From assembly GCA_002898075.1 (NCBI GenBank), contig BDSV01000018.1, positions 1 to 44,365 on the forward strand: a stretch of DNA of 44,365 nucleotides. The letters run 5' to 3'. Below the pieces are notes generated by a model. It ran no database searches. It had not been told where the DNA came from and saw only the letters and a program-made list of their open reading frames with translations. Shown here in pieces: positions 1 to 44,365 of the stretch (positions within the stretch are counted from its first letter, which is position 1; the number at the start of each line of letters is the position of its first letter). Origin of the DNA: a bacterium BMS3Abin03 (GTDB lineage Bacteria; Bacteroidota; Ignavibacteria; Ignavibacteriales; Ignavibacteriaceae). The position numbers and the translations under genes were made by a program.

Positions 1-954
1 ATCAGGGATATCAATAATATCATCGATATGGGTTGAGTTGTTAGTAATATTCTGTACTGTTATAGAATCAGGATCGAGAAACATTAAGCCAACAGTTCTT
101 AAATGTGTATCAGTAAAAGTTGCATCGGAACCGGACTGCGATATTAATCCCCAGTTTACATTGGTACAGCTATCGATTAACACACTGTAAGAAATGCCTT
201 GAACTCCCGCCTGGTTTTCATCGAACTGCCAGCCGGTTAATAACGAATCGCCGGGTAAAGAAATATCAACTATACTTGAATCAAATAACACGAGCCAGAA
301 TAGCAGCCAATCATTATTCCTGAACTCTAAATTGTTTTCACCGAAACATAAAAATTCACCGGGCAACTGGTTATTAATTATCTGTGCTTCGCTTTGTCCA
401 AACAAACCAGTCGTAATAAACCCGTCGGAGATTTCCGAATTCTTTAAATAATATTTTCCATTACCGGCAACGGATACCTGCCAGCTTTGCCCGCTCGAAT
501 GAAACTGTACACCGTCAAAATTAAGTACACCTGATTCAAGTACTAGGGCTTGATGCTCATAAATAAAATTTTCTATTACTTCAAAAGTTCCTCCGGATGC
601 ATTAAGCTCACCCGTACCCGAAATTTGAATATCACCATCTATCTGAAAATAGGCACTATCCAGAATTAGTCTGCCGTTATTTATTATTATCAGATCGCCG
701 TTGAGTAAATAACTTCCGGTTATTGTAACCGTTTCGTTAGGGTCGTCATCACCGATAATTAAATCATTCCCCTGCTGAAGCCCGGCTTCTTTAATTTTAT
801 TCAATGATTGAAGATAATTTAAGGAGTAAATCAGGTTTGTAATTTGTAATTGGGCATCCGGCGGAACCGGAGGTAAATCATCTATCGAGCTTTGCGCTAA
901 TAAATTTGGATATGCTAAAAGAATCAGAATCAAAATTGTTTTTATATTTTTCAT
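1..954 (-). CDS. Secreted protein, C-terminus cut by window edge
   Basis: Absent from the ORF track because it has no stop inside the window. The minus-strand frame stays open for 318 codons from an ATG at 954 to base 1. The start is fixed by a strong Shine-Dalgarno (AAGGAGG, 959-965). The N-terminus MKNIKTILILILLAYPNLLA is a Sec signal peptide ending LLAQS. The mature part is rich in Gly, Asn, Ser and short hydrophobic strands, with repeated patterns such as GSYLLNGDLIIINNGRLILD and DIQISGTGELNASGG. These resemble the rungs of a right-handed parallel beta-helix. No catalytic motif was recognised. Other secreted proteins here carry a type-IX sorting domain, and this one may too beyond the edge, but that part is not visible. 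Function unknown; confident that it is a real exported protein. Confidence 0.85.
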   Translation of the reverse strand, partial: MKNIKTILILILLAYPNLLAQSSIDDLPPVPPDAQLQITNLIYSLNYLQSLNKIKEAGLQQGNDLIIGDDDPNETVTITGSYLLNGDLIIINNGRLILDSAYFQIDGDIQISGTGELNASGGTFEVIENFIYEHQALVLESGVLNFDGVQFHSSGQSWQVSVAGNGKYYLKNSEISDGFITTGLFGQSEAQIINNQLPGEFLCFGENNLEFRNNDWLLFWLVLFDSSIVDISLPGDSLLTGWQFDENQAGVQGISYSVLIDSCTNVNWGLISQSGSDATFTDTHLRTVGLMFLDPDSITVQNITNNSTHIDDIIDIPD

Positions 955-1174
955 ATTACCTCCTTATGAACCGGGGTGCGTTCCATCCGGCATTAATTAA
1001 AATTTTAAACAGATGAGAACGATGCTTTTTTGTAGTATTTAAGAATAAACATTAACTTGCTGTAAATCAATCGCTGCTGCTTTTATTTGATATTAATAAT
1101 TGATTTTAGATCGTGTAATTAATATAAAATCAATTCTTAAGTTTAAAGACGATATAAATATTTTTTTGTTACAA
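955..1174. other. Intergenic region between divergent genes
   Basis: This 220-bp AT-rich spacer separates the minus-strand secreted-protein gene from the plus-strand GNAT gene, so it should hold divergent promoters. The Shine-Dalgarno of the minus gene lies at its left end (959-965). No clear sigma-70 box pair or operator palindrome could be assigned. The ORF track extends the GNAT gene to a TTG at 1100, but that extension is not convincing. Confidence 0.5.
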
Positions 1175-1699
1175 ATGAAAATTGTATTCGGTGAATATAA
1201 AATAAGAAGTTTCCATCCGACGGATAAAGAAGCAATACTTAAGTATGCAAATAATATTAATGTTTCCAAAAATTTGCGGGACAGCTTTCCATATCCGTAC
1301 ACCGGGGAAGATGCCGACGCCTGGCTCAAATTAGCATGCAGCCAGAAATCAGAAATGAATTTTGCAATTGCTAATAAGCATGAACTAATCGGAGGTATCG
1401 GCTTGATGCCTCAAACCGATGTTTACCGTTACTCCGCAGAAATAGGTTATTGGCTGGCGGAACAGTTTTGGGGACGGAATATAGCTTCAAGCGCAGTAAT
1501 TGCGATGACAAAATATGCTTTTAACAGTTTTAATTTTATAAGATTGTTTGCAAATGTATTCGAGTTTAATCCCGCTTCGGCACGGGTGCTGGAAAAAGCA
1601 GGATATAAATTTGAGGGAAGTATGCGGAAAGCTGTTTATAAAAATTGTAGATTCTGGGATCAATTAATGTATTCTATCTTAAAAGAGGAAACGATATAA
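1175..1699 (+). CDS. GNAT-family N-acetyltransferase (RimJ/RimL type)
   Basis: A 174-residue acetyltransferase of the Acetyltransf_3 (RimJ/RimL) group, which moves an acetyl group from acetyl-CoA to a protein N-terminus or small amine. The ATG at 1175 is preferred over the TTG at 1100 used by the ORF track, because family members begin close to the IRSFHPTDKEAILKYANN strand. Visible family features are EIGYWLAEQFWGRNIASSAV (acetyl-CoA-binding region), IRLFANVFEFNPASARVLEKAGYKFEG (the usual N-x-x-S-x-x-x-L-E-K-x-G-[FY] end) and a closing strand WDQLMYSIL. It ends 8 bp before the kinase-RapZ gene and is probably co-transcribed with it and murU. An amino-sugar substrate is conceivable from context, but the sequence resembles protein or amine acetyltransferases. 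Substrate unknown. Confidence 0.85.
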   Translation: MKIVFGEYKIRSFHPTDKEAILKYANNINVSKNLRDSFPYPYTGEDADAWLKLACSQKSEMNFAIANKHELIGGIGLMPQTDVYRYSAEIGYWLAEQFWGRNIASSAVIAMTKYAFNSFNFIRLFANVFEFNPASARVLEKAGYKFEGSMRKAVYKNCRFWDQLMYSILKEETI

Positions 1700-1707
1700 A
1701 TTTTATC

Positions 1708-3147
1708 ATGCGAATAACCGATTTATTAAAAGAATTATTTGAAAACTGGTCGGGTGAAAAAACTGTCTCGATTTCTCCTTTACCTGCTTCGGGTTCAAAC
1801 AGATTTTATTACAGAATAAAAAGTGAAAACAAAACTGCAATCGGTGTTGCCAATCATGACGAAAAGGAAAACAAAGCTTTTATCACTTTCACAAAACATT
1901 TTTTAGATAAGAAACTTAAGGTCCCTAAAATCTATTCGAAAAATTTAGATTACGGTATTTATCTTTTAGAAGATTTGGGTGATATAACTCTCTACTCATT
2001 AATTGAAAACGCAAAAGATAAAACAAATTTTCAGCAGGAAATAGAAAAATATTATAAAGAAGCATTACTGGAGTTAATTAAATTTCAGATCGACGGCGGC
2101 GATGGATTGGATTATTCAGTCTGCTACCCGCGAAACAGTTTCGACAAACAGTCGATGATGTGGGATTTGAACTACTTCAAATATTATTTTGTTAAACTCA
2201 CACAAATTCCATTTGATGAACAACTGCTTGAAAATGATTTTGAAAAGTTCACAAAGTTTTTACTCACGGCAGACACTGATTATTTTATGTACCGCGATTT
2301 TCAATCCCGGAACATCATGATCAAAGAAGATCGACTTTATTTTATAGATTATCAGGGTGGAAGAAAAGGTGCTCTGCAATATGATGTTGCTTCATTATTG
2401 TACGATGCAAAAGCAAATCTGCCGCAATCAATACGCGATGTTTTGTTGGAGTTTTATTTAGATCAAGCCGGAGGGGAAATTAGTTTTGATCGAAACGAGT
2501 TTAAAAAATACTTCAACGGTTATGTTTTAATGAGAATACTTCAGGCGCTGGGCGCTTATGGTTTCAGAGGGATATATGAAAAGAAACTGCATTTTCTTAA
2601 AAGCATTCCTTATGCACTTAAAAACATTAAATTCTTATTGGATAAGAATTTCCTGCAGCTCGATTTACCGGAATTGAAAAGAGCGCTTGAATATTCTATA
2701 AATAATGAGGAGCTGAACTTTATCCCTGCTCCGAAACAAACAGATAAACTACTTGTGACGATAAAAAGTTTTTCTTATAAATCCGGGATACCAATTGATT
2801 ATTCGGGCAACGGCGGAGGTCATGTTTTCGACTGCCGTGCAATACATAATCCCGGGCGTCATGATGAGTTTAAAGATTTAACCGGCAAGGATAAACCCGT
2901 CATCGATTTTCTCGAATCTCAGAAAGATGTGAAAGAATTTTTAAAAGATGTTTACTCAATAGTTGATAGAATGATAAAAGAATACTCGGAACGAAATTTC
3001 AAAAATCTTATGATCAGTTTCGGCTGCACCGGCGGACAGCATCGATCAGTATACTGCGCGGAGCGATTGGCAGAACACATCGAGGATAATTATGATGTCG
3101 ATGTTGTTATTCATCATACCGAATTAGAAAAGAAAGATTTTAACTAA
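1708..3147 (+). CDS. AmgK/APH-type sugar kinase fused to RapZ C-terminal domain
   Basis: A 479-residue two-domain protein. Residues 1-~330 are an aminoglycoside-phosphotransferase-fold kinase of the AmgK/COG3178 type. YRDFQSRN (195-202) is the catalytic loop, with Asp197 in the catalytic-base position and Asn202 as metal ligand; the common His before Asp is Arg here. FIDYQGGRKG (212-221) carries the metal-binding Asp. AmgK enzymes phosphorylate the anomeric carbon of MurNAc or GlcNAc during cell-wall recycling. Residues ~346-479 match the RapZ C-terminal domain: SFSYKSGIPID, VFDCRAIHNPG, LTGKDKPVIDFL and GCTGGQHRSVY (439-449). In E. coli that domain binds glucosamine-6-phosphate. The RapZ N-terminal P-loop kinase is absent and the APH-like kinase takes its place. 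The gene overlaps murU by one base (TAATG), which suggests translational coupling. Family assignments are strong; exact sugar and any sensing role are inferred. Confidence 0.88.
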   Translation: MRITDLLKELFENWSGEKTVSISPLPASGSNRFYYRIKSENKTAIGVANHDEKENKAFITFTKHFLDKKLKVPKIYSKNLDYGIYLLEDLGDITLYSLIENAKDKTNFQQEIEKYYKEALLELIKFQIDGGDGLDYSVCYPRNSFDKQSMMWDLNYFKYYFVKLTQIPFDEQLLENDFEKFTKFLLTADTDYFMYRDFQSRNIMIKEDRLYFIDYQGGRKGALQYDVASLLYDAKANLPQSIRDVLLEFYLDQAGGEISFDRNEFKKYFNGYVLMRILQALGAYGFRGIYEKKLHFLKSIPYALKNIKFLLDKNFLQLDLPELKRALEYSINNEELNFIPAPKQTDKLLVTIKSFSYKSGIPIDYSGNGGGHVFDCRAIHNPGRHDEFKDLTGKDKPVIDFLESQKDVKEFLKDVYSIVDRMIKEYSERNFKNLMISFGCTGGQHRSVYCAERLAEHIEDNYDVDVVIHHTELEKKDFN

Positions 3148-3872
3148 TGCGTGCATTTATTCTTGCAGCAGGATTGGGAACAAGGTTAAAACCACTTACC
3201 GATAACATTCCCAAAGCACTTATAAAAATTAAAGACAAAACTCTTCTTGAAATCATAATTAACAAACTCACCAAATCCGGTTTCGATAAAATTATAATTA
3301 ATGTACATCACTTTGCAGATCAGATAATTGATTTTATCGAACACAAAAACTTTGAAGCTGAAATATCAATATCAAATGAAAAAGAGAAATTGCTCGATAC
3401 CGGCGGCGGCTTGAAAAATGCAGCATGGTTTTTTGATGACGGCAAACCGTTTCTTGTTCATAATGTAGATATTTTATCTGATATGGATTTAAGTAAACTA
3501 TACAACTATCATTTACAAAATAAACCGCTTGCAACACTTGCAATACAAAAAAGAAAAACCAGCAGATATTTACTTTTTACCGATGATAATATTTTGTGCG
3601 GATGGATGAGCGAAAAAACCGGCGAACAAATAATATCAAATAAAATAAAGCATTATAATGAATTTGCTTTCAGCGGTATTCATATTATCGATCCCAAAAT
3701 ATTCTCTTTGATGCCGGGTAAAAAGGTATTTTCAATTATCGATTTATATTTAAGTTTAATGGAAAGACATCAAATTATCGGATACATTGATAACAAATCG
3801 TTTTGGATAGATGCGGGAAAATTTGAAAATATAAAAATTGCAGAAGAGAATTATGAAATATTCAACATTTAA
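3147..3872 (+). CDS. murU: MurU-like sugar-1-phosphate nucleotidyltransferase
   Basis: A 241-residue NTP_transferase-family enzyme. The N-terminal signature AFILAAGLGTRLKPLTDNIPKALI (residues ~3-26) is the nucleotide-binding loop plus the conserved PKAL. Asp109 in LVHNVDIL is the expected metal ligand, and FSGIHIIDP and FWIDAGKFENI are typical of the MurNAc/GlcNAc-1-P uridylyltransferase (MurU) and mannose-1-P guanylyltransferase groups. In the MurU pathway it follows the anomeric kinase AmgK and makes UDP-MurNAc, bypassing de novo synthesis. The overlapping upstream kinase gene supports that role. The last codons (AAC ATT TAA) coincide with the first bases of the hairpin repeat at 3864. The protein ends where the family normally does, so the repeat has not damaged it. 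Specificity for MurNAc rather than GlcNAc or another sugar is inferred from context. Confidence 0.82.
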   Translation: MRAFILAAGLGTRLKPLTDNIPKALIKIKDKTLLEIIINKLTKSGFDKIIINVHHFADQIIDFIEHKNFEAEISISNEKEKLLDTGGGLKNAAWFFDDGKPFLVHNVDILSDMDLSKLYNYHLQNKPLATLAIQKRKTSRYLLFTDDNILCGWMSEKTGEQIISNKIKHYNEFAFSGIHIIDPKIFSLMPGKKVFSIIDLYLSLMERHQIIGYIDNKSFWIDAGKFENIKIAEENYEIFNI

Positions 3873-4043
3873 AATTCCCCCTTTTTCAAAAGGGGGTGGC
3901 TCCGCCTTGCGGAGACGGGGAATTTCTTGTGCCGTATAACATCCCCAACAACAAATTAAAATCTTCACCCACGCAAGATAACATCTTCAAATCCCTCCCC
4001 CCGACTGTGTCGGGGTACTCCCTTTTCCAAAGGGAGAATTTTT
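3864..4043. repeat. 180-bp hairpin-rich repeat, copy A (REP/BIME-like)
   Basis: First copy of a repeat whose second copy is at 4475-4653. It runs from AACATTTAAAATTCCCCC to AAAGGGAGAATTTTT. Its outer ends are mutual inverted repeats: AAAATTCCCCCTTTTTC against the complement of the far end, AAAATTCTCCCTTTGG. Inside are four hairpins: CCCCCTTTT-tc-AAAAGGGGG (3877-3896), CTCCGC-ctt-GCGGAG (3900-3914), CCCCGAC-tgt-GTCGGGG (3999-4015) and CTCCCTTT-tcc-AAAGGGAG (4018-4036). AAATTCCCC (3872-3880) can also pair with GGGGAATTT (3917-3925), giving an alternative closed structure. It overlaps the murU stop codon and the 3' end of the DUF559 gene. The hairpins could also stop transcription from murU. Confidence 0.85.
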
Positions 4044-4445
4044 AATGTTTAATTCTTTTTCACGAATTTTTATTTGCTCATTAAAATCATTTACTACAAA
4101 ATGGAAATTATACAGTACATCAGAATTTTTATATCGTATTACTTTCAAGTTTGACTGCTTTAATTTATTCTCTCTTTCCTTGTCATACTTTTCTTTACCT
4201 TCGTGAGTCTCGCCATCTATTTCAACAACTAATTTTAATTTCGCACAATAGAAATCCACTATATAATTCTCTATAATTTTCTGCCTGTAAAATTGATAAC
4301 CCGTCTTTCTTTTTCTCAACAGTTCACACCAAAATTTGATCTCTCCTTTTGTAGAATTATTACGCATTTCCCTTGCATAACCTTTAAGTGTTGCATAATA
4401 AGAATTCCCCCAAAAGTTATTTTTTGATTTGTGTTTCTCTGACAT
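3987..4445 (-). CDS. DUF559 (Vsr-like PD-(D/E)XK) endonuclease-fold protein
   Basis: A 152-residue DUF559 protein, a family related to the very-short-patch-repair endonuclease fold. The family hallmark is MRNNSTKGEIKFWCELLRKRKTGYQFYRQKII, followed by the nuclease core YIVDFYCAKLKLVVEIDGETH. Asp64, Glu75 and Asp77 sit where metal ligands of this superfamily are expected, and LKVIRYKNSDV is the usual closing strand. The natural domain ends near residue 134. The last 18 residues (from about 135, including SPFGKGSTPTQSGGGI) are read through the hairpin repeat copy A, so the stop codon is supplied by the repeat. The gene lies between two copies of that repeat in a convergent murU/lptB junction. 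No methyltransferase or mismatch-repair partner is nearby. The fold is confident; the biological role is not known. A link to repeat mobility is an inference. Confidence 0.88.
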   Translation of the reverse strand: MSEKHKSKNNFWGNSYYATLKGYAREMRNNSTKGEIKFWCELLRKRKTGYQFYRQKIIENYIVDFYCAKLKLVVEIDGETHEGKEKYDKERENKLKQSNLKVIRYKNSDVLYNFHFVVNDFNEQIKIREKELNIKNSPFGKGSTPTQSGGGI

Positions 4446-4474
4446 ATATTAAAATAATCATTAGCAATAGTTAT

Positions 4475-4653
4475 AACATTTAAAATTCCCCCTTTTTCAA
4501 AAGGGGGTGGCTCCGCCCCGCGGAGACGGGGGATTTCAGGTACCGTAATATCCCCAACAACAAATTAAAAACATCTACCACGCAAGATAACATCTTCAAA
4601 TCCCTCCCCCCTACTGCGTCGGGGTACTCCCTTTTCCAAAGGGAGAATTTTTT
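4475..4653. repeat. 180-bp hairpin-rich repeat, copy B (REP/BIME-like)
   Basis: Second copy of the repeat at 3864-4043, in the same orientation and about 611 bp away, differing by scattered substitutions and small indels. The four hairpins are kept; the second has loop variation (CTCCGCCCCGCGGAG), which leaves its stem intact. The repeat ends two bases before the lptB stop codon at 4656. Both copies begin with AACATTTAAAATTCCCC, so the similarity extends slightly beyond the hairpins. Confidence 0.85.
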
Positions 4654-4655
4654 GA

Positions 4656-5393
4656 TTAGAAGTATCTATCCAGCTTAAACTTCTCACCCAAATACAACTT
4701 TTTAACTTCTTCATCATTAGCTAAGTCATCCGCACCACCTTGTTTGAAAATTACTCCCTCGATTAAAATGTATGCTTTATCTACGATGCTTAACGTTTCA
4801 TGCACATTATGATCGGTAATCAGAACACCTATTCCCCTGTCTTTAAGATTCGCAACTATTTTCATTATATCTTCAACTGCAATAGGATCGACACCTGCAA
4901 AGGGTTCATCCAGTAAAATAAAACTCGGGTCGGTTGCGAGGGCACGTGCAATTTCCGTTCTCCTTCGTTCACCACCGCTTAATTGTAAACCTTTGCTCTT
5001 CCTGATGTTTGTAATCGAAAGCTCGTTCAATAGTTTTTCAACTTTTTCTTTTCTTTGCTGCGCATTTAGTTTAGTCATTTCCAGCACTGCCATTAAGTTA
5101 TTCTCAACAGTTAGCCCCCTGAAAATAGAATTTTCCTGCGGAAGATAACCAATTCCCATTTTTGCTCTCTTATACATCGGCACATTTGTTATTTCCAGAT
5201 CATCCAAAAAAACTCTTCCCGATTCCGGCTTTATCATCCCGGTAATCATATAAAAAGTTGTTGTCTTTCCCGCACCGTTTGGTCCAAGCAAGCCGACAAT
5301 TTCTCCTTTTGAAACCTGAACGGAAACTTTGTTAACAACTTTCCTCTTTTTATATATTTTAACTAATTCTTCACTTCTTAATGTTGTAGCCAT
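4656..5393 (-). CDS. lptB: LPS export ABC transporter ATP-binding protein LptB
   Basis: A 245-residue ABC ATPase that powers extraction of lipopolysaccharide from the inner membrane with LptF, LptG and LptC. Walker A is GPNGAGKTT (37-45), the Q-loop is in YLPQ (83-86), the signature is LSGGE (138-142), Walker B is FILLDEP (158-164) and the switch histidine is His195 in ITDHNVHET. ENSIFRGLTVENN and LDEPFAGVDPIAVEDI distinguish LptB from the related branched-chain amino-acid ATPases LivG/LivF. It is the last gene of the Kdo/LPS-export operon, only 3 bp after the OstA-like gene. Its partners lptF and lptG are not in the window. It ends next to repeat copy B. Confidence 0.96.
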   Translation of the reverse strand: MATTLRSEELVKIYKKRKVVNKVSVQVSKGEIVGLLGPNGAGKTTTFYMITGMIKPESGRVFLDDLEITNVPMYKRAKMGIGYLPQENSIFRGLTVENNLMAVLEMTKLNAQQRKEKVEKLLNELSITNIRKSKGLQLSGGERRRTEIARALATDPSFILLDEPFAGVDPIAVEDIMKIVANLKDRGIGVLITDHNVHETLSIVDKAYILIEGVIFKQGGADDLANDEEVKKLYLGEKFKLDRYF

Positions 5394-5396
5394 ATT

Positions 5397-6767
5397 CTAC
5401 CAGATTAATTTTATTAATTCTTTTCTATTCGGTCTGTTATTAAAAAATCTGAACTTAGGTAAGGTGAATGATTTTTCATCCCCTACAACCTGCTTTTCCG
5501 GGTAATATTCACTCGTCGGTGAGCCGTAAAGTCTGACTTCACTAACTTCATTATCCTCAAAAATAATTGTTGCATTAATAGCACTAAATTTTGTAAGTCC
5601 GTTTACTTCATTATCTTCATAAAGATAATAGATACTGTGCACAGTTCCTAAAAATTTTGCTTGGTGAATTTTATTATTTTTAAACGATATTTTAATATCC
5701 TTTGAAGATGTTTGATCGAATCTTTCGGGATAAAGTTTACTTTGCGATAGCATAAAAGCGTTATTAACAACATCAAGCCGCTTAATTCTTTTCTCTTCAA
5801 TATAAATTGTTATGGAATCACCCGTTAGTTGAGAATTTTCATACCACAGGATCGGCTGAGCGGCATCTTCATTCACCTTTTCGGTTATTATAATATCGTC
5901 GTCCCGCAAATAAAGAGTGTAATCATTTACAGAAGCGAACGTACCTCTTATTATTTTAACAGAATCTGTTGCCTTAAATACGTTTGCAGTATCCCTAAAT
6001 GCTTCCATTATTTTTGCCGAAATCATAAGCGTATCAATCTCAAGTTCGCCCTCCTCGTTATAAATAGAATCTAACTGAACTAAAACCGGGTTAACATTTA
6101 TTAAAGTATATTTTTCTTCGGAATAATCTTCGAGGTGGTTACTATAAATAGAAGTATTATTTTCCAGACTGATAATTTTTACATGCCCATCTGCGAAACT
6201 TGTTTTAGTATTTCTATAATGGTCGAGTGAATCGGCGGTTATAACACTATTCTCATCGATTATTTTAACATTGCCAGTTGCAATTGAACGATCATCATCC
6301 CGTAAATAAATTAATTGATCGGCAAACATAATTGTAAGAGAATCAAACAAAGTAACATCGGATTGAAAAATTGCTTTATCCTCATTAAAAAAATATTCGC
6401 CGCTGTCTGCGGTCAGCACAATTTTCCGATCATCCAAAATTATACCCGCCGTACTTTTTGTTACTCGTCTATCCCCGAAATAAAAACCTTCCTCTGTTGT
6501 GATGGTAAGACTATCCTGCCTGACAATAACATTTCCTTTGAGCTTTGCATTATTTTTTGCGATATACTGGATGGCGTGATCGCATGTAATGGTAACGTTT
6601 CCCTGTGTTAAAACAACATGCCCGTGAACCTCTCTTATCGATTCACCGTTGACTACTTTTCCAATAAGACTATCGCCCACAATCTTAATAGATTCCGATC
6701 TTTCCTGTGCAAAGACAAAGCCCGTTAGTAACAATAATATAATTAATAATTTATGGTTGACGATCAT
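5397..6767 (-). CDS. OstA/LptA-like LPS-transport periplasmic protein
   Basis: A 456-residue exported protein with a signal peptide (MIVNHKLLIILLLLTGFVFAQ) and repeated OstA-type beta-jellyroll strands. VNGESIREVHGHVVLTQGNVTITCDHAIQYIAKNNAKLKGNVIV is the classical start of the domain, and later units such as NKAIFQSDVTLFDSLTIMFADQLIYL and GTFASVNDYTLYLRDDD repeat the pattern. LptA proteins form the periplasmic bridge that carries LPS from LptBFGC to LptD. At 456 residues it is more than twice the length of proteobacterial LptA and lacks the LptD barrel, so it is an elongated OstA-like protein of the Bacteroidota type. It overlaps lptC by one base (TAATG) and lies 3 bp before lptB. Family certain; the exact equivalence to lptA is likely. 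Confidence 0.85.
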   Translation of the reverse strand: MIVNHKLLIILLLLTGFVFAQERSESIKIVGDSLIGKVVNGESIREVHGHVVLTQGNVTITCDHAIQYIAKNNAKLKGNVIVRQDSLTITTEEGFYFGDRRVTKSTAGIILDDRKIVLTADSGEYFFNEDKAIFQSDVTLFDSLTIMFADQLIYLRDDDRSIATGNVKIIDENSVITADSLDHYRNTKTSFADGHVKIISLENNTSIYSNHLEDYSEEKYTLINVNPVLVQLDSIYNEEGELEIDTLMISAKIMEAFRDTANVFKATDSVKIIRGTFASVNDYTLYLRDDDIIITEKVNEDAAQPILWYENSQLTGDSITIYIEEKRIKRLDVVNNAFMLSQSKLYPERFDQTSSKDIKISFKNNKIHQAKFLGTVHSIYYLYEDNEVNGLTKFSAINATIIFEDNEVSEVRLYGSPTSEYYPEKQVVGDEKSFTLPKFRFFNNRPNRKELIKLIW

Positions 6768-7312
6768 TACAGACTATCGGTATTGGTTACGTAAGTGATG
6801 TTGTAGATTACATAATTGCGAAGACTCTGATCCGATTCGAAACCGTAACCTTCAATTTTTTCAGTAGGGGTTGTAATCGTAACGAATTTATCGGAGATGA
6901 TCTTTTTATCCTTATTTCTCCACATCATTTCATCGGTTGTTATTACAATCCCGCTGTCGTTAACGGTTACAACACTATCTATCGCAAAAAGATTGTTTGT
7001 CTTCTCATCAACTCTCCCCCGCTTCGCCGTTAATGTTGTAGTTTTCACTTCATTCATATCATAAAAATCTATTTTGATATTACTGTCTAAAAATGTTTCT
7101 TTGCTTCTTGAAAAAACCCTTAGATGTCCTGCATAAAGTATAGCCCGCGTTTTACCGGAGTCGGTAAAAAAAATAGTTGAGTTCCAGCTTTCCTGGTCGG
7201 GTAATTCTTCGCCCTTTACCGAGCTATCGACTGAAGGTTCAACTCGTTCCTGATTACAGCAAATCAATGTAATTAATACGGGAAATAAAATTAAAAGGAG
7301 GAATAATTTCAT
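6767..7312 (-). CDS. lptC: LPS export periplasmic lipoprotein LptC
   Basis: A 181-residue LptC-family protein, which docks on the LptBFG transporter and passes LPS to LptA. The N-terminus MKLFLLLILFPVLITLICC is a lipoprotein signal with a LICC lipobox; proteobacterial LptC is instead anchored by a transmembrane helix. The sequence then shows the LptC beta-jellyroll pattern: WNSTIFFTDSGKTRAILYAGHLRV, IKIDFYDMNEVKTTTLTAKRGRVDEKTNNL, VVTVNDSGIVITTDEMMW and ISDKFVTITTPTEKIEGYGFESD. The start overlaps the kdsD stop by 4 bp and the end overlaps the OstA-like start by one base, so it belongs to the same transcript. Confidence 0.9.
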   Translation of the reverse strand: MKLFLLLILFPVLITLICCNQERVEPSVDSSVKGEELPDQESWNSTIFFTDSGKTRAILYAGHLRVFSRSKETFLDSNIKIDFYDMNEVKTTTLTAKRGRVDEKTNNLFAIDSVVTVNDSGIVITTDEMMWRNKDKKIISDKFVTITTPTEKIEGYGFESDQSLRNYVIYNITYVTNTDSL

Positions 7313-8286
7313 CTGCTTTGTAATCCCAATTTTATCAGGTCATGAAGATGAATTATCCCTATTGGCTTTTTCTCTTTATCAATAACTATAAGTGAAGTTA
7401 TGTTAAAGTTTTCCATCTGCTGAAGAGCGAATGATGCAAGATAATCCGGTTCCATTACTTTTGGATTTTTAGTCATTACATCGACAGCTTTTAAACCGTT
7501 AATATCCATGGTTCGTTCGAGTAATCTTCTTAAATCGCCGTCGGTTACTATTCCTGAAAGCACCCCGTTTTCATTTACAATTGTTGTCGTCCCCAATCTT
7601 TTTGAAGTCATTTCGAGAATTACATCTTTCAAATTAGCTTCCTCTGTTACTACCGGAACGCCGTTTCCTTTTATCATTATCTCCTCAACTTTCAGGGATA
7701 ATCTTTTACCGAGACTGCCGCCGGGATGCAGGAATGCAAAATCCTCAACAGTAAAATTATTCTTCTCCAGCAATGCAACCGATAATGCATCGCCCATTGC
7801 AAGCGTTGCAGTTGTTGAAGATGTGGGTGCGAGATCATGTGGACAAGCTTCCTCGGTTACGCTTATATCAAGAAAGATATCGCTTTCCTGCACCAGCATT
7901 GAACCTTTATTTCCCGACATCGCAATAATCTTTACACCGAGCCGTTTGAACATAGGAAGCAATCTTGACAGCTCTTCGGTACCTCCGCTCTTTGATATTA
8001 CTATTACAACATCCGATTTTCTTACCATCCCCAGATCACCATGCAATGCATCTGTCGGATGAAGGAATATTGCAGCCGTGCCAGTAGAATTCATAGTTGC
8101 AACAATTTTCCGTGCTATCAAACCGGATTTACCCATACCCGTAAGCACAACCCTTCCTTTGCTGTTATAAATTACATCGACAGCTTTCGCAAAATCTTCG
8201 CCAATTCTATCCTGAAGATTAGCCACGGATTCCGCTTCGAGTCGTATAACTTCTTTCCCCTTTTGAATTATCTCTTCATTCGTCAA
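7309..8286 (-). CDS. kdsD: Arabinose-5-phosphate isomerase KdsD (KpsF/GutQ family)
   Basis: A 325-residue enzyme converting ribulose-5-phosphate to arabinose-5-phosphate, the first committed step of Kdo synthesis. An N-terminal SIS domain (about 35-170) contains GRVVLTGMGKSGLIARKIVATMNSTG, the DALHGDLGM motif and VVIVISKSGGTEEL. It is followed by GDALSVALLE and then two CBS domains (about 205-325) with IMIKGNGVPVV and VMTKNPKVMEPD. Length and order are those of full-length KpsF/KdsD proteins. It overlaps lptC (4 bp) and the unknown gene upstream (4 bp). With kdsA two genes upstream, the operon supplies Kdo for the lipopolysaccharide that the Lpt proteins export. Confidence 0.95.
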   Translation of the reverse strand: MTNEEIIQKGKEVIRLEAESVANLQDRIGEDFAKAVDVIYNSKGRVVLTGMGKSGLIARKIVATMNSTGTAAIFLHPTDALHGDLGMVRKSDVVIVISKSGGTEELSRLLPMFKRLGVKIIAMSGNKGSMLVQESDIFLDISVTEEACPHDLAPTSSTTATLAMGDALSVALLEKNNFTVEDFAFLHPGGSLGKRLSLKVEEIMIKGNGVPVVTEEANLKDVILEMTSKRLGTTTIVNENGVLSGIVTDGDLRRLLERTMDINGLKAVDVMTKNPKVMEPDYLASFALQQMENFNITSLIVIDKEKKPIGIIHLHDLIKLGLQSR

Positions 8287-9044
8287 TTCTTTCCTCTTCC
8301 TAAAATATTAATAAACCCTTTTTGTGATTTCCCGGGTATATCCGTTTTGATATCAAACGGCAGTTTTAATTTATGCATATATTTATCGTACTTCAAAAGC
8401 GCTGTTTTAAGATCGCTGTCCGAATACAAATTCAGATCATTAAAAAATGAACCCGGCTTTAAAGCTCTTTCGGGATCTCTTATATTTTTCACCCGCATTA
8501 ACTCATTATAAAAATTGGTTAAAGGAATAAGACGGTTCACACCAGTATCGTATTCGAATAACCAGATTTTTTTTTGAACTGGGGAAATTGCCAAAACAAA
8601 TCTGTCCGTTGATATTACAACTTCCCTCAAATCTGAACCATCGATTGGTGAAGGTAACCCGGGAATCCAACCGGAATAAGTTTTACAACTATTTATTTGA
8701 ACTTGATCATAAGTGACCGACAGCTCGGGACCGGTAATGTCAAACTCTATTTCATCATCGCTTTCTTCATGAATTATTACATCTATTGTTCCCAAATTTG
8801 TCTCGATCATTCCTATCGCAAAAACAGGAGTGGATGAAACGGAAAAATCGGGTTTGCTCTCTTTTCTGCCGAGCACTAAATTTGTTTCACCGAATCTTCC
8901 GTAACCGATAACGAATAATTTATCGATCTTTTCTCTGTATATTTTATAACCGGGTTTATTATCCGGTAAGATTGAAAACAAAATTTTCTTTTCTGCTCCG
9001 GTTAATTTCCTGGGGAATTTTTGATTGTTAAATTTCACTTTCAC
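8283..9044 (-). CDS. Unknown protein embedded in the Kdo operon
   Basis: A 253-residue protein not recognised. It has no signal peptide and no membrane segment, so it is probably cytoplasmic. It starts MKVKFNNQKFPRKLTGAEKKILFSILPDNKPGYK, followed by a beta-rich middle (DKLFVIGYGRFGETNLVLG, GMIETNLGTIDVIIHEESDDEIEFDITG), and ends basic and Gly-rich. It overlaps kdsA and kdsD by 4 bp on each side, which is strong evidence of co-translation. The position between kdsA and kdsD is often occupied by the Kdo-8-phosphate phosphatase kdsC, but there is no HAD motif (DxDxT) here, so it is not a recognisable KdsC. It could be a replacement enzyme, a regulator or an unrelated passenger; the sequence does not decide. 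Confidence 0.8.
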   Translation of the reverse strand: MKVKFNNQKFPRKLTGAEKKILFSILPDNKPGYKIYREKIDKLFVIGYGRFGETNLVLGRKESKPDFSVSSTPVFAIGMIETNLGTIDVIIHEESDDEIEFDITGPELSVTYDQVQINSCKTYSGWIPGLPSPIDGSDLREVVISTDRFVLAISPVQKKIWLFEYDTGVNRLIPLTNFYNELMRVKNIRDPERALKPGSFFNDLNLYSDSDLKTALLKYDKYMHKLKLPFDIKTDIPGKSQKGFINILGRGKN

Positions 9045-9856
9045 TTAAAGCTTTTAACTTTATCATCGATTTCTTTTACTTCACCAAGCAAGTTTTCAAG
9101 ATTATCAAGCGGTAACTGGCTTGCAGCATCGCTTAAAGCATTCCCGGGATCGGGATGAACTTCTAAAAAGAGTGCGTCAATTCCCACAGCAGCAGCAGCA
9201 CGTGCTAAGGGCTTTATGAATTTTGGTTCGCCGCTGCTTGTTGAATCTTTACCCGGTAATTGAACAGAGTGCGTAGCATCCATTACAACAGGATAACCAA
9301 ACTCACGCATAATAACCAACGATCTCATATCAACAATAAGATTATGATAACCGAATGTTGTGCCTCTTTCAGTAAGTATGATTTTTTTGTTTTTTGTTGA
9401 TTCAACTTTTTCTATAACGTGTTTCATATCTCCCGGTGCGAGGAACTGACCTTTTTTAACGTTCACAACTTTACCGCTTTCACCCGCGGCAATTAACAGC
9501 TCCGTTTGTCTGCATAAAAAAGCAGGAATCTGCAACACATCAGCAACAGCAGCAGCTTTTATCACTTCATCTTTTGAATGGACATCCGTAAGAATTGGAA
9601 GATCAAATTCCTGTTTCACCGTTTCCAAAATACGGAGCGCTTTGTCATCACCAATTCCGGTAAACGAATTAAGGTTTGTCCTGTTCGCCTTCTTATAACT
9701 TGATTTAAATATAAATGGAATGTTCAACTTAGAAGTGATCTTTTTAATCTCTCCGGCAGTCTGCAATACTAATTCTTCATTTTCAACTACACAGGGACCT
9801 GCAATAAGAACGAAAGGAAGATTGCCGCCTATTTTAATGCCGTTAATCTCAACCAT
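9041..9856 (-). CDS. kdsA: 3-deoxy-8-phosphooctulonate synthase KdsA
   Basis: A 271-residue DAHP/Kdo8P-synthase TIM barrel that condenses arabinose-5-phosphate with phosphoenolpyruvate to Kdo-8-phosphate. Conserved segments are LIAGPCVVENEE, FKSSYKKANRTNLNSFTGIG (the KANR motif), LPILTDVHSKDEV, LQIPAFLCRQTELL, VNVKKGQFLAPGDM, LTERGTTFGYHNLIVDMR, VVMDATHSVQLPG and FLEVHPDPGNALSDAASQL. It holds Cys in AGPC; the metal-dependent class is set by a Cys at that site and the metal-independent class by Asn, so a metal-dependent enzyme is likely. It is the first gene of the six-gene minus operon; the following gene overlaps it by 4 bp. No confident promoter was assigned in the 116-bp gap upstream. Confidence 0.96.
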   Translation of the reverse strand: MVEINGIKIGGNLPFVLIAGPCVVENEELVLQTAGEIKKITSKLNIPFIFKSSYKKANRTNLNSFTGIGDDKALRILETVKQEFDLPILTDVHSKDEVIKAAAVADVLQIPAFLCRQTELLIAAGESGKVVNVKKGQFLAPGDMKHVIEKVESTKNKKIILTERGTTFGYHNLIVDMRSLVIMREFGYPVVMDATHSVQLPGKDSTSSGEPKFIKPLARAAAAVGIDALFLEVHPDPGNALSDAASQLPLDNLENLLGEVKEIDDKVKSFK

Positions 9857-9972
9857 AATTAAATATTTTTGATGAATAGGATGCCTAAATATAAGAAATA
9901 ATGGAGTTTAATGGATGAGTAAAAAATGGACAGGTTAATCTTTCTAAATCCAAGGAAATAAAACAATTGTGT

Positions 9973-10305
9973 TTAAGGAATCATTAAAATTGAGTTTTGT
10001 TTATCTTCGAAAAATTCAATAATCAGTTGATGATTTTCTATTAATAAGTTTATAACATCATCTGTTGAACAATTCCCTTTTTGTATCCAAATTACTTTTG
10101 GTGGGAAGCCTTTTATTATAGCTAAATCATTAAAATCCGAATCCTTTGTGACAATAACATAATTATTTTCTTTTGCATATTTCCAAACATATTGATCACT
10201 AGCAGTATCTAACGATAGTTCTTTAATATGCTTAACTTCAGTAAAATAATCATTAAGAAAAGTTACTAAACGATGAGAAAGATTTTGGTCAATTAATAGT
10301 TTCAT
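9973..10305 (-). CDS. DUF5615 PIN-like protein (putative toxin)
   Basis: A 110-residue PIN-like domain of the DUF5615 group. LLIDQNLSHRLVTFL carries the first acidic residue, VKHIKELSLDTASDQYVWKYAKENNYVIVTKDSDF gives the DxxVxxxA motif and the second acidic cluster, and PKVIWIQKGNCS is the usual last strand. PIN domains are ribonucleases and act as the toxin in many type II systems. The ATGA overlap with the DUF433 gene upstream is the standard antitoxin-toxin order. Toxicity is inferred from family and context. Confidence 0.85.
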   Translation of the reverse strand: MKLLIDQNLSHRLVTFLNDYFTEVKHIKELSLDTASDQYVWKYAKENNYVIVTKDSDFNDLAIIKGFPPKVIWIQKGNCSTDDVINLLIENHQLIIEFFEDKQNSILMIP

Positions 10306-10526
10306 TTGCTAAGAGTGAGTGATCTTCGTTCTCTGTCTGCTGCATAACTAAGACAAGCAAGTATGTCTTCTTTTGTAAGTTCCGGAAAATCTTTTAATAT
10401 TTCTTCCTGTGACATTCCCGAAGCAAGATATTCCAATATATCATAAACAGTAATACGCAAGTTTCTGATACAAGGCTTTCCGCTTCTTTTACCGGGTTCG
10501 AATGTTATATTTTTTTTATAATCCAT
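10302..10526 (-). CDS. DUF433 protein (putative antitoxin)
   Basis: A 74-residue DUF433 protein. ITFEPGKRSGKPCIRNLRITVYDILEYLASGMSQEEILKDFPELTKEDILACLSYA contains the family's G-K-P-x-I-[KR]-x-x-R motif and a helix-turn-helix-like segment. DUF433 proteins are the usual partners of PIN-like DUF5615 proteins and are thought to bind both the toxin and their own promoter. The 4-bp overlap with the next gene supports co-translation. An operator is expected upstream of 10526, but no clear palindrome was identified. Confidence 0.85.
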   Translation of the reverse strand: MDYKKNITFEPGKRSGKPCIRNLRITVYDILEYLASGMSQEEILKDFPELTKEDILACLSYAADRERRSLTLSK

Positions 10527-10816
10527 TTATCTTCCAGTTTGTTTGGTTAAACATAAGTTATTGAACTTAAAATTTCAACTAATTTTCAACGCTTTTGAGT
10601 TAGATATGAAAATACTTTGAAATAGTCGTCATCCAAATTTTTATTACTGCTTATTTCATTCTTTGCAGTTTTCCATTTGGCAGCTTTTCAGCATTCAGCT
10701 TTAACTATTCATTCATCATTTATATCTTGGATTTTCTGGAAATAAGTTTTATTATCAATCGTTGTTTTTAAGCAATTCTTATAACAAATCTTCAAAATAA
10801 ATTATTGGATGATTCT
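10527..10816. other. Intergenic region between divergent genes
   Basis: A 290-bp, very AT-rich spacer between the toxin-antitoxin pair (minus) and the PIG-L gene (plus). No ORF, terminator or clear repeat was seen; promoters for both directions are expected here but could not be placed. Confidence 0.4.
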
Positions 10817-13315
10817 GTGCGAAGATATAATTTCATTTTCTCAATCATTTCAATTTTCTTATTAATAACTTCCTTTTTATTAGCTCAACCGGTAAAGACG
10901 TTTGATGCTGCTCAAATTGAACTGGCGCTGAAAAAGCTTAACACGCTCGGCAGCGTTTTATACATTGCTGCTCATCCCGATGATGAAAATACTGCTTTCC
11001 TGTCTTATTGCTCATCGGGTAAATTGCTCCGAACGGGTTATCTTTCAATTACACGAGGTGATGGCGGACAAAACTTAATTGGAGACGAGCAGGGTGGTTT
11101 GCTTGGTGTTATCCGTACGCAGGAACTTTTACAGGCGCGGCGGATTGATGGAGCAGAACAGTTTTTTACACGCGCGATCGATTTCGGATATACGAAATCT
11201 GCCGAAGAAACTTTTAAGCTCTGGAATAAGGAGAAAGTTCTTTCCGATGTTGTATGGATTATCAGAAGATTCCGTCCTGATGTAATTGTTACACGATTTC
11301 CAACAAGCGGCGAAGGCATGCATGGTCAGCATACCGCTTCTGCTATTCTTGCGCTTGAAGGATTTAAACTTGCAGGCGATTCATCTGCGTTTCCCGCACA
11401 ATTGGAATATGTTAACGTGTGGCAGCCGAAAAGAATTTACTGGAACGGATGGACTCCCGCTTTTAATAGAATGGGAATAAATTCGGACACATTGATAAGC
11501 ATAAATATTGGAGCGTTCAATCGTTTGCTTGGAAAATCTTACACGGAGATTTCTGCCGAAAGCAGAAGCATGCACAAAAGCCAGGGATTCGGGTCTTCCG
11601 GTTGGCGCGGAAACCGGATAAATTATTTCCTTTATATGGATGGGAAAAAAGCTAAGAATGATTTATTCGATGGAATAGACCAAACATGGAATAGGGTAAA
11701 AGACGGAAAGAAAATCGGTAAACTAATTACGAAAATAATCTCTGAATACGATCCTGAAAATCCGGAAAGAATTATTCCGGATTTGATTACCGCATATTCA
11801 GAATTAGGAAATATTAAAGATGATTATTGGGCTCAGATAAAAGGGAGGGAAATTTTAGAATTAATACGCGCTTGTGCAGGAATCTGGATCGAAGCGATAT
11901 CTGACGAACAAACTGTAACACCCGGAAGTGATTTTGTTGTGAAGACTGGAATTGTTAACAGATCAACGGTGCCGTTTGTTCTTGAAGGAGTTTACATAAA
12001 TTACCAGGCGGCTGATTCTGTTATGGACAAAACATTGCTAACCGGTGAATTTGTCGAGAATAAAAAAGAGATTCGCCTACCCGACGACATACAAACAACT
12101 CAACCTTACTGGCTGCGTTACCCCCGCGAAGGTGATTTATACAATGTACCCGATCAAACATTAATCGGCTTAGCGCAAAACTCTCCCCCGCTCATAGCGC
12201 GCTTCAGGTTGTTATTTAACAAAACAAGTTTGGTTTTCAGTACTCCTGTTCAATTCAGAAAAACCGATCCAACTAAAGGTGAGGTTTACAGCCCGTTGAT
12301 AATCGCACCGTTAGCAACAGCGAACTTTGAAAACAGTTTGTATATTTTTCCTTCAAATAATAAAAGAAAGATAAATGTAATTCTGAAAAACTTTTCTGAT
12401 GAGATATCAGGAGAGTTAAAATTATCCGCACAAAATGGATGGCAAATTGAACCTTCATCTTTCGATTTTGATTTTGAAAACAAAAGCGATGAGAAACAAT
12501 TTACTTTTACTGTATCTCCTCCATCAAATACAGAAACTGCCGAACTTACTGCAAAAGTAATTATTGACGATAAATCATACACGAAAAGTTCGGTAACAAT
12601 TAATTACGATCATATTCCGCGGCAGGTTGTTTTCCCCGAAGCAAAAGTAAAGTTGTTGAAATTAGATTTGGGAAAGAAAGTCGTAAATAAAATTGGATAC
12701 ATTAAGGGCTCCGGAGATAAGATTCCCGGCTACCTTCGTGAGCTTGGTTATGAAGTAAATTACTTAACCGATACAGATTTTTCAAACGGTAATCTCTCTG
12801 GTTATGATGTTATTATTGCAGGAATACGAGCATACAATACAGATAAATGGTTGGCTGTGTATCAACCAAAACTGATGGAATATGTAGAGAATGGCGGAAC
12901 GTATATTGTTCAATATAATACAACGAGGAAGAAATATGCTCAGCCCGGACCTTACGGGTTTAATATTTCCCACGATCGTGTAACCGAAGAAAATGCAAAA
13001 GTAAAATTCATAAACCCAAATCATCCGCTGCTGAACTTCCCGAATAAGATAACGGAGAAAGATTTTAACGGCTGGATACAGGAACGAGGATTATACTTTG
13101 CGAACGAGTGGGATAATGATTACGAACCTGTGCTGGAAATGAACGATATTACTGAATTACCTAAGAAAGGTTCACTTCTCTATGCACGGTACGGCGATGG
13201 GGTGTTTATTTACACGGGATTGTCTTTTTTCAGAGAACTTCCGGCTGGAGTTCCGGGCGCTTACAGACTTTTCATCAATTTAATATCGGCAGGAAAATAT
13301 GACGAACAAAATTGA
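10817..13315 (+). CDS. Large exported PIG-L (LmbE-like) deacetylase
   Basis: An ~832-residue protein. The ORF track begins at a TTG (10805), but the GTG at 10817 gives a cleaner signal peptide (MRRYNFIFSIISIFLLITSFLLAQ) and is preferred. The PIG-L domain follows at once: LYIAAHPDDENTAFLSY carries the zinc-binding HPDD, LSITRGDGGQNLIG is typical, and GMHGQHTASAIL provides the second zinc histidine. PIG-L enzymes remove N-acetyl groups from sugar derivatives. The rest is a long beta-sandwich region (about 370-610), then a Rossmann-like segment with IIAGIRAYNTDKW and a glutamine-amidotransferase-like end. This layout is known in Bacteroidota periplasmic deacetylases. It overlaps the next small gene by 17 bp and leads into a symporter gene, which suggests release of an acetylated sugar followed by uptake of a product. 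Confidence 0.88.
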   Translation: MRRYNFIFSIISIFLLITSFLLAQPVKTFDAAQIELALKKLNTLGSVLYIAAHPDDENTAFLSYCSSGKLLRTGYLSITRGDGGQNLIGDEQGGLLGVIRTQELLQARRIDGAEQFFTRAIDFGYTKSAEETFKLWNKEKVLSDVVWIIRRFRPDVIVTRFPTSGEGMHGQHTASAILALEGFKLAGDSSAFPAQLEYVNVWQPKRIYWNGWTPAFNRMGINSDTLISINIGAFNRLLGKSYTEISAESRSMHKSQGFGSSGWRGNRINYFLYMDGKKAKNDLFDGIDQTWNRVKDGKKIGKLITKIISEYDPENPERIIPDLITAYSELGNIKDDYWAQIKGREILELIRACAGIWIEAISDEQTVTPGSDFVVKTGIVNRSTVPFVLEGVYINYQAADSVMDKTLLTGEFVENKKEIRLPDDIQTTQPYWLRYPREGDLYNVPDQTLIGLAQNSPPLIARFRLLFNKTSLVFSTPVQFRKTDPTKGEVYSPLIIAPLATANFENSLYIFPSNNKRKINVILKNFSDEISGELKLSAQNGWQIEPSSFDFDFENKSDEKQFTFTVSPPSNTETAELTAKVIIDDKSYTKSSVTINYDHIPRQVVFPEAKVKLLKLDLGKKVVNKIGYIKGSGDKIPGYLRELGYEVNYLTDTDFSNGNLSGYDVIIAGIRAYNTDKWLAVYQPKLMEYVENGGTYIVQYNTTRKKYAQPGPYGFNISHDRVTEENAKVKFINPNHPLLNFPNKITEKDFNGWIQERGLYFANEWDNDYEPVLEMNDITELPKKGSLLYARYGDGVFIYTGLSFFRELPAGVPGAYRLFINLISAGKYDEQN

Positions 13316-13436
13316 TAATAAAGATGAAGAACCTGCTCCTTTTTTTGGAAGCTGGAAGAAAATTTATGCCTTCGTTTTCGGTGAATTGATTTTTCTCATC
13401 ATCCTTTTTTACATCTTTACAAAGGTGTTTGAGTGA
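13299..13436 (+). CDS. Small single-pass membrane protein (45 aa), missing from ORF track
   Basis: ATG at 13299 to TGA at 13434-13436 encodes 45 residues. The acidic N-terminus (MTNKIDNKDEEPAPFFGSW) precedes one hydrophobic helix (FVFGELIFLIILFYIFTKVF). The start lies inside the PIG-L gene (17-bp overlap) and the end overlaps the symporter start as GTGA, so it is coupled on both sides. This position argues that it is a real gene. Small one- or two-helix partners of sodium:solute symporters exist in other families, so an accessory subunit of the following transporter is plausible, but no homology is claimed. Confidence 0.75.
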   Translation: MTNKIDNKDEEPAPFFGSWKKIYAFVFGELIFLIILFYIFTKVFE

Positions 13437-15142
13437 GTTTAGTCGATTGGATTGTAATGACCGGGTTTCTTGCTTTCGTTGTTATTTACGGAACTGTAAA
13501 AACCCGGAAGACTAAAGATGTCGATTCGTATCTTCGTGCAGGAAGAAAAACTCCCTGGTGGACTATCACTCTTTCCATAATGGCTACGCAGGCAAGTGCT
13601 ATCACATTTTTATCAACACCGGGACAAGCTTATGTTGACGGAATGCGCTTCGTGCAGTTTTATCTCGGTCTTCCCATCGCAATGATCATCCTATCAATTA
13701 CCGCTGTTCCCATCTACAATAAACTAAATGTTTATACTGCTTATGAATATCTTGAAAAACGATTCGATTTAAAAAACAGAACGCTTGGAAGTGTTTTATT
13801 CCTTACGCAGCGCGGGCTTGCGGCGGGCTTTACAATTTATGCTCCCGCATTAATTCTTTCGGTAATTCTCGGCTGGCGGCTCGATGTAACAATTTTGATT
13901 ATCGGCGGAGCGGTAATTCTTTATACAACAGTCGGTGGAACGGTTGCGGTAAATAAAACACATATTCATCAGATGGTGATTATTACAGTTGGGATGTTTG
14001 CCGCATTTATTACAATTTATTTTCTCCTTCCAAACGATATTTCCGTTATAGATGCGGCTTATGTTGCAGGTAAACTCGGCAAACTAAACGCAATCGATTT
14101 TTCTTTCGATCTTAGTAACCGTTACACATTCTGGTCGGGGATAATCGGGGGAACATTTTTGATGCTTTCATATTTCGGCACCGATCAATCGCAGGTGCAG
14201 CGTTATCTCGCCGGCAGTTCGATAAAAGAAAGCAGGATGGGTTTACTTGTTAACGGTTTGGTAAAAGTCCCGATGCAGTTCATTATACTTTTTATAGGCG
14301 CGATGGTATTCGTGCTTTACCAATTCATCACTCCCCCGCTGTTTTTTAATCCTGTTGAAGAAGCAAATGTTAAAAGCAGCATTTATACCGAACAGTACAA
14401 AAAGTTAGAGAATGATTATAAAATTGTCAGTGAAGAAAAGCAAAATGAAATAAGGGAAATGCTCTCGGCAATTAAGACAGGTGATAAAAAAGAGATTGAA
14501 ACAAAGACAAAAATCGTAAATGATAAACAAAAAGAAGCGACTCTGATAAGGGAAGAAGCAATAGGATTAATAACGAAGGCGAATCCCGATGCGGATACAA
14601 ACGATACAAATTTTATTTTTATAACTTACATTACAACTTTCCTTCCAATAGGATTAATAGGATTAGTACTTGCGGCAATCCTTTCCGCTTCAATGTCTTC
14701 AACTTCGGCGGAGTTGAATGCTTTGGCTTCCACTACTGTAATTGATATTTACAAAAGGATGATAAAAAAAGACGGCGATGATAAACACTATCTGCGGGCA
14801 TCAAAAATTTCAACAGTTTTGTGGGGAATTTATGCAATCCTGTTTGCACTGCTTGCAAAGGAACTCGGCTCGCTCGTAGAAGCGGTAAACATACTCGGTT
14901 CGCTTGTTTACGGTACAATTTTAGGAATTTTCCTCGTTGCATTCTATTTGAAGAAAGTAAGCGGAACACCTACGTTTTACGCTGCGTTAACCGCCGAGTT
15001 AGTCGTTCTCTATTGCTACTTTTTTACGGACATTCCATTCCTGTGGTACAATTTAATCGGGTGTATGCTGGTTATAGTTCTTTCGTTGATTCTGAATACG
15101 TTTTTACCGAAAACCACTGAAACGGTTGGGAAATTTATTTAA
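13433..15142 (+). CDS. Sodium:solute symporter (SSS family)
   Basis: A 569-residue transporter starting at GTG within the GTGA overlap with the small membrane gene. It has about 13 hydrophobic helices. SYLRAGRKTPWWTITLSIMATQASAITFLSTPGQAY is the family's TM1-TM2 region, and SYFGTDQSQVQRYLAGSS and LAAILSASMSSTSAELNALAST are the conserved sodium-site motifs. Between two helices is an insert of about 85 charged residues (near 305-390; ENDYKIVSEEKQNEIREML, KKEIETKTKIVNDKQ) predicted to be a coiled helix hairpin; most SSS proteins have a shorter loop there. SSS members import sugars, amino acids, nucleosides or sialic acids with sodium. The deacetylase gene upstream points to a sugar or sugar-derived substrate, but specificity cannot be read from the sequence. 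Confidence 0.93.
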   Translation: MSLVDWIVMTGFLAFVVIYGTVKTRKTKDVDSYLRAGRKTPWWTITLSIMATQASAITFLSTPGQAYVDGMRFVQFYLGLPIAMIILSITAVPIYNKLNVYTAYEYLEKRFDLKNRTLGSVLFLTQRGLAAGFTIYAPALILSVILGWRLDVTILIIGGAVILYTTVGGTVAVNKTHIHQMVIITVGMFAAFITIYFLLPNDISVIDAAYVAGKLGKLNAIDFSFDLSNRYTFWSGIIGGTFLMLSYFGTDQSQVQRYLAGSSIKESRMGLLVNGLVKVPMQFIILFIGAMVFVLYQFITPPLFFNPVEEANVKSSIYTEQYKKLENDYKIVSEEKQNEIREMLSAIKTGDKKEIETKTKIVNDKQKEATLIREEAIGLITKANPDADTNDTNFIFITYITTFLPIGLIGLVLAAILSASMSSTSAELNALASTTVIDIYKRMIKKDGDDKHYLRASKISTVLWGIYAILFALLAKELGSLVEAVNILGSLVYGTILGIFLVAFYLKKVSGTPTFYAALTAELVVLYCYFFTDIPFLWYNLIGCMLVIVLSLILNTFLPKTTETVGKFI

Positions 15143-15456
15143 AATTTGTTATACCACAGGATAAATCCTGTAGAGAATTTAATTCTAGAACATTTTGTTC
15201 AAATTCCCACGATTAAAACCATAAGCTTCTATTATGATTCCTTTATTTTCACATGTTCTCTTACCGCAGCAATTTTTGTTTATAGATATAAAATCTTGCC
15301 GGTATTTATCATCTCTCAACTTTTAGAGAGAAGTATTTAATATTCTCAACAATGAAAAAATAAACTTTAAAAAACTTTAATAATCGCATAAATACCTTAC
15401 ATCATTCAATGGCAAGGATGTTGATATTACCTAATATCAAGTTTTATATTTTTGAT
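15143..15456. other. Intergenic region upstream of MerR gene
   Basis: About 310 bp without a convincing gene. A 16-bp palindrome, ACAGGATAAATCCTGT (15156-15171), follows the symporter stop; without a T-run it is only a possible terminator. A second small hairpin, CTCTcaacttttaGAGAG, lies near 15316. The listed 64-codon frame 15146-15340 is not convincing. The promoter of the sulfur cluster should lie in the last 100 bp, but no boxes were assigned. Confidence 0.4.
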
Positions 15457-15903
15457 ATGAATAAGAATTTTTCCATAGAACCAGTTTACACAATTAGTAC
15501 TGCAGCAAGATTGCTCGGCGTATCGGTCCCCACTCTTAGAATGTACGAGCGCGAAGGATTATTAATTCCATTTAAATCCACAGGCAATCAGCGTAGATAT
15601 TCCGATATGGACCTTGAAAGAATAAGATGCATAAGAAGAGCAATAAACGAAGATAAAATTGGCATTGAAGGAATACGAAGGATGCTTGCTTTAATACCCT
15701 GCTGGGCTGTTATGAGCTGTACCGCTGAAGATTATATTAATTGCGAAGCATTTCAGTCATATTCAAAACCCTGCTGGACTTTTAACCATAAAATAAATCT
15801 CTGCTCCGGCAGAGACTGCAGGCAATGCGATGTGTATAACAGTTTTACCGATTGCGCCAGCATTAAAGAAAAATTAAAAGAATTAGTTCCGCCAATTAAG
15901 TAA
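15457..15903 (+). CDS. MerR-family regulator with cysteine-rich C-terminus
   Basis: Starts preferably at ATG 15457 (148 residues); the longer ORF-track start adds 16 residues with no family match. YTISTAARLLGVSVPTLRMYEREGLLIPFKSTGNQRRYSDMDLERI is a full MerR DNA-binding domain, followed by the usual dimerisation helix (IRRAINEDKIGIEGIRRMLAL). Instead of a drug-binding domain, the C-terminal ~60 residues hold nine cysteines, several in pairs: CWAVMSC, INC, CWTF, LCSGRDCRQCDV, FTDC. Such a region could bind metal, an iron-sulfur cluster or react with persulfide. It stands 29 bp before the SQR-like gene and probably controls the sulfur cluster, or itself. Family certain; ligand unknown. Confidence 0.9.
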   Translation: MNKNFSIEPVYTISTAARLLGVSVPTLRMYEREGLLIPFKSTGNQRRYSDMDLERIRCIRRAINEDKIGIEGIRRMLALIPCWAVMSCTAEDYINCEAFQSYSKPCWTFNHKINLCSGRDCRQCDVYNSFTDCASIKEKLKELVPPIK

Positions 15904-15932
15904 TAATTATAAAAATAAAATAGGATAATACG

Positions 15933-17162
15933 ATGAAAAAATTAGTGATTCTCGGTGCCGGGACCGCAGGCACAATGATGTTAAATAAACTCTATAACGC
16001 ACTCGATAAAGATGAATGGCAAATTACAATTGTTGATCAGCATGAAACTCATTATTACCAACCGGGATTTTTATTCATCCCTTTCGGAATTTATGAAAAA
16101 AAAGATGTGATAAAACCAAAAAGCGACTTCTTCCCTTCGGGTATTAATGCAATCACCGCACAGATAGATAAGATTGAACCGGATAATAACAGGGTGCTTC
16201 TGAAAAATAATCAGGTTGTAACTTATGACTATTTGATTATTGCAACCGGCGCCCGCATTGCGCCTGCAGAAACAGAAGGGCTGCAGGATAAGCTGTGGCA
16301 TAAAAACATCTTCGATTTTTACACAATAGAAGGCGCAACGGCTCTTGCAAACTTCTTCAAATATTGGAAAGGCGGAAAGCTTGTTCTCAACATAACCGAG
16401 ATGCCGATCAAATGCCCGGTTGCTCCGCTGGAATTTGTTTTTCTTGCTGACTCATATTTCACTAAAAGAGGAATTCGTGATAAGGTTGACATTACTTTTG
16501 TAACTCCCCTGGACGGTGCGTTTACTAAGCCGAGGGCCTCGGCAATTCTCGGAGACTTTCTGGATAAGAAAAATATTAAGCTCATTACTGATTTCGATAT
16601 TGCAAGAGTTGATAATGATAAAAAGGAAATTATTTCCTGGGAAGAGGATGAAATTCCATTCGATGTTTTAGTTACAATTCCTACAAATACGGGTGATCCT
16701 GCTATTGAACGCAGCGGAATGGGTAATGAACTGAACTTTATACCGACAGATAAGCATACTTTAAGAGCAGAAGGTTACGATAATATTTTTGTAATTGGAG
16801 ACGCTACAGACCTGCCGAGTTCTAAAGCCGGTTCTGTTGCTCACTTCGAAGCAGATATTTTATACGAAAACTTTTTAAGCGTAATCGAAGGAAGAGAACC
16901 TCAAGCTCAATTCGACGGTCATGCAAATTGCTTTATAGAATCGGGTTTCGGGAACGGTATTTTAATCGATTTTAATTATGATACTGAACCTTTACCCGGA
17001 AAATTCCCGTTACCCGGCGTAGGTCCGTTTTCATTATTGGAAGAAACAAAGATGAACCACTACGGTAAGATAATGTTCAGGTGGATGTACTGGAACTTTC
17101 TGGTTAAAGGACTTGAACTACCTATTGAATCAAATATGTCGATGGCAGGAAAGAGGATGTAA
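15933..17162 (+). CDS. SQR-like FAD-dependent oxidoreductase
   Basis: A 409-residue flavoprotein of the sulfide:quinone oxidoreductase/NADH dehydrogenase-like group. The FAD fingerprint is VILGAGTAGTMM (residues 4-15), then HYYQPGFLFIPFG, a motif typical of SQR-like proteins. IIATGARIAP is the second nucleotide site and NIFVIGDATDLPSSKAGSVAHFEA is the C-terminal FAD motif. IKCPVAPLEF (Cys near 160) matches a conserved SQR cysteine and HANCFIE offers another near the C-terminus. The third cysteine of classical SQR (near residue 125) is absent. It may oxidise sulfide or a sulfane-sulfur thiol and pass electrons to quinone or to another acceptor. It leads DUF1641, TusE and DsrE in one operon. 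The exact reaction is not settled by sequence. Confidence 0.85.
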   Translation: MKKLVILGAGTAGTMMLNKLYNALDKDEWQITIVDQHETHYYQPGFLFIPFGIYEKKDVIKPKSDFFPSGINAITAQIDKIEPDNNRVLLKNNQVVTYDYLIIATGARIAPAETEGLQDKLWHKNIFDFYTIEGATALANFFKYWKGGKLVLNITEMPIKCPVAPLEFVFLADSYFTKRGIRDKVDITFVTPLDGAFTKPRASAILGDFLDKKNIKLITDFDIARVDNDKKEIISWEEDEIPFDVLVTIPTNTGDPAIERSGMGNELNFIPTDKHTLRAEGYDNIFVIGDATDLPSSKAGSVAHFEADILYENFLSVIEGREPQAQFDGHANCFIESGFGNGILIDFNYDTEPLPGKFPLPGVGPFSLLEETKMNHYGKIMFRWMYWNFLVKGLELPIESNMSMAGKRM

Positions 17163-17164
17163 AA

Positions 17165-17875
17165 ATGGAAGAGAAAAAAATTCAATCACAGATAAATGAA
17201 ATAAACCGGAAGTTAGATATTGTGCTCGAAGAGATAGAACTGCAAAGAAAGCATCGCAGAGAAATTGATGATCTGAAGGACGACCTGATGCGTGTCGGCA
17301 ACGATCTTTATGCAACTGCGGTAACCGAACTTGAAGATGTTCACGATTATTTGGAAACCGGTGATATACTGCACCTGGGTAAAAAGCTGCTCAGAAATGT
17401 GAAAACCATGAATAAGATGTTTGACCAGATAGAAAGCGCAAGAGATTTTCTGGAAGACGTTTCACCGCTTATTCGGGAATCGATTATTGATATAATGAAC
17501 AAGCTGGATGAATATGACAGGAAAGGATATTTCCAGTTCATTAAACAATCCGAAACGATTATTGAAAACGTTATAACTTCTTTTTCACCGGAAGATGTTA
17601 AAGCCCTCGGAGATAATATTGTTACGATACTTAACACGATTAAAAACCTTACTCAACCCGATATGCTGCAAGCAATAAATAATGCGGTATCGGTTTATAA
17701 GAAACTTGATATAGAAATCGAGGATGATGTATCTTACTTCCAGTTATTTAAAACAATGAACACACCCGAAATGCGTAAAGGAATTGCATTCGGTATTAAG
17801 TTCCTTAAGAGTTTGGCTGAGACACAAACTACAAACGGGAAATTAACGACAGTTAAAAAAGAACAAACAAATTAA
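17165..17875 (+). CDS. DUF1641 protein
   Basis: A 236-residue soluble, mostly helical protein of the DUF1641 family. The hallmark is YFQLFKTMNTPEMRKGIAFGIKFLKSL near the C-terminus, where most members read L-x-x-[DN]-P-E-x-[RQ]-[KR]-G. The N-terminal part (INEINRKLDIVLEEIELQRKHRREIDDLKDDL) is strongly coiled-coil. DUF1641 proteins occur next to SQR-like and formate-dehydrogenase genes but have no established activity. It begins 2 bp after the flavoprotein stop, which suggests that it is a partner or scaffold of that enzyme. Confidence 0.85.
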   Translation: MEEKKIQSQINEINRKLDIVLEEIELQRKHRREIDDLKDDLMRVGNDLYATAVTELEDVHDYLETGDILHLGKKLLRNVKTMNKMFDQIESARDFLEDVSPLIRESIIDIMNKLDEYDRKGYFQFIKQSETIIENVITSFSPEDVKALGDNIVTILNTIKNLTQPDMLQAINNAVSVYKKLDIEIEDDVSYFQLFKTMNTPEMRKGIAFGIKFLKSLAETQTTNGKLTTVKKEQTN

Positions 17876-17886
17876 AGGAGATAAAA

Positions 17887-18204
17887 ATGGAAACCATCGA
17901 ATTAATCGGTAGGGAAATTGAATTAGATGAGGACGGTAATCTTAAAAACATTTCAGATTGGAACGAAGAGATAGCCGTTGAACTCGCAAAACAGGAAGGC
18001 ATAGATGAATTAACCGATCGCCATTGGGCTGTTATAAATTATATGAGAAAAGAATACGAAGAAAAAGGTACTGCGCCTTCTATAAGAAGATTAACAAAAG
18101 AAAGCGGCGTTCCTACAAAAGAACTTTATCAGTTATTTCCCAAAGGTCCGGCAAAAAAAGCCGCGAGAATTGCCGGTTTGCCGAAACCCAAGGGTTGTAT
18201 TTAA
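17887..18204 (+). CDS. tusE: TusE/DsrC-family sulfur carrier protein (TusE type)
   Basis: A 105-residue member of the TusE/DsrC/DsvC family. LIGREIELDEDGNLKNISDWNEEIAVELAKQEGI and LTDRHWAVINYMRKEYEEKGTAPSIRRLTKESG are classic. The C-terminus ends LPKPKGCI, with the penultimate reactive cysteine that carries sulfur as a persulfide. The second cysteine that defines true DsrC, eleven residues upstream, is Ala here, so this is the single-cysteine TusE-like type, a sulfur relay protein and not the sulfite-reductase partner. A Shine-Dalgarno (AAAGGAG) lies 7 bp before the start. It follows DUF1641 by 11 bp and precedes a DsrE-like gene. Confidence 0.92.
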   Translation: METIELIGREIELDEDGNLKNISDWNEEIAVELAKQEGIDELTDRHWAVINYMRKEYEEKGTAPSIRRLTKESGVPTKELYQLFPKGPAKKAARIAGLPKPKGCI

Positions 18205-18221
18205 CTCGTAAAAAAATATTG

Positions 18222-18307
18222 TGTCATTCTGAGTGCAGTGAAGAATCCAAAGACAAAAATTATCACATATTATGATGATTCTTCACTTCATTCCGTTTAG
18301 AATAACA
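18222..18307. repeat. Palindromic repeat of the TGTCATTCTGAG...GAAGAATC type
   Basis: Left arm TGTCATTCTGAGTGCAGTGAAGAATC (18222-18247) and right arm GATTCTTCACTTCATTCCGTTTAGAATAACA (18277-18307) form a long imperfect hairpin with a loop of about 29 bp. This intergenic palindrome type, whose translation gives strings like CHSECSEES, is familiar from many unrelated bacterial genomes. Here it separates tusE from the DsrE-like gene and may attenuate expression of the latter. The listed frame 18024-18275 is a shadow reading into it. Confidence 0.75.
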
Positions 18308-18351
18308 ACACAGCAGAATGTGAATAGAAAAAAATTTTAGGAGAAATAATA

Positions 18352-18819
18352 ATGGCAGAGCCAATTGAAAAAGTATCAATAGTGATCTCAAAAGGATCGC
18401 TCGAAGGTGTTTACCCCGGTTTAATAATGGCTAACGGTGCAAGGATGGAAGGAATAGAGGCAACTTTGTTTTTCACATTCTTTGGGCTGGATGCAGTTAT
18501 AGACAAACGAATGGATCATCTTAAAGTAGCGACCGTTGGAAATCCCGCTTTGCACATTCCAACAATAGTTGGGGGTCTGCCGGGTATGAGTGCAATGGCT
18601 ACTAAAATGATGAGTAAAGAAATGGAAAAAATAGACATCCCCCCGGTGCGCGAATTTATTGAAATGATTCACGATGCCGGATGCGATATTTATGGATGTA
18701 AAGCTACGGTAGATATGTTTCATCTTAAAAAGGAAGATTTCTGCGAACAGGTAGATGACATTATAACTGTAGGCGACTTTTACGAAAAATCTGCCGGCGC
18801 ACAAATCATATTCACCTAA
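18352..18819 (+). CDS. DsrE/DsrF/DrsH-like sulfurtransferase-family protein
   Basis: A 155-residue DsrE-like protein of the DsrE2 type. IVISKGSLEGVYPGLIMANGARMEGIEATLFFTFFGLDAVID is the conserved N-terminal fold. GCDIYGCKATVDMFHLKKEDF carries two cysteines (near 123 and 128), one of them expected to be the active sulfur-accepting Cys. IITVGDFYEKSAGAQIIFT closes the domain. These proteins pass sulfane sulfur between carriers such as TusA/TusE and sulfur-oxidising or biosynthetic enzymes. AGGAGAAATAATAATG gives a good Shine-Dalgarno. It is separated from tusE by a palindromic repeat but is almost certainly part of the same functional cluster. Confidence 0.88.
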   Translation: MAEPIEKVSIVISKGSLEGVYPGLIMANGARMEGIEATLFFTFFGLDAVIDKRMDHLKVATVGNPALHIPTIVGGLPGMSAMATKMMSKEMEKIDIPPVREFIEMIHDAGCDIYGCKATVDMFHLKKEDFCEQVDDIITVGDFYEKSAGAQIIFT

Positions 18820-19343
18820 ACAAATTACTTAACTTAAGTTGAGCGGTAATTTTGGAAAACTGTTTTAACAGTTTTAAATTTTATACGGTCAACTTGAGTT
18901 AATTAATACATAATCAAATCATTGTGGATTATACTATGATCTAAAATTAATTTAATTCAATTTACGGTGCTTTTTTGCAAAGAAGAAAGAATAACATATC
19001 CTTCAATCAATCTAAAAATTAAAAGAAAACATCCCAAAAGTCTGGAAATTGTCTCGCCGGACTTTACCGAAGACATTCCTTTGGAGAATCCCAGCTTCTC
19101 ATTTCATCTATTTAAAGGTCTGTTGATTATAACAGACTTTTTTTCACACAAACATTTTCACCCGATTATTTATGTATTTTGAAAAATAATAGGGATATTG
19201 CAACTAAAAACATTTCCATCTTTAGTTTTAATTAAATATTTTTAGTTAGTGTTATATTCTATTATTCACAAAATAATGGGCACAAATTAATCTAACCACT
19301 ATATGAATAAAACTTATAAAAATCACATTACCGGGGTACTCTG
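18820..19343. other. Intergenic region with nested inverted repeats
   Basis: About 520 bp. At 18829-18902 a nested inverted repeat is seen: TTAACTTAAGTTGA...TCAACTTGAGTTAA around the hairpin AAAACTGTTttAACAGTTTT (near 18856-18875), which is followed by AAATTTT and may end the sulfur operon. The listed 71-codon frame 18967-19182 lacks family features and runs through the terminator below. A short frame MNKTYKNHITGVLC (19303-19347) overlaps the OmpA start as TTGA and could be a leader peptide, but this is weak. Confidence 0.5.
19114..19145 (+). terminator. Rho-independent terminator
   Basis: GGTCTGTT-gattat-AACAGACTTTTTTTTC: a stem with a T-run on the plus strand. It lies about 300 bp after the DsrE-like gene and 200 bp before the OmpA gene. 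Confidence 0.75.
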
Positions 19344-21026
19344 TTGAGAGCAATTGTTCTTTCCATTTTAGTAGGGGGAACCATTTGTTTATCTTCTTCA
19401 TTTGCACAAGTCGCTGGAGATAACGGTTTAAATATTTTATCCGGTAGATGGGTTATATCCGCTGAAAACGGAATTACACATACAAAATCAGATTTTAAGA
19501 ATGCTTTATCTGATTATTACGCACGTTTTATGAGCGAATATTTCTTCCCCACTCAGTCGATTGGTATTTTTGGTTTAAGGGCATTTTCAGGAATAGGACG
19601 CCTTAGCGGGAGTGGTGGAGTTTCTAATTATCCGAAAGATGAGTTTAGAACTTCGATAGTACTTGCAGGTGCAGGTATAGATTATGTTTTAACAGTTAGT
19701 GATAAGTTATTTCCCTTTATCTATGCAGGTGCTTCCTATCTTTATTTCGATCCCTCAGATATAGACGGCAACAAGCTGCCCAACAATGCATCGGGAAAAT
19801 ATTCGCTTCAGGAAGTGTCTTATCAAGGCGAGCTTGGAATTAGATTTATGCTAAACAAAAATTTTAGTTTAAACATTAATGCTTCGCTGAATTATGTGTA
19901 CAGTGATGAATTAGATGACATTATTGCAGGAAGGGACAACGATATATTCTTTACAATGATGGGTGGTTTTTCGTACTATTTCGATGCCATATTTGATTCA
20001 GATAAAGACGGGGTTGAAGATCAGGATGATGCATGTCCCGATACACCAGTCGGTGTTAGGGTTAATGAATTCGGCTGCCCAATAGATACCGATCGTGATG
20101 GAGTACCCGATTACCTGGACAAATGTCCCCAGACACGGTCGAATATTATTGTCGGTAAAGATGGTTGCCCGCTTGATAGTGATAGTGATGGGGTACCCGA
20201 TTACCTAGATCAATGCTTTAATACACCTTTAGGTGTACCTGTTAATAAACGAGGTTGTCCATTCGATAGTGATGGTGATGGAGTACCCGATTATATGGAT
20301 AAATGCCCTAAAACTCCTTCCGGAACTGAGGTGAATAAATTTGGATGCCCGACAGAATCGCAGGGAAAAGAGCTGTCGAAGATACCAAAAATAGTTCTTT
20401 CGGGTGAGGTGAATTTTGCACCGGGTAAATCCGAGTTTCATCCCGATGCGAATGCGGTGCTTAAAATAGCTGCTGTTCTTAAAGATAACCCCGATACACA
20501 ATGGAAAATAGAGGGTCATACAGATAACATAGGATCATACGAATTTAATAAAAAGCTATCCTTAGAGAGAGCACGGTCTGTTGCAAATTATCTTATTGAT
20601 AATGGGATTGAAGCATCAAGACTTCAAGTAGTTGGTCTCGGACCTGATTTTCCAATAGGAGATAATTCAACTGCTTCCGGCAGAGCATTAAACCGCCGGG
20701 TTACAATCGAAATGGTAGACAGTATTGCAAAGGAGGATCAATATGTTCCACCGGTTAAAAAAGCTCGGTATAATTCATCTATTGAACGCAATGTCGGCGA
20801 TATGATTTTTACTGATGGAAATCTTTATTGCTTCCAGCTTTCTGCCTGGCGTACTCATAAAAAAGCACAAAAGGAAGCAGATAAATTAAAGGCACGGGGT
20901 GAGAATGCTTTTATTATTAAAGTAAGTGATATACCTGGTCTTAAAGGTACCTGGTACAGAGTTAGAATAGGATATTTTAATTCCTTAAGCGAAACTAAAA
21001 AACATAAAAGAGAATTAAATAAATAG
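19344..21026 (+). CDS. OmpA-family protein with TSP3 repeats and C-terminal SPOR domain
   Basis: A 560-residue envelope protein, read from TTG 19344. After a signal peptide (ending SSSFAQ) comes an outer-membrane barrel-like region of about 190 residues. Four thrombospondin type-3-like calcium repeats follow (DSDKDGVEDQDDACPDTPVG, DTDRDGVPDYLDKCPQT, DSDSDGVPDYLDQC, DSDGDGVPDYMDKCPKT). Next is a complete OmpA-like peptidoglycan-binding domain (about 355-460) with WKIEGHTDNIGSYEFNKKLSLERARSV and GRALNRRVTIEM. The last ~70 residues (FQLSAWRTHKKAQKEADKLKARGENAFIIKV...WYRVRIGYF) are a SPOR domain, which binds denuded glycan strands at division sites. Having two peptidoglycan-binding domains is unusual. 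It probably links the outer membrane to the wall. The TTG start is supported only by the signal peptide. Confidence 0.9.
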   Translation: MRAIVLSILVGGTICLSSSFAQVAGDNGLNILSGRWVISAENGITHTKSDFKNALSDYYARFMSEYFFPTQSIGIFGLRAFSGIGRLSGSGGVSNYPKDEFRTSIVLAGAGIDYVLTVSDKLFPFIYAGASYLYFDPSDIDGNKLPNNASGKYSLQEVSYQGELGIRFMLNKNFSLNINASLNYVYSDELDDIIAGRDNDIFFTMMGGFSYYFDAIFDSDKDGVEDQDDACPDTPVGVRVNEFGCPIDTDRDGVPDYLDKCPQTRSNIIVGKDGCPLDSDSDGVPDYLDQCFNTPLGVPVNKRGCPFDSDGDGVPDYMDKCPKTPSGTEVNKFGCPTESQGKELSKIPKIVLSGEVNFAPGKSEFHPDANAVLKIAAVLKDNPDTQWKIEGHTDNIGSYEFNKKLSLERARSVANYLIDNGIEASRLQVVGLGPDFPIGDNSTASGRALNRRVTIEMVDSIAKEDQYVPPVKKARYNSSIERNVGDMIFTDGNLYCFQLSAWRTHKKAQKEADKLKARGENAFIIKVSDIPGLKGTWYRVRIGYFNSLSETKKHKRELNK

Positions 21027-21478
21027 ATCTCAAATTGACCGGTTAAAATCTTCAACTGTTAAAACAGTTAGTAATTAGGGTTTTCGTTTTATTAACTTGA
21101 GTAAATAGATTTAAGTGTCGATTAATTGCTATTGTAATTCTTCATATCGTAAATCTTAAATGTGAAACATTAATATCTTAAAGATCGCAGCGTTCTGGAA
21201 AAGTTTATAAAAATAACCCGGCAATTCAACTCAACAATAATGTCGCACAAAACCTGCATAGCAATCTTCAAATACGCTGGGGAAAGAACACAAGATAGTA
21301 CAAAGCACCGTAGGAATTTTTAAAGTGTGTTGCATACACTATATTTTAATTGGTTTTCGGATTTTACCAAAAACTCTCTTTTCAAGAAATGATAAAGGCG
21401 AATTTATAATAAAACCAAAATCCGAAAACCAATTTGTAAAAGGTATATATTCAGCTATCTAAAACAAATAATTTTATG
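21027..21478. other. Intergenic region between convergent genes
   Basis: About 450 bp without a gene. It holds the hairpin AACTGTTAAAACAGTT (21054-21069) with a nearby TTAACTTGAGTAAA (21092-21105), a relative of the nested repeat at 18829-18902, and a MITE-like inverted-repeat element (21348-21434, listed separately). Confidence 0.5.
21348..21434. repeat. MITE-like inverted-repeat element, copy I
   Basis: A perfect 18-bp inverted repeat, AATTGGTTTTCGGATTTT (21348-21365) and AAAATCCGAAAACCAATT (21417-21434), encloses about 50 bp. The bases after the right arm, TGTAAAAGGTATATATT, are also found after the right arm of copy III (36372-36390), so the unit extends to about 21450. Confidence 0.8.
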
Positions 21479-22138
21479 CTACATATCATGGCAGGTAAAA
21501 CATAACTCGCTTCGTACCATAGTGATTTTAAGCGTTAATCCATTTTTAATTGTTTGTCTTTCATCCATAAAATGAAAGTTGTGACAAGATAAGCAAGAAA
21601 CCTTACCATCTTCCAATAAATCTTCCTCGATAGTTCCACCCAAACCGGATGGAGCTATACTGGGATCTTTTAAGTACTTGTTTTTTTGAGCTAATTGAGT
21701 ATTGTAGATAATTGAAGTTGGATGGTTTAATTCATTAATATAACTCCTATTTTTATTTGAGACATTGAACCCCGAATTCTTTATAATGAAATTATCATTC
21801 GCAATATTTCCATCGTGACAGGAAACGCACATCTTTGTTTGCGAACTGAAAATTATCCCATTATCTTTAGTAATATTACCTGAGAACTCATCAAATTCCC
21901 GAATTACAGAATTGTTATCCCAGCTTAGATAAATACTATTGTTAAGTTTTTCTACTTCTGATTCATGGCAGTAGGAACAAGAATTCATTTCTCCATCTGA
22001 ATACCTTGTTAGTTGATGGGGGTTGTAACTCAAATTTTGATCGTCCGGTGTTGTATCACCCGGGTTCAGCGTGCTGTTGCCGAATGCATATATGCACGAA
22101 CAATATGATAAAACAATTAGAACCCCAAAAAGCTTCAT
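21479..22138 (-). CDS. Tetraheme c-type cytochrome, small paralog family
   Basis: A 219-residue exported protein with a signal peptide (LSYCSCIYAFG) and four CXXCH haem sites: CSYCH, CVSCH, CLSCH and CFTCH. The region around SGLGGTIEEDLLEDGKVSCLSCH is nearly the same as in the cytochromes at 22927 and 28418, so the three are paralogs. The first haem site of those relatives is CXXCH followed by xPH; here it is CSYCHESEV, and overall the sequence is the most diverged of the set. It stands apart from the main cluster behind a terminator and about 790 bp of non-coding DNA, so it has its own promoter or is a fading duplicate. Role in periplasmic or surface electron transfer is inferred. Confidence 0.85.
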   Translation of the reverse strand: MKLFGVLIVLSYCSCIYAFGNSTLNPGDTTPDDQNLSYNPHQLTRYSDGEMNSCSYCHESEVEKLNNSIYLSWDNNSVIREFDEFSGNITKDNGIIFSSQTKMCVSCHDGNIANDNFIIKNSGFNVSNKNRSYINELNHPTSIIYNTQLAQKNKYLKDPSIAPSGLGGTIEEDLLEDGKVSCLSCHNFHFMDERQTIKNGLTLKITMVRSELCFTCHDM

Positions 22139-22662
22139 TTTAATAAGATAGTTTTAAATAATTCATTTAAATTTGAGCTTGTCATACAGATTAATGTCAA
22201 ACAGTATTCTACTTAATGTAGAACAGACAAATTCCCTGCCTTTATTTTTTTATTTGGTGAATTTTAAATCGAACAATAATGATGAGTTCGAAGAATAATC
22301 ATTTAGATGTGTCTAATGCTTTATCAATAGCAATTATTGGCATCTGGTTCGAGTATAATTATGAGAAGCTTCGTTTTATGGAATAGTGAAAATCAAATAT
22401 TTATCCTCTTTTGCACTTTATATCACACCGTGCAGTAAATTCAATTGTTGCCGAACATTCTTTGTTTGAATTATCGATAAATTAATGGGGCAAATGTTGA
22501 TTTTATACAAAGTTAAATGAATTGAGATAAGAAAATCTCGGATCGATCGTTATAAATCGGATGAAAGGAAATAAATACAAATTTATCCTGTAATATTTAC
22601 TACTATTAACCAGGCAATTATTTACTGTGCATTTAATTTTTGGAGAAGTCATAATATAATTC

Positions 22663-22783
22663 CTATTTGGTTTTTGGGTTTTTCCATGTTCTTCTCTCTT
22701 TTTACCTATCCCGACTTTTGCGGGAAGAGAGATTAGAATATGTTCATTAAAAAATCAAAATCCGAAAACCAAATTACAAATAG
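22663..22783. repeat. MITE-like inverted-repeat element, copy II
   Basis: Left arm CTATTTGGTTTTTGGGTTTT and right arm AAAATCCGAAAACCAAATTACAAATAG. The interior near the left arm (TTCCATGTTCTT...CTTTTTA) and the sequence before the right arm (GTTCATTAAAAA) match copy III at 35884-36390. Copy II therefore looks like an internally deleted relative of copy III. Confidence 0.75.
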
Positions 22784-22879
22784 ACTGAATGATTTTTTTT
22801 TGTTGCCGGAATAATATTAGAGAACTTCAGTATAAGAATTGAGTTGAACAAGTTTTGAATAAGTGAAAGAGAAAAAAAA

Positions 22880-22904
22880 AGCACTGCCGAGGCTCGACAG
22901 TGCT
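22880..22904 (-). terminator. Rho-independent terminator of the cytochrome operon
   Basis: On the minus strand AGCACTGTCGAGCCTCGGCAGTGCT is followed by TTTTTTTTT. It sits 22 bp after the pentaheme gene and closes the minus-strand cytochrome operon. Confidence 0.9.
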
Positions 22905-22926
22905 ATTAAGTATTGTATATACGAAA

Positions 22927-23610
22927 TTACTTATTATGACAGGTTAAGCAGAGTGCGCTCTTATCATTCGGAATTTTCAATGATAAACTTCTGGTAGTCA
23001 TTCCTCCATGTACAAAATGGCAACCGGAACATCCCTGTGTATTTCTTGATATGTGAACATCATGACACGAAATGCAACTTAATTGTCCGTTATCGAGCAG
23101 ATCTTCCTCAATAGTTCCACCCAATCCGGATGGGGTTATACTCGGATCGTAAAGTCCACCATCGACCTGCGATAATTGCGTATCATAAGTAAATGAAAGA
23201 GGGTGATCATTTCCCAAATTAGTACCTAAATTACCAAAGGTAACATAGTGGGTACCTCCGGTAAATCCACCATGGTTCTCAATAGCAACTGTTCCGTCAT
23301 GACATGATAAACAAAGTTTCGTTTTGCCGGTCGGTTGACCGGGGTTACCATCCATCGTTTCGCTGGAATATACTTGAAACGTTGCAACAGTATTCTGATG
23401 ATTCCATAATGGTGAATCGGGAACTTCCATATTTGCATTATGAGGAGTGTGGCAAGGACGACAAATCCTGTTGCCGCTCCAGGCAGCACCGCTGAAATCG
23501 TGATGGCTGTTTTTAATATCGATATAAAGTATTTCACCCGAAAGATCGGCTTGTTGATTAATTACCGGAAAAACAATAAAGAATAAAACAATCAATATTA
23601 CTCTTTTCAT
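22927..23610 (-). CDS. Pentaheme c-type cytochrome, small paralog family
   Basis: A 227-residue exported cytochrome. The signal peptide (MKRVILIVLFFIVFPVINQQA) is followed by five CXXCH sites: CRPCH, CLSCH, CISCH, CSGCH and CLTCH. The fourth (NTQGCSGCHFVHGG) is an extra site compared with its relatives at 28418 and 21479. Shared blocks are LCLSCHDGTVAI, LGNDHPLSFTYDTQLSQ and SGLGGTIEEDLL. CxxCHxPH at the first site is a doubled-CXXCH type motif. Strong spacing to AGGGGA supports the start. It is the last gene before the terminator at 22880 and probably acts in the periplasm or at the outer membrane with the barrel and the 11-haem protein. Confidence 0.9.
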   Translation of the reverse strand: MKRVILIVLFFIVFPVINQQADLSGEILYIDIKNSHHDFSGAAWSGNRICRPCHTPHNANMEVPDSPLWNHQNTVATFQVYSSETMDGNPGQPTGKTKLCLSCHDGTVAIENHGGFTGGTHYVTFGNLGTNLGNDHPLSFTYDTQLSQVDGGLYDPSITPSGLGGTIEEDLLDNGQLSCISCHDVHISRNTQGCSGCHFVHGGMTTRSLSLKIPNDKSALCLTCHNK

Positions 23611-23662
23611 TTTGTCCCCTATAATATGTTTATAAATTAAATTTAATCATTTTATTTAATGC

Positions 23663-24676
23663 TTACCTTGAATAACTTCTTTGTTCATGGCAGCCCGGTA
23701 AACAAGAGCCGCCGTTTTTAGTAGGTTTATAATTCAGTTTCATAGTCCAACTGCCAAATTTAATCTCGGTTTCAATCAAATGTTTGTTTGCAGAACCGTG
23801 AACATCATGACAATTAGTACAGCTTCTGCTTTTTTCTCTGTTAACGTGAACGAAATGTAGATTAGTATTACCGTTTCTAAACTCGGTAGCAGTGGTTGTT
23901 TTTTTATTTAATATCTTCGAATCGTCATGACAATCAAAACATAGGCTATAATTATCATCAAATTTCTGCGCATAGTGCCCTTCCGGGAAAGTATCATTCA
24001 GTAAATAATTGTTTACCGATGAGTGAGGATTATGACAGGTAAGGCATCCGTCATCAACAACAGGTGGATGGGCTAAGTCTTCATTTACAATTTTAATCGC
24101 AATATTCGGTATTACCTTATCTTCATATTTAATTTCTTTATTATGACATTTCAAACAGAGAGCAGGATCTTCTTCCTTAAGCAGCTTCCTGTTTTTAGAA
24201 GAATGAGGTGAATGACAGTTAATACATTTACCTCCCACGAACATAGCACCGTGAATTGTTTTAACATTTTTTATTTCTCCGGGATCGTCGTGACAGGAGA
24301 AACATAGGTCGGGAACAGGGTCTTCCAAAATAAATTTATTATTCGATGAATGAGGATTATGACAATTCAAGCAGTCCTCTTCGAAAGGTGGGTGAATACT
24401 TTTTTGCGAAGCATCCGGCTCTTTATCATCGTGACAAGTATAACATAATTCTGGTGATTCATCGACTAATGAAAAATCGTTCCCGTTTTCTGACGGATGC
24501 TCAACTGTTTCGCTTTCATGGCAGCTAGTGCAGTCATCTTCAGCGGCAGGATGAATAAATGCCGCACTAACTAACTTATAATGACAACCGGGTGCAGTAC
24601 ATCCTTTTTCAGTCTGACCAACCATATTATAGTTTATAGAAAGACTCAATAGCATTATGGTTATAATAGTTTTCAT
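23663..24676 (-). CDS. Multiheme c-type cytochrome (9 CXXCH plus CX4CH and CX3CH)
   Basis: A 337-residue exported protein (signal peptide ending YNMVGQ). Nine CXXCH motifs are visible: CTSCH, CYTCH, CLNCH, CFSCH, CINCH, CLKCH, CLTCH, CFDCH and CTNCH. Two more sites have wider spacing: CTAPGCH at the N-terminus (CX4CH) and CLPGCH at the C-terminus (CX3CH). Repeats of HPPxxxDCxxCHNPHSS place it in the doubled-CXXCH group. It starts 11 bp after the barrel gene, so the two are co-expressed. A decaheme-like protein next to an outer-membrane barrel is the pattern of porin-cytochrome electron conduits. That it fills the barrel is inference. Confidence 0.92.
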   Translation of the reverse strand: MKTIITIMLLSLSINYNMVGQTEKGCTAPGCHYKLVSAAFIHPAAEDDCTSCHESETVEHPSENGNDFSLVDESPELCYTCHDDKEPDASQKSIHPPFEEDCLNCHNPHSSNNKFILEDPVPDLCFSCHDDPGEIKNVKTIHGAMFVGGKCINCHSPHSSKNRKLLKEEDPALCLKCHNKEIKYEDKVIPNIAIKIVNEDLAHPPVVDDGCLTCHNPHSSVNNYLLNDTFPEGHYAQKFDDNYSLCFDCHDDSKILNKKTTTATEFRNGNTNLHFVHVNREKSRSCTNCHDVHGSANKHLIETEIKFGSWTMKLNYKPTKNGGSCLPGCHEQRSYSR

Positions 24677-24687
24677 ATAATTTCCTG

Positions 24688-26667
24688 TCAGAATCGTCTT
24701 CCAATTCTTAAATAGAGCTTATTATAATTAACCTTTTCATTCGAAAAGTTCCTGAAAAAATTTTCATATCCCAAAACTATTGTGATATTTCTGAATTGAG
24801 TTTCGAATTCAGACCTAACAGAATAAAGATCCAGATTGATCCCACGCCCGTTCTGAAACCTTGTATTAACAATTAGATCAAATTTAGTTACCGATGAAAA
24901 TAAATAACCGAGTCCGCCTGTTCCATACCTGTATATTTGTCTTTCAGACTCTTTAGTAAGAAAATAATCTCTATAATTACCGGAAACATTAAATTTTAAT
25001 CTATTAAAAAAAACGGTGCGTATATCAATGAAAAACTGTGATGACTGATAAGGAATAATATTACTGTTGTAATCGTCAAACTCGAAACCTACTGTTATAA
25101 AGTCGATAGTTGTTTTTGCACCAACAATTCTTTGGTTAAAATATTCGAGCACGTTAAATCCGACACCCTGAACCCGCTTGTAATCGAAATCTCTATAGGA
25201 GAAGTATACATCGAACAAATTATATAGAAAAGTAAGACCAACTGTAAAATTGTTGCCTGTGGCTGTATAATTAAAATCTTCTCTGAAATCAAATTCATAA
25301 TCAACGTACACCGTTGCTCCGTCCGGAATTTGACCACCGGGAATGCGTACAATTTCAGTAAATTCACCTCGAGGTATAAGAAGATAATCCAAATTCTCTA
25401 CATAGATATATGTATCCTTAAAATCCGTAACCACAACTGATTCGAGAATTACATCCGGATTATCGAGCAGTTCAATAGTGCCGTCGGTCAACGAATGTTC
25501 TTCATCTAAGATTAACTGAGTTCGACTAGCTTGTGATGCACGATCTACTCCCCGTAATCTGTATTCATAGTTTAATCTGAAAATACCGGTTGGAATTTTC
25601 TTCTGATATTTGAACCCAACTGTTGCCTGGTTAATTACCTCATTATAAAATGTCTGCCTGCTATCTGTGTACTCATAACTTAAATGGGATCGCAAACTAT
25701 TGAATAGCTGATGCTCAATGGTTCCGGTCAAATAATGCTGCAGCGATTTGGCAAAAGAATATATGAGATCATGGAACTGATACCTTCCATTTAAGCGAAT
25801 ACTCTTGATGGGTTTAGATATAAGGGAATGTTCAAACTGTATTCTTCTATATGGTTGTGATCCGATTTGCTTATAGTACCAAAATTGATAATTGTAAATA
25901 TTTCGCTCCTCATCAAAGATAAATCTGCTATTTAAATTAAGTGTTAATATCTGGTTTTTAACAGAAATATCATTTGCATACGTCCTGAAATAATCTTCAT
26001 AAGAAGCGGTTACTACATTTTCATTCCAATCCGATATTCCTTTATCTAGTCGTAGATTAATATTATTACGCGTGCTCTCAAACTTCCTGTCGAATTGAAG
26101 CTCATTCTGTTTCCACGTACTATGTAAGTACGATAAAGTAGCAGGCAAAGAACTATTTCTAAACGCCAGGTATGTTCCGGCATTAAATTGATAAGATTCA
26201 ACATCGGTAGTTAATTCACGGCTGATAAATCCATGGTTATAATTGGTAAATATTTTAAATGATACCATTCTTTGGTTAAAAAAGTTTAGGTTTAAATTCA
26301 TCCTTTCTGCTGTCCGGGTATCAGTACGGTTAGGAGCAACAATAAAATTATTTTTTTGGGTACCCGGAGCAAAACCCAGATCTAAGCCAATCATTAAGAA
26401 ATTTGGATGTAAGAGGTAACTGGTTGAATAGATATTTATCTCGCCGCTGAACGCCCCGGATTTCTGTTCCTCTCTGAATCCCGTATTTAATTCATTTTTC
26501 TGAGACCTGTAATCGCCCCGCAAAAACAGATTCCCTCTAAATGAAGTAAGGTGAAATCCTCCCCACCCGTTGCCGTTTTTAAATTTCCTTTGGGAATATA
26601 AATTTCCGGCTGCAATTGTAGTTAATAAAAATATGAATAATACAATATTTAATCTTTGGTAAATCAT
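24688..26667 (-). CDS. Outer-membrane beta-barrel protein, putative conduit porin
   Basis: A 659-residue exported protein (signal peptide to LYSQ). The mature part is a long series of alternating amphipathic strands with many Tyr, Phe and Arg, and it ends LYLRIGRRF with the terminal Phe expected of an outer-membrane barrel. One interior segment (EIVRIPGGQIPDGATVYVDYEF) looks like a soluble insert. There is no haem motif and none of the N-terminal CXXC found in MtrB. Size is close to MtrB/PioB-type porins, but sequence similarity to them is not evident by eye. It lies between a pentaheme lipoprotein and an 11-site cytochrome, with 10 and 11 bp gaps. A conduit role is inferred from this context. 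Confidence 0.8.
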   Translation of the reverse strand: MIYQRLNIVLFIFLLTTIAAGNLYSQRKFKNGNGWGGFHLTSFRGNLFLRGDYRSQKNELNTGFREEQKSGAFSGEINIYSTSYLLHPNFLMIGLDLGFAPGTQKNNFIVAPNRTDTRTAERMNLNLNFFNQRMVSFKIFTNYNHGFISRELTTDVESYQFNAGTYLAFRNSSLPATLSYLHSTWKQNELQFDRKFESTRNNINLRLDKGISDWNENVVTASYEDYFRTYANDISVKNQILTLNLNSRFIFDEERNIYNYQFWYYKQIGSQPYRRIQFEHSLISKPIKSIRLNGRYQFHDLIYSFAKSLQHYLTGTIEHQLFNSLRSHLSYEYTDSRQTFYNEVINQATVGFKYQKKIPTGIFRLNYEYRLRGVDRASQASRTQLILDEEHSLTDGTIELLDNPDVILESVVVTDFKDTYIYVENLDYLLIPRGEFTEIVRIPGGQIPDGATVYVDYEFDFREDFNYTATGNNFTVGLTFLYNLFDVYFSYRDFDYKRVQGVGFNVLEYFNQRIVGAKTTIDFITVGFEFDDYNSNIIPYQSSQFFIDIRTVFFNRLKFNVSGNYRDYFLTKESERQIYRYGTGGLGYLFSSVTKFDLIVNTRFQNGRGINLDLYSVRSEFETQFRNITIVLGYENFFRNFSNEKVNYNKLYLRIGRRF

Positions 26668-26677
26668 TTTTTAACAT

Positions 26678-27256
26678 TTACAACAAAAATCTATCTTCGC
26701 CTCCGTGTGGATTATGACATTCAATACAATTAGTATCATCAATATCTTCATGAACTTCATTTTTAAACACGTCACTTTTTTCATGGCAGTAAAGGCAAAG
26801 TTCCTGCCCCTTCCTTTTTAATAATTTCGGGAGTTTACTTGAGTGCGGATTGTGACATTGAGTACAATAGCCGGAAGCCACCGGACCGTGCAAAACCGCG
26901 AACTGATTATTAAAATCTTCGTGGCAAGTATAGCAAAGTTTCGGCGGCTGTTCGATCAGTTCGTTTCCGGCTTGCAGGTTATGACAGTTGTAACACTCCC
27001 TTGCTTGATACGGAGGATGAAAGAACATCTGCTGAACAACTCGTTTTTTATTGTTACCCTGCTTCTTTTTATTTTCATTACTAACAAGTAATGAGTCAGC
27101 AGCCAGTTTTTCATTCTCACCCTGTGGTACCCCGTCAAAAAAAATCGATAGTATCTTTTTCCCTTCGCTCGACGAGCAGGAAAAATTTATAATTAAAAGT
27201 ACCGACAACAGAACAGTATAAATCAAATAACCATATATAAACTTTCGCATTTTCAT
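26678..27256 (-). CDS. Pentaheme c-type cytochrome lipoprotein
   Basis: A 192-residue protein with a lipoprotein signal (LLIINFSC; acylated Cys near 27). A polar linker (KKKQGNNKKR) leads to five CXXCH sites: CYNCH, CYTCH, CTQCH, CLYCH and CIECH. CHNPHSSKLPKLL and CHNPHGGEDRFLL are typical doubled-CXXCH sequences. The lipid anchor places it on a membrane, probably the outer membrane, as a partner of the barrel encoded 10 bp downstream. It begins 9 bp after the NHL lipoprotein gene. Confidence 0.9.
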   Translation of the reverse strand: MKMRKFIYGYLIYTVLLSVLLIINFSCSSSEGKKILSIFFDGVPQGENEKLAADSLLVSNENKKKQGNNKKRVVQQMFFHPPYQARECYNCHNLQAGNELIEQPPKLCYTCHEDFNNQFAVLHGPVASGYCTQCHNPHSSKLPKLLKRKGQELCLYCHEKSDVFKNEVHEDIDDTNCIECHNPHGGEDRFLL

Positions 27257-27265
27257 CGAAGCGCA

Positions 27266-28330
27266 TCATTTCTTCTCATCTACAAAACCATAAACATTAA
27301 TTTTCTCGGGTCCGTACTGGTTTGTAACAAATATCAGATACTTCAGATCAAATCCTTCGTAAACGTATTTTTGGAAATATTTAAGGTTATCATAATCGAT
27401 AATAACTTTTGCCGGCAGCCACATATCACCCGGTTTCACATACGGTCCACCGAAAAACATTAATAAATTCCCATCCTTGTCGAATATTTGTACGTTTTCA
27501 AAACCGGCGTCGACAACAAATAAATTCAAGCTGTCGTCAACTGCAATACCTTTAGGACGAACAAATTGACCTAACCCCGTACCGTACGAACCGACAGAGT
27601 CAATAAATTCACCTTCGGTAGAATAAATCTTAATTCTGAAATCGCCAAAGTCGCTCACGTATAATCTGCCTTGTTTAACATAAATGTTAGTTGGTTGAAA
27701 AACTCTCTCTTTTTCACCAAGGTTTTCATCCGGTAAAGATTTAACCCAGGAATAATCACTGTGAGAAAAAACCTCAATATCTCTGCCTTTTAAATCGGAA
27801 ACGTATATCAACGAGTCTGTAACGAACACATCGGTCGGTTTTTTCAATACATCTTCGCCGAAAGCAGTTAAATAGTTATCTAAGGAATCGAAGACAACTA
27901 TTTGTGCTCTTTCAGCATCGGCTACAAATAACCTGCCGATATTATCTTTAAAACAATTAATAGGTTTTTTAAACTGCCCGAATCCTTTCGGCTGAAAATA
28001 CTGAAATGATTTATCAACGAAATCTAGAATTTCCAGCCCGCCAAGAATAGTATCGCATACATATAATTTACCCTTATAAATCGCTATTCCATACGGTTTA
28101 ATTATATCTGCCCTTTGGGTTTCTCCTGCTACATATTCAACTAATCCAGATTCTTCTCCTGTAACATCGCTAGACGTTGAAAAGCTCGTAAGGTATTGTA
28201 TTTTTGTTGGTTCGGGAGGTGCTGGATATATAATTAAATCATTTTCATTTTTAATTACAGTGGATGATGAACAAGATATCAAAACAAATATAATACTTAC
28301 CAAGCTAAATTTTTCAACTACCCTTTTCAT
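27266..28330 (-). CDS. NHL-repeat beta-propeller lipoprotein
   Basis: A 354-residue lipoprotein (signal FVLISC) with about six NHL-like blades. Examples are KPYGIAIYKGKLYVCDTILGGLEILD, GRLFVADAERAQIVVFDS, KPTDVFVTDSLIYVSDLKGRDIEVF, QPTNIYVKQGRLYVSDFGDFRIKIYSTEGEFIDSVGSYG and RPKGIAVDDSLNLFVVDAGFENVQIFDKDGNLL. It is related to the NHL protein at 33755. NHL propellers usually bind proteins or ligands. Being first in the run NHL-cytochrome-barrel-cytochrome, it may hold extracellular or periplasmic partners of the conduit. It has no haem motif. The terminator just upstream (28362) separates it from the tetraheme gene, so it likely has its own promoter in the 30-bp gap or is reached by read-through. 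Confidence 0.88.
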   Translation of the reverse strand: MKRVVEKFSLVSIIFVLISCSSSTVIKNENDLIIYPAPPEPTKIQYLTSFSTSSDVTGEESGLVEYVAGETQRADIIKPYGIAIYKGKLYVCDTILGGLEILDFVDKSFQYFQPKGFGQFKKPINCFKDNIGRLFVADAERAQIVVFDSLDNYLTAFGEDVLKKPTDVFVTDSLIYVSDLKGRDIEVFSHSDYSWVKSLPDENLGEKERVFQPTNIYVKQGRLYVSDFGDFRIKIYSTEGEFIDSVGSYGTGLGQFVRPKGIAVDDSLNLFVVDAGFENVQIFDKDGNLLMFFGGPYVKPGDMWLPAKVIIDYDNLKYFQKYVYEGFDLKYLIFVTNQYGPEKINVYGFVDEKK

Positions 28331-28361
28331 TTTATCATAACCTGCTTTTGTTAATAAAAAA

Positions 28362-28379
28362 GGGCGCCTAAACGCCCCT
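28362..28379 (-). terminator. Rho-independent terminator after the tetraheme gene
   Basis: On the minus strand GGGCG-TTTAGG-CGCCC is followed by TTTTTT. It lies 39 bp after the 28418-29029 gene and before the NHL lipoprotein gene, dividing the cytochrome region into at least two transcription units. Confidence 0.8.
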
Positions 28380-28417
28380 GTTTAAGAATAATTGTTTATT
28401 AAACCCCAAATACAGAA

Positions 28418-29029
28418 TTATTTATTGTGACATGTTAAGCAGAGAGCACTTGTTGCATTACTTTTTACAAGAAATTTTGCAACAGTATCATCATGCGGGT
28501 TGTGGCAGGAGGCACATTGTAACTTTCCACCGAAGAGCATATCTTCATCTATTGTACCGCCAAGACCAGAGTTAGTATTTGCCGGATCAAACAATCCGCC
28601 GTCAGCAGTGGCTAACGTTGCATCATAAGTAAATGATACAGGATGATCGTTACTTAAATCTGTTCCAATAAGAGCGTCACCGGAAACATGTTCAGTTCCA
28701 GCCGTATTCCCACCAAAATTATCAATTGCTACTGTTCCATCGTGACAGCTAAGGCATAATTTAGAATAGCCATCCGGTTGAGATACTGTAGCATTTAGTG
28801 TAGAAGAACTATAAAGAGTAAAAGTTGCAGTTGTAACCTGGTGGTTCCATAGAGGTTCGGGTGGGTTAGTATAATCTTGAACGTGAGGTGCATGGCAAAT
28901 CACACAAATTTCTCCACTACTGTTCCAAGTTGAATCGGAGAAATCGTGAGCGGAACCAGTGATGCTTTGTCCGAAAACAACACCGGTAAATGCAAGTACC
29001 ACGGCAAAATAGAGAATTGAGCGAAGCAT
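28418..29029 (-). CDS. Tetraheme c-type cytochrome, probably abundant
   Basis: A 203-residue exported cytochrome (signal ending VVFGQ) with four CXXCH sites: CVICH, CLSCH, CASCH and CLTCH. It shares LCLSCHDGTVAIDNFGG, LSNDHPVSFTYDATLA and SGLGGTIDEDML with its paralogs at 22927 and 21479 and with the N-terminal third of the 12-site protein at 32080. HDFS before the first haem site may supply a distal histidine. It has the strongest ribosome site of the region (AAGGAGG, 29035-29041) and its own terminator, so it is probably made in quantity as a soluble periplasmic or surface carrier. Confidence 0.92.
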   Translation of the reverse strand: MLRSILYFAVVLAFTGVVFGQSITGSAHDFSDSTWNSSGEICVICHAPHVQDYTNPPEPLWNHQVTTATFTLYSSSTLNATVSQPDGYSKLCLSCHDGTVAIDNFGGNTAGTEHVSGDALIGTDLSNDHPVSFTYDATLATADGGLFDPANTNSGLGGTIDEDMLFGGKLQCASCHNPHDDTVAKFLVKSNATSALCLTCHNK

Positions 29030-29072
29030 TTTATCCTCCTTAGATATTTATTTTTAGTTAGTTATTATCGAA

Positions 29073-29480
29073 TCAGCCCTCGGGTAAAACACTAAAATCC
29101 TTTACCTTTCGGCTATCCTCTAAAAAAATTGAAATTTTCTTTACTTCATCAAATAGAAAGTTTTTATCCAGATACCCATCTGCAATCTTTTCTGCAGATT
29201 GGTATTCACCAAATCTTTTTCCGTCCATATTCATCAATACCACAAAAACGCTTTGGTATTTTTCCTTTATGTAATTCACTGTTTTTATTGCTTCGTAATC
29301 TGCAAGATCAATATTTATAAGAATAAGAGATGGAATAAACTGTGCACAAATCTTTTTCAGTTCGTCAAGATTTAATGCAAGCCCGGCATATAATAAATTA
29401 TCGGTTTTTTTCATTGATTCTTTAACCAAATCAACAAACTTTTTATCATTATCAACTATTATTGTAGGTAATTTATTCAT
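29073..29480 (-). CDS. Stand-alone pseudo-receiver domain protein
   Basis: A 135-residue CheY-like receiver with no output domain. Aligned with the normal receiver at 29653, PSLILINIDLADYEAI stands where that protein has PELILMDINMPNLNGI, so the phospho-acceptor Asp is Asn56. The conserved Ser/Thr position is Met (VVLMNMD), and the acidic pair is VDND. Lys in LDKNF is kept. It therefore should not be phosphorylated in the usual way. It sits between the response regulator gene and the tetraheme cytochrome gene, all on the same strand. It may act by protein binding or by a small ligand. Fold fairly certain; role unknown. Confidence 0.85.
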   Translation of the reverse strand: MNKLPTIIVDNDKKFVDLVKESMKKTDNLLYAGLALNLDELKKICAQFIPSLILINIDLADYEAIKTVNYIKEKYQSVFVVLMNMDGKRFGEYQSAEKIADGYLDKNFLFDEVKKISIFLEDSRKVKDFSVLPEG

Positions 29481-29652
29481 CTCTGTATAAAACTGTTATC
29501 AATTTTGTTACCAACATAACATTAATAAGCAATAAAGTAAATTCCCCGAGTATGGGTATTTTTCATATAAATTTATTACCCCTTTGAGTAATATTTTAGT
29601 TATTATAGAATAACCCTTTAGGGCTATTGTATTATTAAATAGAGAATTTGTC

Positions 29653-30306
29653 TCATATCAAGCCGTTGGCAATCGCATAACTTATAACTTCATTAAAGTT
29701 TTTTGCATGAAGCTTTTTAATAATATTTTTTCGATGTTTAACAACGGTGAATGGACTAATAAACAGTTTTTCAGCAATTACTTTGCTCGTATAACCTTCA
29801 GAAACAAGTTTTACTACTTCTAACTCACGTTTTGTTAAGGGGCTCGACTGGGTAGTTTCCTGGTAGAATTCGCTTATGTTTTTGCCGGTATGATAATCTA
29901 TTATCTTTTTTGTTACCTCTTTGTTAAAGTAATCTTCCCCTTCCATAACCTGTTTGATAGCCGTAACAAGTTCGGTTATTTCGGAGTCTTTATATATGTA
30001 GCCATTAATTCCTGCAGTGAGCGCTTCAAAAATAAATCTTTCGTTGTCGAGCATTGTAAGTATTATTATTTTTACATCCTTGTTAAATTCTCTTATTTGT
30101 TTTGCTGCTTCAATTCCATTCAGGTTAGGCATATTTATATCCATCAGTATAAGTTCCGGCATTAACTCTTTTGTTTTTTCAACTGCTTCGTTTCCATCGC
30201 CAGCTTCACCAACAATGTCTATATCATATTTGCTTTCAAGAGCAAGTTTGAATCCCTGTCGTACCCATTTATGATCATCAACAAGCAGGACTTTAGTTTT
30301 ACTCAT
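29653..30306 (-). CDS. NarL/FixJ-type response regulator
   Basis: A 217-residue regulator when started at ATG 30306 (MSKTKVLLVDDHKWV), which has AAAGGAT upstream; the ORF track uses ATG 30315. Receiver domain: acidic pair Asp10-Asp11, phospho-acceptor Asp56 in LILMDINMP, Thr in ILTMLD, Lys in IYKDSEI. Output: a LuxR-type helix-turn-helix (LTKRELEVVKLVSEGYTSKVIAEKLFISPFTVVKHRKNIIKKL). It overlaps the 3' end of the histidine kinase gene, so the two form a two-component pair. Likely targets are the surrounding cytochrome genes, by proximity only. Confidence 0.95.
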   Translation of the reverse strand: MSKTKVLLVDDHKWVRQGFKLALESKYDIDIVGEAGDGNEAVEKTKELMPELILMDINMPNLNGIEAAKQIREFNKDVKIIILTMLDNERFIFEALTAGINGYIYKDSEITELVTAIKQVMEGEDYFNKEVTKKIIDYHTGKNISEFYQETTQSSPLTKRELEVVKLVSEGYTSKVIAEKLFISPFTVVKHRKNIIKKLHAKNFNEVISYAIANGLI

Positions 30307-32023
30307 CTTTATCATCCTTTAATGGAATAGCAAAATATATTTCTGTTCCCCTGCCCGGTTCTGATTGGATTGAAAATTCTCCACCGGATATTTTAGTTCG
30401 CTCCCGCATAGAAATTAATCCATATCCAATATCCAGTATGGTTCCTTTGTCTGTATCGTTAACATCGAATCCTACACCATTGTCTTTTACTGACCCCCGA
30501 ATCATCCTCGAGTTAAAATGCAGGTCAATTTGTACCTCGGTTGCATTTGCATGCTTTGAAATATTATTTAAAGCTTCCTGAATTATCCTGTAAACATTCA
30601 GCTCAATTTTTTTATTGCGTACTTTAACGTTACCGAATACGTTAATCATAGCTTTTATATGCGTAACATCGGAAAATTTATGTGCCATCAATTGAATAGC
30701 ATCTGTTAAGCCATAATTATCAAGTTCGGCTGGTCGTAAAGAAAAGATTATCGATTTAATATCTCTGCTTATATCGATAATTTGTCTTTTAGCCTCTTCT
30801 ATCTTCTCGTTGTTTTCAAAAGTTTTTTCTTCAATCATTTCGAGACCAAGCTTCGCAAGAAGTAATTTTTGTCCTATCTGATCGTGAAGCTCTTTAGCAA
30901 CACGTTTTCTGTCCTGCTCAAGAATATCAATTACCGCGCTGCTTATTCTTTTCTGAAGATCCAATTCACGGTTTATATCTTCTCTTTGAAGCACATCCGT
31001 TCTATCCTCCAGTTGACAGATTATTCTGTTCACTTTACCCTTTTCATCTTTTATATCAAAAATATTAAAGATATAAACTTTCTCTTCCTCTTCCAATAAA
31101 ATAGGTTCGGTTTTAAGTCGTCCGCCTTTACGTATAAGATTCTTGATGTGTGACAAATAACCGTGCGATATAAGATATTCATTGTCGTATATATGTATAT
31201 CTCTCACATTGTTTTGGAAAATTTCATTCCATTTCAGATTTGTTTCAATTAATTTTCCTCCCTCATCATAAATAGCAATTGCAAAAGGCGATTGTTCAAT
31301 TAAAGATTCTACCTCCTTTGTTCTGCGGCGTATTTTTATTTCGAGTTCTTCGTTTATTTTCCGCAATACTTCTTCAGACTCTGCTAATTTTTGTTCGGTA
31401 GTTTTTCTTAAAGTAATATCCTTGTTGCTTGCACGATGTCCCAGATATATTCCTTTTGAATCGAATACGGATTGACAGGAGTGTTCAATCCATCTTATTT
31501 GGTTATCCTTGGTAATTATTCTAAAATCAAAGGATTCAAGGTCGGTTTCACATAAAGACTGGATTGTATGCTTGATAAATTTGTCTTTATCCTCAGGATG
31601 AACAATCTGTTCCAAAATAGTATTATCATTCATAAATTCTTCCGGTTTGTAACCGGTTATTCTTTCGGCAGACGGGGAGACATAATTCAACCTCCTGTCT
31701 TTAGTTATCCAGTATTCCCAATCTTTAGCAAAATCGGAAACAAGCTTAAATCTTTCCTGAACTTCCTGAAGATGCGTTTCAACCTTTCTTTGCTTAAGTA
31801 TCAAGTGACTTACAAAAATTCCGAAAATCAAAAAGGTTACAACTATCATTATCCGCTCAAAATGCATATGAGGTGATAGATGGAAGAGCAGAACATTTTG
31901 AAAGGAACTATTAAAAAAGAAAAAGTAGTCTATTATTGCATCGAATATCCAGCTTATAATGCCAAAAATCAGAGCAATAAGTATTATATTGAACCTGATT
32001 TTATTTGTTTTACTTAGTTTCAA
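30299..32023 (-). CDS. PAS-containing NarX-type sensor histidine kinase
   Basis: A 574-residue membrane kinase. Two N-terminal helices (about 11-37 and 57-76) enclose only ~20 residues, so there is little room for an outside sensor. PAS domain 1 (about 92-205; WEYWITKDRRLNYVSPSAERITGYKPEEF) with its PAC segment and PAS domain 2 (about 236-345) follow. The HisKA_3 box is RKRVAKELHDQIGQ with phospho-accepting His380. The ATPase domain shows ALNNISKHANATEV, DNGVGFD and YGLISMRERTKISGGEF. No cysteine cluster or haem site is visible in the PAS domains, so the signal is unknown; membrane or redox sensing is plausible. It lies 57 bp after the 12-site cytochrome gene and overlaps the regulator gene. 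Confidence 0.94.
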   Translation of the reverse strand: MKLSKTNKIRFNIILIALIFGIISWIFDAIIDYFFFFNSSFQNVLLFHLSPHMHFERIMIVVTFLIFGIFVSHLILKQRKVETHLQEVQERFKLVSDFAKDWEYWITKDRRLNYVSPSAERITGYKPEEFMNDNTILEQIVHPEDKDKFIKHTIQSLCETDLESFDFRIITKDNQIRWIEHSCQSVFDSKGIYLGHRASNKDITLRKTTEQKLAESEEVLRKINEELEIKIRRRTKEVESLIEQSPFAIAIYDEGGKLIETNLKWNEIFQNNVRDIHIYDNEYLISHGYLSHIKNLIRKGGRLKTEPILLEEEEKVYIFNIFDIKDEKGKVNRIICQLEDRTDVLQREDINRELDLQKRISSAVIDILEQDRKRVAKELHDQIGQKLLLAKLGLEMIEEKTFENNEKIEEAKRQIIDISRDIKSIIFSLRPAELDNYGLTDAIQLMAHKFSDVTHIKAMINVFGNVKVRNKKIELNVYRIIQEALNNISKHANATEVQIDLHFNSRMIRGSVKDNGVGFDVNDTDKGTILDIGYGLISMRERTKISGGEFSIQSEPGRGTEIYFAIPLKDDKDE

Positions 32024-32079
32024 TTTATTAGTTTAATACGTATTGAACGATATATTTATCCCGGGATATAATCTCTAAT

Positions 32080-33765
32080 CTATGGATATCTTTTGGGATT
32101 ATGTTGTCTTCTGTGACACCTTAAATAACATCTTCCGGCAAATGTACCATCATCAATAAATTCTAATCGACCCATCATTGCGGGCTGTACAATTGATATA
32201 TCAAAATTTATAAGATGAGTATTATTAGTTGTATTACCTTGAGAACTGCTTATTCCGTGTGGATCGTGACATACATTACAGGGAGTTCTTATATTTACTA
32301 TATGTTTTTTATGTTTACTGAAGCTTTCATTATTTAAAATCGAATTGCGGTCGTGGCACTGGTAACAAAGTTCATAAGCTAAATAAGATTCCTGAGTATA
32401 ATCTGCTGTTTCGTAATTATATTTTAAGATATGTGGATAAATTGAACCGTGAGGTCCCGCGGGTGCGTTCGAACCATTGCTTGCATGGCAATCGGTACAG
32501 TAAATTACACTCGATTCGGATAAAGGAGAAATCAGACTCGGTACATTCGGATTAGCTCCCTGACCTTCTATCGGATGATATGATGGATTACCAATATCGA
32601 ACTCTAGCCTAACATTACTTTGTTCAATCTGCCGGGTTGTCGGGCTTCCGGGCTTATCGGGGCTATCTGCATGACAACGGTAGCAGAGTTCGTATTGATA
32701 CTGAATTTCAGAAACCGGATTACCGTCAGCATTAACTCCCTTTACACCTTGAATAAATCCGTTTGCGTCGGGAGGATTTGCCGTAACATCATTTACAGCA
32801 TGTGGATTGTGGCAATCTGCACACTCCACGTGTTTGATTTGTACAATGTTCGGCTCTTCAGGATCATGAATACCGTTATATGCAGCTACGTTATGACTGT
32901 ACGGTTTGTTTAATTCTGATTGAATATTTTTATTAGCCACGTTACCGTTGTGGCAAACAAGACAATTATTTTCTTCCGGTGTAAAATTCATCAACCTGAA
33001 TTGACTGCTTGCCGTATGAGGATTATGACAATTTTCACAAGCATTTTCAGTTACGGTTGTATAGTTTGTGTGAAACCAAGGATTTGTGCCGGAGCCGTTC
33101 CAAGTAGCGTTTGAAGTTTTATGAGCTGAATTATTCCAAAAATTCTTTTGATGACAATACAAACAGAGGTTGGAATATTGATTTGTTACAACTAAAAAAT
33201 CTCCGTTCACATTCAAATGTGGATCATGGCATGCCGTACATTCCAAATAACCATCTTCCAACTTAACAGGACCGGTTAATGTGGATGGATCGGCAAGTTC
33301 TCCGTCCTGCGATGCAAGCGTGGAATTATATAAAAATGAAACCGGATGATCATCGGATAAGTCTGTAGAGAGATTTGTTGTTCCGGGTGGCAGGGTAGTA
33401 ATGCCGCTTACAAAAACAATATCGTTTGTTCTGCTCAAAACATTTCCAAGCGCTATCGTTCCGTCATGACAAGAAAGACAAAGAATTGATGACCTGTCCG
33501 GCTGACCCGGATTACCTTGAATAGTTGAACTGCTGTATAAAGTATATGTAACACCTGGATCAGGTTTATTCCACAACGGTGATCGCGGACTGCTATTGTG
33601 CGGAGTATGACAGAAAATACATATTTCGGTTTCTGAAACAGCTTTAATTGTTCCGGGCCCGCTCACAGACAAATTATGCCTGGTACTAACGATAGTTTGA
33701 GAGTAAAAATTAATTCCGTAAGTAAAGAATATAACCAGAAAGAAGAGATGTATTTTACTTTTCAT
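32080..33765 (-). CDS. Large multiheme c-type cytochrome (11 CXXCH plus CX3CH)
   Basis: A 561-residue exported protein (signal peptide to YSQ). The eleven CXXCH sites are CIFCH, CLSCH, CTACH, CLYCH, CENCH, CLVCH, CADCH, CYRCH, CTDCH, CYQCH and CNVCH; CYLRCH near the C-terminus adds a CX3CH site, giving up to 12 haems. The first ~200 residues (CIFCHTPHNSSPRSPLWNK, LSDDHPVSFLYNSTLAS) repeat the plan of the small tetraheme proteins. The rest has NPH-type doubled motifs spaced by long loops, common in surface cytochromes. There is no type-IX sorting domain and no lipobox. It overlaps the upstream NHL gene by 11 bp, so the two are translated together. Surface or periplasmic electron transfer is inferred. 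Confidence 0.92.
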   Translation of the reverse strand: MKSKIHLFFLVIFFTYGINFYSQTIVSTRHNLSVSGPGTIKAVSETEICIFCHTPHNSSPRSPLWNKPDPGVTYTLYSSSTIQGNPGQPDRSSILCLSCHDGTIALGNVLSRTNDIVFVSGITTLPPGTTNLSTDLSDDHPVSFLYNSTLASQDGELADPSTLTGPVKLEDGYLECTACHDPHLNVNGDFLVVTNQYSNLCLYCHQKNFWNNSAHKTSNATWNGSGTNPWFHTNYTTVTENACENCHNPHTASSQFRLMNFTPEENNCLVCHNGNVANKNIQSELNKPYSHNVAAYNGIHDPEEPNIVQIKHVECADCHNPHAVNDVTANPPDANGFIQGVKGVNADGNPVSEIQYQYELCYRCHADSPDKPGSPTTRQIEQSNVRLEFDIGNPSYHPIEGQGANPNVPSLISPLSESSVIYCTDCHASNGSNAPAGPHGSIYPHILKYNYETADYTQESYLAYELCYQCHDRNSILNNESFSKHKKHIVNIRTPCNVCHDPHGISSSQGNTTNNTHLINFDISIVQPAMMGRLEFIDDGTFAGRCYLRCHRRQHNPKRYP

Positions 33766-34762
33766 CTTTTTTTAATAGTTTGAAAATTTGAATTCTTGAA
33801 TTAAAACTATCCGCTACATAGATATAGTCTTCATCATCAATAAATATACCTGTTGGTAACCAAAATTTACCGTTACCCGAACCTTTACCGCCGAAGTAAT
33901 AGAGAAACTCTCCGTCTTTGTTGTATGCTTGAATCGCATTATAAAGACCATCGACGATAAAAATGTGCCCATAACTATCTACCGCCACACCTTTGGGACG
34001 GGCAAAATATCCGGTAGCATCCCCTGGTTCACCAAAAGTGTTAATAATCTCACCTGTAGGGCTTAAAATCTGCAAGCGGAAATTCATTGAATCAATCACA
34101 TATACTATGCCATTCTTATCTATCCAGATATATGTTGGAAAATTAAATTGCCCCGGTTCGGTGCCCCTGCTGCCAACTACTTTTTTAAATTTCCCGCTCA
34201 TATCGAAAATTGAGATTTGGTGTGATAAAGTTTCTACTACCCAAACTTCTTTGGTAAGAATGTTATACGCTATTCCTGTTGGCTGATTCAATGATTTGTT
34301 TTTAATAAAAGGACTGATAATATCGTCTTTTTCGTTGTACATATAAACCATGTTTTCTTTGGAATCGGTAAATAAATAAACTCCCCTTTTCATCTCACAA
34401 ATGTCAACTAATGAAGGAAAAGTTTTTCCATTACCATTCATTACTATCTGAAATTCTTCCTCTAAAGTATCGATTCTAACAATATAACCCGCCCCCTGAT
34501 CCAATACAAGCAACCTGTTCCAACTGTCTTTAATTACCTTCATAGGTTTGACTAATTGGATTACATCTTCGCCGAATAACCAATCAACGATTTTTTCACC
34601 TATCGATTTATCTTTTACAACATCTTCATTTGTAGAAAAAGAACGGACAAATTCTACTGTAAATTTATCACCCGGTTTATCATTGTTATTTTGTGCTATT
34701 GCTTGAAATACAAATAGGAAGGAAAGAATTATAGAACAATATCTCAAATTAAAAGATGACAT
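33755..34762 (-). CDS. NHL-repeat beta-propeller protein, exported
   Basis: A 335-residue protein with a cleavable signal (FVFQAIAQ). NHL blades include EPGQFNFPTYIWIDKNGIVYVIDSMNFRLQILSPTGEIINTFG, RPKGVAVDSYGHIFIVDGLYNAIQAYNKDGEFLYYFGG and LPTGIFIDDEDYIYVADSFNSRIQIFK. KVIKDSWNRLLVLDQGAGYIVRID starts the propeller. It resembles the lipoprotein at 27266 but lacks the lipid anchor. It overlaps the 12-site cytochrome gene by 11 bp and is first in the whole minus-strand cytochrome region. The NHL-then-cytochrome order occurs twice in the window, which suggests a working pair. Confidence 0.88.
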   Translation of the reverse strand: MSSFNLRYCSIILSFLFVFQAIAQNNNDKPGDKFTVEFVRSFSTNEDVVKDKSIGEKIVDWLFGEDVIQLVKPMKVIKDSWNRLLVLDQGAGYIVRIDTLEEEFQIVMNGNGKTFPSLVDICEMKRGVYLFTDSKENMVYMYNEKDDIISPFIKNKSLNQPTGIAYNILTKEVWVVETLSHQISIFDMSGKFKKVVGSRGTEPGQFNFPTYIWIDKNGIVYVIDSMNFRLQILSPTGEIINTFGEPGDATGYFARPKGVAVDSYGHIFIVDGLYNAIQAYNKDGEFLYYFGGKGSGNGKFWLPTGIFIDDEDYIYVADSFNSRIQIFKLLKKDEK

Positions 34763-35065
34763 TTATATTCAGAATAAATTTAATAGATAACGATAAAATA
34801 GAAAAAGATTTTTTCACAAAAAATTTATTAACGAATCCACTTTTTTAAAAGAGTAATCACACTGGAAACAAGGATCAAAACAAATTAAAATTTAGTGGAT
34901 TCTCACTTTCCCCGATAAATCGGGAGGTATGACAATCAAGAATACCGGCTTTTTAGATCGGACTAATTAATATGATAATTTTTCCATATTCAAAAATTTC
35001 CCGGCAGTTAATTATTAAAATCGAGAATTTAACGATTTTAATAAAATTGTTATAATTGCAGTAAT
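34763..35065. other. Intergenic region upstream of the cytochrome cluster
   Basis: About 300 bp containing a small hairpin (CCCCGATAAATCGGG near 34914-34928) and otherwise AT-rich sequence. It must hold the promoter of the 33755 gene and the end of the STAS gene transcript; no boxes were assigned. Confidence 0.4.
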
Positions 35066-35413
35066 TTATACTGTGTTAAAACTTTCAACCGCTTTATGAG
35101 CTGAATCGTAAATATCGAATACTTTAACCATCCCCGTAGATTCGAGCATTAAATTTACATCGTTTGTTGCTGCAACCAATCTTAAATTGCCGCCCGTAGC
35201 TACAATTGCTTTCAACGACGTTATTAATGCAGACAAAAAGGTGGAATCAACAAATTCGCATTTACTAAGATCAACAACTATTTTAATTTTGTTATTCTTA
35301 ATATGCTCATGTACAATTCCCTTTAATTCATCTGCATGTTCGAGGGTAGCTTTAACTAAATTTACTACTTCTACAACAACATCGCTTTTTATAACAGAGA
35401 TAAAATTTTCCAT
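35066..35413 (-). CDS. STAS-domain anti-sigma-factor antagonist-like protein
   Basis: A 115-residue single STAS domain. HIKNNKIKIVVDLSKCEFVDSTFLSALITSLKAIVATGGNLRLVAATNDVNLMLESTGMVKVFDIYDS is typical of SpoIIAA/RsbV-type antagonists. The Ser in VDSTFL is the expected phosphorylation site for a partner kinase. No anti-sigma kinase or phosphatase gene is adjacent, so its partner must be elsewhere. It is a single-gene unit. Confidence 0.9.
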   Translation of the reverse strand: MENFISVIKSDVVVEVVNLVKATLEHADELKGIVHEHIKNNKIKIVVDLSKCEFVDSTFLSALITSLKAIVATGGNLRLVAATNDVNLMLESTGMVKVFDIYDSAHKAVESFNTV

Positions 35414-36361
35414 AACCTATTATTATTTAACCAATTAATTTACAATTTAATGTTGAATTTTAAAAACCGATTTATCGAACCCGAATCAACCAATGCATCT
35501 CTATTTTTCACCAATTTATTATTCCTAAAATAAACCTGCATCTACTGAAAACGGTTCCGTGCAAACTAATTCACTCTTTTTATTCAAAACATTTTGCCAT
35601 CTTCATCAAATGTTTCAACCTTAATGCCAAAACCCCTGCTTTGAATTTCAACGAATAAACAGGTAAGCCCGGGTTTCCCGGTATAAAACATGAAATTTTA
35701 TCCGTCCCGCCTGCTATAGGAAAAAGTTGTAAGTCTTATTTTCACATATTTATATACCCACTTAAAGTTTTCAACCGCTAAAGGTAATCCTATAAATAAG
35801 GTTACTTTTAGCAAAGAGAGATTAGATTTTTCTTTTTGTACTATTGCTCCGGCAATAAAAAAGACTGCATTTAGTCTATTTGCAATTTGGTTTTCGGATT
35901 TTTCCATGTTCTTATCACTTTTTATGCCTGTCCCGTCATTTGTATATATGCGTCAACTTAAGGAATATTTCCTAAAAGATGACTGAGAAAAAGTGCAATT
36001 TTATTGAGTTGCCACGACCTTTAGAGTTTGTGTGAATGATAACAAACTCACCCCCGAAATAAATTCGGGGCAAGCTCTGAATCCATCTCTTGAAAAGAGG
36101 GAGAGAGACTTTTAGATACTGAGAAAGCTGCACGCTTTAGCTCTTTCTCTTTTTAAGAGAAGGAGATGAGTTCTTAAATTGAATATATAATTTTAAAACA
36201 CTCTCGTTAGGTTGTGGATTAAATTAACTAACGGGCTATTGGCTTTATCGGAAACTGAATAAAGAGTTGTGGCTAAAGCCATAATTAACCCGGGCTTAAA
36301 AGTCAGGATAATTAAGCTGACGCCTATGCGTTATTTGCAGGAAAAGATTAGAGTGAGTTCA
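35414..36361. other. Long non-coding stretch with repeat element III
   Basis: About 950 bp with no convincing gene. It contains an inverted repeat GCTAAAGGTAA...TTACTTTTAGC (near 35777-35811) and the MITE-like copy III (35884-36390). The 69-codon frame 35698-35907 is a reading of the left arm of that element and is not counted as a gene. Confidence 0.5.
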
Positions 36362-36390
36362 TTAAAAAGTCAAAATTTGAAAAACCAATT
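35884..36390. repeat. MITE-like inverted-repeat element, copy III (long form)
   Basis: Left arm AATTTGGTTTTCGGATTTTT (35884-35903) and right arm AAAATTTGAAAAACCAATT (36372-36390) are imperfect inverted repeats about 500 bp apart. The left flank TAGTCTATTTG matches the outer side of copy II's right arm, and the right flank TGTAAAAGGTATATATT matches copy I. The interior holds the hairpin array at 36045-36176. No transposase gene is inside, so any mobility would depend on other proteins. Confidence 0.7.
36045..36176. repeat. Hairpin array inside element III, plan similar to REP-like copies A/B
   Basis: CCCCGAA-ataaa-TTCGGGG (36052-36070), a CTCTT/AAGAG hairpin near 36087-36099 and a TCTCTTtttaAGAGA hairpin near 36146-36161, enclosed by AACTCACCCC... 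and ...GGAGATGAGTT, which are partly inverted. The order (a C-rich stem, then CT-rich stems, closed by outer arms) resembles the right half of the 3864 repeat, although the bases differ. Confidence 0.5.
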
Positions 36391-36610
36391 TGTAAAAGGT
36401 ATATATTATAACTTCTCCACAAATTAGATGCACAAGAAATAATTGCCGGTTTAATATATTGGATTTTTCAGTAATTGGTAAAAATTTAGGGCTGGTCCGG
36501 AAAACGTTCACTTTTTCTTTCCCGACTTTTTCCAGGGTGATTTCTATGTTTGGATAAGCAGGATTTCCTTCATACTGAAAAATTGCTGCTCCCAATTTAA
36601 GAGTGTTCAA
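36362..36610 (-). pseudogene. Hypothetical short ORF after nth, probably truncated by element III
   Basis: An 82-codon frame starting TTG inside the nth stop (TTGA overlap). The first ~50 residues (LGAAIFQYEGNPAYPNIEITLEKVGKEKV) look like ordinary protein. The end (FYKLVFQILTF) is read from the right arm of element III and its conserved flank, so the original C-terminus is probably lost. No family was recognised. It might be a remnant of a gene once co-translated with nth. Confidence 0.35.
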
Positions 36611-37317
36611 TTAATATTATCTAACAACATAAAATCATTTTTTTTAACAGAAACAACGGAAGCAAGATTTTTTTCAGCAAAGGTACAATATTCAAACAGC
36701 GGACAAATTTTACAATTCGGTTTTGAGGGCTTGCATATCTCTCTGCCCAATCGAATCAAATTTGTATGAAAGGAATGAGCAATTCCCTCCGGGATATTAC
36801 CATTAATCTCATAAAACGTTTTCTCTGGCGAAGCAGTTTTTACTAACCCGATCCTATTCAGGGTTCTTTGGACGTGCGTATCGACAGGGCAAACATTTCT
36901 ATCCAATGAAAAAAGTAAAACACAACTTGCTGTTTTTATTCCGACACCATTATAACCGGTAAGTTGTTGCATAATTGCAGCATCATCCAGCTTTTTAAAA
37001 TGATTTAAACTTATTTTCCCATTTTGTTTTAACAAATTGCTCAATACTTTTTTAATTGCCTTTGATTTCTGTTTACCCAGTCCCGCAACTTTAATTATTT
37101 TTTCAATCTTCGAAAGGGGCAGCTTTGCAACTTCTTCCCATCGATAGTATTTTGCTTTTAAATTACTGAATGCTTTATATGAATTTTTATCGTTAGTATT
37201 TTGAGATAAAATAGTGCCTATCAGCATATCAACGGGGTCGGGTAATTTCTTATTTCTCTTCGGTACACCGTAATGATCTACCAATAATCGATTAATTTTT
37301 TTTATCTGCTGTTTCAT
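36607..37317 (-). CDS. nth: Endonuclease III (DNA glycosylase/AP lyase)
   Basis: A 236-residue HhH-GPD base-excision-repair glycosylase that removes oxidised pyrimidines. The helix-hairpin-helix is LTGYNGVGIKTA (119-130) with catalytic Lys128, and CPVDTHVQRTLNRIGL holds catalytic Asp146. The iron-sulfur ligands are Cys195, Cys202, Cys205 and Cys211 (C-x6-C-x2-C-x5-C). The C-terminal tail beyond the cluster is about 25 residues longer than in E. coli. It is divergent from the glmM-like gene. Confidence 0.95.
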   Translation of the reverse strand: MKQQIKKINRLLVDHYGVPKRNKKLPDPVDMLIGTILSQNTNDKNSYKAFSNLKAKYYRWEEVAKLPLSKIEKIIKVAGLGKQKSKAIKKVLSNLLKQNGKISLNHFKKLDDAAIMQQLTGYNGVGIKTASCVLLFSLDRNVCPVDTHVQRTLNRIGLVKTASPEKTFYEINGNIPEGIAHSFHTNLIRLGREICKPSKPNCKICPLFEYCTFAEKNLASVVSVKKNDFMLLDNIN

Positions 37318-37385
37318 TGATAAGTTATTTTTTATAAAATTAAAGCTTTATAATTTAAGATTTAGTTGTTTATATTAAAAATTTT

Positions 37386-37397
37386 TCCTCCGGAGGA
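37386..37397 (+). promoter_or_regulatory. Shine-Dalgarno inside a 12-bp palindrome
   Basis: TCCTCCGGAGGA is a perfect palindrome holding the ribosome site (GGAGGA) 3 bp before the ATG at 37401. As RNA it could pair between molecules, or be a duplex-binding site in DNA; a loop-free hairpin is not possible, so internal sequestration is unlikely. It fixes the glmM start. A TATAAT hexamer lies upstream at 37349-37354. Confidence 0.6.
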
Positions 37398-37400
37398 TTA

Positions 37401-38750
37401 ATGAGCAAATTAATGGTTAGTGTTTCAGGTATAAGAGGAATTGTCGGGGATGGTTTTGACCCGGAATCAATTGTTAAATATACAAATGCTTTCGCTGATT
37501 TCATTGGTTCGGGAAGAGTTGTTATCGGAAGAGACGCCAGAATAACAGGCGGGATGGTTAACAACTTGGTAACAGGAACATTATTAGCAAAAGGTTTGGA
37601 TGTAGTTAATATCGGCATCTGCCCTACTCCAACCGTACAATTTACCGTAAAGGAATTAAAAGCAAACGGCGGTATAGCAATTTCAGCAAGTCATAATCCC
37701 AACGAATGGAATGCTTTAAAGCTGTTAAATTCAACCGGTCAATTCATGACACCGGATGAAAATAAAGAAATGTTGGAGTATCTTAAAAATGAATCTTCAT
37801 ACAAAAGATGGGATGGAATCGGTAAAGCTTCCGAATTCAAAGAGGGGTTGAATAATCATGTTAATGCAGTGCTTAATTTGAAACGTGTAAACGTTAAGGA
37901 AATAAAGAAAAGAAAATTTCGTGTTTTAGCAGATTGTGTAAATGGTGCGGGTGTGTATGTAATTCCTTCTCTCTTGAAAAAATTTGGCTGTGATGTGATT
38001 GAAATGAATTGTGAAAAAACCGGGATTTTCCCGCGTCTTCCCGAACCTTTACCTGAGAATTTAACGAAAACCATGCAGGCAGTTATAGATTCAAATGCCG
38101 ATTTGGGTGTAGTCGTTGACCCGGATGTTGACAGGTTGGTTTTAATCACAAACGAAGGAGAACCTTTCGGTGAAGAGAATACAATTACTCATGTCGTTAA
38201 ATTTATACTTTCAAAAGAGAAAGGAAATGTTGTAGTAAATTTGTCAACAACAAGAGCTGTTGAAGATGTTGTAGCAGAATTTGGATGCGAGACATTCCGT
38301 TCCGCCGTGGGTGAAGCAAACGTTGTTAAGAAAATGAAAGAAGTTAACTCTGTTATCGGCGGTGAAGGAAGCGGAGGTGTTATTTATCCCGCTCTCCATT
38401 ACGGCAGAGACGCTTTAGTTGGAATAGCACTAACATTACAGCATCTTACCGAATTCGGGGGAACCATTAGTGAACTGAAAGAATCTCTGCCTAAATATTT
38501 TATCAAGAAGAAAAAAATAGAACTAAAGAATAGCGATCCAGCCGGTGTTCTGAACAAGATTATTGAAAAGTATAAGAATGAGAAAGTAAATACGGAAGAC
38601 GGTTTGCGAATCGACTTTCCGGATTTTTGGGTTCATTTGAGAAAATCTAACACGGAACCAATCATAAGAATAATTGCCGAAGCAAAATCCGGGGAAGAAG
38701 CGGAAAAACAGGTCGGCAGGTTTTATTCAGAAATTGAATCAATGATGTAA
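37401..38750 (+). CDS. glmM: Phosphoglucosamine mutase/phosphohexomutase
   Basis: A 449-residue alpha-D-phosphohexomutase. The phosphoserine loop is SASHNP (95-100; Ser97 is phosphorylated), the metal-binding loop is DPDVDR (240-245), the sugar loop is GGEGSGGVIYP, and the phosphate-binding loop is RKSNTEPIIRI. The start MVSVSGIRGIVGDGFDPE and the sugar-loop residues fit the GlmM/archaeal-type subgroup that makes glucosamine-1-phosphate, feeding UDP-GlcNAc, LPS and peptidoglycan. The strongest Shine-Dalgarno of the right half precedes it. Phosphomannomutase activity cannot be excluded from the sequence alone. Confidence 0.88.
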   Translation: MSKLMVSVSGIRGIVGDGFDPESIVKYTNAFADFIGSGRVVIGRDARITGGMVNNLVTGTLLAKGLDVVNIGICPTPTVQFTVKELKANGGIAISASHNPNEWNALKLLNSTGQFMTPDENKEMLEYLKNESSYKRWDGIGKASEFKEGLNNHVNAVLNLKRVNVKEIKKRKFRVLADCVNGAGVYVIPSLLKKFGCDVIEMNCEKTGIFPRLPEPLPENLTKTMQAVIDSNADLGVVVDPDVDRLVLITNEGEPFGEENTITHVVKFILSKEKGNVVVNLSTTRAVEDVVAEFGCETFRSAVGEANVVKKMKEVNSVIGGEGSGGVIYPALHYGRDALVGIALTLQHLTEFGGTISELKESLPKYFIKKKKIELKNSDPAGVLNKIIEKYKNEKVNTEDGLRIDFPDFWVHLRKSNTEPIIRIIAEAKSGEEAEKQVGRFYSEIESMM

Positions 38751-39659
38751 TTAAAACAGCTTCGATCTCTTCTGAATATAATTGAGCAGCGCTTTATCGA
38801 ACGGCTGCGAAGTTTCAATTAAGTTATAATCAACGTTTGAATTCAGGCATTCACGCTTAAGAGATGTAATAAAAGCATTCATCGCTTCTTTGTATGCCTT
38901 CTGTATTTGATATGGTTGTGTTGTTATCTCGTCATTTGTTTCCATGTCTATAAAAATTGCATCTCTTCCAAAGGCAAAGCTTCTTTCTATGGGGTCAAGG
39001 ATCTGAAAAACTATTACTTCATTTTTCTGGTAGCTAAAATGTTTTATGGCTTTAAGCACAGATCCGATATCATCAAAAAAATCTGATATGATTATTACTA
39101 ATCCCCTGCGTTTAATCTTTTCAGCTATCGATTGCAGGCAGGAAGCCGTGTTAGTTTTATCGGAAGAAGAAATTTTGCTAAGTGACTTAAATATTTCCTG
39201 AAGAAAGGGACGACTGACTTTTGGCGGAAGATATTTCATAATTCTATCCGAATAAAGCGTAAGCCCGACAGCATCCTGCTGTTTCATCATCAGGTAAGAG
39301 AGCGCAGCGGTTAGAGTAGCTGCATATTCCTGTTTGGTAACATTTCCTTTTGAGGCAAATTTCATCGAAGCGCTTGTATCTAAAATAATATGGATTTTAA
39401 GATTGGTTTCTTCTTCATATTGCTTTATATAAAATTTCTCGGTTTTTCCATAAACCTTCCAGTCAACATCCTTAAGATTATCTCCCTGCATATAAGGACG
39501 GTGCTGGGTAAATTCCACACTGAATCCATGGTAAGGACTTCTGTGAAGACCTACCATAAAACCCTCTACAACTAATCGTGCTCTTAACTCGAGTGAGGTT
39601 ATTTTGGAAATTATCGAGGGGTCTAATATGCTTTTATAATCTTGATATAATCCTGACAC
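38751..39659 (-). CDS. DUF58 domain protein
   Basis: A 302-residue DUF58 protein. RSPYHGFSVEFTQHRPYMQGDNLKDVDWKVYGKTEKFYIKQYEEETNLKIHIILDTSASM is the family signature, with DTSASM as the MIDAS-like start of a von Willebrand A fold. The longer forms with two membrane helices are absent; this is the cytoplasmic short type. Such genes usually neighbour MoxR ATPases and Aer/BatA-type proteins, none of which are in view here. Its stop abuts the glmM stop in convergent orientation. It overlaps the TPR lipoprotein gene by one base, so the two are co-expressed. Confidence 0.93.
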   Translation of the reverse strand: MSGLYQDYKSILDPSIISKITSLELRARLVVEGFMVGLHRSPYHGFSVEFTQHRPYMQGDNLKDVDWKVYGKTEKFYIKQYEEETNLKIHIILDTSASMKFASKGNVTKQEYAATLTAALSYLMMKQQDAVGLTLYSDRIMKYLPPKVSRPFLQEIFKSLSKISSSDKTNTASCLQSIAEKIKRRGLVIIISDFFDDIGSVLKAIKHFSYQKNEVIVFQILDPIERSFAFGRDAIFIDMETNDEITTQPYQIQKAYKEAMNAFITSLKRECLNSNVDYNLIETSQPFDKALLNYIQKRSKLF

Positions 39660-40168
39660 TAATCCTCTTTTGCAATTTTCTTTTGAAGAATTTCTTCCGG
39701 CGTTAAACCCATATTATTCAGCTCTTCTTTGGCAGATGAAGCAAGTTCATGATCGGGAAAGAGTTTAATGAATAAATTGTACGTTTCAGTTGCAGCGTTG
39801 AAATCTTTTAGTTCATTTGCCTGAACGAAGCCCGCCATAAATAACCCCATGGGGGCTTCTTTACTTTGAGGATATTTTTCATATATACTTTTAAAAAGCT
39901 CAACCGACTTATTAAGCGATTCCTTCTCTGCAATATTCTTTAAAAGTTTATTCTGATAAATCCCGGCAAGCAGAACAATAGTTTCGGGAGCAAGCTTATT
40001 ATCGGGGTACTCTTGCAGCAGCGATTCATAAGAATTTACTGCTTCAGGAATTTTTTTCTCCGTTGTTAATTTCATACCCTCATCAAAAAGTTCCTGCGCT
40101 GTTTTCTTCGGGCTACATCCTATAAATGTTATTGTTAGTAATATTAGAATATAGATTAACGATTTCAT
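39659..40168 (-). CDS. TPR-repeat lipoprotein
   Basis: A ~169-residue lipoprotein, started at ATG 40168 (the ORF track adds four residues). MKSLIYILILLTITFIGC is the lipid signal. Then TPR-like helices (AQELFDEGMKLTTEKKIPEAVNSYESLLQEYPDNKLAPETIVLLA, SVELFKSIYEKYPQSKEAPMGLFMAGF, ATETYNLFIKLFPDHELASSAKEELN) resemble BamD/YbgF-type repeats. It is too short for BamD, and the function is unknown. It shares a junction base with the DUF58 gene. Confidence 0.82.
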   Translation of the reverse strand: MKSLIYILILLTITFIGCSPKKTAQELFDEGMKLTTEKKIPEAVNSYESLLQEYPDNKLAPETIVLLAGIYQNKLLKNIAEKESLNKSVELFKSIYEKYPQSKEAPMGLFMAGFVQANELKDFNAATETYNLFIKLFPDHELASSAKEELNNMGLTPEEILQKKIAKED

Positions 40169-40263
40169 ATTTCTTACCAAAATTTATTTAACAAACAAAT
40201 GCAAATTATAAATTGCTGATTGAATATACAACGTACAGATTTTTCAACTAGTTCTTTAAACAA

Positions 40264-40295
40264 AAAAAGCCGGTTCAAGACGAACCGGCTTTTTA
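40264..40295 (-). terminator. Rho-independent terminator
   Basis: AAAAAGCCGGTTC-aagac-GAACCGGCTTTTT is a strong stem with A- and T-runs on both sides, so it works in both directions. It ends the 40314-41537 gene. Confidence 0.92.
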
Positions 40296-40313
40296 GATAG
40301 CAGAATATCACGT

Positions 40314-41537
40314 TTATTTGGTTAAGATCATCTTCCTAACACTTGTAAAACGGCTTCCGTCAACGCCGTTTGCTTCAATCCTATAGAAGTAAACACTGCT
40401 ATTCAGATTAGCCGCATCGAAAATTACATCATGATTTCCTGCAGCCATATTTGAATTCACCAAGGTAGCTACTGTTTCACCAAGTAAGTTATAAACTGTT
40501 AAAGTTACTTTAGAATCTGTAGCGAGACCAAATGAAATTTTAGTGCTCGGGTTGAATGGATTCGGATAATTTTGAGCCAGGGTAAATTCAACAGGCGGTT
40601 CTACTTCAGTTAGAAGCTCATTATAATATGTGGCAGTACCATCGAAATCTACCTGTTTTAATCTGTAAGTATATTGACCGGGAGACAGGTTCTCATCTAC
40701 AAAAGTATATGAGTGAGATTCGGTAGTAGTACCGTATCCGTTTGCAAATCCGATTGTAAGAAATTCGCCGTTTGTTTTTCTCTGGATTTCGAAGCCATGA
40801 TTATTCATCTCCGTGGCAGTCTGCCAGTTCAATGTAACGGCATTCTTATTTACCTGGAATGTGAAAGACATTAGTTCAACAGGAACAATGTCATCCGTAA
40901 CAATTGTCTGGTAATACGCTACAGGATCTACAAAAGTTTCCTGAACGTCTTGTGTTGCCGGAGGTGGATCTCCGTATGGCGGTGCCCAGTTCCAGCCAAT
41001 ACCAGATTGTAATTCACCAAATGAACAAGGAATTGGATATGGTGATGCAGGGTTTTCATTCCAGTAATTTGCATTCACATCCCATTGCAGGTAAATTGCA
41101 TAATAATTACCTGGTACAAAATCGAAATCAATTGCACCTGAGCTATACCAGCCTTCCCCCGGTCCCTGCCCAAGAATATTTACTGAATGAACAAGGTTAT
41201 AGGTGCCTTGCTGAGCAGCACCTTCATACACAACGAACCACATATTTGCGGCAGCCGTCGGATTCAGGTAAAAACGTTGCTCAACTAATTTCCTGGCAGT
41301 AGTACAATAAAATATGTTACCACGACCTCGCATACCCCCCGGACCATACATATTTTGGTTTGATCCAAAAATTTCCTCCAGCGGAACATAAGCCGGTGGA
41401 TTGTTCTGGTCAGGTGTGGGATTTATAACGAACGGTGCGTTTGCATCTGCTTCACTCTTAGTACCTTGCCCGAACGAAGCACTAAAACACACCAGTAGGA
41501 ATAATGCAAACATAGTTGTAAATAATTTAGATCGCAT
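40314..41537 (-). CDS. Secreted protein with type A T9SS sorting domain (407 aa)
   Basis: A signal peptide (LFLLVCFSASFGQG) is followed by a domain of about 190 residues with no recognised family (WFVVYEGAAQQGTYNLVHSVNILGQG, YYAIYLQWDVNANYWNEN). Then a fibronectin-like region (VELMSFTFQVNKNAVTLNWQTATEMNNHGFEIQRK) is shared with the 41815 gene. The last ~85 residues are the type A sorting domain ([20 protein letters not shown]...SVRKMILTK). The protein is expected to be moved across the outer membrane by the type IX system and then attached or released. It has its own terminator. Function of the N-terminal domain is unknown; fluid-contact or binding roles are possible. Confidence 0.88.
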   Translation of the reverse strand: MRSKLFTTMFALFLLVCFSASFGQGTKSEADANAPFVINPTPDQNNPPAYVPLEEIFGSNQNMYGPGGMRGRGNIFYCTTARKLVEQRFYLNPTAAANMWFVVYEGAAQQGTYNLVHSVNILGQGPGEGWYSSGAIDFDFVPGNYYAIYLQWDVNANYWNENPASPYPIPCSFGELQSGIGWNWAPPYGDPPPATQDVQETFVDPVAYYQTIVTDDIVPVELMSFTFQVNKNAVTLNWQTATEMNNHGFEIQRKTNGEFLTIGFANGYGTTTESHSYTFVDENLSPGQYTYRLKQVDFDGTATYYNELLTEVEPPVEFTLAQNYPNPFNPSTKISFGLATDSKVTLTVYNLLGETVATLVNSNMAAGNHDVIFDAANLNSSVYFYRIEANGVDGSRFTSVRKMILTK

Positions 41538-41814
41538 ATACCCTCACTTTTTTGTTGATGAAATGTGTTAATTAAGAATTTACTTTTTAAATAAATATTT
41601 TATTTCTTAAGAAATAATATATCTTTTAACCGGAACCGGAAATAAATGATATAAAAACATCAACATAAAGAACTAAAGAAAACCGCAATCTATAATAAAT
41701 CTCCAAGCATTCCCTTATGTAGAAATAAATATATTAAAAATTATGTTTATTACAAATAAAAAACCCGAAATAAATTGAATTTTATTCCGGGCTTTAGTAT
41801 AATCGACAGAACTA
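41538..41814. other. Intergenic region between T9SS cargo genes
   Basis: About 280 bp, AT-rich, with the terminator of the 41815 gene at its right end. It should hold the promoter of the 40314 gene; no boxes were assigned. Confidence 0.4.
41759..41796 (-). terminator. Rho-independent terminator
   Basis: CCCGAAATAAA-ttgaat-TTTATTCCGGG (one mismatch) with A- and T-runs either side. It closes the 41815-43788 gene. Confidence 0.8.
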
Positions 41815-43788
41815 TTACTTGGTTAAGATCATTTTTTTAACACTTGTAAACCGGTTTCCGTCAACACCGTTTGCTTCAATCTTATAAAAATAGACTCCGC
41901 TATTAATGTTTGAAGCATCAAAGTTTACTTCATGTACACCGGCTGTTAAATCGGAAGAGATTAAAGTTGTAACTTCCTGTCCGAGCACGTCAAATATCTT
42001 CAACACAACTTTAGAATCTGCTGCGAGACTAAAAGTTATTTTAGTGCTTGGGTTGAATGGATTCGGATAGTTTTGCTCTAAAGAAAATTCAACCGGAGCT
42101 GCTACATCAACCTGAACAGCTTCTGAATATTCGAAAGAACCGTCGTAATCTACCTGTTTCAACCTGTAGAAGTAAGTTCCCGTCTGAACATTGCCGTCAG
42201 TATAATTATAATTATGAGTTTCTGTAGTTGTTCCAAAACCGTTAACGAATCCAATTGTTGTAAATTCACTATTCATTTGACGCTGAACTTCGAAACCTAA
42301 GTTATTCTGCTCGGTTGCAGTTGTCCAATTTAGATAAACCGATCCATCCGAAGTTTGAGCAGTAAATGAAGTTAGTTCAACAGGTACTGTATGTGGCGGT
42401 AGGAAATCGGAATAAAACCTTGGCAGTAATTGATAGCCATGATCAACACAACCACCGGAACAGTATTGATTGCCTATACCGATAATATCCTGGGGCCAGC
42501 TCGGTTCCGGATTGTTATCAATATCGGTATCGGAATCAATCCGCATATCCAACGTATCAATACCATCACTTACCTGAACGGTAGCGCTACCGCCGGAAGG
42601 CCATGTTCCGTCAACCATTGTAAGTGCCTCAAAAGCAACTAAGCTGCCTTCGTAAGCTTCCGGATCGGCTTTATATTGCGCAATTGTAAGAACCTGGTAA
42701 TCAGGTAATGGATTGCCGGAACTTATTACAGTAATACCGGATACATCTGCCGGCTGGATTTCGGTCAATCCGTTAAATTGTGCTACCTCGCCGGTTACTT
42801 CAATTAAATCGCCTAAATTTAAAGTAAGAGCAGTTCCGCCCAAGAAAATATTTACTCCAGCGGTTCCGTCATCTATATAATATGAAGAGTTTGACGACTG
42901 ATAATTTGGTGAGAAAACAACTCCCTGTACTGTAACAATATCACCTAATCTATCCGGAATTAAATCACCGTCAAGGTCTTCAATTGCCTCAGATATTGGT
43001 AAAAATGTACCAACGTTTGCGGTTCCATAAATAAGGAAAGGAAATCCTTGCGGAGTAGCGGTACCGCCGTCTAGAGCAGGATTCCAGGAAGTGGTATATT
43101 GAAGAGCGTTACCCGTTGTAGTTTCACCAAGGATTACAATTGGCGGAGCCCAGGGACCTGAAGATGCACTGCCGTCAGACTGCCAATCGAGCCAGTATGT
43201 ACCTGCCGGCAAGGTAGTTCCTACAGCAACAGTGTTCTTCATTATTGCTCTTGAAGTTGAGTTAGGGCTTGTTTCCGAGGCTCTGTAAATATTTGACCAT
43301 TCGGTATATACCATCACATTTGTTGTAGCGTCTCCCCAAACAATGGTGCTTGTACCGAGATCGGGTGGTCCATCCCATATTTGCAGGTTAACCGCTGTAA
43401 TTGTCGATGGAATTCCGCCGTTAGTTTGATAAGCATAAAAAATGATGGAATCGATTGTCCATTCTTCAGTAGCGGTAAAATCATCGGCTATTCTGTTTCC
43501 GGCAGCAACCTGATGACCGAAACCTAATGTTGTCATTCCGAGAGTTGTGTTTTCTAACAGACTTAAATCCGCACCTCCTGCACCGCCGCCGGCTACATTG
43601 TATGCTGGACCATTATCATATAGTACATCCGCCGGTGAATCATATTGCCAACCGGGTGTGATTTGAAAAATGAAGTTGTTTTCAAATACAGTTTCTACAT
43701 CCTGCGCATTGTTTTGTGCATAGCTAATACCCGCACACAGCAATAATGCAAAAACTACAGATAATATAATTTGAAGCTTTTTAAGCAT
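41815..43788 (-). CDS. Secreted protein with OB-fold-like region and T9SS sorting domain (657 aa)
   Basis: Signal peptide ([10 protein letters not shown]), started at an ATG behind a strong Shine-Dalgarno (AGGAGG). Residues ~45-250 form a beta-rich domain ([47 protein letters not shown]) seen in many Bacteroidota exoproteins. Residues ~275-400 look like an OB-fold nucleic-acid/DUF5689-type domain ([56 protein letters not shown]). The fibronectin-like segment ([29 protein letters not shown]) and the type A sorting domain ([20 protein letters not shown]...SVKKMILTK) follow. It is exported by the type IX system. No catalytic motif was recognised; the function is unknown. Confidence 0.88.
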
Positions 43789-44066
43789 GAGACCTCCTGT
43801 AAGGTTATAGTTATAAATAGATGTGATTTATAATTACTTAGAAATGATTTATAAAATAAAAAGGGAAAAAAATATAGTTTGTTAAAGTTCATAAAATTCT
43901 TTCATTCTTGAATGAATTTCTTCAAGTCAAAATGGTAAAAATTTATAAATAATGCAAATAAATATATAAAAATAATGGTTGGTTAAAAAAGTTTTTATGC
44001 GGGAACAGAATAAAAAAAAGCCGGCTCAATTGAGCCGGCTTGAAATTTATGCAGAAACTATTACTA
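43789..44066. other. Intergenic region with strong terminator
   Basis: About 280 bp of AT-rich DNA with the 24-bp palindromic terminator of the partial gene at its right part. The promoter of the 41815 gene should lie here; not assigned. Confidence 0.4.
44018..44041 (-). terminator. Rho-independent terminator (24-bp palindrome)
   Basis: AAGCCGGCTCAATTGAGCCGGCTT is a perfect palindrome with a T-run on the minus strand, ending the partial gene at the window edge. Confidence 0.92.
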
Positions 44067-44365
44067 TTACTTGGTTAAGATCATCTTCTTAACTGAAGTA
44101 AAGTTAGTTCCGTCAACTCCGTTTGCTTCAATCCTGTAGAAGTAAACACCGCTATTCAGGTTTAAAGCATTAAAGTTAATTTCGTGCAATCCTGCTGTTA
44201 ATTGACCGTTAACAAGAGAAGTGATTTCCTGACCCAATACATCAAATACTTTCAAGTTTACTTTGCTATCGACAGCCAAGCTAAACTTGATAGTCGTACT
44301 TGGGTTGAATGGGTTCGGATAGTTCTGCTCTAATGCAAATTCATCCGGTGCAACAACATCAACAT
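44067..44365 (-). CDS. T9SS type A sorting domain, N-terminal part beyond window
   Basis: The ORF track starts it at an internal ATG (44279), but the frame stays open to the window end and reads [46 protein letters not shown]...SVKKMILTK. It is the C-terminal sorting domain of a third secreted protein whose body lies outside the window. DNA similarity to the 3' ends of the 41815 and 40314 genes is high. Confidence 0.92.
   Translation of the reverse strand, partial: VDVVAPDEFALEQNYPNPFNPSTTIKFSLAVDSKVNLKVFDVLGQEITSLVNGQLTAGLHEINFNALNLNSGVYFYRIEANGVDGTNFTSVKKMILTK

Follow-up and report, generated by a model that had tools for sequence, protein, structure and literature searches.

A stand-alone aspartate-less receiver between operator-like sites and multihaem cytochrome genes in bacterium BMS3Abin03

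The stretch of DNA analysed here, referred to as the window, spans positions 1 to 44,365 of contig BDSV01000018.1 (assembly GCA_002898075.1) of bacterium BMS3Abin03, a member of the Ignavibacteriaceae. It carries a histidine kinase gene, a response regulator gene and a gene for a stand-alone receiver protein, in this order, with cytochrome genes on both sides of the trio (Table 1), in agreement with a preliminary description that had placed the receiver inside a cytochrome cluster. When the kinase is read by eye it has H, N and G boxes and two N-terminal hydrophobic stretches. The regulator, with an intact receiver and a LuxR/GerE helix-turn-helix, is a NarL-family protein, and its closest solved structures in the PDB include VraR and NarL. 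The 659-aa protein of the cluster has no family match in Pfam or NCBIfam. It is 56% identical to its ortholog, compared with 72-82% for the neighbouring proteins, and is probably a fast-evolving outer-membrane barrel.

Table 1. Genes and operator-like elements of the locus, in window coordinates
Feature	Position	Strand	Remarks
Second NHL-repeat protein	33755..34762	-	first gene of the conserved locus
Multihaem cytochrome, 561 aa	32080..33765	-	5' of the kinase, within the conserved locus
Histidine kinase, HisKA_3 type, with PAS domains	30299..32023	-	Pfam
NarL-type response regulator	29653..30315	-	intact receiver and LuxR-type HTH; Response_reg 102 bits, GerE 60.5 bits (Pfam)
Probable operator of the adjacent regulator, TAGCCCTAAAGGGTTA	29611..29626	-	2 mismatches in 14 against the E. 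coli NarL 7-2-7 site TACCCCTNNAGGGGTA
Second palindrome, TACTCAAAGGGGTA	29577..29590	-	no 2-bp spacer between its half-sites; a weaker candidate for an operator
Third element, TACCCATACTCGGGGA, within AAAATANNCANNNNNGGNGNATTT-like sequence	29543..29558	-	same relative place in 5 of 6 loci
Stand-alone pseudo-receiver, 135 aa	29073..29480	-	ATG start; ORF, Pfam, alignment, model and fold search; key residues Asp10, Asn11, Asn56, Asn84, Lys106
First operon cytochrome, 203 aa	28418..29029	-	4 CXXCH
NHL-repeat lipoprotein, 354 aa	27266..28330	-	
Cytochrome, doubled-CXXCH type, 192 aa	26678..27256	-	
Protein of 659 aa	24688..26667	-	probable outer-membrane barrel of a porin-cytochrome set, judged by position
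Multihaem cytochrome, 337 aa	23663..24676	-	doubled CXXCH
Multihaem cytochrome, 227 aa	22927..23610	-	

The stand-alone protein consists of one receiver domain, and neither its reading frame nor Pfam leaves place for an output domain, as had been stated before. The Pfam Response_reg profile matches residues 7-115 with 31.6 bits, just over the curated cut-off of 30.2. An AlphaFold2 model, for which the input alignment held four sequences from the window locus and its relative, reached a mean pLDDT of 79 and a pTM of 0.78. Its strands and helices alternate as they do in receivers, and residues 52-56 form strand 3; beta-5 is absent from the strands of at least three residues that DSSP assigns, and the last ten residues are predicted to be disordered. 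The top Foldseek matches are receiver domains or receiver-containing proteins only, NarL, RcsB, Spo0A and CheY included. By profile and fold the protein is thus a receiver domain (PF00072); the preliminary description had argued that the fold is kept and had proposed structure prediction as a check, and the predicted structure agrees.

The active site of this receiver is degenerate. Of the receivers aligned, only the protein and its ortholog have Asn in the acceptor column, the 30 others having Asp, and in the model Asn56 closes beta-3, where an acceptor would be. The earlier claim that the acceptor aspartate is replaced by Asn56 stands. The switch position had been described as Met. The Ser/Thr is indeed absent, but the residue is better read as Asn84 than as Met83, because the adjacent regulator has 28 residues from acceptor to switch and 22 from switch to Lys, and the series Asn56-Asn84-Lys106 fits both spacings exactly; a gapless alignment to the single-domain receiver of genome G015 sets Met83 on its Thr. 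The second metal-binding acidic residue has also been lost (Asn11), a change absent from the preliminary description. Retained are Asp10, the Lys that had been described as kept (Lys106) and an aromatic residue at K-3 (Tyr103), so two of the five catalytic residues remain. Judged by its residues the protein is therefore aspartate-less, a pseudo-receiver for which normal phosphorylation should not be possible. About 4% of all receivers are aspartate-less, with Asn accounting for 16% of the substitutions (PMC4395418, PMC12632262). Chance is therefore not at issue, and what counts is the conservation of this state. RitR shares with the pseudo-receiver both the Asn at the acceptor position (Asn53) and the retained first acidic position (PMC4395418), although RitR is an orphan with a DNA-binding output domain, whereas the pseudo-receiver has no output domain and adjoins a kinase-regulator pair.

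A search of 97 relatives and then of 164 genomes of the order yielded a sole ortholog, in genome G003 of the same genus (78% identity, E 4e-66). Asn11, Asn56 and Asn84 are identical in it. The preliminary description had held that an Asp in orthologs at the same locus would indicate decay and not function; in the two orthologs available (n = 2) all three Asn are kept. At E 1e-7 no further ortholog appeared among the 164 order genomes, the next best match, in G015, being a single-domain receiver of 30% identity which has its acceptor Asp intact and adjoins another NarL-type regulator. The 396 phylum genomes gave no other ortholog-level match, their matches being mostly NarL-type receivers, and none was found in plasmids. 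Among GTDB contigs the single match was the same G003 contig, from a metagenome bin labelled Bacteroidetes bacterium Dive96_bin1.139.

Between the window and G003 the pseudo-receiver gene has a pN/pS of 0.176, within the range of 0.14-0.38 for eight neighbour genes, at a dS of about 1.2, which is near saturation. It has thus stayed under ordinary constraint although the two copies separated long ago. Local decay of the gene was considered and rejected, given the conserved G003 ortholog and the purifying selection. Changes are fewest in residues 78-107, which span beta4-alpha4-beta5 (2 of 30 residues, compared with 28 of 105 elsewhere; Fisher p 0.02, for regions picked by eye and post hoc). The beta4-alpha4-beta5 region is part of the usual signalling face of receivers. 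One cysteine, Cys45, is common to both orthologs. The C-terminal tail KVKDxSVLPEG (29073-29110) is also kept in both, despite its predicted disorder, and may be a contact motif.

The gene order of G003 is identical to that of the window: kinase, regulator, pseudo-receiver, 203-aa cytochrome, NHL protein, cytochrome, a 657-aa probable barrel and two cytochromes. Elsewhere in the window's genus the regulator and the NHL protein have no close match, so that within the family both genomes with the locus (2 of 2) also have the pseudo-receiver. Outside the genus, the nearest relatives of the regulator include those of G136, G153 and G116 (55-56% identity) and G119 (47%), which belong to another family. 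All four genomes have kinase-regulator-cytochrome loci in the same order and without the pseudo-receiver, the G119 locus lying on a short contig. The gap from regulator to first cytochrome is 232 bp in G136, 620 bp in G153, 468 bp in G116 and 358 bp in G119, and tblastn at permissive settings detected no remnant of the pseudo-receiver in these four gaps. Either gain in the window's lineage or loss in the other family may explain this difference. Since the pseudo-receiver is absent from four equivalent loci, the circuit must be able to work without it.

In all six loci the gap 3' of the regulator carries tandem palindromes of the form TACCCCTTTAGGGGTA. In Escherichia coli the engineered narG -89/-89 NarL site is TACCCCTAAAGGGGTA, a 7-2-7 inverted heptamer (PMC4549865). 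When this published site, with a free centre and up to two mismatches, was used as the pattern for a search of 115 kb from the six loci, 10 of the 11 sites fell within the gaps directly behind the regulator, which make up 1.75% of the sequence (binomial p about 3e-17, the kinship of the six loci being ignored). In the four loci that have no pseudo-receiver the sites are paired, at a distance of 25 or 26 bp, and the cytochrome follows them directly; those of the window and G003 lie between regulator and pseudo-receiver, just upstream of the latter. An element of the form AAAATA...GG.G.ATTT comes after the palindromes in five of the six loci. The looser pattern TANCCCTNNAGGGNTA, drawn up post hoc, has its only exact match in the 3.76-Mb genome at 29611-29626. 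With one mismatch it occurs 8 times in the whole genome against 5 for a reversed control, which is barely above, so single weak matches elsewhere mean nothing. The degenerate NarL pattern TACYYMT-N2-AKRRGTA with 3 mismatches gave no excess over chance in the window, and for this reason only the stricter NarL site was used. The palindromes are probably a specific operator for a NarL-type regulator of electron-transfer clusters.

We also considered an RNA hairpin or terminator as the source of the palindromes and rejected it, as no terminator-like site was found in the region and stem position 3 is mismatched in most of the other-family sites. The window leader folds somewhat better than shuffled sequences (z -2.3). 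The six gaps with these palindromes, which are near-identical to the E. coli NarL 7-2-7 site, are 29481-29652 of the window and its counterparts at loci L038, L106, L107, L108 and L111.

Only 43 bp separate the stop of the pseudo-receiver gene from the first cytochrome in the window, with a strong ribosome site (AAGGAGG) within this gap, and no intrinsic terminator was found between 28900 and 29800. Because operator-like sites lie 5' of it, a cytochrome begins 43 bp 3' of it and no terminator-like site intervenes, the pseudo-receiver is probably the first gene of a cytochrome operon, which would be co-transcribed and controlled by the adjacent regulator through these sites.

With this layout in mind, one may propose a role for the pseudo-receiver as a phosphorylation-blind feedback partner of the two-component pair beside it. 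According to this model, the kinase would activate the NarL-type regulator, which would act at the operators ahead of the pseudo-receiver, and the pseudo-receiver would be made together with the cytochromes as the first product of their operon. It would then bind back to the same pair, most likely to the kinase at the place where the true receiver docks, and lower the autophosphorylation of the kinase, so that cytochrome production would be limited by negative feedback. Sequence evidence supports the receiver fold and the loss of its active site, its conservation under selection, the order of the genes and the presence of operator-like sites; from these we infer the binding of the regulator at the sites, co-transcription, the contact with the kinase and the sign of the feedback. 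We put the probability of the model, including its preferred target and effect, at about one half.

Precedents for such feedback exist. FixT is a single-domain receiver that is induced by FixLJ and inhibits the autophosphorylation of FixL (PMC7078487). In both Sinorhizobium and Caulobacter, FixT resembles the pseudo-receiver in being a single domain associated with a PAS histidine kinase and response regulator pair, which in the case of FixT governs respiratory genes. FixT is made under the control of the system on which it acts, and the layout suggests the same for the pseudo-receiver, from the candidate operators. Unlike FixT, the pseudo-receiver is aspartate-less and is probably the first gene of the target operon. 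The likeness is one of layout and receiver fold; Caulobacter FixT, moreover, has a four-Cys Fe-S motif which the pseudo-receiver, with its one shared Cys45, does not have. Osp of Rhodobacter sphaeroides has a degenerate active site and a promoter activated by CtrA, the regulator of the pathway that Osp blocks, and inhibits CckA (PMC9430884). It too is a single-domain receiver, but it keeps the acceptor Asp and has lost the acidic pair and the Lys, whereas in the pseudo-receiver the Lys remains and the acceptor, the switch and one of the acidic residues are gone. The pseudo-receiver would be comparable to FixT and Osp by layout only. The preliminary description had suggested that the protein could titrate or modulate the nearby kinase or regulator. 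Modulation is made likelier by the gene order, the probable operators upstream and the precedents of FixT and Osp, but titration is just one option, and direct inhibition of kinase autophosphorylation appears better precedented. Two further points speak against the model: at an identity of only 19-22% between the pseudo-receiver and the intact receiver beside it, a shared kinase-docking surface is not evident, and the best operator-like site of the window, of 16 bp, departs from the E. coli site at two positions.

A less probable alternative, the next in rank, is that the pseudo-receiver heterodimerises with the receiver of the adjacent regulator and alters its dimerisation on the tandem operators, so that output is either damped or boosted. 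The argument from co-expression serves this alternative as well as it serves kinase feedback, beta4-alpha4-beta5 is the best conserved stretch of the protein, and WhiI with BldM and, as proposed, CmrT with CmrR are precedents (PMC12632262). WhiI and CmrT, however, have a DNA-binding domain, which the pseudo-receiver does not. Like the window, the CmrRST locus of Clostridioides difficile encodes an aspartate-less receiver protein next to a kinase and a normal regulator (PMC12548384). CmrT, however, carries Glu at the acceptor position and is a DNA-binding regulator of the OmpR type, while the pseudo-receiver is a bare receiver with Asn.

It is somewhat less likely again that the pseudo-receiver is a phosphorylation-blind sensor or adaptor whose partner lies outside the pair, controlled by a ligand or by redox state, or serving in the localisation of the cytochrome machinery. 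Quinones, c-di-GMP or proteins are bound by known pseudo-receivers, and in some a single Cys serves as a redox switch (PMC12632262); both orthologs share Cys45 and the C-terminal tail, and co-expression with cytochromes fits equally well. However, the only shared Cys lies elsewhere than the DD+19 site of known redox-controlled regulators, the four-Cys motif of Caulobacter FixT is missing and the tail is predicted to be disordered. A decaying relic or neutral passenger gene would be consistent with ortholog-level matches in only 2 of 164 order genomes and with the absence from four equivalent loci, but is very improbable for a gene that is intact in both genomes at 78% identity, a dS of about 1.2 and a pN/pS of 0.18, with identical active-site Asn residues. 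Least credible is that intracellular deamidation turns Asn56 into Asp and so keeps the protein phosphorylated: such reversion of an acceptor Asn has been reported (noted in PMC4395418), but with the switch Ser/Thr and the second metal-binding acid gone, an Asp at position 56 would have a poor site.

To our knowledge, little is known about the control of multihaem cytochrome clusters outside model species, and the feedback model, if true, would add a regulatory layer to such clusters. Aspartate-less single-domain receivers as such are already known, and it is the setting of this one that appears new. We found no description of a multihaem cytochrome operon led by a pseudo-receiver beside a kinase and regulator, in a literature coverage that most subscription journals lie outside. 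Tentatively, a bare aspartate-less receiver, inserted between the operators and the first cytochrome of an electron-transfer operon that was already under two-component control, might act as a feedback element or a cytoplasmic redox sensor that sets cytochrome dosage; if true, extracellular electron transfer would have a layer of control that has not been described for it. A 2025 review called the on-off switching of bacterial pseudo-receivers a mystery, and only 2 of the 20 atypical regulators that it covers are non-orphans (PMC12632262). Here a bare pseudo-receiver adjoins its probable kinase and regulator, within the probable target operon of the latter, and natural loci with and without it allow comparison. 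Three small proteins and one promoter would thus suffice for a direct test of the models of a binding competitor and of feedback.

As to its origin, the pseudo-receiver appears to be an inactivated form of an arrangement that is common. Duplication of the adjacent regulator is not favoured as its source; in a tree test, descent from that regulator was not rejected (AU p 0.059), and the branch of the pseudo-receiver is long. Its grouping with the single-domain receivers of G015 and G027 is weakly supported. Related NHL and doubled-CXXCH clusters in G008, G013 and G069 (loci L072, L074 and L075) begin with genes for another kinase, for a regulator that by eye has an NtrC-like layout, its receiver being followed by a long C-terminal part, and for a stand-alone receiver that has its Asp; the three-part layout is that of the window, with unrelated regulators. 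Single-domain receivers with intact Asp also adjoin NarL-type regulators in several genomes of the phylum (L011, L012, L019, L027 and L032).
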